Assembly (NCBI RefSeq): GCF_017603825.1
Contig: NZ_CP072014.1
Coordinates: 1,240,001-1,304,000 of the forward strand
DNA: 64,000 nucleotides
Source: Arthrobacter crystallopoietes
GTDB taxonomy: Bacteria > Actinomycetota > Actinomycetes > Actinomycetales > Micrococcaceae
Reading direction: 5' to 3'
Shown one piece after another: positions 1 to 64,000 of the stretch. The notes under the pieces were generated by a model, which was given only the letters and a program-made list of their open reading frames with translations, did not search any database and was not told the DNA's origin. How positions within the stretch are numbered: the stretch's first letter is position 1; the number at the start of each line of letters is the position of its first letter. The position numbers were made by a program, and so were the translations under genes.

Positions 1-972
1 GAGGCGCTAATAAGTATCGCTGTCGAGGCAGGCGGCGTCTCGTGGCAAAGCGCGGGTGCAACTGCCATCCTCCTTGACGGAAGGTCTCGCAGCTCATCGG
101 GCGGACTCACTGTCCGCCAGTCTAGGTCCCTCGACGATGACAGTTATGGGATTGGCGGCACAAGCGAGATCCTCAGTATTGTCGCAGATCAGTTTGCCGA
201 TGTGCTGGCCAAAGAGCCCATGCCCGAGCAGTTTGTTGAGGCGCTGACGTCGCTACGTGAGGCACGGATGACTGATCATCGCGACGTTTCCTTTTACGGG
301 GCCCGTCGCGTCACGCCCCGGGTAGCAACAGCGCTCGAGGACCACGCGATGGAACTCTTCGCATCCGTACTAAACGTGCGTGCGTCAGAATTGGCTACTT
401 CCCTCCAGCGTCGAGAAGCCCTCAGGCGCGCTGACAGTCGGATCGCTGGCCAACTGATGGCTCCATTGGAGGAAGCATGGTCACGCGGACCAAACGCAGG
501 CCGAGATGAGCTCGAACGGAAAATTTCCAAATACAGCCGAGGTGGAATCCGTTTGGTGTCCGTCGCAAAGGCTGTTGCACTGCAAGATGAAATACGCGCA
601 CTTCCGATGTCCGAACTTAAGCGCGCAGACCTGGAGGATGCGCTTGCAATCTGCACTGTTCCTGACCGGGAGCGGCAGCTCCTTGACGAGACGTGGCGCG
701 AAACAGGCTTGCTCCGTGCTCGGCATCGACGCGTTCGGAACGCGGTCAACCATGGCCTACTGCTGGATGAGACAACCCTAAACAGCATCCGCAATTATGC
801 GGAGTGCACTTCGAAAACCGCTTTGGACATCGCCCTCACCTGGTTCAAAAACGGCGAATCGGGCGCGGCTCTGATCCAGCGAGAAGAGAAGACCTGGACC
901 GCACGTATGGATCGGATCAGTTCAGGCATGAGCTGCGCGGACGAGGACGCCCGGACCGAGGAAGAGTCGTAA
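1..972 (+). CDS. Hypothetical protein, 5'-truncated by the window edge, with HEPN-like RNxxxH motif
   Basis: The reading frame is open from base 1, so the gene starts before the window; 323 residues are visible before the TAA. I do not recognise the family with certainty. The visible part is rich in charged helices. Near visible residues 246-251 (736-753) it has R-N-A-V-N-H, which fits the RNxxxH signature of HEPN-domain ribonucleases, followed by another helical stretch. HEPN proteins are common in toxin-antitoxin and phage-defence systems, but the motif is short and the domain call is inference. A GTG at 202 could be an internal start, but the uninterrupted upstream frame argues for a longer protein. 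Its neighbour is a resolvase on the opposite strand, consistent with an accessory region. Confidence 0.6.
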   Translation, partial: EALISIAVEAGGVSWQSAGATAILLDGRSRSSSGGLTVRQSRSLDDDSYGIGGTSEILSIVADQFADVLAKEPMPEQFVEALTSLREARMTDHRDVSFYGARRVTPRVATALEDHAMELFASVLNVRASELATSLQRREALRRADSRIAGQLMAPLEEAWSRGPNAGRDELERKISKYSRGGIRLVSVAKAVALQDEIRALPMSELKRADLEDALAICTVPDRERQLLDETWRETGLLRARHRRVRNAVNHGLLLDETTLNSIRNYAECTSKTALDIALTWFKNGESGAALIQREEKTWTARMDRISSGMSCADEDARTEEES

Positions 973-1136
973 CCTCCAATTTCGAGTTACAGCTGGGCTA
1001 ACTTTCGTTCACGGTTCTGCCGCAGTTCGGCTCATGGCCGGACCTGACGGTGGGGAGATGACGGGCAACCTTGGAGGATCCCAGCGGGCCGGCTAGGGCG
1101 AGTTGCGCGAGGACATGCGCCTCCGGCCGCCTTCGA

Positions 1137-1757
1137 TCATGCTTCAGGCAGGAGAGAGGCAGAGGCAGAGGCCGGCGACGCATCATCAGCTGTCGCTATG
1201 GTGGCTTGACGCAGGTACTGGTAGACCGTTTCTCGGCTGATGCCGTAGTCCTTGGCCAGCGTTGCCTTCGGGATGCCGGCCGCGGCACGGCGCACCAATT
1301 CGGCGGCCTGTTCCGGGGAGAGGGTCTTCTTCCGACCGCGATAGGCGCCCCGCTGGCGAGCCAGGGTGATTCCCTCGCGCTGGCGCTCCTTAATAAGGGA
1401 GCGTTCGAACTCGGCGAAGGCCCCCATGACCGAAAGCATGAGGTTGGCCATGGGGGAGTCCTCGCCGGTGAAGACGAGTCCTTCTTTGACGAATTCGACT
1501 CGGACGCCCTTGGCGGTCAGTTTCTGAACCAGGGACCGCAGGTCGTCCAGGTTTCGAGCGAGCCGGTCCATGCTGTGTACGACGACGGTGTCTCCGTCGC
1601 GGGCGAAGCGGACGAGTTCGACAAGTTGTGGTCGGGCAGTGTCCCGGCCGGAGGCCTTATCGGTGAACACCCGGTCGAGTGGCTGGCCTTCGAGCTGGCG
1701 TTGTTCGTTTTGCTCTAAGGTGCTGACTCGCACGTACCCGACTCGTTGCCCCGCCAC
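1137..1757 (-). CDS. Serine recombinase, resolvase/invertase family (TnpR-like)
   Basis: 206-residue site-specific recombinase. The N-terminal catalytic domain opens with YVRVS, the nucleophile being Ser12, followed by the conserved DRLAR arginine motif near residues 64-68 and the GAFAEFER segment that precedes the long E helix. A C-terminal helix-turn-helix (GISRETVYQYLR) near residues 165-190 binds the recombination site. Length and order match small Tn3-type resolvases and Pin/Hin invertases. These enzymes cut and rejoin DNA at paired sites through a phosphoserine intermediate. A res-like inverted repeat lies just upstream of the start (1808-1848). No tnpA transposase is visible on either side, so this is a solitary recombinase or the remnant of an element. 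Confidence 0.9.
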   Translation of the reverse strand: MAGQRVGYVRVSTLEQNEQRQLEGQPLDRVFTDKASGRDTARPQLVELVRFARDGDTVVVHSMDRLARNLDDLRSLVQKLTAKGVRVEFVKEGLVFTGEDSPMANLMLSVMGAFAEFERSLIKERQREGITLARQRGAYRGRKKTLSPEQAAELVRRAAAGIPKATLAKDYGISRETVYQYLRQATIATADDASPASASASLLPEA

Positions 1758-1807
1758 CGCGCCTCCAACCCATATTTGTCAGCTTGAAATCTAAGAGTTT
1801 GTGAAGC

Positions 1808-1848
1808 AAGCGTCAAGAAAGGCTATTTTGTACTCTATTCTGACGCTT
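1808..1848. repeat. Putative res subsite (inverted repeat)
   Basis: Perfect 8-base arms AAGCGTCA (1808-1815) and TGACGCTT (1841-1848) enclose an AT-rich 25-base centre. Position 50 bases upstream of the resolvase start and the dyad layout fit a resolvase binding subsite. Assignment is by position and symmetry only. Confidence 0.4.
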
Positions 1849-2062
1849 TATTCGATGCGCGCCTGACGTCAGGTTGAGGTGTACTCCAATTGGACGCAAC
1901 GGAGTCGGCGCCTGCCGTGTGGTCACACTTCCAGCTCTCCTTCAGGAAATATAACCAGACCATTCGCACGCCATGAGTCGGTCGTTTGGCAGGGAGAGGC
2001 CTGCGATAGCGCCCTATCGGCTTTATATAGCTAAGGCGTATCAATGAGCGGGGAATGAGTCT

Positions 2063-2092
2063 TTAACATTCTTAGTGTCCTGCTCCTAATAT
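2063..2092 (+). promoter_or_regulatory. Candidate promoter for the MBL-fold hydrolase
   Basis: TTAACA (2063-2068), 18-base spacer, TAATAT (2087-2092). It lies about 95 bases upstream of the chosen start codon. Confidence 0.35.
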
Positions 2093-2187
2093 GGATAGGC
2101 CTAACTGCTGCCCGCGCATGTTTTTACGGCGGCAGTTTCAAACCAGTGAGCCGCGGGCGCTGCCCCGTGAATGCAAGGAGATCCACC

Positions 2188-3378
2188 ATGGCCAGGACGC
2201 CAGAAACTAAACGCGTGTCACGACGCGCCATTCTTGGTTCTTTATCCGTAGCCGGGCTCGCGCCGGCCCTGGCCGGTGCTGCCCAACCGCCCCAGTCCGG
2301 AAACTCTCGTATAGGCCCTCGCCGCAAGGCCCTGACTTCGGATGCGAAGAACAGACTGATCTTGCTGGGAACGTCAGGCGGACCCCCGTGGTGGATGGAA
2401 ACCGACCGGGCAGGTGTGGCTTCCGCGGTCGTTGTCGGAGACCGCTACTACCTGATCGATGCTGGACACGGAGTGGGACGCCAGATCAAGGACGCCCGTC
2501 TGGGCACCTGGGACAAGGACATGCAGGGCCCTCTCGACGGACTCGAGGCGGTGTTCCTCACGCACTTGCATTCGGACCATATCGCGGACCTGTACGGAAT
2601 CTTAGGCACGGGTCTGCAGAACGGCCTGTCCCGGAGGGACAGGATTGTGGAGATCTGGGGCCCGGGTAACCGCGGCGCTCTGCCGGTGAACTACAAGGGC
2701 GAGGAAATGACTGAGGTTGTGGCGCCGGAGAACCCGACACCGGGCACTGGGGAAACGATCGACATGATGGTCCGGACTTTCGCGACGGACTTCAACGACC
2801 GGGTGATTGACAGCGGTTACCCGACGCCGGACAAGATCTTCGCCGGCCGCGACATCGCGTTGCCGGCGGGGTACGGCAAAGACCCGAACGGGAACCCGCA
2901 TCCGCGCATGTCGCCGTTCAGCTTCTACGAGGATGACCGGGTCAAGGTGTCGGCAACGCTGGTCCAACACGCGCCCGTGTTCCCTGCGTTCGCGTTCAAG
3001 TTCGAGACTGACACTGGAACAGTCGTCTTTTCCGGCGACACGGGTCCCAGCGAGAATCTCGTGGAATTGGCCGCCGGCGCGGACGTTCTGGTGCACGAGG
3101 TCATCGCCGAGCAGTGGATCGCTCAACGTCATCCGGAGCCCCGCGATGCAGCGGCAGAAGCGGAATACCAACACCTCAAGGGCGCCCACACCACCATCGA
3201 AGAGGTCGGTGTGATTGCCGAGCAGGCCGGCGTCAGCACGCTGGTCCTGAACCACATGGTTCCGGGCAACTGGCCGGTCAAAGAATTCAAACGGGCCGGT
3301 GATAACTTCTCTGGCAAGCTGATCGTAGGCGAGGATCTGGATTCCATCCCCATCGGGGCGATGGCACGGGCCCGGTAA
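2188..3378 (+). CDS. Tat-exported metallo-beta-lactamase-fold hydrolase
   Basis: 396 residues from the ATG at 2188, chosen over an upstream GTG (2146) because AAGGAG (2175-2180) sits 7 bases before it. The N-terminus has a twin-arginine signal (SRRAIL, Arg12-Arg13, followed by a hydrophobic run ending in AGAA), so the protein is probably exported folded with its metals. The zinc-binding motif HLHSDH is at about residues 126-131, a GDTG motif follows near the middle, and a C-terminal NHMVPG histidine is visible. The layout resembles ribonuclease Z/arylsulfatase-like MBL hydrolases, but a Tat signal speaks against RNA processing. Substrate unknown. It is a single-gene unit ended by a stem-loop. 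Confidence 0.85.
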   Translation: MARTPETKRVSRRAILGSLSVAGLAPALAGAAQPPQSGNSRIGPRRKALTSDAKNRLILLGTSGGPPWWMETDRAGVASAVVVGDRYYLIDAGHGVGRQIKDARLGTWDKDMQGPLDGLEAVFLTHLHSDHIADLYGILGTGLQNGLSRRDRIVEIWGPGNRGALPVNYKGEEMTEVVAPENPTPGTGETIDMMVRTFATDFNDRVIDSGYPTPDKIFAGRDIALPAGYGKDPNGNPHPRMSPFSFYEDDRVKVSATLVQHAPVFPAFAFKFETDTGTVVFSGDTGPSENLVELAAGADVLVHEVIAEQWIAQRHPEPRDAAAEAEYQHLKGAHTTIEEVGVIAEQAGVSTLVLNHMVPGNWPVKEFKRAGDNFSGKLIVGEDLDSIPIGAMARAR

Positions 3379-3397
3379 CCTCACGCAAACTAAGGAT

Positions 3398-3440
3398 GCC
3401 GGTGCTTTCGGTTCCGTTGCAACGGCCTGAAAGCACCGGC
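3398..3440 (+). terminator. Stem-loop after the MBL hydrolase
   Basis: Perfect 12-base arms GCCGGTGCTTTC (3398-3409) and GAAAGCACCGGC (3429-3440). The loop contains its own palindrome CCGTTGCAACGG. There is no T-run. It lies between convergent genes. Confidence 0.6.
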
Positions 3441-3550
3441 GCTGCTCTGTGCTGAGCGATTGCAGGACTCTGGTCAAGGCCGACCCTATGGGGCGGCAGT
3501 GTGTCGTGTATACGGCGTCTGCTGCGAGCGGATTCCGTAGTTGTAGTCGG

Positions 3551-4438
3551 CTATATGACGGGCAGGGTTTCGGGGCTGGTGGTAACCGGAGGGCGGTTTC
3601 CGGTGCGGGTGGCGCCGATGCCGGCGGCGATGACCAGGGCGATCCCGAGGATCGCGAAGGGACTGGGAACCTGACCGAGGAAGGTGAGGCCGACGACCAT
3701 GCCGATGGCCGGCTCCAGGCACATCAGCGTGCCGAAGGCCGCGGCGGTGAGCCGGCGCAGGGCCAGCAGTTCGAGGCTGAACGGCACTACCGGCAGCAAC
3801 AGTGCAAGTCCGACGCCGGCCAGCAGCAGGCGCCAGTCTAGATGGGCGAACGCTTCCGGCCCCACCGTGAATGTCGCGACGAGCGCCGCGACCGGCATGG
3901 ACACAGCCAAGGCGCCCAGTCCTTCGGCGGCGTCGCCCGCCCGCTGGGTCAGGAGGATATAGGCGGCCCAGCAAAGGGCCGCACCCAGTGCGAAGAGCAC
4001 GCCAACGGCGTCGGTCTGGCCATGCCATGGCTCGGTCAATGCGACGACGCCTGCGCCGGCTACCAGCGCCCACAGGCGCGACACCCCTCGGCCGCGCACC
4101 AAGGCCACGCCCAGCGGGCCGAGGAACTCCAGCGCGACAGCGGTGCCCAAGGGTAGCCGTTCGGCCGCGGCCATGAACAGGATGGTCATGCCGGCCGTGG
4201 CGACGCCGAGCATGACGCAGGTGCGCAACGCCGTCGAGCTGAAGCGGATCCGCCAGGGGCGTGCGATGGCAACCAGGATCACGGCGGCCCACGCAAGGCG
4301 AAGCCACGCGACACCTCCGGCGCCGAGCCGGTCCACGAGTCCCACGGAAACGGCCAGACCTATCTGAACGCAGCACATGGCGGCGAACGCCATGGCGGTG
4401 CCGGAGGTCGTGCCGGAGATGCGGAGCCCAGTGGTCAT
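3551..4438 (-). CDS. EamA/DMT-family transporter, RhtA-like exporter
   Basis: 295 residues, about ten hydrophobic segments arranged as two EamA repeats. The motifs ALEFLGPLGVAL in the first half and CLEPAIGMVVGL in the second match the duplicated E-x(2)-GP/EP signatures of DMT exporters; size and motifs recall RhtA, an inner-membrane threonine/homoserine exporter. Substrate cannot be read from sequence. It is transcribed divergently from a LysR-type regulator with an 84-base gap, a layout usual for an exporter controlled by its neighbour. Confidence 0.85.
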   Translation of the reverse strand: MTTGLRISGTTSGTAMAFAAMCCVQIGLAVSVGLVDRLGAGGVAWLRLAWAAVILVAIARPWRIRFSSTALRTCVMLGVATAGMTILFMAAAERLPLGTAVALEFLGPLGVALVRGRGVSRLWALVAGAGVVALTEPWHGQTDAVGVLFALGAALCWAAYILLTQRAGDAAEGLGALAVSMPVAALVATFTVGPEAFAHLDWRLLLAGVGLALLLPVVPFSLELLALRRLTAAAFGTLMCLEPAIGMVVGLTFLGQVPSPFAILGIALVIAAGIGATRTGNRPPVTTSPETLPVI

Positions 4439-4522
4439 CCCACTAGTAGAACCGGAATCCTCTATTTACGTCCACGTGATGATTGCGTGCATACCGTTCA
4501 CAAAACATGGACAATCAGAAGC

Positions 4523-5413
4523 GTGGATATTCGACGGTTGCGGACGCTGCTTGAGCTCTCGCGCAGTGGGTCGATGCGGGAAGTGGCGGACCTGCTCGGC
4601 ACTACGACCTCGACGGTCTCGCAGCAGATCGCACTGCTGGCCCGCGAAACGGGCACGGTCCTTCTGGAACCTGAGGGCAGGGGAGTGCGCCTCACGCCGG
4701 CTGGACTGCGCCTGTCCGAGCATGCGGCCACTATCCTCGCTGCAGTCGAGGCGGCGCGGGCGGATCTTGATCCGGAGGCGGCTCCGTCGGGCACCCTCCG
4801 GGTGGCTGGTTTCGCCACCGCAATCCGCAGGAACATCATCCCCGCCGTCAAAGAGGCCGCGGTCAGTCATCCGGCGCTCAGGATTGCCGTGCAGGAACAC
4901 GAGCCCGCTGAGGCGATTGAAATGCTCTTGGCGGACCGGACCGACCTCGCGCTGACCTACGACTACAACCTCGCTCCGGAGCTCGACGATCCCCGGCTCG
5001 ACAGGGTTCCCCTCTGGTCCACGCCCTGGGGACTCGGCGTCCCCGCGCGTGACAAGCAAACAGTGCAAGGCAACGCCCCGGAGGTTTTCAAAGCGTTCCG
5101 CGACCGTGACTGGGTAGGCAACTCCCGCAACCGGGCCGATGAAGTGGTGGTGCGCTCTATCGGTTCCCTTGCAGGTTTCGAACCCCGCCTGCGCCACGAA
5201 GCAGACAGCCTCGACCTCGTCGAAGACCTGATCCTTGCCGGCATGGGCGTCGGGTTGCTGCCTGCGGACAGGAAGCCGCCACCCGGCGTCGTAATTCTCC
5301 CGCTCGCCCAGCCCGAAGTCCGGCTACGCGCCTACGCCCATACAAGGAAAGGGCGCACCACATGGCCGCCGTTGCGTTACGTGCTTGCCCGCCTGGAGTC
5401 GGGAGCGCGCTAG
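4523..5413 (+). CDS. LysR-family transcriptional regulator
   Basis: About 296 residues from the GTG at 4523 (start of V-D-I-R-R-L-R-T-L). A GTG at 4487 would add 12 residues that the family normally lacks. The N-terminal winged helix-turn-helix (LRTLLELSRSGSMREVADLL then TTSTVSQQIALL) is followed by a periplasmic-binding-like effector domain from about residue 90 (LRVAGFATAIRRNIIPAV) with the typical late segment DLVEDLILAGMGVGLLP. The divergent EamA exporter gene is the likely target. I did not find a clear T-N11-A operator in the 84-base gap. No partner gene lies downstream in the same direction. Confidence 0.88.
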   Translation: MDIRRLRTLLELSRSGSMREVADLLGTTTSTVSQQIALLARETGTVLLEPEGRGVRLTPAGLRLSEHAATILAAVEAARADLDPEAAPSGTLRVAGFATAIRRNIIPAVKEAAVSHPALRIAVQEHEPAEAIEMLLADRTDLALTYDYNLAPELDDPRLDRVPLWSTPWGLGVPARDKQTVQGNAPEVFKAFRDRDWVGNSRNRADEVVVRSIGSLAGFEPRLRHEADSLDLVEDLILAGMGVGLLPADRKPPPGVVILPLAQPEVRLRAYAHTRKGRTTWPPLRYVLARLESGAR

Positions 5414-5621
5414 ACGCCCTCCCGCCGCCGTGAGGAACGGGTACCGCTACAAGCCTTGGTTTTCCAATCACCGAGGTTTGGCCATTTCGCCTCCCAGCAA
5501 GGTGCCCTTGCCACGGCATAGAAGGTCATCGCGCGCGAACGAACTCGTACATTTTTATGACATAGGGAAGGTCTGAATCTAGGCCAGGCGTAGGGTGGAA
5601 TCTAGACGACAGGAGCACTTC

Positions 5622-6398
5622 ATGAAGAAAATCCTCATGGTACTGACCAGCGTTTCCGAGATCGGCGATACTGGCGAGAAGACCGGTTACAACGTGGCCG
5701 AGGCGGCACATCCCTGGAAGGTCTTCAAGGATTCCGGGCATTTCGTCGACTTCGCGTCCATCCAAGGCGGCCAGCCACCGCGTGACGAGGTGGACTCGGA
5801 AGATCCTATCCAGGTTGCCTTCACGAAGGACGAGGTCACGCGCGCTGGGCTCTATAACACTGCACGCGTCGACGTTGTTGATCCCGGTCAGTACGACGCA
5901 GTCTTCCTCGTGGGAGGTCATGGCACCATGTGAGATTTCCCGGATAGCGAAGGCTTGCAGAATCTAGTGGCCAGCGTCTACAACGCCGGCGGCGTGGTGG
6001 GCGCGGTCTGTCATGGGCCAGCCGGCCTGCTGAACGTGGAATTGGAGAACGGGCTTCGCCTCGTCGAGGGCCGGAGGGTAGCGGCCTTCACCAACGAGGA
6101 GGAGGTCGCCGCAGGGAAGGAAAAGGTCATCCCGTTCTTTTTGGCAGACCGACTTGAGGAACAGGGCGCCACCCACGTCTCCGCTGATGTCTTTCAGGAG
6201 AAGGTTGCGGTCGACGACCGGTTGGTGACCGGCCAGAACCCGGCTTCAGCCGCCGGCGTGGCAAAGGAGATGGAGAAGCTCCTTGCGGAGGTCATCCACC
6301 AGGAAAAAGCCGAGAAACAGCACGAGACGGAGACTCTGCGCGCCGAGAAGGACGCCGAGAAAAACGCCAAGAGGGCTGCCGCAGAAGCGGAGCACTAA
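5622..6398 (+). pseudogene. DJ-1/PfpI-family (type 1 glutamine amidotransferase-like) gene interrupted by in-frame TGA
   Basis: The frame starts at ATG 5622 after an AGGAGCACTTC ribosome site and continues to TAA at 6396-6398, but codon 104 is TGA (5931-5933). Both halves are in the same frame and together give about 258 codons. The stop falls in GGHGTM-stop-DFPDS; related Hsp31/PfpI proteins have Trp there, so a single TGG to TGA change explains it. The nucleophile elbow AVCHGP (Cys130, His131) lies after the stop, so the short product would be inactive. The intact family acts as glyoxalase III, deglycase or chaperone. The C-terminus has an unusual charged helical tail rich in E, K and A. 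Alternatives are a sequencing error or stop-codon readthrough. Confidence 0.85.
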
Positions 6399-6647
6399 CA
6401 CCCACAGCGCCAGTTGGCGTACGTGCCGGCAACCACATTGTCCAACACATCGCGGACCTGCTTCAGGTTCCGCGCTCTACGATCTGCGGCCACTTCACAA
6501 ATCGAGTATCGAACGAACGGGCGGCCGGTTCCCCTCCTAACCTTAGGCAGCGGCTCGAAACGCATGCCATGCAAGAAGACTCAAAGCCTCGGGTTGCGAC
6601 ACCGAGCGGTCACAGAATGCCGCGGCCAAGCGTTAAAGTCATACTCG

Positions 6648-7379
6648 TCAACGGTCGCTGGCTGCCGGGCGTGACTCTTCCCTAGGTGCCTTCCGTTCCA
6701 TTTGGGTAAGCACCGCTTCGACCTGGGCCCGGTAGATCTCGAAGAAGTTGATGGTCCGCAGGTCCTCACGTGCGGCCACTACGTAGGGGTATTCCTCTGG
6801 ACGCGCCGGTTGATACTCCTGGTTCCACTCGACGTCACCGTTGGCCTCGGACTCTTCGCGCACGGCGATGCGCGCGGCATGTGTGCCGCTGGCAGAGAGG
6901 ACCAGATTGCTGAATACGTGGTACTGAATTACGGCTTCGTGCCCGGTCCAGCCGGCGTGGTGGATGGCTTCGAGGACAGCATCGACGGCTCGCAGCTCGT
7001 TTGGTCCACGGGTCAGCCGGAAGAACGTCTGCATAGCAGCCGCCGGATGCTCCGCGAATGTCCGCCAGGCGCGGTAGGCGAGGTCTCGGAGCGAATCCGC
7101 CCACGACTCGGATGGCTCGTATCCCTCGATAGACATGCCAATGAGCTCGTCGGCCACGGCAATGACGATCTCATCACGGCTGGGGAAGTGCCGGTACATC
7201 GCGGTGGGCGAGGCGCCGAGCTCCTTGCCTAGCCGGGTGAACGTCAGCCCCGGGTTGCCGTCTTCGTCCAGGATCCGCAGGGCGGCCGCCACGATTGACT
7301 GGCGGGTCAGGGAGCCGCGGTTGAGCCGGTGCGCCGTCCGGGCGGCCTTGGCTGCCGGCTCTTCTTCGGTGGTGGTCAT
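6648..7379 (-). CDS. TetR-family transcriptional regulator
   Basis: 243 residues; start at 7379 is preceded on its strand by GGGAGG. The helix-turn-helix lies near residues 28-72 (IVAAALRILDEDG, FTRLGKELGASPTAMYRHFPSRDEIV), followed by a helical effector domain with a Trp/Phe-rich core. An N-terminal acidic/alanine-rich extension of about 22 residues precedes the DNA-binding domain. It is divergent from the DUF3237-to-sulfatase cluster, and a 29-base dyad overlapping that cluster's -35 element is a good candidate for its operator, so it probably represses the cluster. Ligand unknown. Confidence 0.88.
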   Translation of the reverse strand: MTTTEEEPAAKAARTAHRLNRGSLTRQSIVAAALRILDEDGNPGLTFTRLGKELGASPTAMYRHFPSRDEIVIAVADELIGMSIEGYEPSESWADSLRDLAYRAWRTFAEHPAAAMQTFFRLTRGPNELRAVDAVLEAIHHAGWTGHEAVIQYHVFSNLVLSASGTHAARIAVREESEANGDVEWNQEYQPARPEEYPYVVAAREDLRTINFFEIYRAQVEAVLTQMERKAPREESRPAASDR

Positions 7380-7467
7380 GGTGCCTCCCTGCGGATGTTC
7401 TGGTACCGAGTCTAAAGCCGGGTGTCTCTAGGACAGCCTCCTCGGTGGAAGTTCCACGGTAACAGTT

Positions 7468-7496
7468 AGTGAATGCCATTGACAACGCAATTCACT
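7468..7496. promoter_or_regulatory. Putative TetR operator
   Basis: Perfect 7-base arms AGTGAAT (7468-7474) and ATTCACT (7490-7496) separated by 15 bases. It covers the -35 box of the promoter reading into the DUF3237 gene and lies between it and the divergent TetR gene. Confidence 0.55.
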
Positions 7497-7508
7497 GGAG
7501 GGCATGAT
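7479..7508 (+). promoter_or_regulatory. Promoter of the sulfatase/ABC cluster
   Basis: TTGACA (7479-7484, perfect consensus), 18-base spacer, CATGAT (7503-7508). Predicted transcript start near 7515, which favours the 7591 start for the first gene over the ATG at 7504. Confidence 0.55.
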
Positions 7509-7590
7509 CATGCTTGTGTCCCGGATCACTTCGCCGGGAGTCCCTGCCGCCGGAGCTTATTCCGGCCCGGAACTAACCAAGGACAATGCC

Positions 7591-8067
7591 ATGACCAGTA
7601 CAAGTACGCGGACAGCTGCCGCCGTCGCCGGACCCGTCCCCGCCCTCCGTTACGCCTTCACCATCGTGGCCCGGGTGGATCCGTACATCCCGCTCATGGG
7701 CCGGGCCGCCGAACAGCTCGAGCTGATCCCGATCACCGGTGGGCACGTGAGTGGGGAACTTGCCGGCGACGTCGTGGCCGGTGGCGCGGACTGGTGCACC
7801 GCCCGGGCGGACGACGCATTCCAGGTTGAGGCGCGCTACGGCATCCGCACGCAGGATGGACACTATGTCGACGTGGTGAACACCGGCATCCTGCGCCACC
7901 TCGACGGCGAGACCGGCGACTCACAGCACATGGGTTACTTCATGACGTCACCGGTCTTCCGCACCGCCGCCCCCGAGCTGCAATGGCTCACACGCTCTGC
8001 TTTCGTCGGCCGCGCCCGCGTTTTCGACGGGAACACCAGCATCGACGTCTACGAGATCACAGCCTGA
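7591..8067 (+). CDS. DUF3237 domain-containing protein
   Basis: 158 residues from ATG 7591, preceded by AAGGACA; an ATG at 7504 in the same frame lies upstream of the predicted transcript start. The sequence PALRYAFTIVARVDPYIPLMGRA, then GG(H)VSGELAGDVVAGGADW and the repeated strands ending in GRARVFDGNTSIDVYEI, fit the DUF3237 beta-barrel family. Biochemical role is not known; members often sit near catabolic genes for aromatic or ester compounds. It is the first gene of a + strand cluster and is followed 37 bases later by a solute-binding lipoprotein. Confidence 0.8.
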   Translation: MTSTSTRTAAAVAGPVPALRYAFTIVARVDPYIPLMGRAAEQLELIPITGGHVSGELAGDVVAGGADWCTARADDAFQVEARYGIRTQDGHYVDVVNTGILRHLDGETGDSQHMGYFMTSPVFRTAAPELQWLTRSAFVGRARVFDGNTSIDVYEITA

Positions 8068-8104
8068 CCCGCCCCGCGACCACCCACCCACGGAAGAGAC
8101 CCAT

Positions 8105-9679
8105 ATGCGAATCAAGACCCTTCTGCCCCTAGCCTGCGTGGCCGCCGGATCGCTGGCCCTTGCCGGCTGCACCACTGGCTCCTCGAGCGGGTCGCCCGCC
8201 GCCGGCGGCGAGATGTCCACCGACACCATTCGCACGACGCTGGAAGTGCCTACTTCCTTCGATCCGACCCAGACCCTCGGTCTGCCGGACTTCTGGATGG
8301 CACGGATGGGCTTTGACACCCTCGTTCGCCAGGACAACGGCGGCGAGTTCGCTGCCGGGCTCGCCGAATCCTGGGATGTGCGTCCGACGGGCACTACATT
8401 CACGCTCCGCGACGGGATCACGTGCTCCGACGGGACGCCCATTACGCCCACCGTAGTCAAGGACTCCCTCGAGTACCTGGCAGACCCGAAGACAGCCTCG
8501 CCGGTCATTGGCCAGGTCTTCGGGCCGGGAAACACCGCCACGATCCAGGCTGACGACGAGGCCGGCACCGTCGACGTTACCCTCGAGAAGCCGTGGCCCG
8601 ACCTGCTCGCCGGCCTGGCCATGTCCAGCGCCGGGGTCATCTGCCCTGCGGGACTCGAAGACCCGAAGGCCCTTGCCGACGGCACGGCCGAGGGCGCCCA
8701 ATCCGGCCCCTACGTCCTCAGCGACCGCCAGCACGGGGTCTCCTACACCTTTACCCTCCGCGACGACTACGACGCGTGGCCCCAGTACAATTCCGAGGTC
8801 GCCGGAGTCCCGGCCAAGAACCTGGTGTTCGACGTCGTCGCCGACCGCAACACCCAGGCCAACCTCCTCCTGAGCGACCAGCTCGACATCATCCAGATCG
8901 ACGGCGCCCTCATGGAGCGTTTCCAGAACGAGCCGGCCTACACGGTCGCTGCCCAGCCCTTCAGCGACTTCTTCGTCGTCTTCAACCAGCGCGAAGGCAG
9001 CCCCTTCCGAGACCCCGAGATTCGAAAGGCCGTGGCCCAGGTCCTGGACGCCAAGACCTTCGAGGACATCACATCGAACGGCCACGGCCAGACCAGCCGG
9101 TCACTCGTCGCCGAGGGCACCACCTGCGCCGCACCCGAGGAGGCACCCGTCATCAAGAGCAACCCCGAGGCGGCTAAGAAGGTCCTCAAGGGTGTCGACA
9201 TCCGGCTAGTCGGGCCGAACATCGCCGGCCCCCAGGGGTCCGGCAACGTGTACATCCAGGAGCAGCTCCGCGCGGCCGGCGCAAACGTGACCCTCAAGAA
9301 CTCGGACGTCGGGAGCTGGATCGGCCAGGTCTTCGGCGAACCCAGTTCGTGGGACATGACGATGTACGCTGACCTGAACTTCCCCGGCACCATGGCGAAC
9401 CCCCTGACGGCCTTCGTCGGACCCACCATCCAGGAGGGTGGCGCCAATGTTGGGGCCACAGACAATGCCGAGGCAGAGCAGGCGTTCGAGGACTTCCGGA
9501 CCGCAGAGGATGAGGCTGCCGCTTGCGCGGCACTGCAAGAGAGCATGCACAGCCTCATCGCGAACGCGGATGCCATCCCGCTGAGCAATAATCCGCGTTT
9601 GACCGTCGCCGCCGAGGGCTTCGAAGTCTCGCACCGTGGCACCACGATCGACGACCCCATCCTGCGAATCACCCAGTAG
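8105..9679 (+). CDS. ABC transporter substrate-binding lipoprotein, peptide/opine type (SBP_bac_5)
   Basis: 524 residues with a lipoprotein signal: positively charged start, hydrophobic core and lipobox LAGC near residue 22, followed by a Ser/Gly-rich linker. The mature part shows the family-5 pattern: SFDPTQTLGLPDFWMARMGFDTLV, then LAESWDVRPTGTTFTLRDGITCSDGTPITP. It should capture the ligand outside the membrane and deliver it to the permeases at 11192 and 12216. The family binds peptides, nickel, opines and other compounds, so the ligand is open. A ribosome site GGAAGAGA precedes the ATG. Confidence 0.92.
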   Translation: MRIKTLLPLACVAAGSLALAGCTTGSSSGSPAAGGEMSTDTIRTTLEVPTSFDPTQTLGLPDFWMARMGFDTLVRQDNGGEFAAGLAESWDVRPTGTTFTLRDGITCSDGTPITPTVVKDSLEYLADPKTASPVIGQVFGPGNTATIQADDEAGTVDVTLEKPWPDLLAGLAMSSAGVICPAGLEDPKALADGTAEGAQSGPYVLSDRQHGVSYTFTLRDDYDAWPQYNSEVAGVPAKNLVFDVVADRNTQANLLLSDQLDIIQIDGALMERFQNEPAYTVAAQPFSDFFVVFNQREGSPFRDPEIRKAVAQVLDAKTFEDITSNGHGQTSRSLVAEGTTCAAPEEAPVIKSNPEAAKKVLKGVDIRLVGPNIAGPQGSGNVYIQEQLRAAGANVTLKNSDVGSWIGQVFGEPSSWDMTMYADLNFPGTMANPLTAFVGPTIQEGGANVGATDNAEAEQAFEDFRTAEDEAAACAALQESMHSLIANADAIPLSNNPRLTVAAEGFEVSHRGTTIDDPILRITQ

Positions 9680-9757
9680 CCCCATCGAGGCCCGGCGCCG
9701 GCGCACCGCAAGACTGTGTGCGGGCGCCGGCGCCACCCCAAAACTTGAGGAAACACC

Positions 9758-11164
9758 ATGGATCCCTTCAGCTCGGCGGTCAGCCTGGCCGCCCAAATCC
9801 GCACCCGCCAAGTCAGCCCCGTAGAGGTCGCCGACCTCTACCTGAACCGAATCGAGGCGCTCAACCCGACCCTCAACGCTATCGTGTGGCGCAACGACGA
9901 GGATGTGCGGCTTGCCGCCAAGCGCGCAGAGCAGGCCGTCATGGATGGCGGCGACCTGCCGCCGTTCCACGGAGTGCCACTGCCCATTAAGGATCTGACC
10001 AGCGTCGCCGGACAGCCGAACACGCATTCGTCCTTGGCCATGTCGGATGCGCACCAGACGGAGAGCGACCTGAGCGCCGAAAAGCTGACCGCCGGCGGTT
10101 TCCTGTTTATGGGCCGTACTAACAGTCCGGAGCTCGGTCCGCTGACGGTCACGGAGAACGCCCGCCACGGCGCGACCTGCAACCCGTGGGACGTGCGCCG
10201 CACCCCCGGCGGTTCCAGCGGCGGCGCCGCAGCCGCGGTGGCCGCCGGGCTGGCACCTGCCGCACATGCTTCCGACGGCGGAGGCTCCATCCGCGTCCCC
10301 TCGTCTGCGTGCGGACTGGTCGGCCTCAAGCCCAGCCGCGGCCGCGTGCCGCAGCGCGTCTTCGGCTGGGAACACTCCACCACCGAAGGGGCCATTGTGC
10401 GCCACGTGGAGGACGCCGCCTCGATCCTCGACGTCATGGCGGGGCCGGATCCGCTGGCATGGTACTCGGCGCCGGCGCCCGAGCGGCCCTTTTCCCGCGA
10501 AGTCGGCGCAGACGCGGGCCGGCTGCGCGTCGGACTGCTGCTGACGGCGCCCACCGGCGTGCCCGTGGATGCCGAGTGCGCGGCCGCCGCGACGCGGCTC
10601 GCGGGGATCCTCGAGGGGATGGGCCATGACGTCTACCCAGTGACACCCACACTATTCTCCCGCGAGGCCATCGACGGGTTCCAGATGATCATCGGCGCCT
10701 CGCTCGCCGCTATCGATTACGATGATCCGTCGCGGGTGGATCCGTACATTGCCCACCGCCTGGCCACCGCGGCCGGGCGCAGCGCCGGAGACTACGCGCG
10801 CGCCTCCGCCCTGCTGCAGCTCGAGTCCCGGGAGATTATCGAACAGTGGGGGCGGGACTTCGACGTCCTCGTCACCCCGACCATGGCCTGCGAGACTCCG
10901 CTCGTCGGTTCCGTCTACAACGAGGCCAACAATGACCCCGCCGGCCCGCGACAGACCGAGCTGCAGATGATCTCCTTCACCTCGTTCTGCAACATCACCG
11001 GCCTGCCCGCCATCAGCCTCCCGGTCCATACCTCCGCCTCCGGACTGCCCGTTGGCGCCCAGATCGTCGCTGGCCCCTACCAGGAAGCGACGCTCATCCG
11101 GCTCGGGAGCGCGGTCGAACGGCACGTCGGCTGGACCGGCGCGATCGCCCCGGCCTACGCCTAA
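9758..11164 (+). CDS. Amidase signature (AS) family amidohydrolase
   Basis: 468 residues. The AS-family catalytic triad can be read: Lys78 in PLPIKDLT, the cis-Ser in GGSSGG (Ser153) and the nucleophile Ser177 in DGGGSIRVPSS; the GLKPSRGR element follows. The enzyme hydrolyses a C-N amide bond, releasing a carboxylate and ammonia or amine. No signal peptide is seen, so it should act in the cytoplasm on material brought in by the surrounding ABC transporter. GAGGAAA precedes the start. Substrate not predictable from sequence; it is embedded between the binding protein and the permease, which suggests a shared substrate. Confidence 0.92.
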   Translation: MDPFSSAVSLAAQIRTRQVSPVEVADLYLNRIEALNPTLNAIVWRNDEDVRLAAKRAEQAVMDGGDLPPFHGVPLPIKDLTSVAGQPNTHSSLAMSDAHQTESDLSAEKLTAGGFLFMGRTNSPELGPLTVTENARHGATCNPWDVRRTPGGSSGGAAAAVAAGLAPAAHASDGGGSIRVPSSACGLVGLKPSRGRVPQRVFGWEHSTTEGAIVRHVEDAASILDVMAGPDPLAWYSAPAPERPFSREVGADAGRLRVGLLLTAPTGVPVDAECAAAATRLAGILEGMGHDVYPVTPTLFSREAIDGFQMIIGASLAAIDYDDPSRVDPYIAHRLATAAGRSAGDYARASALLQLESREIIEQWGRDFDVLVTPTMACETPLVGSVYNEANNDPAGPRQTELQMISFTSFCNITGLPAISLPVHTSASGLPVGAQIVAGPYQEATLIRLGSAVERHVGWTGAIAPAYA

Positions 11165-11191
11165 GCGGCACCCCCGGAAGGAACTACCGAC

Positions 11192-12223
11192 ATGACCCTT
11201 ACCGCCAAAATCCCGGGTGCTCCGCGCGCCCGGTCCGCCGATAGGTCGCCGTTGCGGCGCCGGCTCTCGTCCTCGCCCTGGCTGGACTTCGCCCTGCGTC
11301 GCGCCGGTGGGCTCCTGCTGTCCCTGTTCGTACTGGTCGTCCTGACATTCATGGTCGTCCCGCTCATCCCCGGTGACCCGGCCCTGGCCATCGCCGGTCC
11401 GGACGCCAGCGCCGCCGCCGTCGAACGCCTGCGCCAGGACCTCGGGCTCAATGACCCGCTTCCGGTCCGCTTCATGGACTACGTGGGCGGGTTGCTCCAG
11501 CTGGATTTGGGCAACTCGTTCCGGTTCGGCGACCCGGTAACCGGCATCATCGCCGGCAAGCTGCCGTTCACTGCCCAGCTCGCCTTCGCCGCGATCGTCA
11601 TCGTCCTGCTCGTGGCAGTGCCCGCAGGCATGGCCGTTGGCGTCCTCACACGCGGCGGCCGCCGCCGCTGGCTCGACCTGGGCTTCAGCAACGTCGCAGG
11701 GTTCTTCGCCTCGCTACCCCCGTACGTCACTGCCACCCTGCTGATCGTGCTATTCGCGATCATTTGGCGTGTCCTGCCCGCCGGCGGCGCCAACAGCTTC
11801 GAGGCCCTGATCCTCCCGGTCGCCGCCCTCGCCGTCGGACCGACCTGTGCGGTCGCCCGCGTAGTGCGGCAGGAGACCGCCGTCGTCCTGGAACAGGACT
11901 TTATGCGCACGGCCCGCGGACGCCGGTTGCCGGCGTTGCGCCTGCACCTGCTGCACGCGCTGCCCAACCTCCTGACCAGCACGCTGACCCTCACCGGCCT
12001 GATCCTGGCCAGCCTGCTCGGTGGCGCCATCATCATCGAGACCGTCTTCAGCTACCCGGGCTTGGGCAACGAAATCATCCAGGCCATCATCTACCGTGAC
12101 TACCCGCTGGTGCAGGGGATCATCATCGTCGTCGGCATCATCGCGACTCTCCTGAACTTGCTGGTGGACGTTATCCTCGGCATCATCGACCCACGCACTC
12201 TGGGGGCCAAAACCCATGGCTAA
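11192..12223 (+). CDS. ABC transporter permease, DppB/OppB type
   Basis: 343 residues with an N-terminal cytoplasmic segment of about 35 residues, then six hydrophobic segments. The first transmembrane helix is followed by PLIPGDPALAIAG and LRQDLGLNDPLPVRF, typical of DppB/OppB permeases, and the EAA coupling loop lies around RTARGRRLPALRLHLLHALPN. It forms one half of the membrane channel. AAGGAA precedes the ATG. It overlaps the next gene by 8 bases, so the two are probably translationally coupled. Confidence 0.92.
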   Translation: MTLTAKIPGAPRARSADRSPLRRRLSSSPWLDFALRRAGGLLLSLFVLVVLTFMVVPLIPGDPALAIAGPDASAAAVERLRQDLGLNDPLPVRFMDYVGGLLQLDLGNSFRFGDPVTGIIAGKLPFTAQLAFAAIVIVLLVAVPAGMAVGVLTRGGRRRWLDLGFSNVAGFFASLPPYVTATLLIVLFAIIWRVLPAGGANSFEALILPVAALAVGPTCAVARVVRQETAVVLEQDFMRTARGRRLPALRLHLLHALPNLLTSTLTLTGLILASLLGGAIIIETVFSYPGLGNEIIQAIIYRDYPLVQGIIIVVGIIATLLNLLVDVILGIIDPRTLGAKTHG

Positions 12224-13952
12224 GACCACCTCCTCCGGCGCCGTGCGCCGCAGCTTCCGCTGGAACGCCGGCCTCATCGCCGGCCTCGCACTGATGGGGA
12301 CCATGGTGCTTGTCGCCGTGCTGGCCCCCATTTTCCTCACTCCGGCCGCGGAGAATCTCACCGCGGACTCCCGGCTCGGCCCCAGCGCCGCACACTGGTT
12401 CGGTACCGACGAATTTGGCCGGGACATCCTGGCTCGCTCGCTCGTGGCAACCCGGCTGACGCTGCTGATGTCGCTTGGCGCCACTGCCATCTCTGTCATC
12501 GGCGGCATCCTCATCGGCTCGTCCGTCTGGCTGGCACAGCGGTGGATCCGCGAGCCCGCGCTGCGGCTAATCGAGGCCGCGGTCGCCTACCCTTCGCTGA
12601 TCTTCGCATTGCTGATCGCGGCGATCCTCAGCCCCGGCAGCATGACGGCCGTCATTGCCATCGGCCTCGCCGGCATCCCCGCGTTCGCCCGGTTGACCGC
12701 AAACCTGGCCGCCTCGATCGCCCACCGCAACTACATCGCCACGGCGCGCCTGCTGGGCACCCCGTCCCACAAGATCGTCACCCGCCACCTGCTGCCGAAC
12801 ATGGCCGAGCCGTTGTTCGTGATGTCGACGTCGGCGTTTGCCCTCTCGTTACTGGAGATCTCCAGCCTGTCGTTCGTCGGGCTCGGCGTCCAAAGCCCCG
12901 AATACGACTTCGGCCGGTTGCTCAACGAGGGACTCATCGCCATCTTTGTCCAGCCGCTGCAGGTCGTGGCCCCCTCGATCATGCTCGTGATCACCGGGCT
13001 CGGTGCCGTCCTCATCGGCGACGGGCTCGCCGCAGCCGCCAATCCGCGGCGTACCGCCCGCAGCCTGTTCCCGACCCGCAAGCGCCTGTCCAAGCCAGAA
13101 TCCGCAGCACCAGCACCTGAGGCCCTGCTCGAGGTGGACAACCTCAAGGTCATCGCTCCGTCCGGCGCGGAGATCGTTAAGGGCGTGTCCTTCAGCATGC
13201 AGCCCGGGGAGGTCGTCGGGCTCGTGGGGGAATCTGGCTCCGGCAAGTCCATGACCGCAATGTCCATCGCCGGCCTGCTAGCGGAGGGACTAACCCCTTC
13301 CGCACACACGCTGCGCCTCGGGGACCTCGACCTGCTCACCACCTCGGATTCCCGCGCCCTTGCCCTGAACGTCGGGCTGGTCTACCAGGATCCCGGGTCG
13401 ACGTTCAACCCAGCCCTGCGCATGGGGCCGCAGTTGACCGAGGTCTCCCGGGTCCACCTGAAGCAGTCCCGCCAAGAGGCCCACACCACGATGGTCGCCG
13501 CCCTCGACGAAATCAGCATCCAGCAGCCCGAGCTGCGCATGACCCAGCACCCGCATGAGCTCTCCGGCGGCATGCTGCAGCGGTCCATGATTGCCGCATC
13601 CACGGTCACCGAACCGAGGCTGCTGATCGCGGACGAACCCACCACCGCGCTGGACGTGACCGTCCAGGCGGACGTACTGCGCAAGTTCCGCCGCTACAAC
13701 AAGGAGCATGGAACCGCGATCCTGTTCATCTCCCACGACATCGGCGTAGTGCAGGAGCTCTGCGACACCGTCCTGGTCATGCACGGCGGCAGGATTCTGG
13801 AGCGGCTCACGGGGACCGACCTCAAGGAGGGCCGCGCCGCGCACCCCTATACCAAAGCCCTGCTGTCCGCTTCGCCCAGCATGACCGGCGAAAGCGGCCG
13901 GCTTCGTACCGCCCACTGGACGCCTGACGAGGAACCGGAGACCACGCGATGA
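12216..13952 (+). CDS. Fused ABC permease (DppC-like) and ATP-binding protein (DppD-like)
   Basis: 578 residues joining two functions normally on separate chains. Residues 1-275 are a DppC-like permease (GTDEFGRDILARSL, and the EAA loop around YIATARLLGTPSHKIVTRHLLPN). After a linker, residues 300-578 form an ABC ATPase with Walker A GESGSGKS (about 338-345), Q-loop in VYQDPGST, signature LSGGMLQRS (about 449) and Walker B LLIADEPTTALD. Fusions of this sort occur in actinobacterial dipeptide/nickel-type systems. It pairs with the permease upstream and the second ATPase downstream. The stop overlaps the next start. Confidence 0.92.
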   Translation: MAKTTSSGAVRRSFRWNAGLIAGLALMGTMVLVAVLAPIFLTPAAENLTADSRLGPSAAHWFGTDEFGRDILARSLVATRLTLLMSLGATAISVIGGILIGSSVWLAQRWIREPALRLIEAAVAYPSLIFALLIAAILSPGSMTAVIAIGLAGIPAFARLTANLAASIAHRNYIATARLLGTPSHKIVTRHLLPNMAEPLFVMSTSAFALSLLEISSLSFVGLGVQSPEYDFGRLLNEGLIAIFVQPLQVVAPSIMLVITGLGAVLIGDGLAAAANPRRTARSLFPTRKRLSKPESAAPAPEALLEVDNLKVIAPSGAEIVKGVSFSMQPGEVVGLVGESGSGKSMTAMSIAGLLAEGLTPSAHTLRLGDLDLLTTSDSRALALNVGLVYQDPGSTFNPALRMGPQLTEVSRVHLKQSRQEAHTTMVAALDEISIQQPELRMTQHPHELSGGMLQRSMIAASTVTEPRLLIADEPTTALDVTVQADVLRKFRRYNKEHGTAILFISHDIGVVQELCDTVLVMHGGRILERLTGTDLKEGRAAHPYTKALLSASPSMTGESGRLRTAHWTPDEEPETTR

Positions 13953-14782
13953 CCCAGACCAGCAACCACATGGCGGGCGAGACCGATCCCGCCGGACTGA
14001 CAGGAACCATGCTCTCGGTCGAGAAGCTCTCGGTCGGCGTCGGGACCGGGACCCGTTACCTGCAGATTCTCGACGACGTCGACCTTACGATCAGGCAGGG
14101 CCAGACGGTCGGCCTCGTCGGTGAGTCCGGTTCCGGTAAAACCACCCTCGGCAAGGCCCTTGTCGGCGAGATGCCGATCACCGCTGGCAGAATCCGCGTC
14201 GGGGGCACAGACCTCGGCGCCCTGTCCCGCTCAGAGCGCCTCGCCATGCGCCGGCGGGTCCAGCTCATCCCGCAGGACCCGTACTCTTCGCTGAGTCCCC
14301 GCCGCACCATCGGCCAGACACTAGCCGAGGCGATCGACCCGCGGCGGGCGGACCAGCGGAAGCACCGCAACGCCATCCGGCACTGGCTCGAAAAAGTTTC
14401 CCTGCCAGGCGAAGCAGCCGAGCGGTACCCGCATGAGTTCTCGGGCGGGCAGCGTCAGCGCATCGCCATTGCTCGTGCCCTAGCAGTCGAGCCCGAACTC
14501 ATCATCGCGGACGAGGTCACCTCGGCCCTGGACCTGACGACACAGGCCGAGATCCTCAACCTGCTGGCCGACCTGCGCGAGGACCTGGGGCTGACGATGC
14601 TTTTCATCTCCCACAACCTCGCCGTCGTCCGCCACGTCAGCGACCAGGTCACCGTCCTCTTCCGCGGTGTCGTGGTCGAATCCGGCGACGTCGACCGCAT
14701 CTACGACGTCCCCCAGCACCCGTACACCCAGCAGCTGATCGCATCCGTCCCCGGCGGACCAGCCTTCAACATCGACGCCTAA
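13949..14782 (+). CDS. ABC transporter ATP-binding protein, DppF/OppF type
   Basis: 277 residues. Walker A GESGSGKTT, Q-loop IPQDPYSSLSPR, signature FSGGQRQRIAIARAL, Walker B LIIADEVTSALD and the switch His in FISHNLAVVRHVSD are all present. It supplies the second nucleotide-binding domain for the importer made with the fused subunit at 12216 and the permease at 11192. The start overlaps the preceding stop (ATGA). It is slightly shorter than many OppF proteins, because the C-terminal oligopeptide-transporter extension is reduced to the HPYTQQLIASVPGG segment. Confidence 0.92.
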   Translation: MTQTSNHMAGETDPAGLTGTMLSVEKLSVGVGTGTRYLQILDDVDLTIRQGQTVGLVGESGSGKTTLGKALVGEMPITAGRIRVGGTDLGALSRSERLAMRRRVQLIPQDPYSSLSPRRTIGQTLAEAIDPRRADQRKHRNAIRHWLEKVSLPGEAAERYPHEFSGGQRQRIAIARALAVEPELIIADEVTSALDLTTQAEILNLLADLREDLGLTMLFISHNLAVVRHVSDQVTVLFRGVVVESGDVDRIYDVPQHPYTQQLIASVPGGPAFNIDA

Positions 14783-14795
14783 GCGAAAGGCCACC

Positions 14796-16463
14796 ATGTC
14801 CACCGACTGGATATTCCACTCCGGCAGGGTCTTTGACGGCCTCCGGCTCCATCCCAACGCCACCGCAGTCGCAGTCAGCGGCGGACGGATTACCGCCGTC
14901 GGTACCGACGATGAGGTCCGCGCCGCCGCCGGCCCGGCCCGCGAGTACATCGATCTCGCCGGCCGGCTGTTGACACCCGGGTTCACCGACGCACACGTCC
15001 ACGCCCTCTACGGGGGCCTTGAGAGGCTCGGGTGCGACCTTACCGAATGCTCCGGGGCCGACGCCGTACTGGCCCGCATCGCCGAATTCGCGGCAATTTC
15101 CGACAAGCCCTGGGTCACAGGTGGCGGCTGGAACATGGCGGACTTTCCAGGCGGTACGCCGCACGCCGACCTGCTCGACAACGTGGTCCCTGACCGGCCG
15201 GCCTTCCTCGTCAACCGCGACCACCACAGCGGCTGGGCCAACACGGCTGCGCTGCGTAAGGCCGGCATTACGGCGCAGACCCCCGACCCCGCCGACGGCA
15301 GGATCGAGCGCGATGCGACGGGGCAGCCGACCGGGACGCTCCACGAGGGGGCTATGGACCTCGTCGGAGATCTGGTCCCTGCCCCGACACGGGAAGAGAT
15401 GGCAGCCGGGCTCCTGGAGGCCCAACGATACCTGCACCGCCAGGGGATCACGGGCTGGCAGGAGGCGATCATCGGCAACTACGCCAGCCATCCGGACGGC
15501 GCCGAGATCTACCACGGGTTGGCAGCCGAGGGCCTGCTCACCGGGCGGGCCACGGGGGCGCTTTGGGTGCCGCGCACGGTCAAGCCGGACACCGTGGCCG
15601 ATCTCGTCGAAGGCTTCGCCACGCGCCGCGACGCCAACGCACTGGCCGGGTTCCCCACCGTCAGCGCCAAGATCATGGTCGACGGCGTGCCGGAGAACCG
15701 CACCGCCGCGATGCTCGAGCCGTATGTCCAGTCCTGCGCCTGTTCCCCGCGCGAAACAGACGACCGCGGCCTGACTTACCTGGATCGCGAGTCGCTGCAA
15801 GCGGCGGCGACGGCCCTCGACGCAGCCGGCTTCGACCTGCACATGCACGTTATAGGGGACCGCGCCGTACGCGAGGGGCTCGATGCCGTTGCGGCCGCCC
15901 GCGCTGCCAACGGCCGCAACGGCAGCCGCCACCACATGGCCCACATCCAGGTCATCGACCCCGCCGACCTGTCCCGGTTCGCAGGCCTCGGCGTCACCGC
16001 GAACGCCCAGGCACTCTGGGCATGCCACGACACTCAGATGCAATCCCTGACGATCCCCGTGCTCGGGGCCGAACGGGCAGCGCGCCAGTATCCCTTCCAA
16101 TCTCTCGTCTCCGCCGGGACGCGCCTGGCCATGGGCTCCGACTGGCCCGTCTCCTCTCCGGATCCGTGGCAGGCGATCCACGTCGCCGTCACACGCCGCG
16201 AGCCCGGCCACCCCGACGCGGAGCCGCTCATCGCCGCCGAGGCCCTGGAACTGGAGACTGCGCTCGCCGGGTACACGTCCGGCTCGGCGTGGCTCAACCG
16301 GCATGAGAACGGCGGCGTGATCGCGCCGGGCCGGGCAGCGGACCTCGTCGTCCACAACGCCGACCCGTTCGGCCTGCCCGCCCACGAGCTTTCCACCATG
16401 GCGGCCACCTTCACCATGGTCGGCGGGAGCCCGGTCCACATCGCGGAGTCCGCGCTTCTATAG
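14796..16463 (+). CDS. Metal-dependent amidohydrolase, YtcJ-like (Amidohydro_3)
   Basis: 555 residues. An N-terminal composite domain leads into GFTDAHVHALYGG, where His67 and His69 are the HxH metal ligands; HMHVIGDRAV and HHMAHIQVI supply later histidines, and GSDWPVSSPDPW carries the catalytic Asp. The C-terminus shows the usual GxIAPGRAADLVV closing strand. YtcJ-type enzymes are zinc hydrolases of cyclic or linear amides, but natural substrates are mostly unknown. GAAAGG precedes the ATG. Its place directly after the transporter genes suggests it works on the imported compound or on the product of the amidase. Confidence 0.9.
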   Translation: MSTDWIFHSGRVFDGLRLHPNATAVAVSGGRITAVGTDDEVRAAAGPAREYIDLAGRLLTPGFTDAHVHALYGGLERLGCDLTECSGADAVLARIAEFAAISDKPWVTGGGWNMADFPGGTPHADLLDNVVPDRPAFLVNRDHHSGWANTAALRKAGITAQTPDPADGRIERDATGQPTGTLHEGAMDLVGDLVPAPTREEMAAGLLEAQRYLHRQGITGWQEAIIGNYASHPDGAEIYHGLAAEGLLTGRATGALWVPRTVKPDTVADLVEGFATRRDANALAGFPTVSAKIMVDGVPENRTAAMLEPYVQSCACSPRETDDRGLTYLDRESLQAAATALDAAGFDLHMHVIGDRAVREGLDAVAAARAANGRNGSRHHMAHIQVIDPADLSRFAGLGVTANAQALWACHDTQMQSLTIPVLGAERAARQYPFQSLVSAGTRLAMGSDWPVSSPDPWQAIHVAVTRREPGHPDAEPLIAAEALELETALAGYTSGSAWLNRHENGGVIAPGRAADLVVHNADPFGLPAHELSTMAATFTMVGGSPVHIAESALL

Positions 16464-16505
16464 CCGCAGGGCTCCTTGACCACCCAGCCGAGTAGAAAGG
16501 GAACT

Positions 16506-18833
16506 ATGAACCACGACGGAGACCACCCCACCCGCGGGCAGCAGGACTTCCCTGGCCGGATCGCCGAGCTGGCCTCGGAGTCCATTCCCGCCTGGCCCAG
16601 GCGTCCTCGGGCCCACGCCGGAGCGCCGAACATCGTCGTCGTGCTCCTGGATGACTTGGGCTTCAGCGACATCTCGCCCTTCGGGGCGGAGATTGACACT
16701 CCCGCGCTCGAGGAGCTTGCCGCCTCCGGATACCGGCTGGCGAACTACCAGACACCCCCGATGTGCGCGCCGGCGCGGGCGGCGCTGATGACCGGGTTGA
16801 ACCCGCACCGCGCCGGGTTCTCCTTCGTGCCGCACATCGACCCCGGATTCCCGCACGCCCGCATGGAGTTGCCCCATGACGCGCCCACGCTTGCCGAGAC
16901 CTTGAGGGGCGCGGGCTACGCAACGTTCATGGTCGGTAAATGGCATCTCACACCGGAGGCGCAGATGCACGACGGAGCCGACCGATCGTCGTGGCCTTGC
17001 CAGCGAGGATTCGACCGCTTCTATGGGTGCCTGGACGGGTTCACGTCCCTCTTTCACCCGCACCGGCTCCTCCAGGACAATACGCCGATGGACCGCGAGT
17101 CTTATCCGGAGGGGTACCATCTCACGGACGACCTCACCGACCGGGCCCTGGACATGATCGGTGGGCTGCGTGCCAGCGACCCGGACAAGCCGTTCCTGCT
17201 CTACTTCTCCCACATCGCCGTCCACGCCCCGCTCCAGGCCAAGCCCGAGGACATCGCGAAGTACCGCGGGATGTACGACTCCGGGTGGGACCACGTGCGC
17301 TCCGAACGCTTCGCGCGCGAGGTCAGGAACGGGCTGTTTCCCGAGGGTACGCGGCCCGCCGGGCGAAACAGCGAACCCGGTCTCGACGTCGTTCCCTGGG
17401 ATTCGCTCGATGACGGCCAGCGCCTTCTGTTTTCCCGGTACATGGAGGTGTACGCGGCGGCCGTTGACAACGTGGACCAGAACCTACGGCGACTGACAGA
17501 CCGGCTCAAGGAGCTTGGCGAGTATGAGAACACGATCATCCTCTTCACGTCCGACAACGGCGCCAGCGGGGAAGGAGGCGAGACGGGAACGCGCAGCTAC
17601 TTCAGCCGCTTCGTCACCGTCGGTCAAGAACTGCCGCCCGAGTGGCAGGCAGACGTCCCGCGCAACCCCGAGCTCATCGGCGGCCCGCAGTCCTTTGCGC
17701 ACTACCCGCGCGGGTGGGCCTACGCCTCGAACACTCCCTTCCGGCTCTATAAGACCCACCCCTACAGCGGGGGAGTCCGCGTGCCGATGCTCGTGTCATG
17801 GCCCGCCGGCCTGCCCCGCACCTCCACGGACGGCGGCGTGCGTCAGCAATTCGCCTATGCGACGGACGTGATGCCCACGCTCCTGGACCTTGCGGGCGTG
17901 GAGCCGCTCCAGCGGTGCGCCGGCGGACCGGCGCAGACGCCTGACGGCCGCTCCTTTGCACCGTGGCTACGCACAGCACGGGCACGGTCGGAACGCGGCA
18001 GCCAGTATGTGGAACTGAACGGACGCCGGTCCTTCCATGAAGGCGGCTGGAAGGTAGTCGCCCCAACAGCCAACGGGCCCGGATGGTCGCCTCACGGATG
18101 GGAGCTTTACCACGTCGAGGAAGACCCCGCAGAGACCCGGAACTTGGCCGCCACGCACCCCGAGCGGGTGCGCGCGCTTGGCGACCGCTGGAGGGCCACC
18201 GCGTGGGCAAACCAGGTGTTTCCACTCAACGATGACGGGTCCCTCTTCCGACGCCGCCCATCCACTGAGCTCGTCCTCGAACAACCCGTGACGCTCTTCC
18301 CGGGTACCCCGACGCTCGAGCGCTACCGTTCCTCGAAGCTGGTGGCGCTTCGCTCCACCGTGATCGACGTCCAGCTCGACTATCGGTCCGGCGACGAGGG
18401 GGTCCTTGTCGCACATGGCGACCAAGGCGGAGGCTACCTCCTTTACGTCGAGGACGGTGCGGTCCACTGTGCCTACAACGAGTACGGGCGGATGCGCCGG
18501 GTCTCCGCCGCTCTGCCAGTTGGCACCACTGAGGTGGGACTGCGTTTCGAGGTCCTGCCGCAGCTGCGGTGGCGGCTCGCCCTCAGCGTCGACGGCACGG
18601 AGGAGGCCGCATTGGGATCGGTCGTGCAGTTGGTTGGGATGTGCCCGCTGACCGGCATCAGCGTAGGAGCGGATCGGGGCGGACCGGTCGACTGGGACCT
18701 GTACCAACGCCGAGGGCCATTCCGCTACCAGGGGAACCTCCGGCATGTCCGATACACGCCGGGAACCAAGGCCGACTATCACGACGAGGAGCTAGTCGAC
18801 ATCGAGCAGCAGACCGCCCTTCAGTTCGATTAG
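16506..18833 (+). CDS. Arylsulfatase (formylglycine-type sulfatase)
   Basis: 775 residues from ATG 16506; AGAAAGGGA precedes it, and a longer start at 16476 lacks a site. The N-terminal metal motif VVLLDDLGFSDISPFG is followed by the sulfatase signature Cys-Ala-Pro-Ala-Arg (Cys87, in PPMCAPARAALMTGLNPHR), where Cys is converted to formylglycine. GKWHLT and a later TSDNGASGEGG with Asp-Asn calcium ligands complete the active site. The C-terminal 200 residues form an added beta-rich domain, as in large AtsA-type enzymes. It removes sulfate from a sulfate ester. No signal peptide is visible, so it is probably cytoplasmic. The activating enzyme is encoded just downstream. Confidence 0.93.
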   Translation: MNHDGDHPTRGQQDFPGRIAELASESIPAWPRRPRAHAGAPNIVVVLLDDLGFSDISPFGAEIDTPALEELAASGYRLANYQTPPMCAPARAALMTGLNPHRAGFSFVPHIDPGFPHARMELPHDAPTLAETLRGAGYATFMVGKWHLTPEAQMHDGADRSSWPCQRGFDRFYGCLDGFTSLFHPHRLLQDNTPMDRESYPEGYHLTDDLTDRALDMIGGLRASDPDKPFLLYFSHIAVHAPLQAKPEDIAKYRGMYDSGWDHVRSERFAREVRNGLFPEGTRPAGRNSEPGLDVVPWDSLDDGQRLLFSRYMEVYAAAVDNVDQNLRRLTDRLKELGEYENTIILFTSDNGASGEGGETGTRSYFSRFVTVGQELPPEWQADVPRNPELIGGPQSFAHYPRGWAYASNTPFRLYKTHPYSGGVRVPMLVSWPAGLPRTSTDGGVRQQFAYATDVMPTLLDLAGVEPLQRCAGGPAQTPDGRSFAPWLRTARARSERGSQYVELNGRRSFHEGGWKVVAPTANGPGWSPHGWELYHVEEDPAETRNLAATHPERVRALGDRWRATAWANQVFPLNDDGSLFRRRPSTELVLEQPVTLFPGTPTLERYRSSKLVALRSTVIDVQLDYRSGDEGVLVAHGDQGGGYLLYVEDGAVHCAYNEYGRMRRVSAALPVGTTEVGLRFEVLPQLRWRLALSVDGTEEAALGSVVQLVGMCPLTGISVGADRGGPVDWDLYQRRGPFRYQGNLRHVRYTPGTKADYHDEELVDIEQQTALQFD

Positions 18834-18851
18834 CAAGCATCCTCGACGCGG

Positions 18852-18899
18852 CGCCGCTTGGCTCCCTCGGTCCGAGTACTGGGTCAGGTCCAAGCGGCG
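18852..18899 (+). terminator. Weak stem-loop between sulfatase and FGE genes
   Basis: Arms CGCCGCTTGG (18852-18861) and CCAAGCGGCG (18890-18899), perfect over 10 bases with a 28-base loop and no T-run. It may be an attenuator or chance symmetry. Confidence 0.25.
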
Positions 18900-18956
18900 T
18901 CTGACTATCGCCTGACCGGGCTACGCTGGTGGCACCATGTCCTCGAAAGGCGAACC

Positions 18957-19940
18957 ATGTCCTGTTGCCACAGTTCGGAGCGGTCCCGACTCGCCGCCGC
19001 GGCTACGTACGAACCCGCTCAGGAGGGCGGCCGCATATCAGAGCGTGAAGCTAGCACTCCCCAGCCGGGGAACGACTCCGGCGGCCGCCTCGTCAAGCAG
19101 GTGCGGCTAGCCGGCGGATCCTTCTTAATGGGAGACGCGTTCGGTGAGGGCTACGCACAGGACGGCGAAGGCCCGGTACACGAGGTACTGCTGTCGCCGT
19201 TCTCAATCGACGCGACAGCAGTCACGAACGCGGAATTCCACCGGTTCGTCGCTGCCACCGGTTACCGCACCGAGTCTGAAGTCTTCGGCTATTCCGCAGT
19301 GTTCCACCTACTCGCCGCCGCGGCGGACGCGGACCTGCTTGGCCGCGCCGAGGGCGTTCCGTGGTGGATGACCGTGCGGGGTGCCGACTGGGCGCACCCG
19401 CATGGGCCGCGCTCCTCTTGGGAGGAAATTCCGAACCACCCGGTGGTGCAGGTGTCCTGGAACGACGCCGCCGCTTACTGCGCATGGGCGGGCCGGACAC
19501 TGCCCACCGAGGCGCAGTGGGAGTACGCCGCCCGTGGCGGGCTGGAGTCCAAGCGCTTCCCTTGGGGTGATGAACTGCTGGGCCCGGACGGCGAACACCG
19601 TTGCAACATCTGGCAGGGAGAGTTCCCCACACGCAACACTCTGGAAGACGGCCATCTTGGCCCGGCTGAGGTGAGGTCCTTTCCGCCGAACGGGTTCGGC
19701 CTTTATGAGGTTTCCGGGAACGTGTGGGAATGGTGCGCCGACTGGTTCCTGCCCAAGTACTACCGCAACGCGCCCGCTGACGATCCCGCTGGACCGACCA
19801 TAGGCAGCGGGCGCGTCATCCGCGGTGGGTCATTCCTCTGTCACGACTCCTACTGCAACCGGTACCGCGTTGCGGCCCGCTCAAAAAACACCCCGGACTC
19901 GGCCACAAGCAACACCGGCTTCCGCACAGTCTCTTTCTAA
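18957..19940 (+). CDS. Formylglycine-generating enzyme (sulfatase-modifying factor)
   Basis: 327 residues from ATG 18957 with AAAGG six bases upstream; an upstream GTG/ATG at 18858 would overlap the intergenic stem-loop. The FGE fold is evident: FLMGDAFGEGYAQDGEGPVHEV, DATAVTNAEFHRFV, HPVVQVSWNDAAAYCAWAG, LPTEAQWEYAARGG, NVWEWCADW. The two copper-binding/active cysteines are present as Cys295 and Cys300 in RGGSFLCHDSYCNRYR. The enzyme oxidises the sulfatase motif cysteine to formylglycine with oxygen. It lies 123 bases after the arylsulfatase and most probably matures it. An N-terminal extension of about 45 residues, with CC at its start, is not part of the core. Confidence 0.93.
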   Translation: MSCCHSSERSRLAAAATYEPAQEGGRISEREASTPQPGNDSGGRLVKQVRLAGGSFLMGDAFGEGYAQDGEGPVHEVLLSPFSIDATAVTNAEFHRFVAATGYRTESEVFGYSAVFHLLAAAADADLLGRAEGVPWWMTVRGADWAHPHGPRSSWEEIPNHPVVQVSWNDAAAYCAWAGRTLPTEAQWEYAARGGLESKRFPWGDELLGPDGEHRCNIWQGEFPTRNTLEDGHLGPAEVRSFPPNGFGLYEVSGNVWEWCADWFLPKYYRNAPADDPAGPTIGSGRVIRGGSFLCHDSYCNRYRVAARSKNTPDSATSNTGFRTVSF

Positions 19941-19969
19941 TCCGCAATCAGGCTTCCGCCACCAACGAA

Positions 19970-21610
19970 TCAGACGAGTGACGGGCTGAGGTTCGCGTCC
20001 GCCGTCGTTGTTTGAATGGTTTGACTGGCGCGGATGAGGTCGGCGCAGCGCTCGCCGATCATCATGACGGTGAGGTTGGGGTTGACCGTCACATGCTCGG
20101 GCATGACCGAGGCGTCGGCGACGCGCAGGCCGGTGACGCCTTTGACGCGCAGCTCGGGGTCGAGCGGCGACATCGCGTCCTCGGCCGGGCCCATGCGCAC
20201 AGTGCCGACAGGGTGATAGACCGTGTTGTGCGTTTTGCGGATGTAGTCCTGCAGTTCCTCGTCCGTCTGCGCTTCGATGCCAGGGGACAGCTCGCGGCCG
20301 GCCCATCCGGCCATGGCGGGCTGGGCGGCGATTTCGCGGGCCTTGCGGATCCCGGCGACCATGACGCGCATGTCGTGGCCTTCGGGGTCGGTGAAGTAGC
20401 GCGGGTCCACCATGGGCTTGTCACGGAAGTCGCGGCTGCGCAGCCGGACAGTGCCGCGGGAGCGGGCGTGCGTGACGTTCGGGGTGAGGCTGAAGCCGTT
20501 CTCGGTGGTGGGGTAGCCGTGCCGCAGGGTGTTCATGTCGAAGGGCACGCTGCCGTAGTGCATCATCAGGTCCGGGCGGTCCAGGCCCTCCTCGGTGGGC
20601 GTGAAGATGCCGATCTCCCACCACTGCGTGGACGTTTCCACCATCGGCTGCTTGGCCTCGAACTGGACGACGCCTTCGGGGTGGTCCTGCAGGTGCTCGC
20701 CGACGCCGGGGGAGTCCACCAGCACCTCGATGCCGTGCTCGGCGAGGTGGGCGGCGGGGCCGATGCCGGAGAGCATCAGCAGTTTCGGCGTGTCGATGGC
20801 GCCGGTGGAGACGACCACTTCCTGCCGGGCAGTCAGCCGGTGTGTACGGCCGAAGGCTGAATCCACAACATCGACGCCGGTGCAGCGCTTCTCGGCGTCT
20901 AACACCAGCTGGCGGGCGCGCAGGCCGGTCAGCAGGGTGAAGTTTTCGCGTTCCATGATCGGGTGGATATAGGAGACGGAGCTGGAGGAGCGGGTGCCGT
21001 CCGCGCGGCGGTTAATCTGGAAGAAGTTGGCGCCGTTGACCACGGTGGTGCCGTTGTTGAACTTGGCCCGCGGAATGCCGGCCTGTTCGCAGGCGTCCAG
21101 CAGGGCGACCCCGGCCGGGTCAGCCGGCGGCACGTTCATGACGTGGACCGGGCCTGAGTCGCCGTGGTGCGGGGCAGCCGGGCCCGCGTCCTCGTTGGTC
21201 TCCAGCCTCTTGTACAGCGGCCAGGCGTTTTCCGCGTTCCAGCCCGTGGCGCCGTACTTGGCTTCCCATTCGTCCATATCCTCCCTCGGGGCCCAGAAGG
21301 CGATGCAGGAATTGTGGCTGGAGCAGCCGCCCATGACCTTCGCGCGGGAGTGCCGCATGAAGGAGTTGCCGTTCTCCTGCGGCTCGATGGGGTAGTCCCA
21401 GTCGTAGCCGGATTCGAGCAGCTCCATCCAGCGGTCCAGTTGCAGGACCTCGGGGATGTTCCGGTCGTCGGGGCCGGCCTCAACCAGCGCCACGGTCACT
21501 TCCGGGTCTTCGCTCAGCCGTGCGGCGACGGCGGCGCCGGCGGATCCGCCGCCGATCACGATGTAGTCGAACTCCCGGTCCATCAGGTTGTCGATGTTGT
21601 CGAGGTGCAT
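19970..21610 (-). CDS. betA: Choline dehydrogenase (GMC oxidoreductase)
   Basis: 546 residues. The FAD-binding GGGSAG motif is at about residues 20-25, followed by the GMC signatures (RAKVMGGCSSHNSCIAFWAPRED; TGAIDTPKLLMLSGIGP) and the C-terminal catalytic region with HTVYHPVGTVRMG and a late VNPNLTVMMIGERCADLI. In the bet pathway it oxidises choline to betaine aldehyde at the membrane. Last gene of betT-betB-betA on the minus strand; its start lies one base after the betB stop. GMC enzymes vary in substrate, but the BCCT transporter and aldehyde dehydrogenase next to it make choline the best call. Confidence 0.88.
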   Translation of the reverse strand: MHLDNIDNLMDREFDYIVIGGGSAGAAVAARLSEDPEVTVALVEAGPDDRNIPEVLQLDRWMELLESGYDWDYPIEPQENGNSFMRHSRAKVMGGCSSHNSCIAFWAPREDMDEWEAKYGATGWNAENAWPLYKRLETNEDAGPAAPHHGDSGPVHVMNVPPADPAGVALLDACEQAGIPRAKFNNGTTVVNGANFFQINRRADGTRSSSSVSYIHPIMERENFTLLTGLRARQLVLDAEKRCTGVDVVDSAFGRTHRLTARQEVVVSTGAIDTPKLLMLSGIGPAAHLAEHGIEVLVDSPGVGEHLQDHPEGVVQFEAKQPMVETSTQWWEIGIFTPTEEGLDRPDLMMHYGSVPFDMNTLRHGYPTTENGFSLTPNVTHARSRGTVRLRSRDFRDKPMVDPRYFTDPEGHDMRVMVAGIRKAREIAAQPAMAGWAGRELSPGIEAQTDEELQDYIRKTHNTVYHPVGTVRMGPAEDAMSPLDPELRVKGVTGLRVADASVMPEHVTVNPNLTVMMIGERCADLIRASQTIQTTTADANLSPSLV

Positions 21611-23107
21611 TTAGTTCTCCTTGCCGTGGTCAGCGAACCAGCCGGTCACCTGCGGGCTGGTGTTCTGGTAAATGTGCTTGGCTTCCTGGTACTCGGCCAG
21701 GCCGGTGGGACCCAGTTCGCGGCCGACGCCGGACTGGCCGAAACCGCCCCACTCGGCCTGCGGGAGGTAGGGGTGGAAGTCGTTGATCCAGACGGTGCCG
21801 TGGCGCAGCCGGCCGGCCACGCGCTGCGCCTTGCCGGCGTCTTGCGTCCAGACAGCGCCGGCCAGGCCGTAGATCGTGTCGTTGGCGGTGGCGACGGCCT
21901 CGTCCTCGGTGCGGAAGGTCTCGACGGTCACCACCGGGCCGAAGGCCTCATCGACGACGACGGACATTCCCCGCCTCACGCGGTCCAGGACGGTCGGTTG
22001 GTAGTAGAACCCGGCGTCGTACTTTTCACCCGCCGGGGCAGCGCCGCCGCAGCGCAGCCGCGCGCCCTCCTGCACTCCGCGCTGGACGTACGCATCCACC
22101 TTCTCGCGGTGCGCAGCGGAAATCAGCGGCCCCGTTTCCGCGGCCTCGTCGAAGGGGCCGCCAAGGCGGATGCCCTCGGCCCGGCGGACCAGTTCGTCGA
22201 TGAAGCGCTCGGCGATCGATTCCTCGACCACCAGGCGCGCCCCGGCGGAGCACACCTGCCCGGAGTGCACGAACGCGCCGTTCAGCGCATTATCGACGGC
22301 GGCATCGAAGTCCGCGTCGGCGAACACCACGTTGGGGTTCTTGCCGCCGAGTTCCAGGGCCACCTTCTTGACCGTGCCGGCCGCGGCCGCGGCGATGCGC
22401 TTACCGGTCTCGAGTCCGCCCGTGAAGGAGACAAGGTCGACGTCGGGGTGTTCCGAAAGCGGTGCGCCCGCCTCCGCGCCGGGGCCGGTGACGAGGTTGG
22501 CCACGCCGTCCGGCAGGCCGAGGTCCTGGAGCAACTGCATGGCCAGGATGGCAGTGGACGGGGTGAGCTCGGAGGGCTTGAGCACAAACGTGCAGCCGGC
22601 GGCCAGCGCGGGCGCGATCTTCCACGCGGCCTGCAGCAGCGGGTAGTTCCACGGCGTGATCATGCCGCAAACGCCCACCGGCTCGTGGACAATACGGCTA
22701 ACGACGGCGGGATCCCCGGCGTCGACCACTCGGCCAGCGTCCTGCCCGGCGAGCTTGCCGAAATACTCGAAGCAGGCGGCGATGTCGTCCATGTCGATGT
22801 GGCTCTCGGCCATGCGCTTGCCGGTGTCCAGCGACTCTGCGCGGGCGAACTTCTCGCGGCTTTCGCGCAGGCCGGCGGCGACCTTGAGCAGGAACGCGCC
22901 GCGCTCCGGCGCCGGGACGGAGGCCCAGACACCCGAATCGAAGGCGGCACGGGCCGCGGCGATGGCGCGCTCGGCGTCTTCCCGGCCGGCCTCGGAGACC
23001 GTGGCGACCAGTTCGCCGTCGGCCGGGTTGCGGATTTCCCGCACGGCACCGGAAGCGGCCGGCTCCCAAGCGCCGTTGATGAACAAGGTGGAGGCGGTAT
23101 CGGTCAT
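21611..23107 (-). CDS. betB: Betaine-aldehyde dehydrogenase (NAD(P)+-dependent aldehyde dehydrogenase)
   Basis: 498 residues. TPWNYPLLQAAWKIAPALAAG, the catalytic Glu in ALELGGKNPNVV and the catalytic Cys in HSGQVCSAGARL are clear, as is the later EAFGPVVTVETF element. It oxidises betaine aldehyde to glycine betaine, an osmoprotectant. The start overlaps the betT stop by four bases (ATGA), and the stop abuts the betA start, so all three are probably one transcript. Confidence 0.9.
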   Translation of the reverse strand: MTDTASTLFINGAWEPAASGAVREIRNPADGELVATVSEAGREDAERAIAAARAAFDSGVWASVPAPERGAFLLKVAAGLRESREKFARAESLDTGKRMAESHIDMDDIAACFEYFGKLAGQDAGRVVDAGDPAVVSRIVHEPVGVCGMITPWNYPLLQAAWKIAPALAAGCTFVLKPSELTPSTAILAMQLLQDLGLPDGVANLVTGPGAEAGAPLSEHPDVDLVSFTGGLETGKRIAAAAAGTVKKVALELGGKNPNVVFADADFDAAVDNALNGAFVHSGQVCSAGARLVVEESIAERFIDELVRRAEGIRLGGPFDEAAETGPLISAAHREKVDAYVQRGVQEGARLRCGGAAPAGEKYDAGFYYQPTVLDRVRRGMSVVVDEAFGPVVTVETFRTEDEAVATANDTIYGLAGAVWTQDAGKAQRVAGRLRHGTVWINDFHPYLPQAEWGGFGQSGVGRELGPTGLAEYQEAKHIYQNTSPQVTGWFADHGKEN

Positions 23108-25311
23108 GTTGTCTCCTTTGTAGGTGCGGCGACGGATTCGTCGACCGTGTTGTAGTCGGTTTCCCAGTCCGCCTTGGGCGGGACATTCTCGGCGACGGTG
23201 CTGTATGTGAGGGTGTCGCAGTGCTGGTGCAGGAACTCAAGGTGCACTTCGTAGTGGTCCAGTACGTCGGCGATGACCTCGTCCTTGCTGTAGCCCATAA
23301 GGTCGTAGCCGTGGCTGCCCTCGAGGGAGAACACTTCGATCCGGTAGTACCTCCCGCCCGCGGCACTGGACAGGGCATGGGACGGGACGTTCCGCTGGAC
23401 CGGGTAGATCTGGTACTTGAAGGTGCGCTCGCCGTCGAGCTCCACGCACAGGTCCGCGGTATCGATTCCGAAAGCCTCCACGGTACTGGTCTCCAGTGTT
23501 GCCTTCAGCCCGCGGGCACGCAGGTCGTCGCACACCTCGTTCAGCGCGGGAACCGCCACCGTGGAGACGAAGTTCTGGACCTGCGGGTGCCGGGGATAGT
23601 TCATGGCGCGGGCCAGACGCTGGCGCCAACCTCGGCGGCTGTCCGCGCCGCCCGGGACGTTCGTGCGCGAATTGAGCACGGAGTGCAGGCTTGTCTGGTA
23701 GCTGTCCACCAGTGCGGTTTCCAGCCGCAGCGCCTTGTAGAGGCCCAACATGATGAAGACCAGAACCACGGAGAACGGCAGCCCCATGATCACGGTGGCG
23801 CTTTGCAGCGTGGGTACCCCGCCCACCAGGAGCATCCCCAGCGTCAGGAGGCCGGTGGCCACGGCCCAGAAGACACGCAGCCACTTGGGGCTGTCCGAGT
23901 CCGCGTCCTTCAGGTGCGAGCTGAAGTTTGCCATCACGAGGGCGCCGGAATCTGCACTCGTGACGTAGAACAGCAGCCCGGTGAAGGTGGCCACGGCCGC
24001 GCTGAGCGGAGCCATCGGGTACTGCTCGAGCAGTCCGTAGAAGGCGCGTTCCGGGTTGCTCATCGCCATTTCGCCGAACTCGGCGTTGCCGCCCATCACG
24101 ATCTCCAGGGCGCTGTTGCCGAAGATGGAGATCCACAGCAGGATGAAGCCGAACGGTACCACCAGCACCCCGAAGACGAACTCGCGGAGCGTGCGGCCGC
24201 GGGAAATGCGCGCCAGGAACAACCCCACAAAAGGAGCCCAGGCGATCCACCAGGCCCAGAAGAACAGCGTCCAGCCGTTGAGCCACTCGTCCGGCCGGTC
24301 GTAGGCGAAGGTGTTCAGCGCCATCGACGGGAAGCGGGACAGCGTATCGCCGATGTTGTTTACAATGCCGTCGAAGAGAAAGCGGGTGGACCCGGTGACG
24401 AGGATGAAGATCATCAGCGCGATGGCCAGGATGATGTTGAGCTCCGACAGCCGGCGGATGCCCTTCTCGACTCCAGTGAGCACCGAGACCGTCGCCATCA
24501 CCACGGCCACGGCGATCAGTGCGATCTGCACGAGGGTGTTCTCGGGGATGCCGAACTGGAAGCTCAGGCCATAGTTGAGCTGTGCGACGCCGATGCCCAG
24601 GCTCGTAGCGATGCCGAAGATCGCGCCCAGCAAGGCAGCAATATCGACGGCGTGGCCCAGCGGCCCGTGGATCCGCTTGCCGAGGATGGGATAGAGCGCG
24701 GAACGGATGCTGAGCGGCAGGTTGTGCCGGAAAGCGAAGTAGCCCAGGGCCAGTCCCATCAGGGCATAGAGCCCCCAGCCCAGGATGCCGTAGTGGAACA
24801 AGGTCCAGACCATGGCCTGCCGGGCGGCTTCAATAGTGGAAGCTTCGCCTCCCGGCGGGGCCAAATACTGTGTCACGGGCTCCGACACCGAGAAGAACAT
24901 GAGGTCAATCCCGATGCCGGCGGCGAAGAGCATCGCCGTCCACGTGAACATGTTGAACGTCGGGCGCGAGTGGTCCGGCCCTAGGCGGGTCTTTCCTACT
25001 CGGGATACGGCCACAAAGAGGACGAACGCGAGCACCGCGACGACGATCAGCGAATACCACCAGCCGAACGTCTCGCCCACCCATGTTACGGCCGTGCCGA
25101 TCACGGCGTCTGCCGATTCTCGGTCCAGGATGGCCCACAGCGCGATGCCGAGGACACCTGCCGCCGAGCCAATAAAGACGGACTTATTCACCCGCGTCCG
25201 CGCTGCAGGATCGGGCGGGGTTTTGTACGAAGGCAGGGCATTATCCTGCGCTGGGCGCTTGCTGTCTGCGTCATCCTGCTGGGACTCGATAATTTCGGGA
25301 GGCGTGCTCAT
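23104..25311 (-). CDS. betT: BCCT-family choline/betaine transporter
   Basis: 735 residues from the ATG at 25311 (a farther start at 25401 would add 30 residues that do not look like the family). Twelve hydrophobic segments follow an N-terminal tail of about 60 residues. The BCCT signature is in GWTLFFWAWWIAWAPFVGLFLARISRGRT, and MFFSVSEPVTQYLAPP gives the second conserved segment. A C-terminal cytoplasmic domain of about 190 residues resembles the long regulatory tail of E. coli BetT. It imports choline by ion symport. First gene of the bet operon; probably controlled by the BetI-type palindromes at 25705-25744. Confidence 0.9.
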   Translation of the reverse strand: MSTPPEIIESQQDDADSKRPAQDNALPSYKTPPDPAARTRVNKSVFIGSAAGVLGIALWAILDRESADAVIGTAVTWVGETFGWWYSLIVVAVLAFVLFVAVSRVGKTRLGPDHSRPTFNMFTWTAMLFAAGIGIDLMFFSVSEPVTQYLAPPGGEASTIEAARQAMVWTLFHYGILGWGLYALMGLALGYFAFRHNLPLSIRSALYPILGKRIHGPLGHAVDIAALLGAIFGIATSLGIGVAQLNYGLSFQFGIPENTLVQIALIAVAVVMATVSVLTGVEKGIRRLSELNIILAIALMIFILVTGSTRFLFDGIVNNIGDTLSRFPSMALNTFAYDRPDEWLNGWTLFFWAWWIAWAPFVGLFLARISRGRTLREFVFGVLVVPFGFILLWISIFGNSALEIVMGGNAEFGEMAMSNPERAFYGLLEQYPMAPLSAAVATFTGLLFYVTSADSGALVMANFSSHLKDADSDSPKWLRVFWAVATGLLTLGMLLVGGVPTLQSATVIMGLPFSVVLVFIMLGLYKALRLETALVDSYQTSLHSVLNSRTNVPGGADSRRGWRQRLARAMNYPRHPQVQNFVSTVAVPALNEVCDDLRARGLKATLETSTVEAFGIDTADLCVELDGERTFKYQIYPVQRNVPSHALSSAAGGRYYRIEVFSLEGSHGYDLMGYSKDEVIADVLDHYEVHLEFLHQHCDTLTYSTVAENVPPKADWETDYNTVDESVAAPTKETT

Positions 25312-25691
25312 ATTGGTCTCGTACCTCGCATCGGTAGCTGGTGCTGGTCGCGTCACGCCGATAGCTATCGCCCACCAGGGTTGGAACCCTGACGCTGGCA
25401 ACAGTGGGAATCAGCTCCGGCGCGCCTCTAGCACGTCCAAAAAGGGGTCAATATACCTGTTTGATAGAGCGGCATCACTTGTATGTGCGTTTCTGCAAAG
25501 GTGGAGTTCTCGCTCTGGACCGAGAATCCGAAGCACGACGGCGTGCTACTTACCGCTGGCTCGAGAGCGCTGCACGCGTGCTTGCGGAGTTCCATACCGT
25601 GATGCGTCCCTGCCGCGAAGTTCCCGGGCCGGCGGTAGGGGCCACATCTTCTTCGATTGCTTCTTGCGGTGTGATCCAACTCATACGCAGC

Positions 25692-25720
25692 ACAGTAGTC
25701 GAGGTTGAACATCTGTTCAA
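25692..25720 (-). promoter_or_regulatory. Candidate promoter of betT-betB-betA
   Basis: On the minus strand: TTGAAC (25715-25720), 17-base spacer, TACTGT (25692-25697). The -35 hexamer is the downstream half of a palindromic operator, so repressor binding would block it. Confidence 0.5.
25705..25720. promoter_or_regulatory. Putative BetI operator 1
   Basis: Palindrome TTGAACATCTGTTCAA: 7-base half sites TTGAACA and TGTTCAA around a 2-base centre. It overlaps the candidate bet promoter. Confidence 0.75.
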
Positions 25721-25728
25721 GACCTTGT

Positions 25729-25744
25729 TTGAACAGATGTTCAA
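25729..25744. promoter_or_regulatory. Putative BetI operator 2
   Basis: Palindrome TTGAACAGATGTTCAA with the same half sites as operator 1; centres are 24 bases apart. Confidence 0.75.
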
Positions 25745-25822
25745 GGTGCATAATGGCGCGAAACAACCATGACAACCAGATATTGGGCGAGTAAAAGCAG
25801 ACGCCTGAGGAAGGCGGCCCTG

Positions 25823-26407
25823 TTAGGCGGCGAAGGCAATCTCCTCGGTGCGGGCGAGACTCCTTCGGATGGATGCCTCGTCCAGGGCAAGGAGCGCGGT
25901 TAGCCACATGCCATTCTGTATGACGACAATGTCCGCTGCCCGCTCCCTGCATTTATCCGGCGAAAGCTCTGGCTTGGCGTTCGCAATCAACGTCGCGAGC
26001 CCATCGATATAGCGGTCAAAGGCCGCGGCATTGATCAGCGCAAACTCTTCATCGGCTTTCGCGAGCGCCCAAAGGTGGAGACGCAGGGACAGGTATGGTG
26101 TGTTCAGGAATTCCGGGCCGGCAACGCGTCTGAGGGCTTTGCGCAGTTGGTCGTCCGGCGTCATCGCCGGGTCGGGTGCGACCAGCATGAGGTCGTCCTC
26201 GTCGATCCGGTGCAAAGCCGCACGGATCAGACTCGACTTGTCCTCGTAGTAATAGTTCACGAGCCCCAAGGCGACGCCGGCTTCGCGCGCAACTGCACGC
26301 ATGTTGACCCCAGAGATGCCATGCCGCGACAGCAGGTCCAGCGCCGCTTCCAGAATGCGGGACTGCCTATCAACCTGCTGGTCGGAGTTCACGGTGCTTG
26401 GGTTCAT
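25823..26407 (-). CDS. betI: TetR-family repressor, BetI-like
   Basis: 194 residues. The N-terminal helix-turn-helix (ILEAALDLLSRHGISGVNMRAVAREAGVALGLVNYYYEDKSSLI) is followed by an all-helical effector domain. The length matches BetI (about 195 residues), a choline-responsive repressor of bet genes. It sits directly upstream of the betTBA operon on the same strand, with two palindromic operators between them. The BetI call rests on context and size more than on diagnostic residues, so the symbol is tentative. Confidence 0.75.
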   Translation of the reverse strand: MNPSTVNSDQQVDRQSRILEAALDLLSRHGISGVNMRAVAREAGVALGLVNYYYEDKSSLIRAALHRIDEDDLMLVAPDPAMTPDDQLRKALRRVAGPEFLNTPYLSLRLHLWALAKADEEFALINAAAFDRYIDGLATLIANAKPELSPDKCRERAADIVVIQNGMWLTALLALDEASIRRSLARTEEIAFAA

Positions 26408-26446
26408 TTGACTAGACTATTGGGCAACTCGCGCGGAGTGAATTGC

Positions 26447-26515
26447 ATGTCCGACACTTGGCTTCCGCCGTTGACCGGAGGAGGATTAAAGGACCGAGAT
26501 GAAGGAGGTTCGTGA
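26447..26515 (+). CDS. Possible 22-residue leader peptide
   Basis: ATG at 26447 with GGAG eight bases upstream; the peptide starts MSDTWLPPLTGGG and ends at a TGA whose last base is the A of the next ATG (TGATG at 26513-26517). Such overlap suggests translational coupling to the small protein at 26515. Too short for homology; could be chance. Confidence 0.35.
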   Translation: MSDTWLPPLTGGGLKDRDEGGS

Positions 26516-26700
26516 TGTGCTACGCCTCGAACAAGGATTTCGGTTGGGGCTTCAGAAAGGAAACCGCGCGCACGCCGGAAACCCGCAAGGGAGACCAGGA
26601 CACCGGAGGCGAAACCTGGACGAAGTCCGATGATTCCGAAATGAAGGCGTTCCTCGACAAGTCCGAAGTGGGAGAGCCGACCAGCGACCGGGCCACATAA
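26515..26700 (+). CDS. Small hydrophilic protein of unknown function
   Basis: 61 residues beginning MCYASNKDFGWGFRKE. A strong ribosome site AAGGAGG (26502-26508) lies six bases before the ATG, which supports that it is real. The sequence is strongly charged (Lys, Glu, Asp, Thr) with one Cys at position 2 and aromatic residues only near the start, so it is probably soluble and partly disordered. I do not recognise a family. It is divergent from betI and followed by a clear stem-loop. Confidence 0.6.
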   Translation: MCYASNKDFGWGFRKETARTPETRKGDQDTGGETWTKSDDSEMKAFLDKSEVGEPTSDRAT

Positions 26701-26720
26701 TCGAATACCGCACAGAGCAT

Positions 26721-26750
26721 TGAAGCCTCGCAGGGTTCTGCGAGGCTTCA
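26721..26750 (+). terminator. Stem-loop after the small protein gene
   Basis: Perfect 12-base arms TGAAGCCTCGCA (26721-26732) and TGCGAGGCTTCA (26739-26750), 6-base loop. Between convergent genes, so it can serve both directions. Confidence 0.75.
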
Positions 26751-26804
26751 CTTGGCTCATGATCACGTTCCCTTAGGCGGGAGCGGCGCACCAGCACCGC
26801 TCCA

Positions 26805-27146
26805 TCAGGCCGGTGCGCCGCCGAAGCCGATCTCGTTGCCGTCCGGGTCATGGAAGGTCGCCTTTCGCACACCGTTTTCGTAGGTTTCGCGCACAGCCGG
26901 CTCGAGTCCCCGTTCGGCGATCTGCGAGATGCGGACATCAAAGTCACCGAGGAAGACTGTGTGCATGGCGTGCCCGGCATGCTCGGGCCGCACTTCGATG
27001 AACAGGTACCGATGCTCGGCGAGCTCCCACACGGCCTCGGTATCGTTCGGCAGGAATGACGGCGGGGCTCCCAGCAGCCGCTCATACCAGGCTGTCGCTT
27101 CGGCGTAATCGCGGACTGGGATGCCGGCGAACAGATCCAGGTCCAT
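26805..27146 (-). CDS. VOC-family (glyoxalase/bleomycin-resistance fold) protein
   Basis: 113 residues from the ATG at 27146, chosen because GGAGGAA precedes it; a farther start at 27221 adds 25 unlike residues. The babbb pattern starts with DLFAGIPVRDYAEATAWYERLLGAPP, and the closing strand motif FHDPDGNEIGFGG carries the usual D-P-D-G-N-E. Family members are metal-dependent lyases, dioxygenases or drug-binding proteins; function here is unknown. It is a single gene, convergent with the small protein. Confidence 0.85.
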   Translation of the reverse strand: MDLDLFAGIPVRDYAEATAWYERLLGAPPSFLPNDTEAVWELAEHRYLFIEVRPEHAGHAMHTVFLGDFDVRISQIAERGLEPAVRETYENGVRKATFHDPDGNEIGFGGAPA

Positions 27147-27338
27147 GGCTTCCTCCACGGTCGGGTTGGACAACAATACTTTCCGGCACCGTACTCCTGA
27201 AAAGTTCTGAAGACCACGCACTGGGCCCCGCGGATGGAACCAGTGGACGTCAATTTACAGGCTGCCGGAACCGTCCGGGGAAATAGATTCGTTCGTCCAA
27301 TATCGGGCTGGTGAAATGATGTTAAAATCTGCGCCCTA

Positions 27339-27368
27339 TTGACTCCCTTCCAAGGTCCGGCCTAGACT
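27339..27368 (+). promoter_or_regulatory. Candidate promoter of the aquaporin gene
   Basis: TTGACT (27339-27344), 18-base spacer, TAGACT (27363-27368). It is flanked by a perfect 9-base inverted repeat, GGTGAAATG (27310-27318) and CATTTCACC (27374-27382). Confidence 0.5.
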
Positions 27369-27417
27369 CGCAGCATTTCACCCCGTTCCATTTTCGTAGC
27401 TATTTCCTCGTTGTCAC

Positions 27418-28218
27418 ATGAAATGGTGCAAAATGACCCCCACCCTGATGCGGCGGCTTGCGGCTGAAGTGCTCGGCACGGCAGTACTGGTGATTTTTGG
27501 AGTCGGGTCGGTGCTGGCAGCGCTGACTGCGGGCAGGGGGGAACTGACCTATCCGGGGGTTGGGTTCATTGCCCTGGGATTTGCCATTGCCGTCGCTGTG
27601 GCCATTTACGCGTTCCTGGCGGTTTCGGGCGCCCACATTAATCCGGCGGTGACCATCGCGCTTGCGATGACCAGACGCTTTCCATGGGTGGAGGTGGTTC
27701 CCTATTTCATCGCCCAGTTCGTCGGCGCCGCAGTCGGCAGCCTCCTGCTGGTGGCGTCGTTCGGGACGAGTTCCGTGGACTTGGGCGGGGGCGCGACCGC
27801 CTTGGGCGCTGGCGTCTCCTACGGCCAAGGCATTATTGCGGAGGCAGTGGGGACCTTCCTGCTCATGCTCGCGGTCATGGCGGTCGCGGTGGATAAGCGG
27901 GCTCCCAAGGGCTGGGCGGGTCTGATCATCGGGCTGGCCGTCGCCGGCGCCATCCTAGTCGTCGGTCCACTGACAGGCGGTTCGCTCAACCCGGCCCGGA
28001 CCTTTGGCCCGAACCTCGTGCAGTCCATCTTCGGCGGCGACGTCGAATGGTCCCAGTTCCCGCTATACATCATCGGACCCTTCATCGGCAGCTTTGCCGC
28101 CGCCGTTGCCTACGATCTGGTTGTCCGTCCGCGCGAGGTAATTGAAGCCGAGCCACGTGCCGACGATCCTTCGACGTCGGCGGAGAAGGATAAGAAACCC
28201 GATTCCGACAAAGAATAA
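27418..28218 (+). CDS. MIP-family channel (aquaporin)
   Basis: 266 residues; the ATG at 27418 has no clear ribosome site and ATG 27433 (MTPTLMRRL) is an equal candidate. Six hydrophobic segments and the two half-helix NPA motifs are present: SGAHINPAVT and GGSLNPARTFGPN. Thr-Phe after the second NPAR, rather than the Asp of glycerol facilitators, points to a water-selective channel. A charged hydrophilic tail of about 30 residues (E, D, K, S rich) follows the last helix. It is probably monocistronic or co-transcribed with the dehydrogenase 88 bases downstream. Proximity to the choline genes may reflect an osmotic-response theme. Confidence 0.88.
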   Translation: MKWCKMTPTLMRRLAAEVLGTAVLVIFGVGSVLAALTAGRGELTYPGVGFIALGFAIAVAVAIYAFLAVSGAHINPAVTIALAMTRRFPWVEVVPYFIAQFVGAAVGSLLLVASFGTSSVDLGGGATALGAGVSYGQGIIAEAVGTFLLMLAVMAVAVDKRAPKGWAGLIIGLAVAGAILVVGPLTGGSLNPARTFGPNLVQSIFGGDVEWSQFPLYIIGPFIGSFAAAVAYDLVVRPREVIEAEPRADDPSTSAEKDKKPDSDKE

Positions 28219-28306
28219 AAAAGAATAAATAACCCGTGTGAAAGAAAAATGCGGCTGCGTAGCGTCGGCTTTGCGCGGTCGGCTTGGATTATCGAGAGGA
28301 AAAACC

Positions 28307-29521
28307 ATGACGGGAAACCGTGTAGTCGTGTATAAAGGCCCAGGGGAAGTTGCGGTAGAAACCATCGACTACCCTAAGCTGGAACTGCCTTCCGAGGTTG
28401 CCAGCAAAATGGGAATTCAGCAGAACGCACCGCACGCCGCGATTCTCAAACTGGTCGCGACCAATATCTGTGGAAGCGACCAGCACATGGTACGCGGGCG
28501 CACCACCGCGCCGGCCGGTCAGTCGCTCGGCCACGAGATTACCGGGGAGGTGGTCGAGACCGGTGACGACGTGCTCTTCGTCAAGGAAGGCGATATATGC
28601 TCGGTGCCCTTTAACATTGCATGCGGCCGCTGCCGGATGTGCAACGAAGGCAAAACCGGCGTCTGTCTCAACGTGAACCCCGCCCGTCCCGGCGCAGCCT
28701 ACGGCTACGTGGACATGGGTGGCTGGATCGGCGGCCAGGCCGAGTACGTGATGGTGCCTTATGCGGACTTCAACCTGCTCAAGTTCCCGGATCGGGACCA
28801 GGCCCTTGAGAAGATACTGGACCTGACCATGCTGTCCGACATCTTCCCCACCGGCTACCACGGTGCGTTCACAGCCGGCGTCACCACAGGTTCCACGGTT
28901 TACGTTGCCGGCGCGGGACCGGTGGGACTGGCCGCGGCCTTCTCCTCACACATTCTGGGCGCCTCTGCTGTCGTCGTCGGCGACATGAACGCCGAGCGGT
29001 TGAAGCAGGCCGCAAGCTTCGGCTGCGAGACCATCGACCTGAGCCAGGAAGGCTCGCTGCCGGACAGGATCGAGCAGATCCTGGGCGTCCCCGTGGTCGA
29101 TGCGGCGGTGGACGCGGTCGGGTTCGAGGCCCGAGGGCATGGGGCCAATGCCGCTGAGGCTCCTGCTACGGTGCTGAATGACATTATGTCGGTGACGCAG
29201 GTGGGCGGCGCCTTGGGCATCCCCGGCCTCTACGTCACCGGAGACCCGGGCGGCATCGACGAGAACGCGAAGGTTGGCCAGATCGGCGTGCAGCTGGGTA
29301 CCGGTTGGGCGAAGTCGCTCTCCTTCACCACAGGGCAGTGCCCGGTCAAGCGGTACAACCGTAGATTAATGGACCTGATCCTGGCCGGTAAGGCCAACAT
29401 TTCCAAGGCCGTCAACGCCACTACTATCAGTCTGGATGAGGCGCCCCAGAGTTACAGGGAATTCGACCAGGGAGCAGCCAAGAAGTACGTGATCGATCCG
29501 CACGGGATGGTTGCCGCGTAG
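28307..29521 (+). CDS. fdhA: Glutathione-independent formaldehyde dehydrogenase (zinc MDR family)
   Basis: 404 residues from ATG 28307 (GAGGAAAAACC upstream). Catalytic zinc ligands lie in TNICGSDQHMVRGR and GHEITGEVVE; the structural zinc cysteines are in ACGRCRMCNEGKTGVC. The nucleotide-binding motif is VAGAGPVGLAAA. Length and the inserted loop around NPARPGAAYGYVDMGGWIGGQAEYV match the Pseudomonas-type formaldehyde dismutase/dehydrogenase group, which holds NAD tightly and oxidises formaldehyde to formate. The enzyme could also be a general aldehyde dismutase. Choline-derived methyl groups or P450 O-demethylation elsewhere could supply formaldehyde. Followed by a strong terminator. Confidence 0.88.
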   Translation: MTGNRVVVYKGPGEVAVETIDYPKLELPSEVASKMGIQQNAPHAAILKLVATNICGSDQHMVRGRTTAPAGQSLGHEITGEVVETGDDVLFVKEGDICSVPFNIACGRCRMCNEGKTGVCLNVNPARPGAAYGYVDMGGWIGGQAEYVMVPYADFNLLKFPDRDQALEKILDLTMLSDIFPTGYHGAFTAGVTTGSTVYVAGAGPVGLAAAFSSHILGASAVVVGDMNAERLKQAASFGCETIDLSQEGSLPDRIEQILGVPVVDAAVDAVGFEARGHGANAAEAPATVLNDIMSVTQVGGALGIPGLYVTGDPGGIDENAKVGQIGVQLGTGWAKSLSFTTGQCPVKRYNRRLMDLILAGKANISKAVNATTISLDEAPQSYREFDQGAAKKYVIDPHGMVAA

Positions 29522-29623
29522 GGCGCCCGTCCGGAAAGACGGCGATGCTGCGCCTCGGCGCTGCCACGGCGGACCTCGCTGAGACCGCCCGAAGCACCTA
29601 GTGGTCGGCCATCACCTCCACGT

Positions 29624-29664
29624 ACAAGGACCTCATGCGGGAAAAACCCGCATGAGGTCCTTGT
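29624..29664 (+). terminator. Strong bidirectional terminator
   Basis: Perfect 18-base arms (29624-29641 and 29647-29664) around an AAAAA loop. It separates convergent genes and is the longest perfect stem in the window. Confidence 0.85.
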
Positions 29665-29696
29665 GCTGTGGGCCCGGCATGGGCATTTGTAGTGCT

Positions 29697-30677
29697 TCAG
29701 GCTGAAATTGTTCGGCCGGTGAAGGCTACGAGCCGTTCCAAGCTTCCGGCGGTTTCTGCCACTGGCTGGGCTGCAGCGAAGCTGCCGCTGGCCCGGACCT
29801 GGTCGGAGATGGTTTCTTCGGCCAGACGCGTCACGTGGTCGCTAACGACGTCGGCCACGCGTATTTCCTGGCCGATGGCCTTTGCAAAGTCCCAAGCGTG
29901 CACAAGCAGCTCCAGATTTACGATGCCAGCCACGACCGTTGCGGGCAGTTCGGCGAAGCCCATGTCGACGGTGCCCTCGGCGCCCCTGCGGGTGAAGGCC
30001 TCCAGCGTTGGCTGGGCGAGACCGGCGATGCGCGCCTCTGCTGACGCATCGGTGCGGTCGGTCGGGTCGGCGCCAAGCGCGGTGCCAACGCTTTTCAACG
30101 ATCCGGCCAGGTGATCCAGCAGTTGCCCGATAGTAAAGTTCTGGCACGGTGTGGGCTTGCCATAGTCCTCACTGGTAATGTTCCGTAGCACGCGGAGCAG
30201 CACTGCCAGCGAGGCGTCTGCTGCACTGAAGTGATCGATGGGATCCGGTGCGGCAGCCCAGTCGTCCGGGCCGGCTCCGGTGGCGGAGGATGTCTCGGCG
30301 GTCAACCGGTCCAGGTAGTGGTTCCAGCCTTCGGCGTGGGCCGCGGCTTGTTCATCGGTGAGTCCCTCGTGCTCAAGCCGGAGCGAGGTGCCGTTCTCGT
30401 CGGGCTCGAGGGTGATCGTCACGGTCGATGCGCCGGGGGCAAGATCCATTCCGGATTCCCAGCCCCAGGTGAAGACCACCCGCTTGCCGGGCTCGATCTC
30501 CTGGAAAGTTCCGGAGGCGTGGTGGCCTGGGGTGACGGTCCAGCGGTACTCGCCGCCGACCCGCAGGTCAACTCTGGCCGCGACGGTCTGCCAACGGCGC
30601 AGCCGCTCCGGGTCGGTCACGAGGGCGAAGGCCTCATCGGGGCTAACCGGTAGGTGGATGGTCTTATCGAATTTCAT
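29697..30677 (-). CDS. SRPBCC (AHSA1-like) domain fused to TIGR03086-type DinB-like domain
   Basis: 326 residues in two parts. Residues 1-130 form an SRPBCC/AHSA1 fold (KTIHLPVSPDEAFALVTDPERLRRWQ, FTWGWES, LRLEHEGL). Residues 140-326 resemble the actinobacterial mycothiol-related maleylpyruvate-isomerase/TIGR03086 family (TPCQNFTIGQLLDHLAGSL, LELLVHAWDFAKAIGQ), where His residues bind a metal. Each half is common alone; the fusion may couple ligand binding with a mycothiol-dependent activity, but that is inference. It follows an ArsR gene by 19 bases, the usual ArsR-SRPBCC operon. Confidence 0.82.
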   Translation of the reverse strand: MKFDKTIHLPVSPDEAFALVTDPERLRRWQTVAARVDLRVGGEYRWTVTPGHHASGTFQEIEPGKRVVFTWGWESGMDLAPGASTVTITLEPDENGTSLRLEHEGLTDEQAAAHAEGWNHYLDRLTAETSSATGAGPDDWAAAPDPIDHFSAADASLAVLLRVLRNITSEDYGKPTPCQNFTIGQLLDHLAGSLKSVGTALGADPTDRTDASAEARIAGLAQPTLEAFTRRGAEGTVDMGFAELPATVVAGIVNLELLVHAWDFAKAIGQEIRVADVVSDHVTRLAEETISDQVRASGSFAAAQPVAETAGSLERLVAFTGRTISA

Positions 30678-30696
30678 GGCTACTTCTCTTTCCTGT

Positions 30697-31005
30697 TCAG
30701 GTTGCTTTATCGGGCAAGGCTTCGGCGTCCGAAGCGAGCAGATCCAATTCGCGGGTCCAGAATTGATCCACGAGTTCCCGAAGCCGGCCCATGCCTGCTG
30801 CGTCGAGGCGATAGAACCTGCTGCGCCCTTCCTTGCGCGCAGTCACCAATCCGGCCCGTTCCAAGGCCAGTAGATGTTGCGAAATGGCCGACCGGCTCAC
30901 CGTGAAATGGGCGGTCAGTTCTCCCACCGATAGTTCGCCGCCTGCCAAGAGGTGCAGCAGGCGACGCCGGCTCGGCTCTGCGGCTACTTCCAACGGATCC
31001 ATCAT
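30697..31005 (-). CDS. ArsR-family winged-helix repressor
   Basis: 102 residues. Winged helix: DPLEVAAEPSRRRLLHLLAGGELSVGELTAHFTVSRSAISQHLLALERAGLV, then the wing RKEGRSRFYRLD. The cysteine metal box (ELCVCDL) of metal sensors is absent, so the signal is probably not arsenic. The ATG at 31005 has no ribosome site, and the promoter places the transcript start at or next to it, indicating a leaderless mRNA; ATG 31002 is the alternative. A perfect 11-base dyad overlaps its own promoter, so it is probably autoregulated together with the SRPBCC gene. Confidence 0.88.
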   Translation of the reverse strand: MMDPLEVAAEPSRRRLLHLLAGGELSVGELTAHFTVSRSAISQHLLALERAGLVTARKEGRSRFYRLDAAGMGRLRELVDQFWTRELDLLASDAEALPDKAT

Positions 31006-31006
31006 C

Positions 31007-31034
31007 AGATACGTTAGTCGTCGCTAACGTATCT
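31007..31034. promoter_or_regulatory. ArsR operator
   Basis: Perfect dyad AGATACGTTAG (31007-31017) / CTAACGTATCT (31024-31034) with a 6-base centre, starting 2 bases upstream of the arsR start and covering the -10 element and spacer. Confidence 0.78.
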
Positions 31035-31039
31035 GGCAA
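31011..31039 (-). promoter_or_regulatory. Leaderless promoter of the ArsR operon
   Basis: Minus strand: TTGCCA (31034-31039), 17-base spacer, TAACGT (31011-31016). The -10 hexamer is five bases upstream of the ATG, so the transcript should begin at the start codon. Confidence 0.6.
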
Positions 31040-31050
31040 GAGGCAGAGAA

Positions 31051-31266
31051 GATGCCTGGCCGATTACCCAACGAGTTGAAGTTTTCAGCAAGGCCGAACT
31101 GGACCGTGACTACTCGGTCATGCCGCTCGAAGGGCTCTGGTGCTTCGAAACAGTGCTGGAGATGGCGGAAGCTCAAGACCGTTATTCGCCAGTTCGTAGC
31201 CCGCGTCGGAAAGCAGCACAGAACCCCCCGGATCGAAGTCGGATGAACCGTCAGGAGTCGTACTGA
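31051..31266 (+). pseudogene. Remnant of a GyrI-like small-molecule-binding domain protein
   Basis: Frame 31051-31266 has no start but encodes VFSKAELDRDYSVMPLEGLWCFETVLEM in its middle. The block Y-x-V-M-P-L-E-G-L-W is characteristic of GyrI-like domain proteins. Only about 25 residues are recognisable; the N-terminal half is missing and the rest has decayed. Overlaps the 3' end of the convergent gene at 31251. Confidence 0.4.
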
Positions 31267-31523
31267 GCGACGGGGTCAGCCTTCACTGGAGGCTCTCGGA
31301 GGGCGAGCTCCCGTGCGATCGCAGGGACTTCGGGATCGGACAAGAACCTCTCGTAGTCCTCGATCTTCCAGTCGAAGAAAACCCACACCCGGTTCGGGTC
31401 ATCAGGGTCTCGGAACACATAGGAGCCCTTGCACCCGTACTCCCTTCTCTTGTCCACGCCCCTGGTCGAGAAAGTCTTCAGGAATTGATCGAAGTCGGCG
31501 ACGTTAGCAATGGTGGCGATCAT
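31251..31523 (-). CDS. Small protein, possible ABM/ferredoxin-like dimeric barrel
   Basis: 90 residues beginning MIATIANVADFDQFLKTF; GAGAAGG precedes the ATG. Pattern of one strand, helix, then YVFRDPDDPNRVWVFFDWKIEDYERFLSDPEV resembles the dimeric alpha-beta barrel of antibiotic-biosynthesis-monooxygenase-like proteins (two strands flanking a helix, then DPNRVWVF and a second helix). Function unknown. The gene stands alone, with an intact start and ribosome site inside a region that also carries decayed genes. Confidence 0.65.
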   Translation of the reverse strand: MIATIANVADFDQFLKTFSTRGVDKRREYGCKGSYVFRDPDDPNRVWVFFDWKIEDYERFLSDPEVPAIARELALREPPVKADPVAQYDS

Positions 31524-31604
31524 GGCCTTCTCTCAAGTAACGAGCCCTTTGAGCTCGGGTAGCGGTGCTTCGCCAGAGAAGTGTTCGTGGAGCGAGATCG
31601 AGGG

Positions 31605-32261
31605 CTACGCTTCGTCGCGGACGAGTGTGACGTGGGCCGCCGACGTCGAACTGGTGATGTCTGCGCGCCGGTAGTGCCGTATCTGATCGCCAAGATCAGT
31701 GAGCAGCCGTTCGCCCGAACCGAGCAGGATCGGCACAATGCTGAGCTGCAGCTCATCGACGAGCCCGGCCTGCAGGTACTGCCGGATGGTTGATACTCCG
31801 CCGCCGAGCTTCACGTCGAGGCCGCCGGCGGCGTCGATCGCCCGCTCACGGGCGGCATGAATTCCGCCGGTGACGAAGTGGAACGTGGTTCCTCCGTCCA
31901 TCTCAAGCGGGGCGCGTTCGTGATGGGTGAGGACGAACACGGGGTGGTGGAAGGGTGGATTGTCGCCCCACCAGCCGGTCCAATCCTCGCTACCCTCCCA
32001 CGGACCCCGCACCGGGCCGAACATGTTCCGGCCCATGATGGTGGCCCCGATTCCGACGTCCGAGCGCTCGGCGATATCGTTATCCACACCCGTTTCGCCG
32101 TCGTCGCCCATGCCGTGCTTGGCCCGGAACGCCCGGGTGGGCAACACCCATTCGTGCAGACGTTCGCCGCCCACCCCAAGCGGGTTTTCCAGGCTCTGGT
32201 CCGGACCCGCACCGTAGCCGTCCAAGGATATGCAGAAGGGGGCTACTCGTAATTTCGCCAT
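31605..32261 (-). CDS. Dihydrofolate-reductase-like (RibD C-terminal fold) protein
   Basis: 218 residues. LRVAPFCISLDGYGAGPDQS, then IMGRNMFGPVRGPWE (the cofactor-binding G-R-x-M-F segment), HHPVFVLTHHERAPLEM and LDVKLGGGVSTIRQYLQAGLVDELQLSIVPILLGSGERLL are the standard elements of this family, often annotated as deaminase-reductase. These proteins probably bind NADPH; the substrate is not known. A second, shorter member lies at 59828-60406. The single gene has only a weak ribosome site (GAAAGAAA). Confidence 0.85.
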   Translation of the reverse strand: MAKLRVAPFCISLDGYGAGPDQSLENPLGVGGERLHEWVLPTRAFRAKHGMGDDGETGVDNDIAERSDVGIGATIMGRNMFGPVRGPWEGSEDWTGWWGDNPPFHHPVFVLTHHERAPLEMDGGTTFHFVTGGIHAARERAIDAAGGLDVKLGGGVSTIRQYLQAGLVDELQLSIVPILLGSGERLLTDLGDQIRHYRRADITSSTSAAHVTLVRDEA

Positions 32262-32284
32262 CCTGTTTCTTTCGTTGCAGCCCG

Positions 32285-32557
32285 CTATTCGGTCGCTTCG
32301 GGCTTAGGCGTCTCTTCCAGGTATCGCTCGCCGTGGCCGGCCTCGCGCACAGTGAAGTTCTCTTCCATGTACTCCATGGCCGCGGCATCAACCGGACCCG
32401 GAGGCGTGACGGGGTCGTCGATGTTGGTGCGGTCCGCGTCGCCGTAGACCTGGGCGAGGCCCTTGGCATCCGGAGTGACTTCGCCGGGCGAAAGCACTTC
32501 TTCGTCCCGTGACACGCGGCCCTCGTTGTCCGAGTTCTCTTTCCGTTCCTGACTCAT
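32285..32557 (-). CDS. Small acidic protein of unknown function
   Basis: 90 residues starting MSQERKENSDNEGRVSRDEE, with AAGGAG six bases upstream of the ATG. Very rich in Glu, Asp and Pro, no hydrophobic core until EYMEENFTVREAGHGERYLEE; probably largely disordered. I do not recognise a family. It is 23 bases upstream of the DHFR-like gene on the same strand and may share its transcript. Confidence 0.6.
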   Translation of the reverse strand: MSQERKENSDNEGRVSRDEEVLSPGEVTPDAKGLAQVYGDADRTNIDDPVTPPGPVDAAAMEYMEENFTVREAGHGERYLEETPKPEATE

Positions 32558-32679
32558 GGTTCTCCTTCGCTCAGGGCAAGGTGCGCCCGGTTCCAGCTAA
32601 CCACTCCAGCACCGGAAGGTGGAGGGAATCCGGCAAATTTATCCCCTGCTTGTTGCGTCGAACCATTGTCGACAGGATT

Positions 32680-32984
32680 TTTGCCCCAACGTGTGCGTGT
32701 CTATTCATCGCTTTGGTATCCGGCAGGAAACTGGATGTCGCCGGGATTCCCGAGGAGATGTATGTCAACGTCGTTACGCTGGCAGAGCTGCATGCGGGTG
32801 TTTACGCCGCGAAAGATACGGGTCCGGTTGCGGTATCGGCTGGCGGAAGCCTGCAGGAGGATCAATGTCAATGACCTTTGGATTGCCGCCGTTGCATTGG
32901 CCAACGGATTGCCAGTGGCCACCCAGGACCGGGACTACGGCGCACTCGATGGTCTCGGGGGCCCAGATTGTCATCCAGGTTTAG
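32680..32984 (+). pseudogene. Decayed VapC-type PIN-domain toxin
   Basis: Pieces of a PIN-domain protein lie in three frames. From 32698: FIALVSGRKLDVAGIPEEMYVNVVTLAELHAGVYAAKDT. From about 32840 in the next frame: LAEACRRINVNDLWIAAVALANGLPVATQDRDYGALDGL with the conserved N-D-x-W-I-A and T-x-D motifs. The last residues AQIVIQV before TAG at 32984 are in the third frame, after a GGGGG run near 32957-32961. About 35-40 residues between the first two pieces are missing, and the DTS start with its first catalytic Asp is lost. No VapB partner is seen. The product would be inactive. Confidence 0.75.
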
Positions 32985-33247
32985 GCGACGCTCGTAACGC
33001 CGCGGTCCCGCGGCCGGCGCCGTTTTTTGTGCTTTGGTTTTCAAAGCCGTAAGTTCCGCCCTGTCTGGCGGTGTTGGGCTCTGGCGTGCGGTGATAAAGT
33101 CAGACAAGTATGCCGTCCCGCCGTTGTCGCTGCGGGGCAGGCCGCCGATCCGTCGCAGGGCGTCTCGGCCCCGGAATTTCACTGCCGGTAAGCCGGCTTG
33201 GGGCGTTGCCGTCCCGCCATTGCAGAATCACATAGAGATCGGATCCC

Positions 33248-34942
33248 ATGACTAGGACTTCACGCCACTCCGCGCCTGCTGGAAAGCAGACACCGCCGAA
33301 GCTCGACAAGGGCGCCATGCGCATCGTGTCGCTGGGCGGGCTGGAGGAGATCGGCCGCAATATGACCGTGTTCGAATACGGCGGCAAGCTGCTGATTGTC
33401 GACTGCGGCGTGCTGTTCCCGGAGGAGCACCACCCGGGCGTGGACCTGATCCTGCCCGACTTCTCCTACCTGCGCGACCGGCTGAACGACATCGTTGGCA
33501 TTGTGCTGACGCACGGGCACGAGGACCACATCGGCGGCGTGCCGTACCTGCTGAAGGAACGCTCGGACATCCCCCTGATCTCGGCGAAGCTGACGCTGGC
33601 GTTCATCAAGACCAAGCTGCAGGAACACCGGATCACCGCCAAGACCGTGCAGGTCAAGGAGGGCGACCGGAAGAAGTTCGGTCCGTTCGAGCTGGAGTTC
33701 CTCGCCGTGAACCACTCCATCCCCGACGGTCTCGCCGTGGCCATCCGCACCGGCGCCGGACTGGTGCTGGCAACGGGCGACTTCAAGATGGACCAGTTCC
33801 CGCTGGACGGCCGGATCACCGACCTCGCCGGTTTTGCCCGGCTGGGCGAGGAGGGCGTGGACCTGTTCCTGCCCGACTCCACCAACGCCGACGTCCCCGG
33901 GTTCCAGATCTCCGAGCAGGACCTGGCTCCCGCGATCGACGAGGTGTTCCGCACGGCGCCGCGCCGGATCATCGTCTCCAGCTTCGCCAGCCACATCCAC
34001 CGCATCCAGCAGGTTATCGACGCCGCCCACCTGTACGGGCGGAAGGTGGCCTTTGTGGGCCGCTCGATGGTCCGCAACATGAAGACGGCGCGCGAGCTCG
34101 GGTACCTGAACGTGCCGCGCGGCATGCTGGTGGACTTCAAGGAACTGGACAAGATGGCACCCACGAAGGCCGTGCTGATTTGCACGGGCTCGCAGGGCGA
34201 ACCGATGGCGGCACTGGCACGCATGGCGAGCCAGGACCACATGATCGACCTGACCGAGGGCGACACCGTCCTGCTGGCCAGCTCTTTGATCCCGGGCAAC
34301 GAGACCTCCATCTACCGGCTGATCAACGACCTGACCAAGCTCGGCGCCAATGTGGTGCACAAGGGCAACGCCAAGGTCCACGTCTCCGGCCACGCCAGCG
34401 CCGGCGAGCTGGTCTACTGCTACAACCTGGTGCGCCCGCGCAACGTGATGCCGGTGCACGGCGAGCACCGCCACCTGAAGGCCAATGCCGAGCTGGCTGT
34501 CCGCACGGGTGTGGACCCGAAGAAGGCCCTGGTGGTCGAGGACGGCACCACTATTGACCTGAAGGACGGCGTGGCCCGCGTGTCCGGCCAGGTCAAGGCG
34601 GACTACGTGTACGTGGAGAACATGATTGCCGGCGCCGCGACCGAGGAATCCCTGCAGGACCGCATCCGGTTGGCCGAAGACGGCGCGGTCACCGTGCTGG
34701 CGATCGTCAACCCGGACACCGGGAAGCTGGAGGAGGACCCCGAGTTCTTCCCGGTCGGCTTTGCCCCGGCGGACGGCGAGCTGGAGAAGGCCACCGGCAT
34801 CATCGAGAAGACGCTCGCCGGGCTCAAGGGCGACAGGACCGGCCCGGGTGCCGAGAAGGCGATCGCCGAGGCACTGCTGCGCTGGTCCGACCGCCAGCTG
34901 CGGCGCAAGCCCGTGGTCACCGTGGTGATCGTCGAGGCCTGA
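33248..34942 (+). CDS. rnj: Ribonuclease J
   Basis: 564 residues. The metallo-beta-lactamase core carries HGHEDH in VLTHGHEDHIGGVPYLL, the beta-CASP region follows (STNADVPGF, IVSSFASHIHRIQQ, STGSQGEP-like ICTGSQGEPMAAL), and HVSGHASAGEL plus MPVHGEHRHL give the late histidines. A C-terminal dimerisation domain completes the usual length. It has 5'-exonuclease and endonuclease activity in mRNA decay and rRNA maturation. In many Arthrobacter-type genomes an rnj gene follows dapA and precedes ftsK; here it is flanked upstream by a toxin pseudogene and downstream by a secreted protein, so it may be an additional copy. Only a weak ribosome site is visible. Confidence 0.92.
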   Translation: MTRTSRHSAPAGKQTPPKLDKGAMRIVSLGGLEEIGRNMTVFEYGGKLLIVDCGVLFPEEHHPGVDLILPDFSYLRDRLNDIVGIVLTHGHEDHIGGVPYLLKERSDIPLISAKLTLAFIKTKLQEHRITAKTVQVKEGDRKKFGPFELEFLAVNHSIPDGLAVAIRTGAGLVLATGDFKMDQFPLDGRITDLAGFARLGEEGVDLFLPDSTNADVPGFQISEQDLAPAIDEVFRTAPRRIIVSSFASHIHRIQQVIDAAHLYGRKVAFVGRSMVRNMKTARELGYLNVPRGMLVDFKELDKMAPTKAVLICTGSQGEPMAALARMASQDHMIDLTEGDTVLLASSLIPGNETSIYRLINDLTKLGANVVHKGNAKVHVSGHASAGELVYCYNLVRPRNVMPVHGEHRHLKANAELAVRTGVDPKKALVVEDGTTIDLKDGVARVSGQVKADYVYVENMIAGAATEESLQDRIRLAEDGAVTVLAIVNPDTGKLEEDPEFFPVGFAPADGELEKATGIIEKTLAGLKGDRTGPGAEKAIAEALLRWSDRQLRRKPVVTVVIVEA

Positions 34943-34960
34943 TCCGAATCAGAGCATGTG

Positions 34961-34997
34961 AAAACGCCCGGCCGGGATAACTCGGCCGGGCGTTTTT
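34961..34997 (+). terminator. Rho-independent terminator after rnj
   Basis: Perfect 14-base arms AAAACGCCCGGCCG (34961-34974) and CGGCCGGGCGTTTT (34983-34996), 8-base loop, then a T. Convergent genes on each side. Confidence 0.88.
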
Positions 34998-35025
34998 GCG
35001 TGACGGGGAAGGCTGCCGCTGTGGA

Positions 35026-35613
35026 CTACCGCTTGGAAGCCCGGTAACCAGCCTTCTGTGCCGCTGATGTCGTAGCGAAGCAGATCTCAGGGTTGGTCCG
35101 GTTGTAGAACGCGCCGCCCGGGACGTGATAGATCCCGCTGGATTCGTTGCCCTTGATGGGAGCCCAGGACGGGCAGGTGGTACCGGCTGGAACCACGGAA
35201 GTCCGCTGCTTCACGCGCACGGATTTCTTGTACGAAACGACTGACTTCTGCTTGCTGGTCGGAGCCACCTTCGCCCACCACAGCCCGGACCGGGACGTCC
35301 GCACCTTCGTGGAGAACTGCCCCTTGGTATTTCCCGCCACGGTCTTCACTTTGTAGGCCTTGGCTGCGCCAGCGGGGTCGAAATAGATTTCTACCTTCGG
35401 CTTCGCGTAGCTGGCCCATTTACTGCCGGCCTTGCGCTGCACCGTTCCCTTGAGAGTGAAGGATTGGCTCTTGTAAACGGACGTCGGCGCCGTGAAGTTC
35501 ACAACCCGTGTGGCTGCCGCGGCGGCTTCGGCCGGCGCGGCGGCGACACTGGCGCCGCCGAAGGTCACTGCTACCGCTAAAAAGAGCGCGCAAAGGCGCC
35601 TGAACTTGTTCAT
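35026..35613 (-). CDS. Secreted protein with Cys-containing C-terminal domain
   Basis: 195 residues from ATG 35613 (GGGGGAAAT upstream; a start at 35649 is less likely). A Sec signal peptide (MNKFRRLCALFLAVAV...) ends near ASVAAAPAEA. The middle is a beta-rich stretch (FTLKGTVQRKAGSKWASY, KVEIYFDP, KGQFSTKVRTSRSGLWWAKV) like immunoglobulin-type repeats of surface proteins. The C-terminal 50 residues, CPSWAPIKGNESSGIYHVPGG to FYNRTNPEICFATTSAAQKAGYRASKR, resemble a small domain found in secreted actinobacterial proteins and related to Ada-type zinc sites. Extracellular role unknown. Confidence 0.8.
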   Translation of the reverse strand: MNKFRRLCALFLAVAVTFGGASVAAAPAEAAAAATRVVNFTAPTSVYKSQSFTLKGTVQRKAGSKWASYAKPKVEIYFDPAGAAKAYKVKTVAGNTKGQFSTKVRTSRSGLWWAKVAPTSKQKSVVSYKKSVRVKQRTSVVPAGTTCPSWAPIKGNESSGIYHVPGGAFYNRTNPEICFATTSAAQKAGYRASKR

Positions 35614-36029
35614 ATTTCCCCCAACGGAAAGTTTTGATGTAACGAACAATCAAAGGATAGCGTCAGCGGGCACTGAATTGTGATGACAGTAATCGGGGAG
35701 CCATAATGCATCCCGCGCTCTCCCGTGAGGTGTGCGTCGGAACATGACCTGCTGTGACGCAGCATGTCCTTTCTTTGAGCAGCCAGCCGTCATTGCGACA
35801 TCTAAATCCCCTCCAGCGTCTTCATATTGGTTGAATCGGATCAGCCATCCAGAGCGGCCGAGAGACCTGGCTCGTCGACGCCGCAGCAAATTTCGTGGAT
35901 TCCCTCCACGAATAGTGCTTCCGCCAGGACCGATGGAGATCTCACGATTCGGGCCGCACCATGGCGCCGTGTCCAAGCGGCCAGGTTCGTCGATTTCTTC
36001 ACTATCTAGAAATTGAAGGAACGCGACAC
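35614..36029. other. 416-base gene-free interval
   Basis: No supported gene. It must carry the promoter for the ABC-monooxygenase operon starting at 36030. A perfect 8-base hairpin TTCGTGGA (35892-35899) / TCCACGAA (35905-35912) with a 5-base loop lies about 118 bases upstream of that start. No riboswitch recognised. Confidence 0.5.
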
Positions 36030-37136
36030 ATGGTCCATACAGACATCGAATCCACCCCCCGGGGCGCCGAACGCCGGTTCCCCAACCTGCTCTTCAAAGG
36101 CGCCGGCTTTGCAGTCGCCGCAGCATTGCTCGTCACCGGCTGCTCGCTGAAGGAGCCGGTCCCGCAGTCCGGCGGCGCCGCCGGCGGTACAGGCGGAGAC
36201 CCAGCGGCGGCCGCCGTTGCCCCGGCCGAAGAGGTTGATCTTGCCAATGCTCCCTCCCTGGAGGGCAAAACCATCGGCATTGCAGCGAAGGACATCGTGC
36301 ACGACTTCAGCCGCGTGGTCTACGAGGAACTGCAGGCGAGCATCGAGGAGCGCGGCGGCGAGGTGATTGCCACCCAGGCCGAGGCCAAGGACGGCAAGCA
36401 CGTCACCGACGTCGAAAATCTTGTCACGCAGCGCCCCGACGCCATCGTGGTGATCCTGGGCGACGCGCAGACCCTCACCCCCGCCCTCAAGAAGGTCGAC
36501 GACGCCGGCATCCCGCTCTTCACCGTGGACTTCCAATCGGAATACAGCGCCAACAACGTCACCAGCGACAACTGGGTGATCGGCTCCACGCTGGCCCGAA
36601 CGCTCGCCGAGGACATCGGCGGCGAAGGCAAGATCCTGGCATTCAACGGCTTCCCCGGCGTGGCCCCGTGCCGCATCCGGTACAGCGAACTGGAGGTTGT
36701 GCTCGAGGACTATCCCGAGATCGAGATCCTGCAGCCCGAACTGCAGGACAAGTACGAGGGAACCATCGAGGACGCCAAGAAGCAGATCCAGGACCAGTTG
36801 CGCCGGCTGCCCGAGGGCGAAGTCGACGCTGTCTGGAGCTGCTGGGACATTCCGCTGATCGGCGCCGCGCAGGCGATCGATGCAGCTGGCCGGGACGACA
36901 TCAAGCTCTACGGCGTCGACGCCGAACCCGGCGCGCTGGACCTGATCGCAGATCCTTCCAGCTCCTACCAGTTCACCGTGGCCCAACAGACCAAGGCCAT
37001 GGCCGCGAAGTCGGCTGAGAACGTGGCGCTGTTCCTCGGTGGCCGCGAAGCCGACGTACCCAACACCAGCTACCTGACCCCGGTGTTCGTCGACAAGTCC
37101 AACGTGAACCAGGTGCGCAGTGAACTCGGCATCTAA
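36030..37136 (+). CDS. Sugar-type ABC substrate-binding lipoprotein (RbsB-like fold)
   Basis: 368 residues from ATG 36030, AAGGAA upstream; a longer start at 35961 is unlikely. Lipobox LVTGC near residue 38 after a hydrophobic stretch. The mature protein has the type I periplasmic-binding pattern: KTIGIAAKDIVHDFSRVVYEELQASIEERG, NLVTQRPDAIVVI, AGIPLFTVDFQSEYS, GEGKILAFNGFPGVAP and AVWSCWDIPLIGAAQAI. This family usually binds pentoses, hexoses or autoinducer-2. Here it leads an operon with two flavin-type monooxygenases, so the ligand may be something else. Confidence 0.9.
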   Translation: MVHTDIESTPRGAERRFPNLLFKGAGFAVAAALLVTGCSLKEPVPQSGGAAGGTGGDPAAAAVAPAEEVDLANAPSLEGKTIGIAAKDIVHDFSRVVYEELQASIEERGGEVIATQAEAKDGKHVTDVENLVTQRPDAIVVILGDAQTLTPALKKVDDAGIPLFTVDFQSEYSANNVTSDNWVIGSTLARTLAEDIGGEGKILAFNGFPGVAPCRIRYSELEVVLEDYPEIEILQPELQDKYEGTIEDAKKQIQDQLRRLPEGEVDAVWSCWDIPLIGAAQAIDAAGRDDIKLYGVDAEPGALDLIADPSSSYQFTVAQQTKAMAAKSAENVALFLGGREADVPNTSYLTPVFVDKSNVNQVRSELGI

Positions 37137-38655
37137 GACCCCGCTGCTCGCAATGCGGGCCATCAACAAGTCCTTCGGCGCCGCCCAGGTCCTTGGCGAC
37201 GTGGACCTGTCCCTCGACTCCGGCGAGATCCTGGGCCTCGTGGGCGAGAACGGCGCCGGCAAGTCCACACTGATCAAAATCCTCACGGGACTCTACACGG
37301 CCGACGGCGGCACCATCCTCATCGACGGCCAGCCCGTTTCCATCGACAAGCCGGCCGCCGCCGAAGCCCTCGGAATCCACGTCATCCACCAGGACCGGCA
37401 TCTCGCCGGCCGGCTGACGGTCGCCGAACAGCTGTACCTCGGCCAGTCCTCGCTGGGACGGGGCTGGATCCAATCCCGGAAGCTTGAGGCCCAGGCTGCC
37501 AGCGACATCTTCCGGACCACCGGACAGAGGATCGACACGTCGCGGCTGGTCGACGAGCTTACCGTGGCCCAGCAGCAGTTGATCCAGATTACGCGGGCCG
37601 TGCTGTCCGAGCCCCGCGTGCTGATTCTGGACGAGCCCACCGCACCGCTGGCCGCCCGCGAGGTGGAGCAGCTCTTCGGTACGCTCCGGAAGCTGCAGTC
37701 CCACGACGTGGGCATCATCTATATTTCCCATTACCTGCAGGAGCTCAGGGACATCACGGCACGGATCACCGTGCTGCGCAACGGGCGCAATGCCGGCGAC
37801 GTCGACCTCCGCGACGGCGGCAGTCTGGACGGCGTCGTGGAGCTGATGGTCGGCCGCAAGGTGGTCGAATTCGACCACGCGCGGACCCCGCGCAAGCCGC
37901 AGGGCAATGAACCCGCTCTGAGCGTCCGTGGACTGAGTGTGTCGCGTGCGCTGGAAGGTGTGGACCTGGAGGTCAGGCCCGGCGAGGTGGTCGCGGTGAC
38001 CGGCCTTGTCGGCTCCGGAGTGGACGTGCTGGCCGACGCCGTCACCGGCATTTCCAAGCGCCGGGGCGACGTGGCGTTGAAGGGCAAGCCTGTTCGCGCC
38101 ATTGCGGACTTCATCGCCCGCGGAGGCGCCTATGTCCCGTCCAACCGGCGGCGGGACGGCGTCTTCGTGCGCAACACGGTCCAGGAGAATATCTCGGCGG
38201 CCAGCCTGAAGCGCGTCTCGCGGTGGCTGGGGTTCGTCTCCCCGGGCCTGGAACGGAAACTATCCGCCGGGCTCATCGAGCAGCTTGATGTCCGGCCGGC
38301 CGACGGAGCGGCCGTCGCGGGAAGCCTATCCGGCGGCAACCAGCAGAAGGTCGTGCTGGCCAAATGGCTCGCCACAAATCCCTCGGTTCTGGTCCTCGAC
38401 CAGCCAACCTCGGGGGTCGACGTCGGCAGCCGCTCGCAGATCTACGCACAGATCAACGAACTGGTTGATGCCGGCGCCGCCGTGCTGGTGGTGACCGTGG
38501 ACCTGGAAGAACTGGTCGGGATCGCGGACCGGACCCTGGTCCTTTACCGCGGCAAGGTCGCGGCCGAGCTCGCGGGTTCCGACGTCACCACCGACCGCAT
38601 CCTGGAGATCGCCTCCGGGGCGGCCGCCACCGAGAATACGAGGGAGGCCGCATGA
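37120..38655 (+). CDS. Sugar-type ABC ATP-binding protein, two ATPase domains (RbsA-like)
   Basis: 511 residues. First domain: Walker A GENGAGKST, Q-loop IHQDRHLAG, signature TVAQQQL (variant of LS-G-Q), Walker B VLILDEPTAPLAA. Second domain: a degenerate Walker A (VTGLVGSGVDVL) and a complete signature LSGGNQQKVVLAKWLA with VLVLDQPTSGVDVGS, the normal asymmetry of RbsA/XylG proteins. The GTG at 37120 overlaps the upstream gene by 17 bases; ATG 37153 is a possible later start. It powers the importer with the two permeases downstream. Confidence 0.9.
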   Translation: MNSASKTPLLAMRAINKSFGAAQVLGDVDLSLDSGEILGLVGENGAGKSTLIKILTGLYTADGGTILIDGQPVSIDKPAAAEALGIHVIHQDRHLAGRLTVAEQLYLGQSSLGRGWIQSRKLEAQAASDIFRTTGQRIDTSRLVDELTVAQQQLIQITRAVLSEPRVLILDEPTAPLAAREVEQLFGTLRKLQSHDVGIIYISHYLQELRDITARITVLRNGRNAGDVDLRDGGSLDGVVELMVGRKVVEFDHARTPRKPQGNEPALSVRGLSVSRALEGVDLEVRPGEVVAVTGLVGSGVDVLADAVTGISKRRGDVALKGKPVRAIADFIARGGAYVPSNRRRDGVFVRNTVQENISAASLKRVSRWLGFVSPGLERKLSAGLIEQLDVRPADGAAVAGSLSGGNQQKVVLAKWLATNPSVLVLDQPTSGVDVGSRSQIYAQINELVDAGAAVLVVTVDLEELVGIADRTLVLYRGKVAAELAGSDVTTDRILEIASGAAATENTREAA

Positions 38656-39659
38656 GCGCCGCCACGCTGGAAGAATCCGCACAGGCAGGACCCGACACCC
38701 CTCGACGGACGCGTCCCGCATTGATCACCTGGGCGGGCTACGGCATGGTGCTGCTGGTCCTGGCCCTCTTCGCCATCGGCTCACCGCATTTCCTGCAATG
38801 GTCCAACCTGGCCTCGGTGCTGAACCAGGCCGCGGTCTTCGCCGTCGCGGGAATCGGACTGGCCATTGTCATCATCACCGGCGGGGACGACGTCCTCGAG
38901 GGAGGCATCGACCTCTCCCTTGGCGCCGTCGCGGGCCTGGCCGGAACCGTGACCGCGGTCGCCGTCGGTGCCGGGGCCGGAGTTCCGGTTGCCGTCCTGG
39001 GGGGACTGGCGGTCGCCGCCGCGATCGGAGCGGCGAACGGTGCTGCCGTCGTCCTCGGTCTCCGGCCCCTGCTGGCCACCTTGGCGACCATGGGCATCGC
39101 CACGTCGCTGGAACTCGTCGTGAGCGAGAACCTCAAGGTCGCATTGGAGGGGAGCCTCTTCCTGTGGCTGCGGCAAGGCAGCGTGCTCGGCCTGCCCGCC
39201 GCGGTCGTGCTGCTGGTGCTCGTGGCAGCCGCAGCCTGGTGGGCTCTTGGCAGGACGGCGTGGGGCGTGAACAGCTACGCGGTCGGGCAGAACGCCACCG
39301 CAGCGTCCGTCGCCGGACTCGATCCCGCACGCTACCGCTTCTTCAGCTACGTCATCAGCAGCCTGCTCGGCGGCATCGCGGGCGTGCTGCTCGCCTCGAG
39401 GCTCTCGGCCGCCGTGCCGGGGATCGGCGCGCAGATCCTGCTGGACATCATCCTGGTCGCCTACATGTCCACCGTGTTCTCCCGCCGGCTGGTGGTCAAC
39501 ATCCCGGGAACCGTCGTTGCGGCGGTCTTCGTGGCCGGACTGGCCAACGGCCTGACCCTCCTGGGGGTCGCCAGCCAGTGGATCGGCGCCGCGAAGGGCG
39601 TGCTGATCCTGCTTGTACTCGCAGTTGTGGTCGTCCGAGGAAGGAGCGCCGACAAATGA
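38652..39659 (+). CDS. Sugar-type ABC permease (RbsC-like) 1
   Basis: 335 residues, eight to ten hydrophobic segments. The branched-chain/ribose permease pattern is clear: ASVLNQAAVFAVAGIGLAIVIITGGDDVLEGGIDLSLGAVAGLAG, ANGAAVVLGLRPLLATLATMGIA, and AVGQNATAASVAGLDPARYRFFSYVISS. Asp-rich substitution of the usual GGIDLS context (GGDDVLEGGIDLS) is slightly longer than normal. Start overlaps the ATPase stop (ATGA). It pairs with the next permease to form the channel. Confidence 0.9.
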   Translation: MSAATLEESAQAGPDTPRRTRPALITWAGYGMVLLVLALFAIGSPHFLQWSNLASVLNQAAVFAVAGIGLAIVIITGGDDVLEGGIDLSLGAVAGLAGTVTAVAVGAGAGVPVAVLGGLAVAAAIGAANGAAVVLGLRPLLATLATMGIATSLELVVSENLKVALEGSLFLWLRQGSVLGLPAAVVLLVLVAAAAWWALGRTAWGVNSYAVGQNATAASVAGLDPARYRFFSYVISSLLGGIAGVLLASRLSAAVPGIGAQILLDIILVAYMSTVFSRRLVVNIPGTVVAAVFVAGLANGLTLLGVASQWIGAAKGVLILLVLAVVVVRGRSADK

Positions 39660-40750
39660 CGCTGACCCAGCATCAACCTGTCCGGAATCCGCGCAAGGCG
39701 CCCGGTTCCGAAGGCTCGAAGAATTACGACGGCGCCGCCGCCCGGGCATCGCAGGTCCTGCCGCGCCTTATCGCCCCGGTGGCCCTGGCCGGCATCCTGC
39801 TGACCTTCAGCCTCCTCTCGCCCAACTTCCTGGTTCCCGGAAACCTCCTGAGCGTGCTCAGCCAGATGGCCATCCTGGCCCTGGTGGCGGTCGGCCTGAC
39901 CGTCGTCGTGCGGGCCGGCGGCATCGACCTGTCGATCGGCGTTGCCCTGGACCTGGCGGCGCTGGGGGCCGCGGCACTCATCGCCGATGGCTACCGCGCC
40001 TGGGTGGCCATCGCCGTCGGACTATTCTTCGGGCTGCTCGTCGGCGCCGTGAACGCGGCCCTCATCGTAGGCCTGAAGATCCCGCCGTTCCTGGCCACGC
40101 TCAGTGTCTGGTTCATCGGCACCAGCGTCCAGCAGTTGCTGACGGGCGGCGGCGCCCCGATCTATCTGTCCACGCCCCGCGTGCCGATCGAGTTCGCGCT
40201 GCTGGGCCGCGGCTACGTGCTGGACCTGGACGGCGTGGTGCTGACAGTGGCCATCGTGGCCGTCGTCGTTGCTGTGCTCCTGGGCCTGACCCGGTGGGGG
40301 CGTGCGGTCACCCTGGCGGGCGAGCAGCCGACCGCGGCACGCATCTCCGGCCTGCGGGTCAACCGGTTGAGCGTCAGCGCCTACCTGCTTTGCTCCCTGG
40401 TGGCAGCCTTCGCCGGCGTCATCCTCGCCGCGCGGACCAACGGGTTCGTGCCCGGCAGTGGACAGGCCTATCTGATGGACGCCATCGGCGCCGTCTTCAT
40501 CGGCGCGACGTTGAGCAGGTTCGGCCGTGTGTCGGTGCCTGGCACGCTGGTGGGTGTGCTGATCTTCGGCCTGCTCAGCAACGGCATGAACCTCATCGGC
40601 CTGTCCTTCTTCTGGCAGGGACTGGGACGTGGAATCGTCCTGCTGGCCATCCTGCTCCTCGGCGTTCTGCTGGCCCGAAATTCCGGCCGGCCCGGCCCGT
40701 TCGGACGCCTCCTCACTCCGGCCGCCGCACCTCGACAGAAAGCCGACTAG
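39656..40750 (+). CDS. Sugar-type ABC permease (RbsC-like) 2
   Basis: 364 residues from ATG 39656, with AAGGAG 9 bases upstream and ATGA overlap with the preceding stop. Motifs LVAVGLTVVVRAGGIDLSIGVALDLAALG, VGAVNAALIVGLKIPPFLATLSVWFIGTS and TLAGEQPTAARISGLRVNRLSVSAYLLCS fit the family. Two different permeases with one double ATPase suggest a heterodimeric channel, as in autoinducer-2 and some nucleoside importers. Two apparent longer frames on the same strand run into this gene from upstream, but their N-terminal parts read across permease 1 out of frame. Confidence 0.9.
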   Translation: MTLTQHQPVRNPRKAPGSEGSKNYDGAAARASQVLPRLIAPVALAGILLTFSLLSPNFLVPGNLLSVLSQMAILALVAVGLTVVVRAGGIDLSIGVALDLAALGAAALIADGYRAWVAIAVGLFFGLLVGAVNAALIVGLKIPPFLATLSVWFIGTSVQQLLTGGGAPIYLSTPRVPIEFALLGRGYVLDLDGVVLTVAIVAVVVAVLLGLTRWGRAVTLAGEQPTAARISGLRVNRLSVSAYLLCSLVAAFAGVILAARTNGFVPGSGQAYLMDAIGAVFIGATLSRFGRVSVPGTLVGVLIFGLLSNGMNLIGLSFFWQGLGRGIVLLAILLLGVLLARNSGRPGPFGRLLTPAAAPRQKAD

Positions 40751-40752
40751 CC

Positions 40753-42189
40753 ATGGCACAACGCATCAGCCTCAACGCCTTCGACATGACCACTCCCACG
40801 CACCAGAGCCCCGGGCTGTGGCAGCATCCGGAGAACCGCGCCCATACGTACAACACCCTGGAGTACTGGACGGACCTGGCGCAGACGCTGGAACGCGGCA
40901 CGTTCGACGCCCTGTTCCTGGCCGACGTGCTGGGGATCTACGATGTCTACAAAAACTCGTCGGCACCCGCGCTGCTCGACGCCGACCAGGTTCCCTTGAA
41001 CGATCCGTTCATGCAGATCTCCGCGATGGCCACGGTCACGAAGAACCTCGGCTTCGCGGTCACCAGCGCACTGACCTACGAGCAGCCCTACGCGCTGGCC
41101 CGTAAGTTCTCATCGCTGGACCACCTCACCCGCGGGCGCATCGGCTGGAACGTGGTGACCAGCTACCTCGAGTCGGCGGCGCGCAACCTCGGCATGACCC
41201 GCCAGCTCGGACACGACGACCGCTATGACCTGGCCGAAGAGTTCATGGACGTGGTGTACAAGCTGTGGGAGGGCTCCTGGGAAGAAGGCGCCGTGCTTCT
41301 GGACCGGGAGCGGGGTATCTACACCGACCCGTCCAAGGTCCACCCGATCAACCACCACGGCGAATACTTCGACGTGCCGGGCATCCACCTCTCCGAGCCG
41401 TCCCTGCAGCGGACACCCGCGATCTTCCAGGCCGGCGCTTCGCCGCGCGGCCGGGCCTTCGGAGCGAAGCATGCCGAGGGCATTTTCCTGAACTCGATCC
41501 GGCCGGAGATCACCCGCAAGGCCACGGACGCCACCCGGGACGCGTTCGAGGCCGCCGGCCGACCACGGAATGCCGGGAAGTTCTACGCGCTGGTGACGGC
41601 CGTCGTCGCCGATTCGGACGCAGAGGCGGAGAAACTGCACCGCGAGTACCAGTCCTACTCCTCCCGCGAGGGCGCCATGACCTTCTACGGCGGTTGGTCC
41701 GGCCTCGACCTGTCGCGCTACGCCGGCGAGGAGGAACTGAAATACCTGGACACCAACGCCGCACGCTCCGCCCTTTCCATCTTCACGACGGCGGATCCTG
41801 AGCGTTCCTGGACGCCGAATTCGGTTGCCGACTACCTGGGTGTCGGCGGAATCGGGCCCGTGCTGGTCGGTTCACCGGAAACGGTTGCCGACGAGATCGA
41901 ACGCTGGGTGGACGTGGCGGGACTGGACGGCATCAACCTGGCCTACGCCATCACCCCGGGCTCGTTCGAGCAGTTCGTCGACCTGGTGGTTCCGGAGCTC
42001 CGCAAGCGTGGCCGCGTCTGGGAAGACTACGAAGGCTCGACCCTGCGCGAATACCTTGCCGGGCCGGGCAACGCCCGGGTCGCTGACAACCATCCGGCAG
42101 CGGCATACCGCGGAGCCTACGCCGGGTCGCCGAGCGCGGCCGATTCGGCTGCCACCAGTACACCCGAAGCCATTCTCGGCGCCCGCTGA
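40753..42189 (+). CDS. LLM-class FMN-dependent monooxygenase, NtaA/SnaA/DszA type
   Basis: 478 residues from ATG 40753, two bases after the permease stop. Family features: MAQRISLNAFDMTTPTHQSPGLWQHPENRA, WTDLAQTLERGTFDALFLADVLGIYDVY, ATVTKNLGFAVTSALTYEQPYALARKFSSLDHLTRGRIGWNVVTSYLESAARNLG, and HHGEYFDVPGIHLSEPSLQRTPAIFQAGASPRGRAFGAKHAEGIFLN. These enzymes use reduced FMN and oxygen to oxidise sulfones, alkyl sulfides, nitrilotriacetate or similar compounds, and need a separate flavin reductase, which is not in this operon. The C-terminal 30 residues are an Ala/Ser-rich tail. Confidence 0.9.
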   Translation: MAQRISLNAFDMTTPTHQSPGLWQHPENRAHTYNTLEYWTDLAQTLERGTFDALFLADVLGIYDVYKNSSAPALLDADQVPLNDPFMQISAMATVTKNLGFAVTSALTYEQPYALARKFSSLDHLTRGRIGWNVVTSYLESAARNLGMTRQLGHDDRYDLAEEFMDVVYKLWEGSWEEGAVLLDRERGIYTDPSKVHPINHHGEYFDVPGIHLSEPSLQRTPAIFQAGASPRGRAFGAKHAEGIFLNSIRPEITRKATDATRDAFEAAGRPRNAGKFYALVTAVVADSDAEAEKLHREYQSYSSREGAMTFYGGWSGLDLSRYAGEEELKYLDTNAARSALSIFTTADPERSWTPNSVADYLGVGGIGPVLVGSPETVADEIERWVDVAGLDGINLAYAITPGSFEQFVDLVVPELRKRGRVWEDYEGSTLREYLAGPGNARVADNHPAAAYRGAYAGSPSAADSAATSTPEAILGAR

Positions 42190-42210
42190 CCAGGACACGA
42201 AGGAAGAACT

Positions 42211-43434
42211 ATGAACACGACTGATACCTTGACCCGCACACCCTGGGCCGGAACGGCCGACGACGCCGAACTCGAGCACTGGCGGGGCGTTGCACAATCC
42301 GTGGCCGACCAGCTGGCTGTCGACGTCCTGGAGCGGGACCGGGCCAACCTGCAGCCGGTCGCTGAAGCACAGCTGCTGCGCTCTTCGGGCCTGCTTAACT
42401 TGCTGGTTCCTGCCGAATTCGGCGGGGGAGGGGGACACTTCGAGGCTGCGTTCGAAACCGTCCGCGTCCTCGCCACGGTGGACGGCTCCATCTCGCAGCT
42501 GCTGGCCTACCACTACTTCAACCAGGCCTGCATCGGGTTCTACGCCGACCCGGCCAGGCAGGCCGCCTGGTGGCGCCGTACCGTGGAGGGCGGCTGGCTC
42601 TGGGGCGACTCGGTCAACCCCGTGGACCCGACCCTGATCCTGAGCCCGGAGGGCGAAGGCTACCGGCTCAACGGCCTCAAGCGGTTCTCCACCGGCTCCG
42701 GTGTAGGCGACGTGATCATCATCAACGCCGCGATCGAGGGCGGCGCCGATCACAGCAAGGTCCTCGCCTTCGTTCTGGAAACGTCCCGGGAAGGCCTCGA
42801 GCTCGTGGATGACTGGGACAACCTCGGCCAGCGGCTGACTGGTTCCGGCTCCGTGAAGTACACCAACGTGCCGGTTCACCCGTCGGACATCCTCGGTGAG
42901 GTCACAGACGAGCCCATCTCCACGCTTCTCACGCCCGGCGTCCAGCTCGGCTTCGCCAACTTCTACCTCGGGGTAGCCCAGGGTGCGTTGCGGCAGGGCC
43001 GCGAGATCCTGCTTGCCCGCAAGAACTCCTGGTTCCTCTCGGGCGCCGAAACCTACGCTCACGACCCGGTATTCCAGCGTGTCCTCGGCGAACTGAAGGC
43101 CCGCACGGCTGCCGTCGAAGCTCTCGCCGAGAAGCTCAACCGGCGCTACGACCGCGAGGTCGCCCGCTCCGCCAGCCTGAGTGTGCAGCAGCGTGGCGAA
43201 TTCGCCGTCGCCATTGCGGAGCTCAAGGTGGTGGCCACGGAGATCGGCATCGAGGTCTCCAACCGGATCTACGAGGTGACCGGGGCCAGCTCGACCAAGA
43301 GCTCCGTTGGCCTGGACCTGTTCTGGCGCAATGTGCGGACACATTCACTGCATGATCCCGTGGACTACAAGAAGATCGAGGTTGCCGCCTACTACCTGCA
43401 CGGCGAACTTCAGCCGCTGTCCCTCTATACGTAG
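42211..43434 (+). CDS. Acyl-CoA-dehydrogenase-fold flavin monooxygenase, DszC/SfnC-like
   Basis: 407 residues, GAAGGAAGAACT upstream. The acyl-CoA dehydrogenase fold is clear (LLNLLVPAEFGGGGGHFEAAFETVRVLATVDGSISQLLAYHYF; RLNGLKRFSTGSGVGDVIIINAAI; SVGLDLFWRNVRTHSLHDPVDYKKIEVAAYYLHG). The C-terminal R-N-x-R-T-H-S-L-H-D-P block is typical of DszC/SfnC-type monooxygenases rather than true dehydrogenases; the usual catalytic Glu region is not obvious. Such enzymes oxygenate sulfur or nitrogen atoms with FMNH2. Together with the LLM enzyme and the importer it probably degrades one imported compound; no dszB-like desulfinase is present. Confidence 0.88.
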   Translation: MNTTDTLTRTPWAGTADDAELEHWRGVAQSVADQLAVDVLERDRANLQPVAEAQLLRSSGLLNLLVPAEFGGGGGHFEAAFETVRVLATVDGSISQLLAYHYFNQACIGFYADPARQAAWWRRTVEGGWLWGDSVNPVDPTLILSPEGEGYRLNGLKRFSTGSGVGDVIIINAAIEGGADHSKVLAFVLETSREGLELVDDWDNLGQRLTGSGSVKYTNVPVHPSDILGEVTDEPISTLLTPGVQLGFANFYLGVAQGALRQGREILLARKNSWFLSGAETYAHDPVFQRVLGELKARTAAVEALAEKLNRRYDREVARSASLSVQQRGEFAVAIAELKVVATEIGIEVSNRIYEVTGASSTKSSVGLDLFWRNVRTHSLHDPVDYKKIEVAAYYLHGELQPLSLYT

Positions 43435-43457
43435 CCGTAGACGGGGGCACATCTTTG

Positions 43458-43492
43458 AAGGGTGGGAGGGTTCGATCAACCCTCCCACCCTT
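43458..43492 (+). terminator. Bidirectional terminator
   Basis: Perfect 15-base arms AAGGGTGGGAGGGTT (43458-43472) and AACCCTCCCACCCTT (43478-43492), 5-base loop, between convergent genes. Confidence 0.85.
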
Positions 43493-43502
43493 CGCGGTCC
43501 AC

Positions 43503-44702
43503 TCACCGCCGTTCGGACAGGCGCACTGCCAGCAGCCCGCCGACGGCGAAGGCCAGGGTCGCAGCGAGGACGAGGAGCAGCGGCGCCGACCAGCCGCCTG
43601 TCACCGAGTTGAGCCAGCCAGCCAGGGGTGGCGCGCACGTGGCCGCCAGGTAACCGCCGGACTGGATGCGGGCAGAGGCCGAGGCCGCCTCCTTGTCGCT
43701 GCGGGTGATGCGCGGGATCAGCGAAAAGATGGCGGTGAAGCCGCCGCCCTGGGCAACGCCGCCGATGATCGACCAGAGTGCGTAGGCTTCCGGCGCGATG
43801 AGCAGCCCGATCGGCAACGTGATCCAGCAGAGCCCGATCACCGCGACCGGAATCCACGTGCGGGTCCGCGCCGCCAGCAGCGGCACGCCGAACGCGCCCG
43901 CGATGGCGGCAACCTGGAACAGCGAGGCGGTGGCACCTGAGGCGGCCAGGCCGAGCCCCCGCGTCTCGGACAGTAACAGCGGCAGCCACGCGGTGGTGGC
44001 ATAGTAGGCGCCGGACTGACCGCAGAACGCCAGGATCAGCAAGCCGACGATCCGCCGGTTGCGGTTTCCGGCAGTCGCCGCCCCGGGGCCGTCCGAAGCG
44101 GGTCCCGCCGTCGTTCGCTTGGTTGCCGTCCCCGCTGACACGGACTTCGCGGCATCTGCCCGGGCGCCGAACTGCCGCCGTCCCCACACCAACCAGTAGG
44201 CCAAGCCCGCCGCGATGACCACGCCCCACGAAGCGATAGCCCACCGCCAGCCGAAGAGTGCCGCGAGCGGCGCGGTGCCGAGCAGGGTGGCCATCGAGCC
44301 GACGTTCATCGCAGCCGAGTACGCGCCCGTGACCGTCGATACCTGCCGCCATGACACGTCGCGCCGGATGATGACCGGCACCACGATATTGCCCAGCGTC
44401 ATGGCGATGCCGATGAGCGCTGTCCCTGCCAGTACAACGACGGCGGGGCCGGCCGAGCGGATGATCGTTCCGGCAAGCACGCCTGCCAGGCAAAGGACGA
44501 CGGTTGCCTCCGGGCCGAAGCGGCGGATGGTGCGGGTGGCCAGCGGGGTGGCCAGGGCGAAGAGCAGCACCGGAAGCCCGGTGAGCAGGCCGGCGCCGAT
44601 GGCGTTGAGGCCGGTGTCGGCCCGGATATCGCTGATCACCGCCGTCGGGGCGATGATCGGGGCGCGCAGGCTCAGGGCCAGGACCACAATCCCGGTGATC
44701 AC
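43503..44702 (-). CDS. MFS transporter, CynX/NimT-like
   Basis: 399 residues from GTG 44702; twelve hydrophobic segments with LALSLRAPIIAPTAVISDIRADTGL and LATPLATRTIRRFG of the cyanate/nitroimidazole-transporter subgroup. There is a Ala/Thr/Gly-rich central loop. The start is uncertain: the frame stays open for 42 codons farther upstream, encoding an (Asn-Ala)n tract from a hexanucleotide repeat, but has no ATG/GTG there, whereas the nearest ATG (44829) is one base out of frame. A 5' indel or sequencing error is possible. Divergent from the AraC gene. Confidence 0.78.
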   Translation of the reverse strand: MITGIVVLALSLRAPIIAPTAVISDIRADTGLNAIGAGLLTGLPVLLFALATPLATRTIRRFGPEATVVLCLAGVLAGTIIRSAGPAVVVLAGTALIGIAMTLGNIVVPVIIRRDVSWRQVSTVTGAYSAAMNVGSMATLLGTAPLAALFGWRWAIASWGVVIAAGLAYWLVWGRRQFGARADAAKSVSAGTATKRTTAGPASDGPGAATAGNRNRRIVGLLILAFCGQSGAYYATTAWLPLLLSETRGLGLAASGATASLFQVAAIAGAFGVPLLAARTRTWIPVAVIGLCWITLPIGLLIAPEAYALWSIIGGVAQGGGFTAIFSLIPRITRSDKEAASASARIQSGGYLAATCAPPLAGWLNSVTGGWSAPLLLVLAATLAFAVGGLLAVRLSERR

Positions 44703-44751
44703 CCAGGGCAGGGCGGGGCGAGCGGCAGATGGGCGGTGCGTAGGAGTCTCC

Positions 44752-44781
44752 TTGGCGTTGGCGTTGGCGTTGGCGTTGGCG
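44752..44781. repeat. Hexanucleotide tandem repeat (TTGGCG)x5
   Basis: Five perfect units; read on the minus strand in the MFS frame they encode Asn-Ala repeats upstream of the first transmembrane segment. Repeat length is a multiple of three, so unit changes do not shift the frame. Confidence 0.85.
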
Positions 44782-44897
44782 CTGGTGGGTGTGGGCGTCG
44801 GCGCCGCGGGCGGGGCTATCCGGGTCCATCAAAACCATATGCCACGCGGGACCGGGAACGCCTTCCCTGCCGCCGCGGGTGGCGCTAGCCTCAAGAT

Positions 44898-45338
44898 GTG
44901 AACCCTGATGAACTGGCCAACCTGGCCCATCTGCGCCGTGCGCGGGACCTGATCGACCGGGACTACGCGCGGCCGCTCGATGTGCCGACTATGGCGGCCA
45001 GGGCGCTGATGTCGCCGGCCCATTTTTCCCGCCGGTTCAAGGCCGCGTACGGCGAGACGCCCTACAACTACCTGATGACCCGGCGGATCGAGCGGGCCAT
45101 GGCGCTGCTGCGCTCCGGCATGAGCGTCACCGATGCATGCATGACGGTGGGATGTACATCGCTGGGCTCGTTCAGCACGCGCTTCACCGAAATGGTGGGG
45201 GAGACCCCGAGCGCCTACCGCGGCCGCGAGCACGACGCGATGGAGGCGATGCCGCAGTGCATCGCCAAGCTGCTGACCCGGCCTCCGCGGTTCGGATCGA
45301 GCAGGATCGAAGAAGCGGCTGGCGCGGCACGGACGTAG
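44898..45338 (+). CDS. AraC-family regulator, DNA-binding domain only
   Basis: 146 residues from GTG 44898. Nearly the whole protein is the AraC double helix-turn-helix: LIDRDYARPLDVPTMAARALMSPAHFSRRFKAAYGETPYNYLMTRRIERAMALLRSGMSVTDACMTVGCTSLGSFSTRFTEMVGETPSAYR. The N-terminal ligand domain of full AraC proteins is absent, and about 40 C-terminal residues are non-family. It is followed nine bases later by a VOC-fold gene, which it probably controls or whose product supplies the ligand sense. No strong ribosome site. Confidence 0.88.
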   Translation: MNPDELANLAHLRRARDLIDRDYARPLDVPTMAARALMSPAHFSRRFKAAYGETPYNYLMTRRIERAMALLRSGMSVTDACMTVGCTSLGSFSTRFTEMVGETPSAYRGREHDAMEAMPQCIAKLLTRPPRFGSSRIEEAAGAART

Positions 45339-45347
45339 CTTGGCTAC

Positions 45348-45752
45348 ATGACTATTTCACTTCAGTACTGCCAAATCACCGTCAACGATCCCGAAGAGTC
45401 CCTTCCGTTCTATCGCGACGGTCTGGGACTGGAAGTCCGGAACGATGTGTCCGGCAACGGCTTCCGCTGGGTCACCCTCGGCAGCGGGGAGGCGCCCGCC
45501 GCCGAGGTTGTGCTGTCCGCACCGCACGCCGGCCGCTCCCAGGCCGACGGCGACATCCTCCAGGAACTGCTGGTCAAGGGCGTCCTGCCGATCATTGTGT
45601 TCCGGACCGACGACCTGGACGCCGCCTTCGAGAAGCTGGTGGCTGCCGGGGCCGAGGTCCTGCAGGAGCCGATGGAGCAGCAGTGGGGACCGCGCGACTG
45701 TGCGTTCCGGGACCCCTCCGGCAACACCGTGCGGATCACGCAGAACGCCTAA
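45348..45752 (+). CDS. VOC-family protein, glyoxalase-like
   Basis: 134 residues. MTISLQYCQITVNDPEESLPFYRDGLGLEVRNDV, then IIVFRTDDLDAAFEKLVAAGAEVLQEPMEQQWGPRDCAFRDPSGNTVRITQ, with the metal-site Glu/His pattern partly kept. Belongs to the vicinal-oxygen-chelate fold; it may be a detoxifying lyase or a binding protein. Forms an operon with the preceding AraC gene, an arrangement seen often in actinobacteria, and ends before a stem-loop. Confidence 0.88.
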   Translation: MTISLQYCQITVNDPEESLPFYRDGLGLEVRNDVSGNGFRWVTLGSGEAPAAEVVLSAPHAGRSQADGDILQELLVKGVLPIIVFRTDDLDAAFEKLVAAGAEVLQEPMEQQWGPRDCAFRDPSGNTVRITQNA

Positions 45753-45769
45753 CCTTCCCCCTCCTAAAG

Positions 45770-45802
45770 CGGCGGCCGTCCACAAAAGGTGGGCGGCCGC
45801 CG
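45770..45802 (+). terminator. Stem-loop between VOC and SDR genes
   Basis: 14-base arms CGGCGGCCGTCCAC (45770-45783) and GTGGGCGGCCGCCG (45789-45802) with one G-T type mismatch, AAAAG loop; convergent genes. Confidence 0.7.
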
Positions 45803-45812
45803 TCGCCGTAAA

Positions 45813-46646
45813 TCAGACGGGGAGGCCGAGCATGTGGGCGCTTGCTTCCCAGTGCCGCCGGACGAGGTTGTTGTCGGCGGCCTGCGGATTGGTCCGGCTG
45901 ATCCGGCGGCGGTCGCTGTAGTAGCGGCCGGATTCCCAGTCCGTGCCGGGCATGCCGGTGCAGAAGTAGGCGAGGTTGGCGCCGCCGCGCTCGGGCGTGA
46001 TGAGGAAGCGGCTGAGCGCGGTCCGATAGACGTGGCGGAGGTAGCTGGTGGTCTCCGCGGCGAAGTTGGTGGCGACATTTCCGGGATGGAACGCGACCGT
46101 GGAAAGGCCTTGGGCGCTGTAGCGCTGATGCAGGCCGCGGGTGAAGAGGATGTTGGCGAGCTTGCTGTTGCCGTAGGCCTTGTTCGGCGTGAAACCGTTC
46201 CAAGTGTTCGGGTCGTCAATGTTGATCCGGCCGAAGAGCTTGGCCGCGATGCTTGAGGTGTTGACAATGCTGGCGCGGCTGTCGAGCAGGACGTCGAGCA
46301 GTTCGTGCGTGAGCAGGAATGGCGCCAGGTGGTTGACCTGGAACGTCTTCTCGAACCCGTCGCCGGTGCGTTCGGGGCCGGTGAAAAGCCCGCCGGCGTT
46401 GTTGGCCAGGACATCGATGCGCGGGTAGTTTGCCTTCAGTGTTTTGGCGAGGGTGCGGACCTGATGGAGGTCCTGGAAGTCGGCGGTGAACCAGTCCGCG
46501 CCCAGCGGCTTGGCGACGTGTTCGGTCTTCTCCGGGGACCGCCCGACGAGGACTACCTTGTCGCCCTGGGCATGCAGGATCTGGGCGGCGGCTGCGCCGA
46601 TGCCGTCGCTCGCGCCGGTGATAACGATGGTCTTCGGTGCGGTCAT
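45813..46646 (-). CDS. SDR-family oxidoreductase
   Basis: 277 residues; AAGGAG precedes the ATG. TIVITGASDGIGAAAAQIL carries TGxxxGIG, VLANNAGG the NNAG motif, IVNTSSIAAKLFG the catalytic Ser, and YGNSKLANILFTRGL the YxxxK pair. The wide N-A-T-W-N-G-F insert and the C-terminal GRYYSDRRRISRTNPQAADNN segment place it near retinol-dehydrogenase-type SDRs. NAD(P)-dependent alcohol/ketone chemistry; substrate unknown. Single gene. Confidence 0.88.
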   Translation of the reverse strand: MTAPKTIVITGASDGIGAAAAQILHAQGDKVVLVGRSPEKTEHVAKPLGADWFTADFQDLHQVRTLAKTLKANYPRIDVLANNAGGLFTGPERTGDGFEKTFQVNHLAPFLLTHELLDVLLDSRASIVNTSSIAAKLFGRINIDDPNTWNGFTPNKAYGNSKLANILFTRGLHQRYSAQGLSTVAFHPGNVATNFAAETTSYLRHVYRTALSRFLITPERGGANLAYFCTGMPGTDWESGRYYSDRRRISRTNPQAADNNLVRRHWEASAHMLGLPV

Positions 46647-46831
46647 GCGCGTTCTCCTTGGCAGAGGTGGCAGGGACTTCTCTCCTTAACCGTAAAGCCA
46701 AGCGCCGCCGTCGTTATCCGGTTTTGGAACCGTGGCCGGCGCAACGTTGGTAGGTTGAGCGTGTCAGGCGCCCTTCCGGGTGCTCGGGCGCTGCGGATCC
46801 CTGCGGCGTGCAGCAGAAAGGAACGATAGGT

Positions 46832-47590
46832 ATGGCACAGTTCGACGGCAAGGTCGCTCTTGTTACCGGCGGCGGTTCCGGAATCGGTGAGGCAATCAGC
46901 AAGGAACTCGCCGCCAAGGGCGCCAGCGTGGTGGTCACTGACATCAACCTGGACGCAGCAGAACGGGTTGTGAAGGAGATTTCCGACGGCGGCGGCACGG
47001 CTTCCGCAGTACAGCAGGACACTGCGCGCAAGGAGGACTCCGAAAAGGTGGTCCGTCACGCTGTGGACACCTACGGGGCGCTGCACTACGCGGTCAACAA
47101 CGCGGGCATCGGCGGCAAGCAGGCTCCGGCGGGCGAGACCGACCTGGAGGAGTGGGACAAGGTCATCGACATCAACCTCAACGGCGTGCTCTATGGCATG
47201 CGCTACCAGATCCCCGAGATGCTTAAGGCCGGCGGCGAGAACTCCGCGATCGTCAACATGGCCTCCATCCACGGCTCGGTCGCGGCCCTCGGCAATGGTG
47301 CGTACACCGCCGCGAAGCACGGGGTAGTCGGCCTCACCAAAAACGCGGCGGCCGAATACGGACCGCAGGGCCTGCGCATCAACTCCGTCGGTCCCGGCTA
47401 CATCAACACTCCGCTGGTTCGGAACAGCCTGAGTGAAGACATCCGCAAGGCACTCGAAGGCAAGCACGCTCTCGGCCGTCTGGGCACGTCCGAGGAGGTC
47501 GCCCACCTGGTGAGCTTCCTCCTCTCGGAGGATGCCTCGTTCATGACCGGAGGGTACTACCTGGTCGACGGCGGCTACACCGCGGTCTAG
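46832..47590 (+). CDS. Classical SDR oxidoreductase
   Basis: 252 residues from ATG 46832 (AAAGGAACGATAGG upstream; 46808 is an alternative in frame). TGGGSGIGEAI, NNAGIGG, Ser in VNMASIHGSV, YTAAKHGVVGL and the C-terminal GGYYLVDGGYTAV are standard for FabG-like classical SDRs. Asp in VVVTDINLDAAE near residue 37 favours NAD(H). Divergent from the SDR at 45813; the two share the 185-base intergenic region but are from different SDR subgroups. Confidence 0.9.
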   Translation: MAQFDGKVALVTGGGSGIGEAISKELAAKGASVVVTDINLDAAERVVKEISDGGGTASAVQQDTARKEDSEKVVRHAVDTYGALHYAVNNAGIGGKQAPAGETDLEEWDKVIDINLNGVLYGMRYQIPEMLKAGGENSAIVNMASIHGSVAALGNGAYTAAKHGVVGLTKNAAAEYGPQGLRINSVGPGYINTPLVRNSLSEDIRKALEGKHALGRLGTSEEVAHLVSFLLSEDASFMTGGYYLVDGGYTAV

Positions 47591-47615
47591 GGCGTAGCTC
47601 GCGCCGGACGAAGTC

Positions 47616-48188
47616 CTACGGCAGCCGGTTGGGCCGTGGCCGCACGGCCTCGCCGGCCTGCTCGGGTTCGAGCGGCACAGGGCTGAGCAGCACGGCCGGT
47701 CCGCGGTGGAGGATACCGTCCGACAGCGCCTGGCAGCGGATTCCTCCTCGACCACGCATAGCGGCGTGCGCGCCGGGCGCCAGCATCCGGTCCATCCAAA
47801 CACAGGGGTGGGCAGGGCGGCCGCCGCGGAGGCGTACGACGTCGCCGCGTGACTCGAGCGCGAATTCCTCACCGACCAGCGGGGCCAACTGGGCGCCCCT
47901 GAGGACCACGTTGCGGCGGGTCAGGAGCGGGTCGAAGGGCGGGACGCCGAGGTCCGTGGCGATGCTTTCGAGGGATTCGACGGCCATGAGGGTGACGGCC
48001 GCGTCCATATGCGCAGCCTTGCCGAAAAACCTGTCCCCGACGATGCCCTTGCCGGCCACCAGCTCGATCCGGCCGGCATCTTCCGTCAGGACGTCCGCGG
48101 CGCCGTCCCTGGCCCGGCCAAAGTAGGCATGTTCCGGTGATACGAGAAGATGCAGGACCTCTACCGGGTACTTGTAAATTGCCGTCAC
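47616..48188 (-). CDS. MOSC domain-containing protein
   Basis: 190 residues from GTG 48188 (GGGAGAG upstream). EVLHLLVSPEHAYFGR, VAGKGIVGDRFFGKAAHMDAAVTLMAVESLE, RRNVVLRGAQLAPLVGEEFAL and the conserved Cys in GGRPAHPCVWMDRML mark a MOSC domain, the C-terminal domain of molybdenum-cofactor sulfurases. Stand-alone MOSC proteins act on N-hydroxylated compounds or carry sulfur; this one has no partner nearby. Convergent with the SDR, 25 bases apart. Confidence 0.85.
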   Translation of the reverse strand: MTAIYKYPVEVLHLLVSPEHAYFGRARDGAADVLTEDAGRIELVAGKGIVGDRFFGKAAHMDAAVTLMAVESLESIATDLGVPPFDPLLTRRNVVLRGAQLAPLVGEEFALESRGDVVRLRGGRPAHPCVWMDRMLAPGAHAAMRGRGGIRCQALSDGILHRGPAVLLSPVPLEPEQAGEAVRPRPNRLP

Positions 48189-48314
48189 GCCATCACGCTC
48201 TCCCTAGCTGCTACCGCCAGCATATTCTTTGGCGCAAGTGGGAGGGCTGATCCTCAGCCACCGCACGGCCAGTGGCCTGCGGTTTGGGATTTGGAAGTAT
48301 GTTAGAACAAACCA

Positions 48315-48343
48315 TTGACACGGGGGCCTTCCCGTTCGAGGAT
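48315..48343 (+). promoter_or_regulatory. Possible promoter upstream of the 68-residue gene
   Basis: TTGACA (48315-48320), 17-base spacer, GAGGAT (48338-48343). Only the -35 element is strong. Confidence 0.25.
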
Positions 48344-48469
48344 TAACGCACCAAAGCGACCCGGGAAAGCACTCACAAGTGCCTCCGAATTTCCTGCTTC
48401 CGTCAGAGTGCCGTGCCCTACCGGATTGCCACTCTCGGTACACTCCCAAGTTTCTTTACGAGGTGCACC

Positions 48470-48676
48470 ATGCAATCAGAACAGTCACTCATCGAAATCA
48501 ATATTGGCAACCCGGCCACGTTCCACGACGAACTTGAAGCGGCTGTCGCCACTGTCCAGGCCGAGGCGACCAGCAGGAGGCAGGGCATCCTGGTCACGCG
48601 GCACAGTTACACCCGCTTTACGGTGGGGACGAGCCACGAAGTGCCGTTCCGCACCACCATGGAACGCTGCCTTTGA
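48470..48676 (+). CDS. Small conserved-looking protein of unknown function
   Basis: 68 residues from ATG 48470 (GAGG eight bases upstream); an in-frame start at 48413 is less likely. Sequence MQSEQSLIEINIGNPATFHDELEAAVATVQAEATSRRQ then GILVTRHSYTRFTVGTSHEVPFRTTMERCL suggests one amphipathic helix followed by two or three strands, so it is probably a folded mini-protein. I do not recognise the family. It is preceded by about 280 bases without a gene. Confidence 0.6.
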   Translation: MQSEQSLIEINIGNPATFHDELEAAVATVQAEATSRRQGILVTRHSYTRFTVGTSHEVPFRTTMERCL

Positions 48677-48774
48677 CAATAGGTCTGATAAACGTTGGAA
48701 GCCCTTCGGCAGAGTGGATCCGGTACCGCACCTTTGGTGCGTGACTGGGCTCCGATGGTGTTCCGGAGCCAGGT

Positions 48775-49224
48775 ATGAATGAGCATAAAGGCCTGGCCCT
48801 GGCATTGGAATGCCTTGTCGAGGCGCCGCGCCCACAGGTCTTTAGCCTCCTGTCCGAACCGGAATGGCTGGCGAAATGGTGGGGGCCTGCCGGCTTCACC
48901 CTGCCGGCGGCAACGACGGACTTTCGGGTGGGCGGAAGCTACCGCTTCTCGATGCAGCCGCCCGAGGGGGAGTTGTTCCACCTGGCAGGCGAGTTTCTTG
49001 AGATCGAGCCTCCGGTCCGCCTCGTCTACACCTTTCGTTGGGAGGAGCCCGCACCTGACGACAGGCAGACCGTCGTCGTACTTTTGTTGGAGGAGGAGGC
49101 GAACGCCACGCGCATCTTTCTTGAACAACGTTCTTTTGCGACTGAGGAACGCCTCGAGCTGCACCGGGCGGGCTGGACGGAGTCTTTCGCGAAATTGCGC
49201 GAACTTCTTTCCTCTCTGCAATAA
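48775..49224 (+). CDS. SRPBCC-family (AHSA1-like) protein
   Basis: 149 residues. LECLVEAPRPQVFSLLSEPEWLAKWWGPAGFTLPAATTDFRVGGSYRFSMQPPEGE, then LVYTFRWEEP and a long C-terminal helix HRAGWTESFAKLRELLSS are the START/AHSA1 ligand-binding fold. Hydrophobic cavity proteins of this type bind lipids, aromatics or act with ArsR regulators; no ArsR is next to it here. Lies 9 bases upstream of the DNA glycosylase, possibly one transcript. Confidence 0.85.
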   Translation: MNEHKGLALALECLVEAPRPQVFSLLSEPEWLAKWWGPAGFTLPAATTDFRVGGSYRFSMQPPEGELFHLAGEFLEIEPPVRLVYTFRWEEPAPDDRQTVVVLLLEEEANATRIFLEQRSFATEERLELHRAGWTESFAKLRELLSSLQ

Positions 49225-49233
49225 GGTGAGTGC

Positions 49234-50118
49234 ATGCCCGAGATGCCCGAAGTGCAGGGACTCGTTGACTTCCTGCGGCTGAAACTCATCCCGCCCGGCG
49301 CCCCGCCGGCCACGATCGCGCAGGTGGAGGTGCTTTCCTTCTCGGTGCTGAAAACCGCGGACGTCCCGCTGGACGCCCTCAGCGCCGAGCCGCTGTCCGG
49401 CGTCGAGCGGCGCGGCAAGTTCATTGTCCTGACTGCCGGAGGCGTGCACCTGGTCATGCATCTGGCCAAGGCCGGGTGGCTCCGCTGGTCGGACGCGCTG
49501 AAACCGGGGCCCCTGCGGCCGGGCAAGGGGCCGATGGCGCTGCGCGTGCGGTTCGCGGCCGAGGGTGAAGAGAAGCCGGGGGGGTTTGATCTGACTGAAG
49601 CCGGCACGAAGAAGTCCCTGGCTGTCTACGTAGTCAAAGATCCCCTCGACGTGCCGGGCATCGCGCGGCTGGGGCCGGACGCGCTCGACGTCGACTACGC
49701 AACTTTCGCAGAGATCGTCACCTCGCACCGTGGCCAGATCAAGGGCCTGCTGCGGGACCAGTCCGCGATCGCCGGCATCGGCAACGCCTACAGCGACGAA
49801 ATCCTGCACGCAGCGCACCTGTCCCCATTCGCCAACGCCGCCAAGCTTGATCCCGACGAGGTGACGAGGCTGTTCGAGGCCATGCACGCTGTGCTGGAGC
49901 ACGCGATTGCCAGCGCTTCGGGCCGACCCGCCGCCGAACTGAAGGACTCTAAACGGAAAGCGATGCAGGTGCATGCGCGCACGGGCGAAGCCTGTCCGGT
50001 GTGCGGGGACACCATCCGGGAAGTGTCCTTTGCGGATTCCTCGCTGCAGTACTGTCCTACGTGCCAGACCGGGGGGAAGCTGCTGGCGGACCGAAGGACG
50101 TCGAAGTTCCTCAAATGA
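49234..50118 (+). CDS. Fpg/Nei-family DNA glycosylase
   Basis: 294 residues, AAGGTGAG upstream. The mature N-terminus Pro2-Glu3 (MPEMPEVQG) is the catalytic pair. LSGVERRGKFIVL with the conserved Lys, HLAKAGWLRW, and the helix-two-turn-helix QSAIAGIGNAYSDEILHAAHLSPF follow. The C-terminal zinc finger has CPVC and CPTC, with a downstream Arg (DRRTSKF). It excises oxidised bases and cleaves the abasic site. PEMPEVQG and the length suggest the actinobacterial Nei-like branch rather than MutM. Located just upstream of an AlkD-like repair gene. Confidence 0.9.
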   Translation: MPEMPEVQGLVDFLRLKLIPPGAPPATIAQVEVLSFSVLKTADVPLDALSAEPLSGVERRGKFIVLTAGGVHLVMHLAKAGWLRWSDALKPGPLRPGKGPMALRVRFAAEGEEKPGGFDLTEAGTKKSLAVYVVKDPLDVPGIARLGPDALDVDYATFAEIVTSHRGQIKGLLRDQSAIAGIGNAYSDEILHAAHLSPFANAAKLDPDEVTRLFEAMHAVLEHAIASASGRPAAELKDSKRKAMQVHARTGEACPVCGDTIREVSFADSSLQYCPTCQTGGKLLADRRTSKFLK

Positions 50119-50204
50119 GTCGCGGTCTGCGCATCGTCGCGGCGCAGGTGCTCGCGCGGTAGCCGTAGGCTGGAATCCGAGAGGCGAGTAACGGGGAGGG
50201 TGGA

Positions 50205-50876
50205 ATGTTAGAGACGACGGTGGCCGAGGTGATGGGCGAGCTGGCCGCGCTGGAGGATCCGAAAATGCGCGCGGCAAACGAGAAGCGCGGCGACGACCAC
50301 GGCGTGAACCTCAGCAAGTTGCGGGCAGTCGCGAAGCGGCTGAAGACGCAGCAGGACCTCGCCCACGAGCTCTGGGCGACGGACAACACCGCGGCGCGGC
50401 TGTTGGCCCTGCTGATCTGCCGGCCAAAGGCCTTCGAGCAGGACGAGTTGGACACCATGCTGCGCGAGTCACGCGCACCCAAGGTGCACGACTGGCTGGT
50501 GAACTACGTGGTCAAGAAGAGTCCGCACGCCGAGGAGCTGCGCGTGAAGTGGACCGCGGATGCGGATCCGGTGGCCGCGAGTGCCGGCTGGGCGCTGACC
50601 ACCGAGCGGGTAGCGAAGAAGCCCGAGGGGCTCGACCTTCCCGGGCTGCTCGACACGATCGAGGCGGAGATGAAGGACGCGCCGGACCGCCTGCAGTGGG
50701 CGATGAATCACTGCCTGGCGCAGATCGGGATCGAGCATCCGGAACACCGTGCCCGCGCGCTGGACATCGGCGAACGCCTGGAAGTGCTCAAGGACTACCC
50801 GACGCCGCCGAATTGCACCTCGCCCTTCGCGCCGAGCTGGATCAACGAGATGGTGCGTCGGCAAACCTCCGCCTGA
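50205..50876 (+). CDS. DNA alkylation repair protein, AlkD-like (HEAT-like repeats)
   Basis: 223 residues, GGGAGGGTGG upstream. All-helical repeat pattern: VNLSKLRAVAKRLKTQQDLAHELWATDNTAARLLALLICRP, then SRAPKVHDWLVNYVVKK, SAGWALTTERVAKK and WAMNHCLAQIGIEHPEHRARALDIGERL. This matches DNA-alkylation-repair HEAT-like proteins, which release alkylated purines without base flipping. It is 86 bases downstream of the Fpg/Nei gene; the pair suggests a small base-excision repair module. Confidence 0.85.
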   Translation: MLETTVAEVMGELAALEDPKMRAANEKRGDDHGVNLSKLRAVAKRLKTQQDLAHELWATDNTAARLLALLICRPKAFEQDELDTMLRESRAPKVHDWLVNYVVKKSPHAEELRVKWTADADPVAASAGWALTTERVAKKPEGLDLPGLLDTIEAEMKDAPDRLQWAMNHCLAQIGIEHPEHRARALDIGERLEVLKDYPTPPNCTSPFAPSWINEMVRRQTSA

Positions 50877-50915
50877 GGTGACGGACGCCTGCAAGGCGGG
50901 CACCGCCGTCGTTGG

Positions 50916-51968
50916 TCAGCTGGCGGTCGCCCGTTCGGTGGAGCCGCGGACGATCAGCGAGCTCTCCAAAGTGAGCTGGGGCTGCTCCAAGTCGCGGCCT
51001 TCGATCAGGCCGCGCAACTGTTCGCCGGCCTTGAGGCCCAGGCGTGCCGCGGGCAGGTGGACGCTGGTGAGGCCTGGGTTGCTGGTGGCGGAGTAGGGCA
51101 GGTCGTCGAAGCCGGCGACGGCGAGCTCGTCAGGGATCCGCACGCCGGCAACGCGGGCTTCTTGCAGCACGCCGTACGCGTGGGTGTCGGTGGCGCAGAC
51201 GACGGCGGTGACGCCCGCCTGCTGCCACTGCGGCCAGGCGGCGGCAAACGCCTCGGCTGAGGCGCCGACGTCGATCGTGGTGCTGATTCGGTGTGTCGGA
51301 TTCACGGTCATCCCCCGCTCGGCCGCCGCCTCCAGGAAGGCGCTCCGGCGGATAGCGAACGTGGCCGTTCCGGTGACGCTGTCCAGATAGGCCACGCGCT
51401 GGTGACCGGAAGCGGCCAGATGCGCCGCTAGTTCGCGCGCGCCGTGGGCGACGTCGAGGTTGACTGCCGGCGCGTAGGCCTCCAGTCCGGGCGCGTCGAG
51501 CAGCACCATGGGGCCGGTGGTAGAGAGGTCTTCGAGGAACGCGGCATCGGGGGCGTCCACCAGCAGGCCGGCCGGGCGCAGGGCGAGGATCCGCCGGATG
51601 TCATCGGCGCGCGGGAATTCACCGGCCTCGGTGACGGAGAGCAGCAGCTGGAAGTCCGCGCCGAGCGACTCGCGGACGCCGGCGATGACCTTGGCGAAGA
51701 ACGGGTTGGAAATGTCCGGCGCCACCAGGACCACGATGGAACTCACGCCCCTCGCCAGCGAACTGCCGACGCTGTCCACTACATAGCCGAGCTCGGCGAT
51801 CGCCTGCCGGACCCGGGAGATGTTGTCTTCGGAGACCCTGCCGCGCGTCTTGCCGTTGGCCACCAGGGAAACTGTCGCCGTGGAGACGCCGGCGCGTGCC
51901 GCCACCATCGCCGCGGTCACCCGCCGACCGGGAGGCAACGGCTGCTTCAAAGGGCGGGCGGAATCCAT
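50916..51968 (-). CDS. LacI-family transcriptional repressor
   Basis: 350 residues from ATG 51968; a start at 52028 would read through the repeat array. DNA-binding domain: VTAAMVAARAGVSTATVSLVANGKTRGRVSEDNISRVRQAIAELGYVVDSVGSSLARG, with a conserved hinge. The ligand domain (IVVLVAPDISNPFFAKVIAGVRESL, DDLPYSATSNPGLTSVHLPAARLG) follows. It is divergent from the nucleoside hydrolase-MFS-ribokinase operon, and two LacI-type palindromes lie between, so it most probably represses that operon in response to a nucleoside or ribose. Confidence 0.92.
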   Translation of the reverse strand: MDSARPLKQPLPPGRRVTAAMVAARAGVSTATVSLVANGKTRGRVSEDNISRVRQAIAELGYVVDSVGSSLARGVSSIVVLVAPDISNPFFAKVIAGVRESLGADFQLLLSVTEAGEFPRADDIRRILALRPAGLLVDAPDAAFLEDLSTTGPMVLLDAPGLEAYAPAVNLDVAHGARELAAHLAASGHQRVAYLDSVTGTATFAIRRSAFLEAAAERGMTVNPTHRISTTIDVGASAEAFAAAWPQWQQAGVTAVVCATDTHAYGVLQEARVAGVRIPDELAVAGFDDLPYSATSNPGLTSVHLPAARLGLKAGEQLRGLIEGRDLEQPQLTLESSLIVRGSTERATAS

Positions 51969-51979
51969 GTGCCCATGAT

Positions 51980-52019
51980 AAGCACGTCCAAGCACAGCCA
52001 AGCACGTCCAAGCACTGCA
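51980..52019. repeat. Ten-base tandem repeat array beside the LacI gene
   Basis: Four degenerate 10-base units (AAGCACGTCC, AAGCACAGCC, AAGCACGTCC, AAGCACTGCA), in phase with the DNA helix, immediately upstream of the LacI start. Confidence 0.8.
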
Positions 52020-52024
52020 AGGCA

Positions 52025-52036
52025 TCAAGCGCTTGA
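52025..52036. promoter_or_regulatory. LacI-type operator 1
   Basis: Perfect palindrome TCAAGCGCTTGA with the CG centre typical of LacI-family sites. Confidence 0.75.
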
Positions 52037-52048
52037 CGGTGTATCACG

Positions 52049-52060
52049 TCAAGCGTTTGA
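52049..52060. promoter_or_regulatory. LacI-type operator 2
   Basis: TCAAGCGTTTGA, one mismatch from perfect symmetry; centre 24 bases from operator 1. It overlaps the -35 box of the operon promoter. Confidence 0.72.
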
Positions 52061-52086
52061 CGTTAACGCCGGTGAAGTGTCACACT
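52057..52086 (+). promoter_or_regulatory. Candidate promoter of the nucleoside operon
   Basis: TTGACG (52057-52062), 18-base spacer, CACACT (52081-52086). A further dyad GTCACA/TGTGAC (52079-52095) covers the start-site region. Confidence 0.4.
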
Positions 52087-52137
52087 TCCTGTGACTGAAT
52101 CCCGCCGCGGCGGGCCCCGATGACGTGGAGAGAAAAC

Positions 52138-53184
52138 ATGGACGCCACTTCCGTGACCCCTGGACCGAAAAAGATCATCCTGGACTGCGATCCCGGGCAC
52201 GACGACGCCGTGGCGCTGCTCCTGGCCCACGGCAATCCGGAAATCGAGCTGCTCGCCGTGACCACGGTGGTCGGCAACCAGACCCTGGCCAAGGTCACCA
52301 AGAACGCCCTGGCCGTGGGCACCATCGCCGGCATCACCGGTGTCCCGTTCGCCGCCGGCTGCGACCGCCCGCTGGTGCGCACCATCGAAACCGCGCCGGA
52401 CATCCACGGCGAGTCCGGCATGGACGGCCCAGCCCAGCCGGAGTCCACCATTGAACTGGACCCGCGCCACGCCGTCGATCTCATCATCGACACGGTCATG
52501 GCGCACGAGCCGGGCACGGTGACCCTGGTCCCGACCGGCGGCCTGACCAACATCGCGATGGCAGCACGCAAGGAGCCGCGCATCGTCGAGCGGGTCAAGG
52601 AGGTTGTCCTGATGGGCGGCGGCTACCACGTGGGCAACTGGTCCGCCGTGGCCGAATTCAACATCATCATCGACCCCGAGGCCGCGCACATCGTCTTCAA
52701 CGAGAAGTGGCCCGTGGTCATGGTAGGGCTGGACCTCACGCACCAGGCGCTGGCCACCCCGGAGGTCGTCGCGCAGATCGAAGCCGTCGGCACCGGCCCG
52801 GCCCGTTTTGTCCGCGAGCTGATGGACTTCTTCGCGCAGACCTACAAGGACGCGCAGGGCTTCGACTTCCCGCCGGTCCACGATCCGTGCGCCGTCGCAT
52901 ATGTCATCGACCCCAGCGTCATGACCACCCGCAAGGTGCCCGTGGACATCGAGCTGCAGGGCAAGCTGACCCTCGGCATGACCGTCGCGGACTTCCGCGC
53001 CCCCGCACCGGCGGACTGCCACACATCCGTGGCAGTTGACCTGGACCGCACCAAGTTCTGGAACCTGGTTACCGATGCGCTGGTCCGGATCGGCGAGGTG
53101 GACCTCGGCACACCCGTCAACACCAGTACGACGGCGGCCCCCGCCTCCGCGGCGCCCGTCACCATGGGGGTGGCCGCGAAATGA
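52138..53184 (+). CDS. Nucleoside hydrolase (inosine-uridine-preferring type)
   Basis: 348 residues from ATG 52138 (GGAGAG upstream). The calcium-binding signature DCDPGHDDAVALLLA is at the N-terminus, LMGGGYHVGNWSAVAEFNIIIDPEAAHIVF carries the active-site Asn/Glu cluster, and HDPCAVAYVIDP the final Asp/His. It splits nucleosides into base and ribose. Ribose would then be phosphorylated by the kinase two genes downstream. The C-terminus has an added Ala/Thr-rich tail of about 25 residues. Overlaps the MFS gene by 4 bases. Confidence 0.92.
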   Translation: MDATSVTPGPKKIILDCDPGHDDAVALLLAHGNPEIELLAVTTVVGNQTLAKVTKNALAVGTIAGITGVPFAAGCDRPLVRTIETAPDIHGESGMDGPAQPESTIELDPRHAVDLIIDTVMAHEPGTVTLVPTGGLTNIAMAARKEPRIVERVKEVVLMGGGYHVGNWSAVAEFNIIIDPEAAHIVFNEKWPVVMVGLDLTHQALATPEVVAQIEAVGTGPARFVRELMDFFAQTYKDAQGFDFPPVHDPCAVAYVIDPSVMTTRKVPVDIELQGKLTLGMTVADFRAPAPADCHTSVAVDLDRTKFWNLVTDALVRIGEVDLGTPVNTSTTAAPASAAPVTMGVAAK

Positions 53185-54605
53185 GCGCCGTTCTCGACGA
53201 AACCAAGACCACCCGCGGCGGTACCACCGCCCTGATGGTCGCCCTGCTGACGGCCTGCGTGGCCTTCCAGCTGAACGCCTCCATGCTCAGCCCCGCCTTG
53301 GTCACCATGGGCGAGGAACTGCAGACCGACCAGGCCTCCATCGGCCTGTCCCAGACCTGGTTCTTCACCACCGCCGCGCTGTTCTCGCTGTTCCTGCCCC
53401 GGCTGAGCGACATCGTCGGACGCAAGCGGATCCTCGTCGGCATGATGTTGCTGACCGCTGCCGGCTCCGTGATCGCCGCGCTGGCTCCGGACGTCACCTG
53501 GCTCTTCGTGGGCCGAATCATCCAGGGCGTCAGCGGCCCCACCGTGCCGCTGTGCCTGATCATGCTGCGCACCGCCGTGCCCAACCTGAAGACTTACGGC
53601 ACGTTGATGGGCGTCATCCTCGCGGTCAACGGCGGCGTGGCCGGCGTCGATTCCTTCCTCGGCGGCTACATGGCCGAGCACTACGGCTTCCGCAGCATCT
53701 TCTGGTTCATGGTGGTCCTCGGTGTGATCGCCGCGGTCCTCGTCGCTGTGCTGACGCCCGAGAGCAAGCCGCAGGCCGGAACCCGGATGGACTGGACCGG
53801 CGTCGTCTTTATCGTGGTCGCCGTCGGCGCCCTGCTCACCGCCCTGAATGAGGCCGCCAAGCTGGTGGGCGCGTTCTCCATGGGCACGCTATTCCTCTCG
53901 CTGGTCCTGATCGCCGTGGCCGCCGCCGCCTTCGCCGCCTTCTGGGCCACCGAAAAGCGCACCAAGCAGCCGATGGTCGAGATTGTCCACCTGCGCCAGC
54001 GCTCCACCTGGGCCCCGCTGCTGACCACGGTCCTGACCATGACCGGCATCTTCGCCGTCATCAACGGGATTGTCCCCGCCTACGTGCAGGCCGCCGCCCC
54101 CGGCTTCGGCATCGGCCCCACCGAAACGGCGTTGCTCATCCTGACCCCGTACGCGCTGCTGGGCTGGGTCTTCGGCCCGATCAGCGGCCGCCTCGCGCCG
54201 GTCCTTGGCTACACCAACGTGCTGCGCATCGGCATGATCGGCAGCATCGTCTCGCTGCTCATCATCGTGCTGTTCGGCCTGGACAGCCTGCCGCTGATGG
54301 TCGCCGGCACCGCGCTGCTCGGCATCATGTACGCCGGCACCGCGAACATCATGCTCAACGGGCTCGGCGTGGTGCTCTCGCCCCCGGGCAACCCCGGCTT
54401 CCTGCCCGGCATGAACGCGGGCGCCTTCAACCTCGGCGCCGGGCTGAGCTTCCTGGTGCTGCCTGCGGTGCTCGTGGGCACCTCGGCCCTGGGCGACCGC
54501 GGCTCCTACCTCACGGTGGTGGTGGTCGGCCTGGTCATCACGGTCGCGGCCTTCGCCGCCTCGCTGCTGATCCCCAAACCCGTCGACGCCGAGGTGGCAA
54601 AGTGA
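53181..54605 (+). CDS. MFS transporter, 14-TM DHA2-like, in nucleoside operon
   Basis: 474 residues. Motif A is present as RLSDIVGRKRILVGMMLL, motif C region around GVILAVNGGVAGVDSFLGGYMAEHYGFRSIFWF. Fourteen hydrophobic segments can be counted, as in DHA2-type efflux pumps, but the operon places it as a probable importer of nucleosides or exporter of the released base. Start overlaps the upstream stop (ATGA); its own stop overlaps the kinase start (GTGA). Confidence 0.88.
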   Translation: MSAVLDETKTTRGGTTALMVALLTACVAFQLNASMLSPALVTMGEELQTDQASIGLSQTWFFTTAALFSLFLPRLSDIVGRKRILVGMMLLTAAGSVIAALAPDVTWLFVGRIIQGVSGPTVPLCLIMLRTAVPNLKTYGTLMGVILAVNGGVAGVDSFLGGYMAEHYGFRSIFWFMVVLGVIAAVLVAVLTPESKPQAGTRMDWTGVVFIVVAVGALLTALNEAAKLVGAFSMGTLFLSLVLIAVAAAAFAAFWATEKRTKQPMVEIVHLRQRSTWAPLLTTVLTMTGIFAVINGIVPAYVQAAAPGFGIGPTETALLILTPYALLGWVFGPISGRLAPVLGYTNVLRIGMIGSIVSLLIIVLFGLDSLPLMVAGTALLGIMYAGTANIMLNGLGVVLSPPGNPGFLPGMNAGAFNLGAGLSFLVLPAVLVGTSALGDRGSYLTVVVVGLVITVAAFAASLLIPKPVDAEVAK

Positions 54606-55561
54606 ATCAGCAGCCCGGACGCATCGTCGTCGTTGGTTCGCTGAATGCGGACCTGACCATCTACACCGAGCGGTTGCCCAACCCGGGCGAGACCCTGCAC
54701 GGCGAAGGTTTCGCCGTGAATCCGGGTGGCAAGAGCGCCAACCAGGCGGTGGCCGCGGGCCGGCTGGGCGCAGACGTCGCCCTGATCGGCGCCGTGGGCC
54801 AGGACGCCAACGGGGACATGTTGCTGGCTTCCGCGGCGGGGGCTGGCGTGGACGTTTCCCGGGTGCGACGCGCTGCCGATGTGGCAACCGGCGTCGCCGT
54901 CATTACCGTGGACGCCGCGGGTGAGAACAGCATCGTCATTTCTGCGGGTGCCAATGGCACTGTGGCTCCGGTCGACGTCACGGCCGCGAAGAATGTTTTC
55001 GACGGCGCGGCCGTGGTCTGCCTGTGTCTCGAGGTCGGTTTGGGGGCCGTGGAAGCGGCAGCAAAAGCAGGGCACGACGCCGGAGCAACAGTGCTGCTCA
55101 ACCTCTCGCCTTATGCGCCGGTGCCGCAGAGCCTGGCCGACGCCAGCGACGTGCTGCTGGTGAACGCACACGAAGCGTCGCAGTTCCTTGACGGCGCGGA
55201 CATGCCCGGACCTGTTGCGGACGCCGCCGCCTGGGAGCGGGTGCGGCTGAAGTTTGCGGAGCATGGGCTGGAGCGGGCCGTGGTCACGCTTGGTGCCCAC
55301 GGCTCCGTGGTGCTGGACTCGCAGGCCGACGATGGCCGGCGGATCACACGGATCGCCCCCACCAAGGTCGACGCCGTGGACACCACCGGCGCCGGCGATG
55401 CCTTCACCGGATCCCTCGCCGCACGGCTTGCCGCGGGGGAGACACTGGCCGAGGCTGCCGCCTTCGCCTCAGTCGCCGCGGCCCTCGCCGCGACGAAAAA
55501 GGGAACCCAGGCCGCGTATCCGCGGCTCGAAGAAGTGGAGCGGATGCGGTCAGCATCCTGA
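54602..55561 (+). CDS. rbsK: Ribokinase (PfkB family)
   Basis: 319 residues from GTG 54602. VVVGSLNADLTIYTERLPNPGETLHGEGFAVNPGGKSANQAVAAGRLG contains the substrate-binding GGK-x-x-N signature, and VDTTGAGDAFTGSLAARLA the PfkB C-terminal signature with catalytic Asp. It phosphorylates ribose at O5, completing nucleoside-to-ribose-5-phosphate salvage with the hydrolase. Last gene of the operon, followed by a strong stem-loop. Confidence 0.9.
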   Translation: MNQQPGRIVVVGSLNADLTIYTERLPNPGETLHGEGFAVNPGGKSANQAVAAGRLGADVALIGAVGQDANGDMLLASAAGAGVDVSRVRRAADVATGVAVITVDAAGENSIVISAGANGTVAPVDVTAAKNVFDGAAVVCLCLEVGLGAVEAAAKAGHDAGATVLLNLSPYAPVPQSLADASDVLLVNAHEASQFLDGADMPGPVADAAAWERVRLKFAEHGLERAVVTLGAHGSVVLDSQADDGRRITRIAPTKVDAVDTTGAGDAFTGSLAARLAAGETLAEAAAFASVAAALAATKKGTQAAYPRLEEVERMRSAS

Positions 55562-55591
55562 AGCAGGGGTTCGGGAACTGAACCACAACGA

Positions 55592-55625
55592 ACGGCGGGG
55601 CGCACCGAATGGTGCGCCCCGCCGT
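55592..55625 (+). terminator. Bidirectional terminator
   Basis: Perfect 15-base arms ACGGCGGGGCGCACC (55592-55606) and GGTGCGCCCCGCCGT (55611-55625), GAAT loop; convergent genes on both sides. Confidence 0.85.
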
Positions 55626-55653
55626 CGTTGTTCAACCGGGAAGGATCCCTGGC

Positions 55654-57555
55654 CTAGGCCTTCTTGAGCTGGCGGGCCCGCAGGAGCGGGGCGAAGAACT
55701 CGGCCAGCTCCGCGGTCGCCGTCAGCGGCAGGATGTTGGCCACGTACTGATCCGGACGGACCACCACGACCACGCCGCCGCGGTCGAGGCCGCGCGCTTC
55801 GAAGATGTCCTCATCCTTGGCAACGCCGAAGACCTTCTCGAGGTTGGTCAGCTGGAACGGTCCGACCTGGGGCTTGAACACGTCGGGCACCGCACTGATG
55901 TCGACGTTTTCGTGCTTCTGCTGGTAGACCACCTTCACATCGAACCACGCGTCGAGGTCCGCGCCCTCCGGGGTAGCCGCGAGCGGCGAGTCCGGGGCGT
56001 TCTTCAGCCACTCGGCAAAGTCGGCGACCGGCGAGGCTGCTCCGGCCTGCGCCTGGTCGGCGAAGACATAGATGCGCCAGCGGCCGTCGGCGGTGGCCAA
56101 GTGTCCGAGGTGGAGCGGGTTCGTGTCGCAGACGCGTGAGACCCTGGCGGACTTGAAACGCTTGCCGACGGGGAACCCGGTGGCGAGGTCCTGGTGGACC
56201 CGCTCGCCGGTGAGGATCGAGGGCGCGTACTCGGTCATGAAGCCCGCAGGGAACTCGGCGGTGCGGACGTAGAAGTCCTCAAGCTCGGAGGGGGAGTTGA
56301 ACTCTTCGGGCTTCTTCGCCATCAACGTCGACCATTCCTTGTCGAAGTCGATGAGGTTCTTCGCCACAACCTGGCGCTCGGCCGAGTAGGTGGACAGCAG
56401 GCTCTCCGGAGCGCGGCCTTCCAGCACATGCCCGAGCTTCCACGCGAGGTTGAAGCCGTCCTGCATGGACACGTTCATGCCCTGGCCGGCCTTGGCGCTG
56501 TGGGTGTGGCAGGCGTCGCCGGTGATGAAGACGCGCGGGGTCCGGGTGCCGAGGTCCTCAAGGCGCACGTCGTCGAACCTGTCGGTGAGGCGGTGGCCCA
56601 CCTCGTAAACACTGTGCCAGGCGACGTTCTTCACGTCGAGGGTGTAGGGAGTCAGGATCTCGTTGGCCTTCGCGATGATCTGCTCGATGGAGGTCTTGCG
56701 CACCGCACCCTTGTCGTTCTCGGGCACCACGCCGAGATCGACGTACATCCGGAAGAGGTAGCCGCCTTCGCGGGGGATCAGCAGGATGGAACCGCCGTCA
56801 TGCGACTGGATGGCGCACTTGGTGCGGATGTCCGGGAAGTCGGTGTTGGCCAGGACATCCATGACGCCCCACGCATGGTTGGCCGCGTCTCCGGCGACGG
56901 TGCAACCGATGGAGGCACGGACCTTGCTGCGGGCGCCGTCGCAGCCGACAACGTACTTGGCGTGTACAACGCGCTCCTGGCCTTCGTCCGGGCCCGCGCT
57001 GCGTACCAGGGTGACCTTAACGGGGTAGTCGCCCTCGTCGGTGACCTCCAAGGTGCTGAACTCCCAGCCGTAATCGGGCTTCAGGCGTGCCGGGGAGTTG
57101 TGGGCAAACTCGGCGAAGTAGTCCAGCACGCGGGCCTGGTTGACGATCAGGTGCCGGAATTCGCTGACGCCATGCTCGTCGTCGAGCGCGCGGCCGCCGC
57201 GGACGATGTGCTTGGGGTTCTCCGTGTCCGGGCGCCAGAAGTTCATCTCCGTGAGCCAGTAAGCCTCGGCGGTGATCTCCTCGGCGAAGCCGAAGGCCTG
57301 GAAAGTCTCGACGCTGCGGGCCTGGATACCGTCCGCCTGGCCGAGTTCCAGCCGTCCGCCGCGACGTTCGACCAGGCGCGTGTTGATGTTCGGGAACTGG
57401 GCGAGCTGGGCGGCGGCGAGCATGCCTGCCGGCCCGGAGCCCACAATGAGGACGTCGACCTCGTCCGGCAGTTCGGCGGGGCGATCGATGCCGACGCCGG
57501 CAGCCGGCTGGACTTTCGGGTCACCTGAAACGTAACCGTGGTGGTGAAACTGCAC
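55654..57555 (-). CDS. FAD-dependent aromatic hydroxylase, MobA/phenol 2-monooxygenase type
   Basis: 633 residues from GTG 57555 (GAGGAAA upstream). FAD motif VLIVGSGPAGMLAAAQLA near residue 35, the DG motif VVGCDGARSKVRASIG, and FITGDACHTHSAKAGQGMNVSMQDGFNLAWKL (GD motif) are all present, followed by a C-terminal thioredoxin-like domain as in 3-hydroxybenzoate 4-monooxygenase (about 639 residues). It hydroxylates a phenolic ring ortho or para to OH using NADPH and oxygen. A close paralog lies divergently at 57849, and the two share the 293-base intergenic region. Confidence 0.9.
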   Translation of the reverse strand: MQFHHHGYVSGDPKVQPAAGVGIDRPAELPDEVDVLIVGSGPAGMLAAAQLAQFPNINTRLVERRGGRLELGQADGIQARSVETFQAFGFAEEITAEAYWLTEMNFWRPDTENPKHIVRGGRALDDEHGVSEFRHLIVNQARVLDYFAEFAHNSPARLKPDYGWEFSTLEVTDEGDYPVKVTLVRSAGPDEGQERVVHAKYVVGCDGARSKVRASIGCTVAGDAANHAWGVMDVLANTDFPDIRTKCAIQSHDGGSILLIPREGGYLFRMYVDLGVVPENDKGAVRKTSIEQIIAKANEILTPYTLDVKNVAWHSVYEVGHRLTDRFDDVRLEDLGTRTPRVFITGDACHTHSAKAGQGMNVSMQDGFNLAWKLGHVLEGRAPESLLSTYSAERQVVAKNLIDFDKEWSTLMAKKPEEFNSPSELEDFYVRTAEFPAGFMTEYAPSILTGERVHQDLATGFPVGKRFKSARVSRVCDTNPLHLGHLATADGRWRIYVFADQAQAGAASPVADFAEWLKNAPDSPLAATPEGADLDAWFDVKVVYQQKHENVDISAVPDVFKPQVGPFQLTNLEKVFGVAKDEDIFEARGLDRGGVVVVVRPDQYVANILPLTATAELAEFFAPLLRARQLKKA

Positions 57556-57596
57556 GGGCTTTCCTCACTTCGTTGTGCCGTTGCCGGCCTGTCGTG

Positions 57597-57629
57597 TTCG
57601 ATATTAGAACGTTGCGCTCGATAATCGAA
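57597..57629. promoter_or_regulatory. Possible operator in the hydroxylase divergon
   Basis: TTCGAT (57597-57602) and ATCGAA (57624-57629) enclose a perfect 11-base palindrome TCGATAATCGA (57618-57628) and a related TCGATATTAGA (57598-57608); the two 11-base elements are 20 bases apart. May bind the nearby IclR-type protein. Confidence 0.35.
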
Positions 57630-57848
57630 TAGCTTTTGGTCTAAATACTGTAAGGCAAACATGACGTAGGTAACAACTACTGTTTCGTCCAAAGGGCGAA
57701 TGCGGGGTAGTGTCCGCGACTCGCTACTCGGTGCGTAGGCCGGGGAGACCGGCCGCGTCATTCTGCAGGGCAGAAATAGCTGGGCCCGGCAATGGCGCGC
57801 GTCTTAGGTTCAGGGGAGGCAATACCTTGACGACGAAGCAGGAGCACC

Positions 57849-59768
57849 ATGCAGTTTTACCTAGACGGCTACCGTCCCGGCGACCCCGAATTCCGGCCAG
57901 CTGCCTCAGGCATGGAACGCCGCAGCGACCAGCTTCCGGAGGAAGTGGACGTCCTGGTTGTTGGAACCGGTCCGGCCGGAGCCGTGCTGGCCGCCCAGCT
58001 GTCGGAGTTCCCGGGTGTCAAGACCATGGTGGTAGAGCGCCGCGGCGGTCCGCTTGAGCTCGGGCAGGCCGACGGCGTTGCTTGCCGCACGGTGGAAATG
58101 TTCAACGCGTTCGGTCTGGCCGAGAAGCTGGTACGCGAGGCGTACTGGGTCAACGAAACAGTGTTCTGGCGGCCCGGCGAGCAGGACCGCAGCGGGATTG
58201 TCCGCAGCGGCCGGGTGCAGGATGTGGCCGACGGGCTCTCCGAGTACCCGCACGTCATCGTCAACCAGGCCCGCATGCAGGACTACCTGCTCGAGCACAT
58301 GGCCAAGTCGCCGAGCCGGCTGGAACCGCACTACGGCCTGGAGGTGACCGACGTCGTCGTTCATCCTGACGGTGAGTACCCGGTGCAGGCGACGATGCTG
58401 CAGACCAATAACGACGGCGGGACCCGGGAGGTCACGGTCCGCGCCAAATATGTGGTCGGCTGCGACGGCGCGCGCAGTGCCGTGCGGAAGTCGATCGGCG
58501 TGGAGCTCAAGGGCGATGCACGGAACCACGCGTGGGGCGTCATGGACGTCCTCGCGGTCACGGACTTCCCGGATGTCCGGTTCAAGGCCGCCATCCAGTC
58601 CGCCAGCGGCGGCAACATCCTGCTGATCCCGCGCGAGGGCGGCTACCTGGTCCGGCTGTATGTGGACCTGGGCGATCTGGAGCCGGGGGACCGTGACGCC
58701 CGCAAGCGCTTCACGCAGGAGAAGGTCATCGAGACCGCGCAGAACGTCCTGCACCCCTACTCGCTGGAGGTGAAGGACACCGCTTGGTGGTCCGTCTACG
58801 AAGTGGGCCAGCGGATCGCCGACCGGTTCGACGACGTGCTGCCGGAGGAGCGCGGCACCCGCAGCCCGCGGGTCTTCATCGCCGGCGACGCCTGCCACAC
58901 GCATAGCGCCAAGGCCGGCCAGGGCATGAACGTCTCCATGCAGGACGGCTTCAACCTGGGCTGGAAGCTTGCCGCGGTGCTCGAGGGGCGCAGCCCGGAG
59001 TCGCTGCTGGACACCTATACCGAGGAGCGCCAGGCCGTGGCGCGGGAACTCATTGACTTCGACCTGCTGTGGTCCTCGGCCATGGGGGCCAAGCCGAAGG
59101 ATCCGGACAACCCGGACGACCAGGGGATGGACCCGGCCGAGGTGCAGCGGATCTTCACCGAGGGCGGCCGCTTCACTGCCGGCTTCGCCACCGACTACCA
59201 GCCGTCCATGATCACCGGCGAGGACTCCTACGAGTACCTGGCCAAGGGCTTCCCGGTCGGCGAGCGGTTCCATTCGGCTCCGGTCATCCGCTTGGCCGAC
59301 GCCAAACCGCTGGGGCTGGGACACGTGGCGCAGGCCGACGGCCGCTGGCGGATCTACGCCTTCGCGGACAGCGCCGCTCCGCAGGCCAAGAATTCCCGCT
59401 TCGCCCGGCTGTTCCGGTTCCTCGCCGAGTCGGAGGACTCACCGGTCCGCCGCTTCACACCTAAGGGAGCCGACCCGGATGCCATATTCGATATCCGCGC
59501 GGTCTTCCAGCAGGGCCACCGGGACCTAGACGTCAGCGTGGTGCCGGAGCTGCTGCTCCCGAAGAAGGGCCCGTTCGGCCTGGCCGACTACGAAAAGGTC
59601 TTCACCCCGGACCTGAAGTCCGGCGAAGATATCTTCGATCTGCGCGGCATCGACCGCCAGCAGGGGGCCTTGGTGGTGGTCCGCCCGGACCAGTACGTGG
59701 CGCACGTCCTGCCGCTGGACGCACACCAGGAACTGGCGTCCTTCTTCGCGGGGGTTATGCGCGGATAA
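57849..59768 (+). CDS. FAD-dependent aromatic hydroxylase, MobA-like, paralog of 55654-57555
   Basis: 639 residues; AGGAGCACC precedes the ATG. VLVVGTGPAGAVLAAQLSEF, VVGCDGARSAVRKSIG and FIAGDACHTHSAKAGQGMNVSMQDGFNLGWKL correspond block by block with the divergent paralog, and the C-terminal thioredoxin-like domain is also kept. The length equals typical 3-hydroxybenzoate 4-monooxygenase. The two proteins are clearly homologous but differ throughout, so they probably have different phenolic substrates. No ring-cleavage dioxygenase gene lies in the window. Confidence 0.9.
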   Translation: MQFYLDGYRPGDPEFRPAASGMERRSDQLPEEVDVLVVGTGPAGAVLAAQLSEFPGVKTMVVERRGGPLELGQADGVACRTVEMFNAFGLAEKLVREAYWVNETVFWRPGEQDRSGIVRSGRVQDVADGLSEYPHVIVNQARMQDYLLEHMAKSPSRLEPHYGLEVTDVVVHPDGEYPVQATMLQTNNDGGTREVTVRAKYVVGCDGARSAVRKSIGVELKGDARNHAWGVMDVLAVTDFPDVRFKAAIQSASGGNILLIPREGGYLVRLYVDLGDLEPGDRDARKRFTQEKVIETAQNVLHPYSLEVKDTAWWSVYEVGQRIADRFDDVLPEERGTRSPRVFIAGDACHTHSAKAGQGMNVSMQDGFNLGWKLAAVLEGRSPESLLDTYTEERQAVARELIDFDLLWSSAMGAKPKDPDNPDDQGMDPAEVQRIFTEGGRFTAGFATDYQPSMITGEDSYEYLAKGFPVGERFHSAPVIRLADAKPLGLGHVAQADGRWRIYAFADSAAPQAKNSRFARLFRFLAESEDSPVRRFTPKGADPDAIFDIRAVFQQGHRDLDVSVVPELLLPKKGPFGLADYEKVFTPDLKSGEDIFDLRGIDRQQGALVVVRPDQYVAHVLPLDAHQELASFFAGVMRG

Positions 59769-59827
59769 CGTAGGCGACGGGCCTATCGCTTGAACCGACG
59801 GATGTGGAACGAGCGTGCAGGGCAGAC

Positions 59828-60406
59828 TTAGACATGCAGGGTGGGCCGGTAGATGAGCTCCTGGATGTTGCCGTCGAGTGTCCGGCTCTCGATCAGTTCG
59901 AGGTCGAAGTCGGCCGCACCTTGGAAGATCGGCTCCAGCCCGGTCTGACCGGTGATCACAGGGAAGAGCGTCACCTGGACACGGTCGACCAGGCCGGCGG
60001 CCATTAGCGCCCGGTTCATCGACAAGCTGCCGTGGGAGCGCAACGGCACCTTGGATTCCTCCTTGAGCCGGGCCACGACGTCGACGGCGTCACCGCTCAC
60101 GACGGTAGCGTCCGGCCAGTCGAGGGGATCCGCCAGCGTGGTCGACACCACGGTTGCCGGCAGGCTCCTCATCCGTGTGACCCATGGATCACGCACCTCG
60201 GACTCCTCGGTGCTCGAGGCCAGCATCCGCGCGAACGCCCGGTACGTGTTGGCTCCGAAGACCATCCGCTGCTCCGCGTCATACACGTCGAGGCGGTGAC
60301 CGAGCAGCTCCGGGCCTTGCTTGCCCCAGTAGCCGGTCCAGTTGCCGCTGGCGGCGCCGAAGCCGTCGACGCTGGAAAAGACGTCGAAGGTGTAGGTAGC
60401 GGTCAT
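59828..60406 (-). CDS. Dihydrofolate-reductase-like (RibD C-terminal fold) protein
   Basis: 192 residues from ATG 60406, chosen because GAGGAG precedes it (60460 is an upstream alternative). TFDVFSSVDGFGAASGNWTGYWGKQGPELL, MVFGANTYRAFARML, LPATVVSTTL, VPLRSHGSLSMNRALMAAGLVDRVQVTLFPVITGQTGLEPIF mark the family; the G-x-x-T-Y cofactor segment is conserved. A second member in this window lies at 31605. It is downstream of the IclR gene on the same strand, 56 bases apart. Confidence 0.85.
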   Translation of the reverse strand: MTATYTFDVFSSVDGFGAASGNWTGYWGKQGPELLGHRLDVYDAEQRMVFGANTYRAFARMLASSTEESEVRDPWVTRMRSLPATVVSTTLADPLDWPDATVVSGDAVDVVARLKEESKVPLRSHGSLSMNRALMAAGLVDRVQVTLFPVITGQTGLEPIFQGAADFDLELIESRTLDGNIQELIYRPTLHV

Positions 60407-60462
60407 GATGTTCTCCTCGAATCGGTCAACGATCTGCTTCTTATTGTGATCCAGAATCATGC

Positions 60463-61221
60463 TTAGCCAGCGAACGCTTCCCTCAGCTTCACGCTCACGG
60501 CACGCGCAGCCGGAGCCAACACTGACAAGACAGGTTCCACGGCGAAACCTTCGGAGGGAACGACGACGGCGAGGGATGCTACCGCTTGGCCGTACGGGCC
60601 CAGTACAGGCACGGCGACCGCCGTCGAATCCTCGTGGATGTAACCGCGGGTGACCGCGTGGCCTTCCTGCCTGACTCTGGCCAGCCGGTTCTTGAAGTCT
60701 GCGTTGCTGACCTGCGGTTCAAGGGCGAAGTGCTGCCGGGGGAGGGCCAGGAGCTGGCTGAGTTCCTCGGGGCTGGCGCTGGCCGCGAGGACCAGCCCGC
60801 TGGACGTCGCGTACCAAGGGATGCGGCCGCCAACGGCAGTGAAGTTGATGGCCGACTCAGGCGCCGACAACCGTTCGAGGTAGAGCACTTCGCCGCCCTG
60901 AAGGATACCCAGTTGGGCGTGCTGTTGCAGCCGGTCCCGCACCTGCTCCAAATAGGGAAATGCTGTTTCGCGCAAGCCGAAAACCCCGGGCGCACGGACA
61001 GCGACCTCCCACAACCTGACACCCAGGATGAGTTCACGGCCGCGGCGCTCAAGCAGGCCCAGCTCCACAAGTTCGGCGACGATCCCGTGTGCGGTAGCCA
61101 TCGGCAGCTCGGCGCGCGCCGCAACCTGCGTCAGCGTGAGTTCATTGCGGGACGGGTCGAACGCTTCCAGCACGCGGACCGCGCGGGAGAGCGCAGACTT
61201 CCCGCCCGAAGATCTGGCCAT
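60463..61221 (-). CDS. IclR-family transcriptional regulator
   Basis: 252 residues. N-terminal winged helix: ALSRAVRVLEAFDPSRNELTLTQVAARAELPMATAHGIVAELVELGLLERRG; the GAF-like effector domain follows (FPYLEQVRDRLQQHAQLGIL, VLYLERLSAPES, VTRGYIHEDSTAVAVPVLGPYGQAVASLAVVVPSEGF). IclR proteins commonly control aromatic-acid catabolism. It is divergent from the P450-MHS permease-ferredoxin operon with a 99-base gap holding two dyads, so it is its likely regulator. Confidence 0.9.
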   Translation of the reverse strand: MARSSGGKSALSRAVRVLEAFDPSRNELTLTQVAARAELPMATAHGIVAELVELGLLERRGRELILGVRLWEVAVRAPGVFGLRETAFPYLEQVRDRLQQHAQLGILQGGEVLYLERLSAPESAINFTAVGGRIPWYATSSGLVLAASASPEELSQLLALPRQHFALEPQVSNADFKNRLARVRQEGHAVTRGYIHEDSTAVAVPVLGPYGQAVASLAVVVPSEGFAVEPVLSVLAPAARAVSVKLREAFAG

Positions 61222-61234
61222 GCTATTCCTTATT

Positions 61235-61251
61235 TTTCGTTTGATGCGAAA
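61235..61251. promoter_or_regulatory. Possible IclR binding site
   Basis: TTTCG (61235-61239) and CGAAA (61247-61251) around a 7-base centre, 13 bases upstream of the IclR start. Confidence 0.35.
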
Positions 61252-61283
61252 TTCTCGTCGCGACTGACGTGACTCACATCATA

Positions 61284-61313
61284 CTTTCGGAAGAGATCGT
61301 TCCCTTCCGAAAG
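61284..61313. promoter_or_regulatory. Long dyad overlapping the P450 ribosome site
   Basis: Perfect 10-base arms CTTTCGGAAG (61284-61293) and CTTCCGAAAG (61304-61313), 10-base centre. The right arm contains GAAAG of the P450 Shine-Dalgarno, seven bases before the ATG. It could be an operator or an RNA hairpin hiding the ribosome site. Confidence 0.5.
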
Positions 61314-61320
61314 GCCGGAC

Positions 61321-62520
61321 ATGACCATCACCTCTGCGACGACGTCGCTGGACCTGCCCACCGCTGATTGGCTGGATCCGGCCGAGCTGGCTCGCGATCC
61401 GTACCCCAGTTACGAGCGTTTGCGGCGGGAGGCGCCGGTTGCCTGGTCGCCCGCGGTCAAGAAGGTCCTCATCTCGAGTTTTGAGGGGTGTTCCTTCGGC
61501 GAGCAGCATCCCGAGATTTTCTCCTCCAGTGTCTCCGGCGGAACCCTGGTCCGGGCCATGGGCGGCCGGCCACTGATCCGCAAGGACGATCCGGAGCACG
61601 CGGCGGAGCGCTCGCCGATGAACCGGACGCTGCGGCCCAAACAGATCATGGAGGTCTGGACGGAGCGGTTTGAAACCAACGCCCGGGAGTACCTCGAGCG
61701 TATGATCTCTTCCGCCAACGGGGCCGCGGATCTGAACACCGACTACGCCGTCCCCGCGGCCGCGAAGAACCTGTGCGACATGGTGGGCATGCCCCAGGTG
61801 GACCCGCTGGAGCTGGCGCGTTGGTCCACTGACTTCATTGCCGGAACCGGAAACGTGCTGGACCGGCAGGAAATCTGGGACCGGTGCGAGCGTTCCCGCC
61901 AGGAATGCGACGCTGCGCTGGACGAGACCATTGCCCGCCTCCGCCGTCAGCCGGATCCCTCGATCACCTCCATGCTGCTTGAAGGCGGGATGGCCGAGGA
62001 TCAGGTCCGCAACAACGTCAAGCTCACCATCTCCGGCGGCATGAATGAACCGCAGCACATGATCACCAACATGGTGTGGCTGCTTGAGCGTGCCCCGGAG
62101 CAGAAAGCGGAGGTGCTGGCGCGGCCCGAGCTGTGGAAGCAGGTCTTCACCGAGGCCGTGCGCTACTTCTCGCCTATCGGGATGATCACCCGCCAGACAA
62201 CGTCCGACGTCGAACTCCACGGTGTCACCATTCCGGGCGGTACACAGATCGGCATGATTCTGGCCTCCGCCAACCGCGATGCCGACCGGTTCCGGAACCC
62301 CGATGCCTTCGACATCCACCGGGACGGCGGAACCAATCTGGCTTTCGGTAGCGGAGTGCATCAGTGCGCCGGAAAATGGGCCGCGCAGAAAGCCATCGGT
62401 GAGATCGCGGTGCCGATGTTGTACCGGGAGCTGCCGGGGCTCCGCCAGGACCCGGAGCGCGCAGAGACCTGGGGCGGCTGGGTTTTCCGCGGCATGACCA
62501 GCCTCCCTGTCATTTGGTAA
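61321..62520 (+). CDS. Cytochrome P450
   Basis: 399 residues. The heme-binding loop is AFGSGVHQCAGKWAAQ with the axial Cys; the helix-K E-x-x-R is in FTEAVRYFSPIGMITRQT. The I-helix region reads TISGGMNEPQHMITN: the usual A/G-G-x-D/E-T-T acid-alcohol pair is replaced by Asn-Glu. Bacterial class I P450s take electrons from a ferredoxin; a 2Fe-2S ferredoxin gene starts two genes downstream. Context with MHS permease, IclR regulator and aromatic hydroxylases suggests an aromatic substrate, for example O-demethylation or hydroxylation, as inference. Confidence 0.93.
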   Translation: MTITSATTSLDLPTADWLDPAELARDPYPSYERLRREAPVAWSPAVKKVLISSFEGCSFGEQHPEIFSSSVSGGTLVRAMGGRPLIRKDDPEHAAERSPMNRTLRPKQIMEVWTERFETNAREYLERMISSANGAADLNTDYAVPAAAKNLCDMVGMPQVDPLELARWSTDFIAGTGNVLDRQEIWDRCERSRQECDAALDETIARLRRQPDPSITSMLLEGGMAEDQVRNNVKLTISGGMNEPQHMITNMVWLLERAPEQKAEVLARPELWKQVFTEAVRYFSPIGMITRQTTSDVELHGVTIPGGTQIGMILASANRDADRFRNPDAFDIHRDGGTNLAFGSGVHQCAGKWAAQKAIGEIAVPMLYRELPGLRQDPERAETWGGWVFRGMTSLPVIW

Positions 62521-62544
62521 TCAACCCTCCCTATCCGAAGGACG

Positions 62545-63930
62545 ATGATGTCTTCACCAAGTTCCACTCCCATCCAAACCGACCGGTCCACCATCCGTGA
62601 CCGTCGTCGTGTCATCTTTTCCAGCTATCTGGGCACCACGATCGAGTTCTACGACTTCCTGCTCTACGCCACAGCTTCTGCCGTTGTCTTCGGGCCGGTC
62701 TTCTTCTCCGGGCTTGAACCGTGGGCCGGCGTCGTCGCTGCCTACGGAACATTCGCGGCCGGCTACGTCGCCCGCCCGCTGGGCGGGATTGTGTTCGGGC
62801 ACTTCGGCGACCGCGTGGGTCGCAAGAAGCTGCTGGTCCTGTCCATGCTCATCATGGGACTGGCCTCCACGGCCATCGGCCTAGTGCCGAGCCCGGACCT
62901 GATCGGTGCCTGGGCTGCCGTGCTGCTGGTGCTGCTGCGCGTGATCCAGGGAATCGCCATCGGCGGCGAGTGGGGCGGCGCCGCGCTGATGGCATTGGAG
63001 CATGCTGACCCGAAGACCCGCGGCTTTGCGGCGTCGTTCACCAACGCCGGGGCGCCGACAGGCTCCGTCCTCGGACTGCTGGTTATGAGCGCCTTCTCGT
63101 CCCTGCCGCAGGAAGCATTCCTGTCCTGGGGCTGGCGGGTGCCTTTCCTGCTCTCCTTCGTACTGCTGCTCGTTGGGCTCTATGTCCGCTCCCGGGTCTC
63201 CGAGAGCCCGGTCTTCGAACAGGCAATGGCCAAGCTTGATGAGAAAGCCGCCCTCACCAAGGACACGCGGCGGACCGTCCCGCTGCTGCAGGTGCTGCGC
63301 CGTCCAGGCCTGCTCGTGACGGTCATTCTTGCCGCCACGTCCGCGTTCGCGTTGCAGACCCTGCTGTCCACCTTCGCGATCTCCTACACAGTGTCAACCG
63401 GCGTGCCACGCTCCGAAGTTATGCTGGCCTTCGCCGGCGCCGGCATCATCAGCATCGCCACCACCTTGCTGATGGGTAAGCTCTCCGACCGGCTGGGACG
63501 CAAACCGCTGATGATCGCGGGAAACATCCTGTTCATTCTCGTCCTGCCCGCCGTTTTCGGACTGCTGTCCAGCGGAAGCCTCGGACTGATCTTCCTCGCC
63601 TTCACCCTGGGCATCGTGACGCAGACCGTCCTTTACGGACCGATGGCCGCCTTCATCGCGGAGCGGTTCGGCACCTCGTCGCGCTACACCGGCGCTTCCA
63701 TGGGCTACCAGATCGCCACGCTCCTGGGCGCAGGCTTCACCCCGATCGTGCTGGCGAACCTGTACGTGGGCGGGGAATCCACGCTTCCGGTCATCATCTA
63801 CCTGTCCGTCATTGCCCTGGTCAGCCTGGTTACCGTGGCCTTCATGCCAGAGTCGAACCAGCGGAGCCTGTCCGAGGACGAGGCGGGCAGCCCGGTTCAT
63901 TCCGACACCGTAGAGCCCGCGCAGCGCTGA
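62545..63930 (+). CDS. MFS permease, metabolite:H+ symporter (MHS) type
   Basis: 461 residues (ATG at 62545 or 62548). YLGTTIEFYDFLLYATASAVVF with the MHS signature, RPLGGIVFGHFGDRVGRKKLLVLSMLIMGL, IQGIAIGGEWGGAALMALEHA and GWRVPFLLSF are diagnostic of shikimate/alpha-ketoglutarate/benzoate-type symporters. It should import an organic or aromatic acid used by the P450. It is 24 bases downstream of the P450, and the ferredoxin gene follows by 18 bases, so the three form one operon. Confidence 0.9.
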   Translation: MMSSPSSTPIQTDRSTIRDRRRVIFSSYLGTTIEFYDFLLYATASAVVFGPVFFSGLEPWAGVVAAYGTFAAGYVARPLGGIVFGHFGDRVGRKKLLVLSMLIMGLASTAIGLVPSPDLIGAWAAVLLVLLRVIQGIAIGGEWGGAALMALEHADPKTRGFAASFTNAGAPTGSVLGLLVMSAFSSLPQEAFLSWGWRVPFLLSFVLLLVGLYVRSRVSESPVFEQAMAKLDEKAALTKDTRRTVPLLQVLRRPGLLVTVILAATSAFALQTLLSTFAISYTVSTGVPRSEVMLAFAGAGIISIATTLLMGKLSDRLGRKPLMIAGNILFILVLPAVFGLLSSGSLGLIFLAFTLGIVTQTVLYGPMAAFIAERFGTSSRYTGASMGYQIATLLGAGFTPIVLANLYVGGESTLPVIIYLSVIALVSLVTVAFMPESNQRSLSEDEAGSPVHSDTVEPAQR

Positions 63931-63948
63931 AAATACGAGGAGAAGATC

Positions 63949-64000
63949 ATGGCAAAAGTTACCTTCAACCACGGTGACGGCTCGGTGGATGTACTCGACG
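63949..64000 (+). CDS. 2Fe-2S ferredoxin, 3'-truncated by the window end
   Basis: Only 17 codons are visible, MAKVTFNHGDGSVDVLD, after a GAGGAG ribosome site. This opening matches adrenodoxin/putidaredoxin-type 2Fe-2S ferredoxins (M-x-K-V-T-F then a D-G-x-x-x-x-V turn). Its place after the P450 and permease supports the electron-donor role. The iron-sulfur cysteines lie outside the window. Confidence 0.7.
   Translation, partial: MAKVTFNHGDGSVDVLD

Follow-up and report, generated by a model that had tools for sequence, protein, structure and literature searches.

An operon behind a probable SAM-I riboswitch, linking a CUT2-type importer to two flavin monooxygenases in Arthrobacter crystallopoietes, a probable organosulfur scavenging system

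A lipoprotein of the PF13407 family, a double ATPase and PF02653 permeases together make up the set which we take to define the CUT2 importers. In Bacillus cereus a sugar-like importer encoded by S-box-preceded genes, mtrACB, has been proposed to take up methylthioribose (PMC3228920). Among the Actinobacteria tabulated in a SAM-I survey are Corynebacteriaceae and Mycobacteriaceae, and the terms Arthrobacter and Micrococc do not occur in the accessible part of that text (PMC3766115). The gene for the FMNH2-dependent dimethyl-sulfide monooxygenase DmoA lies next to that of DmoB in Hyphomicrobium (PMC13352529). Here, a stretch of 64,000 nt from Arthrobacter crystallopoietes (GCF_017603825.1, NZ_CP072014.1, positions 1,240,001-1,304,000 of the forward strand), referred to below as the window, was analysed.

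The operon can be read directly from the window as six genes at 36030-43434, all on the plus strand, separated in order by -17, -4, -4, +2 and +21 bases (Table 1). A six-gene operon of a ribose-type importer, an LLM/NtaA-DszA-type and a DszC/SfnC-type enzyme had been described in a first-pass annotation, and the coordinates, gaps and families bear this out, the importer being of CUT2 type and the enzymes of NtaA/DmoA and DszC/SfnB type; the absence of a flavin reductase, a desulfinase and a kinase, claimed there as well, was upheld by family searches of the six proteins. The promoter scan returned a single promoter-like site (35678-35707) against 0.7 expected, and the terminator scan two terminator-like sites against 3.5 expected.

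Table 1. Positions of the leader elements and genes of the operon in the window
Feature	Position	Strand	Basis
SAM-I (S-box) riboswitch aptamer, RF00162	35842..35939	+	cmscan match; aptamer also in relatives
Candidate anti-Shine-Dalgarno strand (TTTCTTCA)	35994..36001	+	8-pair helix with 36014-36021
Shine-Dalgarno region (TGAAGGAA) of the binding-protein gene	36014..36021	+	from sequence
CUT2-type substrate-binding lipoprotein	36030..37136	+	PF13407
Sugar-type ABC ATPase, double-domain, GTG start	37120..38655	+	ABC_tran in two stretches
RbsC-like permease 1	38652..39659	+	PF02653, 92 bits
RbsC-like permease 2	39656..40750	+	PF02653, 122 bits
FMNH2-dependent LLM monooxygenase, NtaA/DmoA family	40753..42189	+	PF00296/TIGR03860, 516.9 bits
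DszC/SfnB/MsuC-like flavin monooxygenase	42211..43434	+	acyl-CoA-dehydrogenase-type domains

The initial annotation had seen no regulator in the operon, which has to be corrected, since a SAM-I riboswitch was recognised 5' of the six genes to which that reading was confined, its end lying 90 bases from the start codon of the binding-protein gene. The match to RF00162 reached 43.3 bits (E 2.2e-7, cmscan), i.e., 1.1 bits short of the gathering cut-off of 44.4, with an E value of 2.5e-8 in the genome-wide search, and the cut-off was passed in six of eight relatives scanned (L013 and L057 fell below). With a search model built from five sequences, the window and L014 among them, the aptamer was found 5' of the binding-protein gene in all 17 Micrococcaceae loci examined, five of which had a second one 5' of the DszC-like gene. 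The 21 distinct aptamers shared the SAM-I helices P1, P2 and P3 and the conserved core, with 85.5% of the cells paired; shuffling gave 81.3% and sliding 26.7-58.2%. Helix P2 was invariant, as were the inner pairs in P1 and P3, and the three outermost pairs of P1 were mostly unpaired. Two-sided changes were counted in 24 cells against 11.2 in shuffles, five P3 pairs included; two of the five pair-count measures, double-change pairs (73/500) and further pair types (173/500), did not go beyond the shuffles, and the remaining ones are inflated by kinship of the sequences. The candidate anti-Shine-Dalgarno helix of the window had a shuffle p of 0.098 and is therefore not significant alone; 21 of 22 leaders were entered in this test (L015 was left out), the motif was missing in one, and the p values ranged from 0.016 to 0.954 among the 20 leaders scored. 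Taken by its match and position, the leader aptamer is most likely a SAM-I riboswitch, predicted to bind SAM and to control the operon, and its placement points to sulfur/methionine supply.

All 17 Micrococcaceae loci combined the importer, LLM and DszC-like genes, indicating that their grouping is more than chance, and so did seven of 13 Microbacteriaceae loci; the LLM gene was missing from two of the 13 within the flanks examined. No riboswitch was recognised in the 13 Microbacteriaceae loci, an Rfam scan of seven of them giving tRNAs only. Enzymes normally sitting apart from the transporter had been named beforehand as a finding that would speak against the link, and this was mostly not the case: among 20 Micrococcaceae genomes whose LLM protein was at least 76% identical, 16 had the importer. 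Contrary cases do exist, in that four of the 13 Microbacteriaceae loci had the importer without the enzymes (within the flanks examined). Two of the four importer-less genomes were scanned with Pfam (L101 and L103) and had an SBP_bac_1-type importer beside the enzymes; in L103 the LLM orthologue followed this different importer and two SAM-I aptamers. The order-wide search matched three of the 396 genomes drawn, the window's own included (the others being L070 and L071), and under-samples the spread outside Micrococcaceae. A comparison by eye of the flanking proteins of six loci brought up a single common neighbour, a phosphoesterase-like gene shared by L014 and L057.

Outside the Actinobacteria, related importers adjoined SfnB and/or LLM genes in five of 14 hand-picked proteobacterial plasmid loci, namely in Shinella (two, with an O-acetylhomoserine (OAH) sulfhydrylase), Phyllobacterium, Pantoea and Methylobacterium. 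No SfnB or LLM gene was seen in the other nine of the 14 loci examined (of 111 records), three of which had a sugar kinase and an aldolase. The earlier view that DszA/DszC-like enzymes are not usually tied to sugar-type importers is at least too broad, the link being found in many genera. The impression that the pathway is undescribed persisted, no such operon appearing among the matches listed from the open-licence literature.

The importer has the complete CUT2 set of components, while the cut-offs of the RbsABC NCBIfam models were all missed (RbsB 53 of 337, RbsA 364 of 745, ribose permease 115 and 162 of 398 bits), and the double ATPase remained under the cut-off of every NCBIfam family among the best 25 of 190. 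Plain ribose or xylose import was rejected on the sugar-specific cut-offs, unreached among the families listed. The nearest solved binding protein was 4wt7, a CUT2 protein of Agrobacterium vitis with bound allitol, a ligand without sulfur. In all 16 actinobacterial rows its contact Arg89 is replaced by Ala (Ala119 in the window protein) and its Asp64 by Ser or Gly (Ser94 in the window protein), while the counterparts of its polyol contacts Asp297, Arg217 and Gln319 were kept in all 16 rows and that of His91 in 13. The binding protein of the 5-methylthioribose transporter of Thermotoga lettingae (TLET_1677, 4ry8) was 23% identical at rank 27, no closer than many binding proteins for ribose and glucose, and the Trp considered with it is present also in all 15 proteobacterial rows, 4wt7 and 3l49. 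The predicted pocket is compatible with 5-methylthioribose in a non-specific way.

The LLM enzyme was well above the TIGR03860 (NtaA/DmoA) cut-off of 279.7 bits and 55% identical over 464 residues to DmoA (6ak1) of the same family; an activity on dimethyl sulfide is putative. Among solved structures DmoA (E 5.9e-178) came far ahead of the nitrilotriacetate (3sdo, 4.6e-52) and EDTA (5dqp, 3.9e-42) enzymes, and riboflavin lyase (5w48, 1.4e-88), considered as an alternative identity, was rejected as well below DmoA. In contrast to DmoA, the LLM enzyme is encoded together with an importer and a DszC-like partner, and the operon has no reductase gene: the PF01613 search of the genome found no DmoB-type flavin reductase beside it, and none of the 12 host matches lay in the window, the nearest being at 1355199. 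The DszC-like enzyme shares acyl-CoA-dehydrogenase domains and its best NCBIfam and PDB scores with the SfnB/DszC/MsuC flavin monooxygenases, at levels under the cut-offs for DszC (NF043015, 259.2 bits against 850) and SfnB (TIGR04022, 241.7 against 430.9); its nearest solved structures were 8cda and then 6u76, a methanesulfinate monooxygenase. A dibenzothiophene route was discarded on the unreached DszC cut-off and the desulfinase lacking among the six proteins.

The host genome has five SAM-I matches, of which the operon leader is one. The other four lie within about 13 kb in one paralogous cluster, together with a SAM-IV match and genes for SfnG, an SsuA-family importer, an OAH sulfhydrylase, and DszC-like and DmoA-like proteins. 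Further DmoA/SfnB-type genes of the host adjoin an Opp-type importer and an APC permease.

A predicted sulfur role of the operon is well supported by comparative evidence, and it very probably represents a SAM-riboswitch-controlled organosulfur scavenging system, for which we infer uptake, an order of enzyme steps and a fate of the sulfur as follows. At low S-adenosylmethionine the leader RNA would permit expression, possibly through control of the ribosome-binding site, and the CUT2 importer would bring in an organosulfur compound of polar and perhaps sugar- or polyol-like character. Of the two enzymes, the DszC-like one may oxygenate the sulfur or an adjacent atom and the DmoA-like one may cleave a C-S bond, both supplied with reduced flavin by a reductase whose gene lies elsewhere; the freed thiol or oxidised sulfur would then be converted to methionine, perhaps via the OAH sulfhydrylase of the second SAM-I cluster.

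Import of a common sugar or polyol such as ribose or allitol, with enzymes that merely share the transcript or act on another compound, is improbable: the SAM-I aptamer stands 5' of the importer gene itself, the sugar-specific cut-offs were unreached among the families listed, both 4wt7 contacts are replaced throughout the actinobacterial rows and the enzyme link is maintained across families. Even less credible is catabolism of a chelator or N-compound of the NtaA/EmoA type for nitrogen or carbon, a reading suggested by membership in TIGR03860 and the 3sdo and 5dqp matches and set aside since these are far weaker than that to DmoA; SAM control of the operon also speaks against it. Within the organosulfur reading, a non-sugar substrate (sulfone, sulfonate or S-methyl amino acid) taken up by a CUT2 importer of changed specificity has an appreciable, if minor, chance. 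The same LLM enzyme behind an SBP_bac_1-type importer (L101, L103), the Ssu-type genes found close to LLM proteins of 62-63% identity (L105-L107, three of 12 such genomes examined) and the host genes next to the Opp-type importer and APC permease favor it, while the conserved counterparts of the polyol contacts argue against it.

Among candidate substrates, 5-methylthioribose is attractive, though weakly supported. A complete oxygen- and flavin-dependent salvage of this or a related S-methyl sugar is doubtful; it would combine CUT2 uptake under the SAM riboswitch with release of methanethiol or an oxidised form by the DmoA-like enzyme and its DszC-like partner, bypassing the MtnK/A/B/C/D route, and rebuilding of methionine from the methylthio group by OAH sulfhydrylase. 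In its favor, the MtnA family PF01008 was absent from the one host genome searched (control rings in nine of 14; of the MtnK/A/B/C/D enzymes the search covered MtnA), the only PF01048 match of the host was a purine-nucleoside phosphorylase, and a Klebsiella relative sits between mtnB and mtnCD. However, the same Klebsiella stretch also has a XylB-like kinase and a 2-hydroxyacid dehydrogenase, another relative (L079) adjoins a fuculose-aldolase-like gene, the enzyme pair is found with other importers too, and a different methylthioribose importer was proposed in gammaproteobacteria (PMC3228920).

Under the organosulfur scavenging reading, sugar importers of a subfamily with ribose-like annotation would serve sulfur nutrition, and the RNA sensor in the leader would tell the physiological signal involved, so that a CUT2 annotation by itself may mislead; the SAM signal offers a direct route to the ligand by sulfur-source screens under methionine limitation. 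With a thio-sugar ligand, methylthioribose for instance, the operon would represent a new route of aerobic methionine salvage. The locus resembles the known S-box regulons in having the aptamer 5' of genes for predicted sulfur/methionine supply; in contrast to them, its target is a sugar-type importer with DmoA/DszC-type enzymes. It also resembles in description mtrACB, likewise a sugar-like ABC importer under SAM-responsive control with a sulfur sugar proposed as substrate, which differs in having three components and co-occurring with mtn salvage genes (PMC3228920).

The account of the six genes in the first-pass annotation agreed with the sequence, and Pfam and NCBIfam gave the same assignments for the parts: a CUT2 (ribose-type) importer followed by an NtaA/DmoA-family (LLM) and a DszC/SfnB/MsuC-like (DszC-like) flavin monooxygenase. 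The distances from stop to next start were -17, -4, -4, +2 and +21 bases, making a single transcript for all six genes very likely. The host's 4.38-Mb genome consists of one contig, and the window spans 1240001-1304000 of it. The reported lack of a flavin reductase in the operon was confirmed, with flavin reductases encoded elsewhere in the genome (12 PF01613 matches, none inside the window), while the reported lack of a regulator had to be abandoned: a SAM-I (S-box) riboswitch match had been overlooked, ending 90 bases before the start codon of the binding-protein gene. In this aptamer, cmscan flagged non-standard pairing at one pair of P3 and at the three outermost pairs of P1. The whole genome gave five SAM-I matches, three of them over the cut-off, with an E value of 2.5e-8 for the operon aptamer. 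A CynX/NimT-like MFS transporter, scoring under its family cut-off, faces the operon from the minus strand (43503-44702); its relatives were found in three of the compared loci (L013, L056 and L060).

Features of the importer-monooxygenase operon
Feature	Position	Strand	Remark
SAM-I (S-box) riboswitch	35842-35939		match before the operon; cmscan 43.3 bits (cut-off 44.4 bits), E 2.2e-7 for 9 kb
Binding lipoprotein	36030-37136	+	
Double ATPase	37120-38655	+	
RbsC-like permease	38652-39659	+	
RbsC-like permease	39656-40750	+	
LLM monooxygenase	40753-42189	+	
DszC-like monooxygenase	42211-43434	+	

The binding-protein search yielded 20 related loci, of which L032 (34% identity) was set aside; the nearest named relatives belonged to Arthrobacter, Paeniglutamicibacter and Zafaria, all genera of Micrococcaceae. 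The family search matched 16 of 295 Micrococcaceae genomes, five of them being, judging by length, the contigs of L013-L017, and the distinct loci numbered 17 (the window, L013-L018, L056-L058, L060, L063-L067 and L069), including two that were 97% identical (L057 and L058). Importer, LLM and DszC-like genes were present together in all 17, so the gene set proposed from the window recurs throughout this sample. An SfnB-like enzyme match adjoined in 10 of the 17 (in L015 in part), and in L069 the DszC-like gene precedes the importer with an aptamer of its own.

An aptamer model was built from five sequences (the window, three from another cluster of the host genome and Paeniglutamicibacter L014) and run against 33 sources. 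It placed an aptamer before the binding-protein gene in 17/17 Micrococcaceae loci, two of which are in the model and match by construction. In five of the loci (L016, L064, L066, L067 and L069) another aptamer precedes the DszC-like gene. With the Rfam model at its own cut-off, six of the eight loci scanned passed (L014, L016, L018, L060, L064 and L069), and the L013 and L057 aptamers fell under it. Among 21 distinct aptamers, 85.5% of the cells paired versus 81.3% after shuffling, both sides had changed in 24 cells versus 11.2, and double changes occurred at five P3 pairs. Shuffling reached the observed seven pairs with double changes in 73 of 500 runs and the observed 15 further pair types in 173 of 500, so neither count is exceptional. 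P2 never varied and is therefore uninformative on covariation, and the outer three P1 pairs were mostly unpaired. Downstream of the aptamer, a pyrimidine run is able to form a helix with the Shine-Dalgarno stretch, the letters differing between lineages; since the shuffle p for this helix ranged from 0.016 to 0.954 over the 20 leaders scored, control of translation is suggested at most.

In Microbacteriaceae, the family of Rathayibacter, Frigoribacterium and Plantibacter, the link between importer and enzymes held in part. Among 13 loci (L019-L031), seven carried both an LLM and a DszC-like gene, oriented divergently to the importer, and six lacked that set, two having DszC-like and SfnB-like genes without LLM and four the importer alone within the flanks examined. 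Our aptamer model found no match in any of the 13, and Rfam detected only tRNAs in the seven scanned; these loci are probably under different control. The LLM gene of Rathayibacter L023 (8163-9547) is split between two frames, its two matching pieces sharing a few bases, so that a frameshift or an error in sequencing seems to interrupt it.

The possibility that the enzymes normally sit apart from the transporter was mostly not borne out. LLM proteins at least 76% identical occurred in 20 genomes, and 16 of these were exactly the importer genomes, the exceptions being L101-L104. In L101 and L103, the two scanned with Pfam, an SBP_bac_1-type importer stands in front of the LLM gene instead of the CUT2 importer; L101, L103 and L104 combine an LLM 76-87% identical with DszC- and SfnB-like genes, and in L102 the LLM gene was the one member of the set found. 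Two SAM-I matches were present in L103 and two in L104, but none in L101 or L102. LLM proteins at 62-63% identity occurred in 12 genomes of one genus, and in the three inspected it lay near Ssu-type genes with SAM-I matches. Because the LLM thus accompanies CUT2 and SBP_bac_1-type importers and Ssu-type genes, the monooxygenases look, by gene neighbourhood, like a SAM-controlled sulfur cassette joined to different importers.

Two further clusters of the host lie outside the window. The one at 1.12-1.14 Mb (G000:C1:1122000-1141000; L033, L034) is an organosulfur-to-methionine cluster. Its genes encode an OAH sulfhydrylase (TIGR01326, 603 bits), SfnG (TIGR04021, 615 bits), an SsuA-family protein accompanied by a permease and an ATPase that were both identified by eye, a Meth_synt_2 protein, a DmoA-like enzyme, two enzymes of the DszC/SfnB-like kind and an APC-like permease. 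Over about 13 kb this cluster gave one SAM-IV match and four SAM-I matches, of which three exceed the cut-off and one falls below it. At 0.28 Mb (G000:C1:274000-293000; L035), genes for DmoA-like and SfnB-like enzymes come immediately after an Opp/Nik-type ABC importer; this cluster gave no SAM-I match.

Beyond Actinobacteria, 111 plasmid records carried relatives of the binding protein, with identities reaching about 48%. SfnB and/or LLM genes adjoined the importer in five of 14 hand-picked loci, namely Shinella L081 and L090, both with OAH sulfhydrylase, Phyllobacterium L084, Pantoea L085 and Methylobacterium L086. None were seen in the other nine (L042, L043, L089, L082, L079, L083, L088, L080 and the unannotated L087, assessed by tblastn only), and hence the importer subfamily as a whole is not tied to sulfur; its neighbors include a glycerol kinase (L089) and, in three of the nine, a sugar kinase with an aldolase (L088 among them). 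In L084, a DszC-like match lies in two pieces at 14517-15684, where the annotation lists no gene. In the Klebsiella pneumoniae plasmid locus L080 (9926-14440), a CUT2 importer whose binding protein is 40% identical lies between mtnCD and mtnB, together with PfkB and FGGY kinases, making a methylthio-sugar importer possible there.

On comparative evidence, a role of the operon in SAM-riboswitch-controlled organosulfur import and C-S cleavage is well supported. Methylthioribose is a candidate substrate that would fit, matching the ribose-type importer, the methyl-sulfide-type monooxygenase and the SAM sensor at once, and the MtnA family is absent from the host, but no result singles out this compound. 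The literature search, covering open-licence papers only, found no description of such an operon among the papers listed, and every part of it is explained by known kinds. DmoA reportedly converts dimethyl sulfide to methanethiol and formaldehyde. A figure legend in PMC13352529 gives DMS to DMSO, and that paper also mentions formaldehyde. The LLM protein shares 55% identity with DmoA (6ak1) and 50% with LadA (3b9n) and is far from the NTA and EDTA enzymes, and the DszC-like protein, scoring under both the DszC and SfnB cut-offs, has 8cda and the methanesulfinate monooxygenase 6u76 as its nearest solved relatives.
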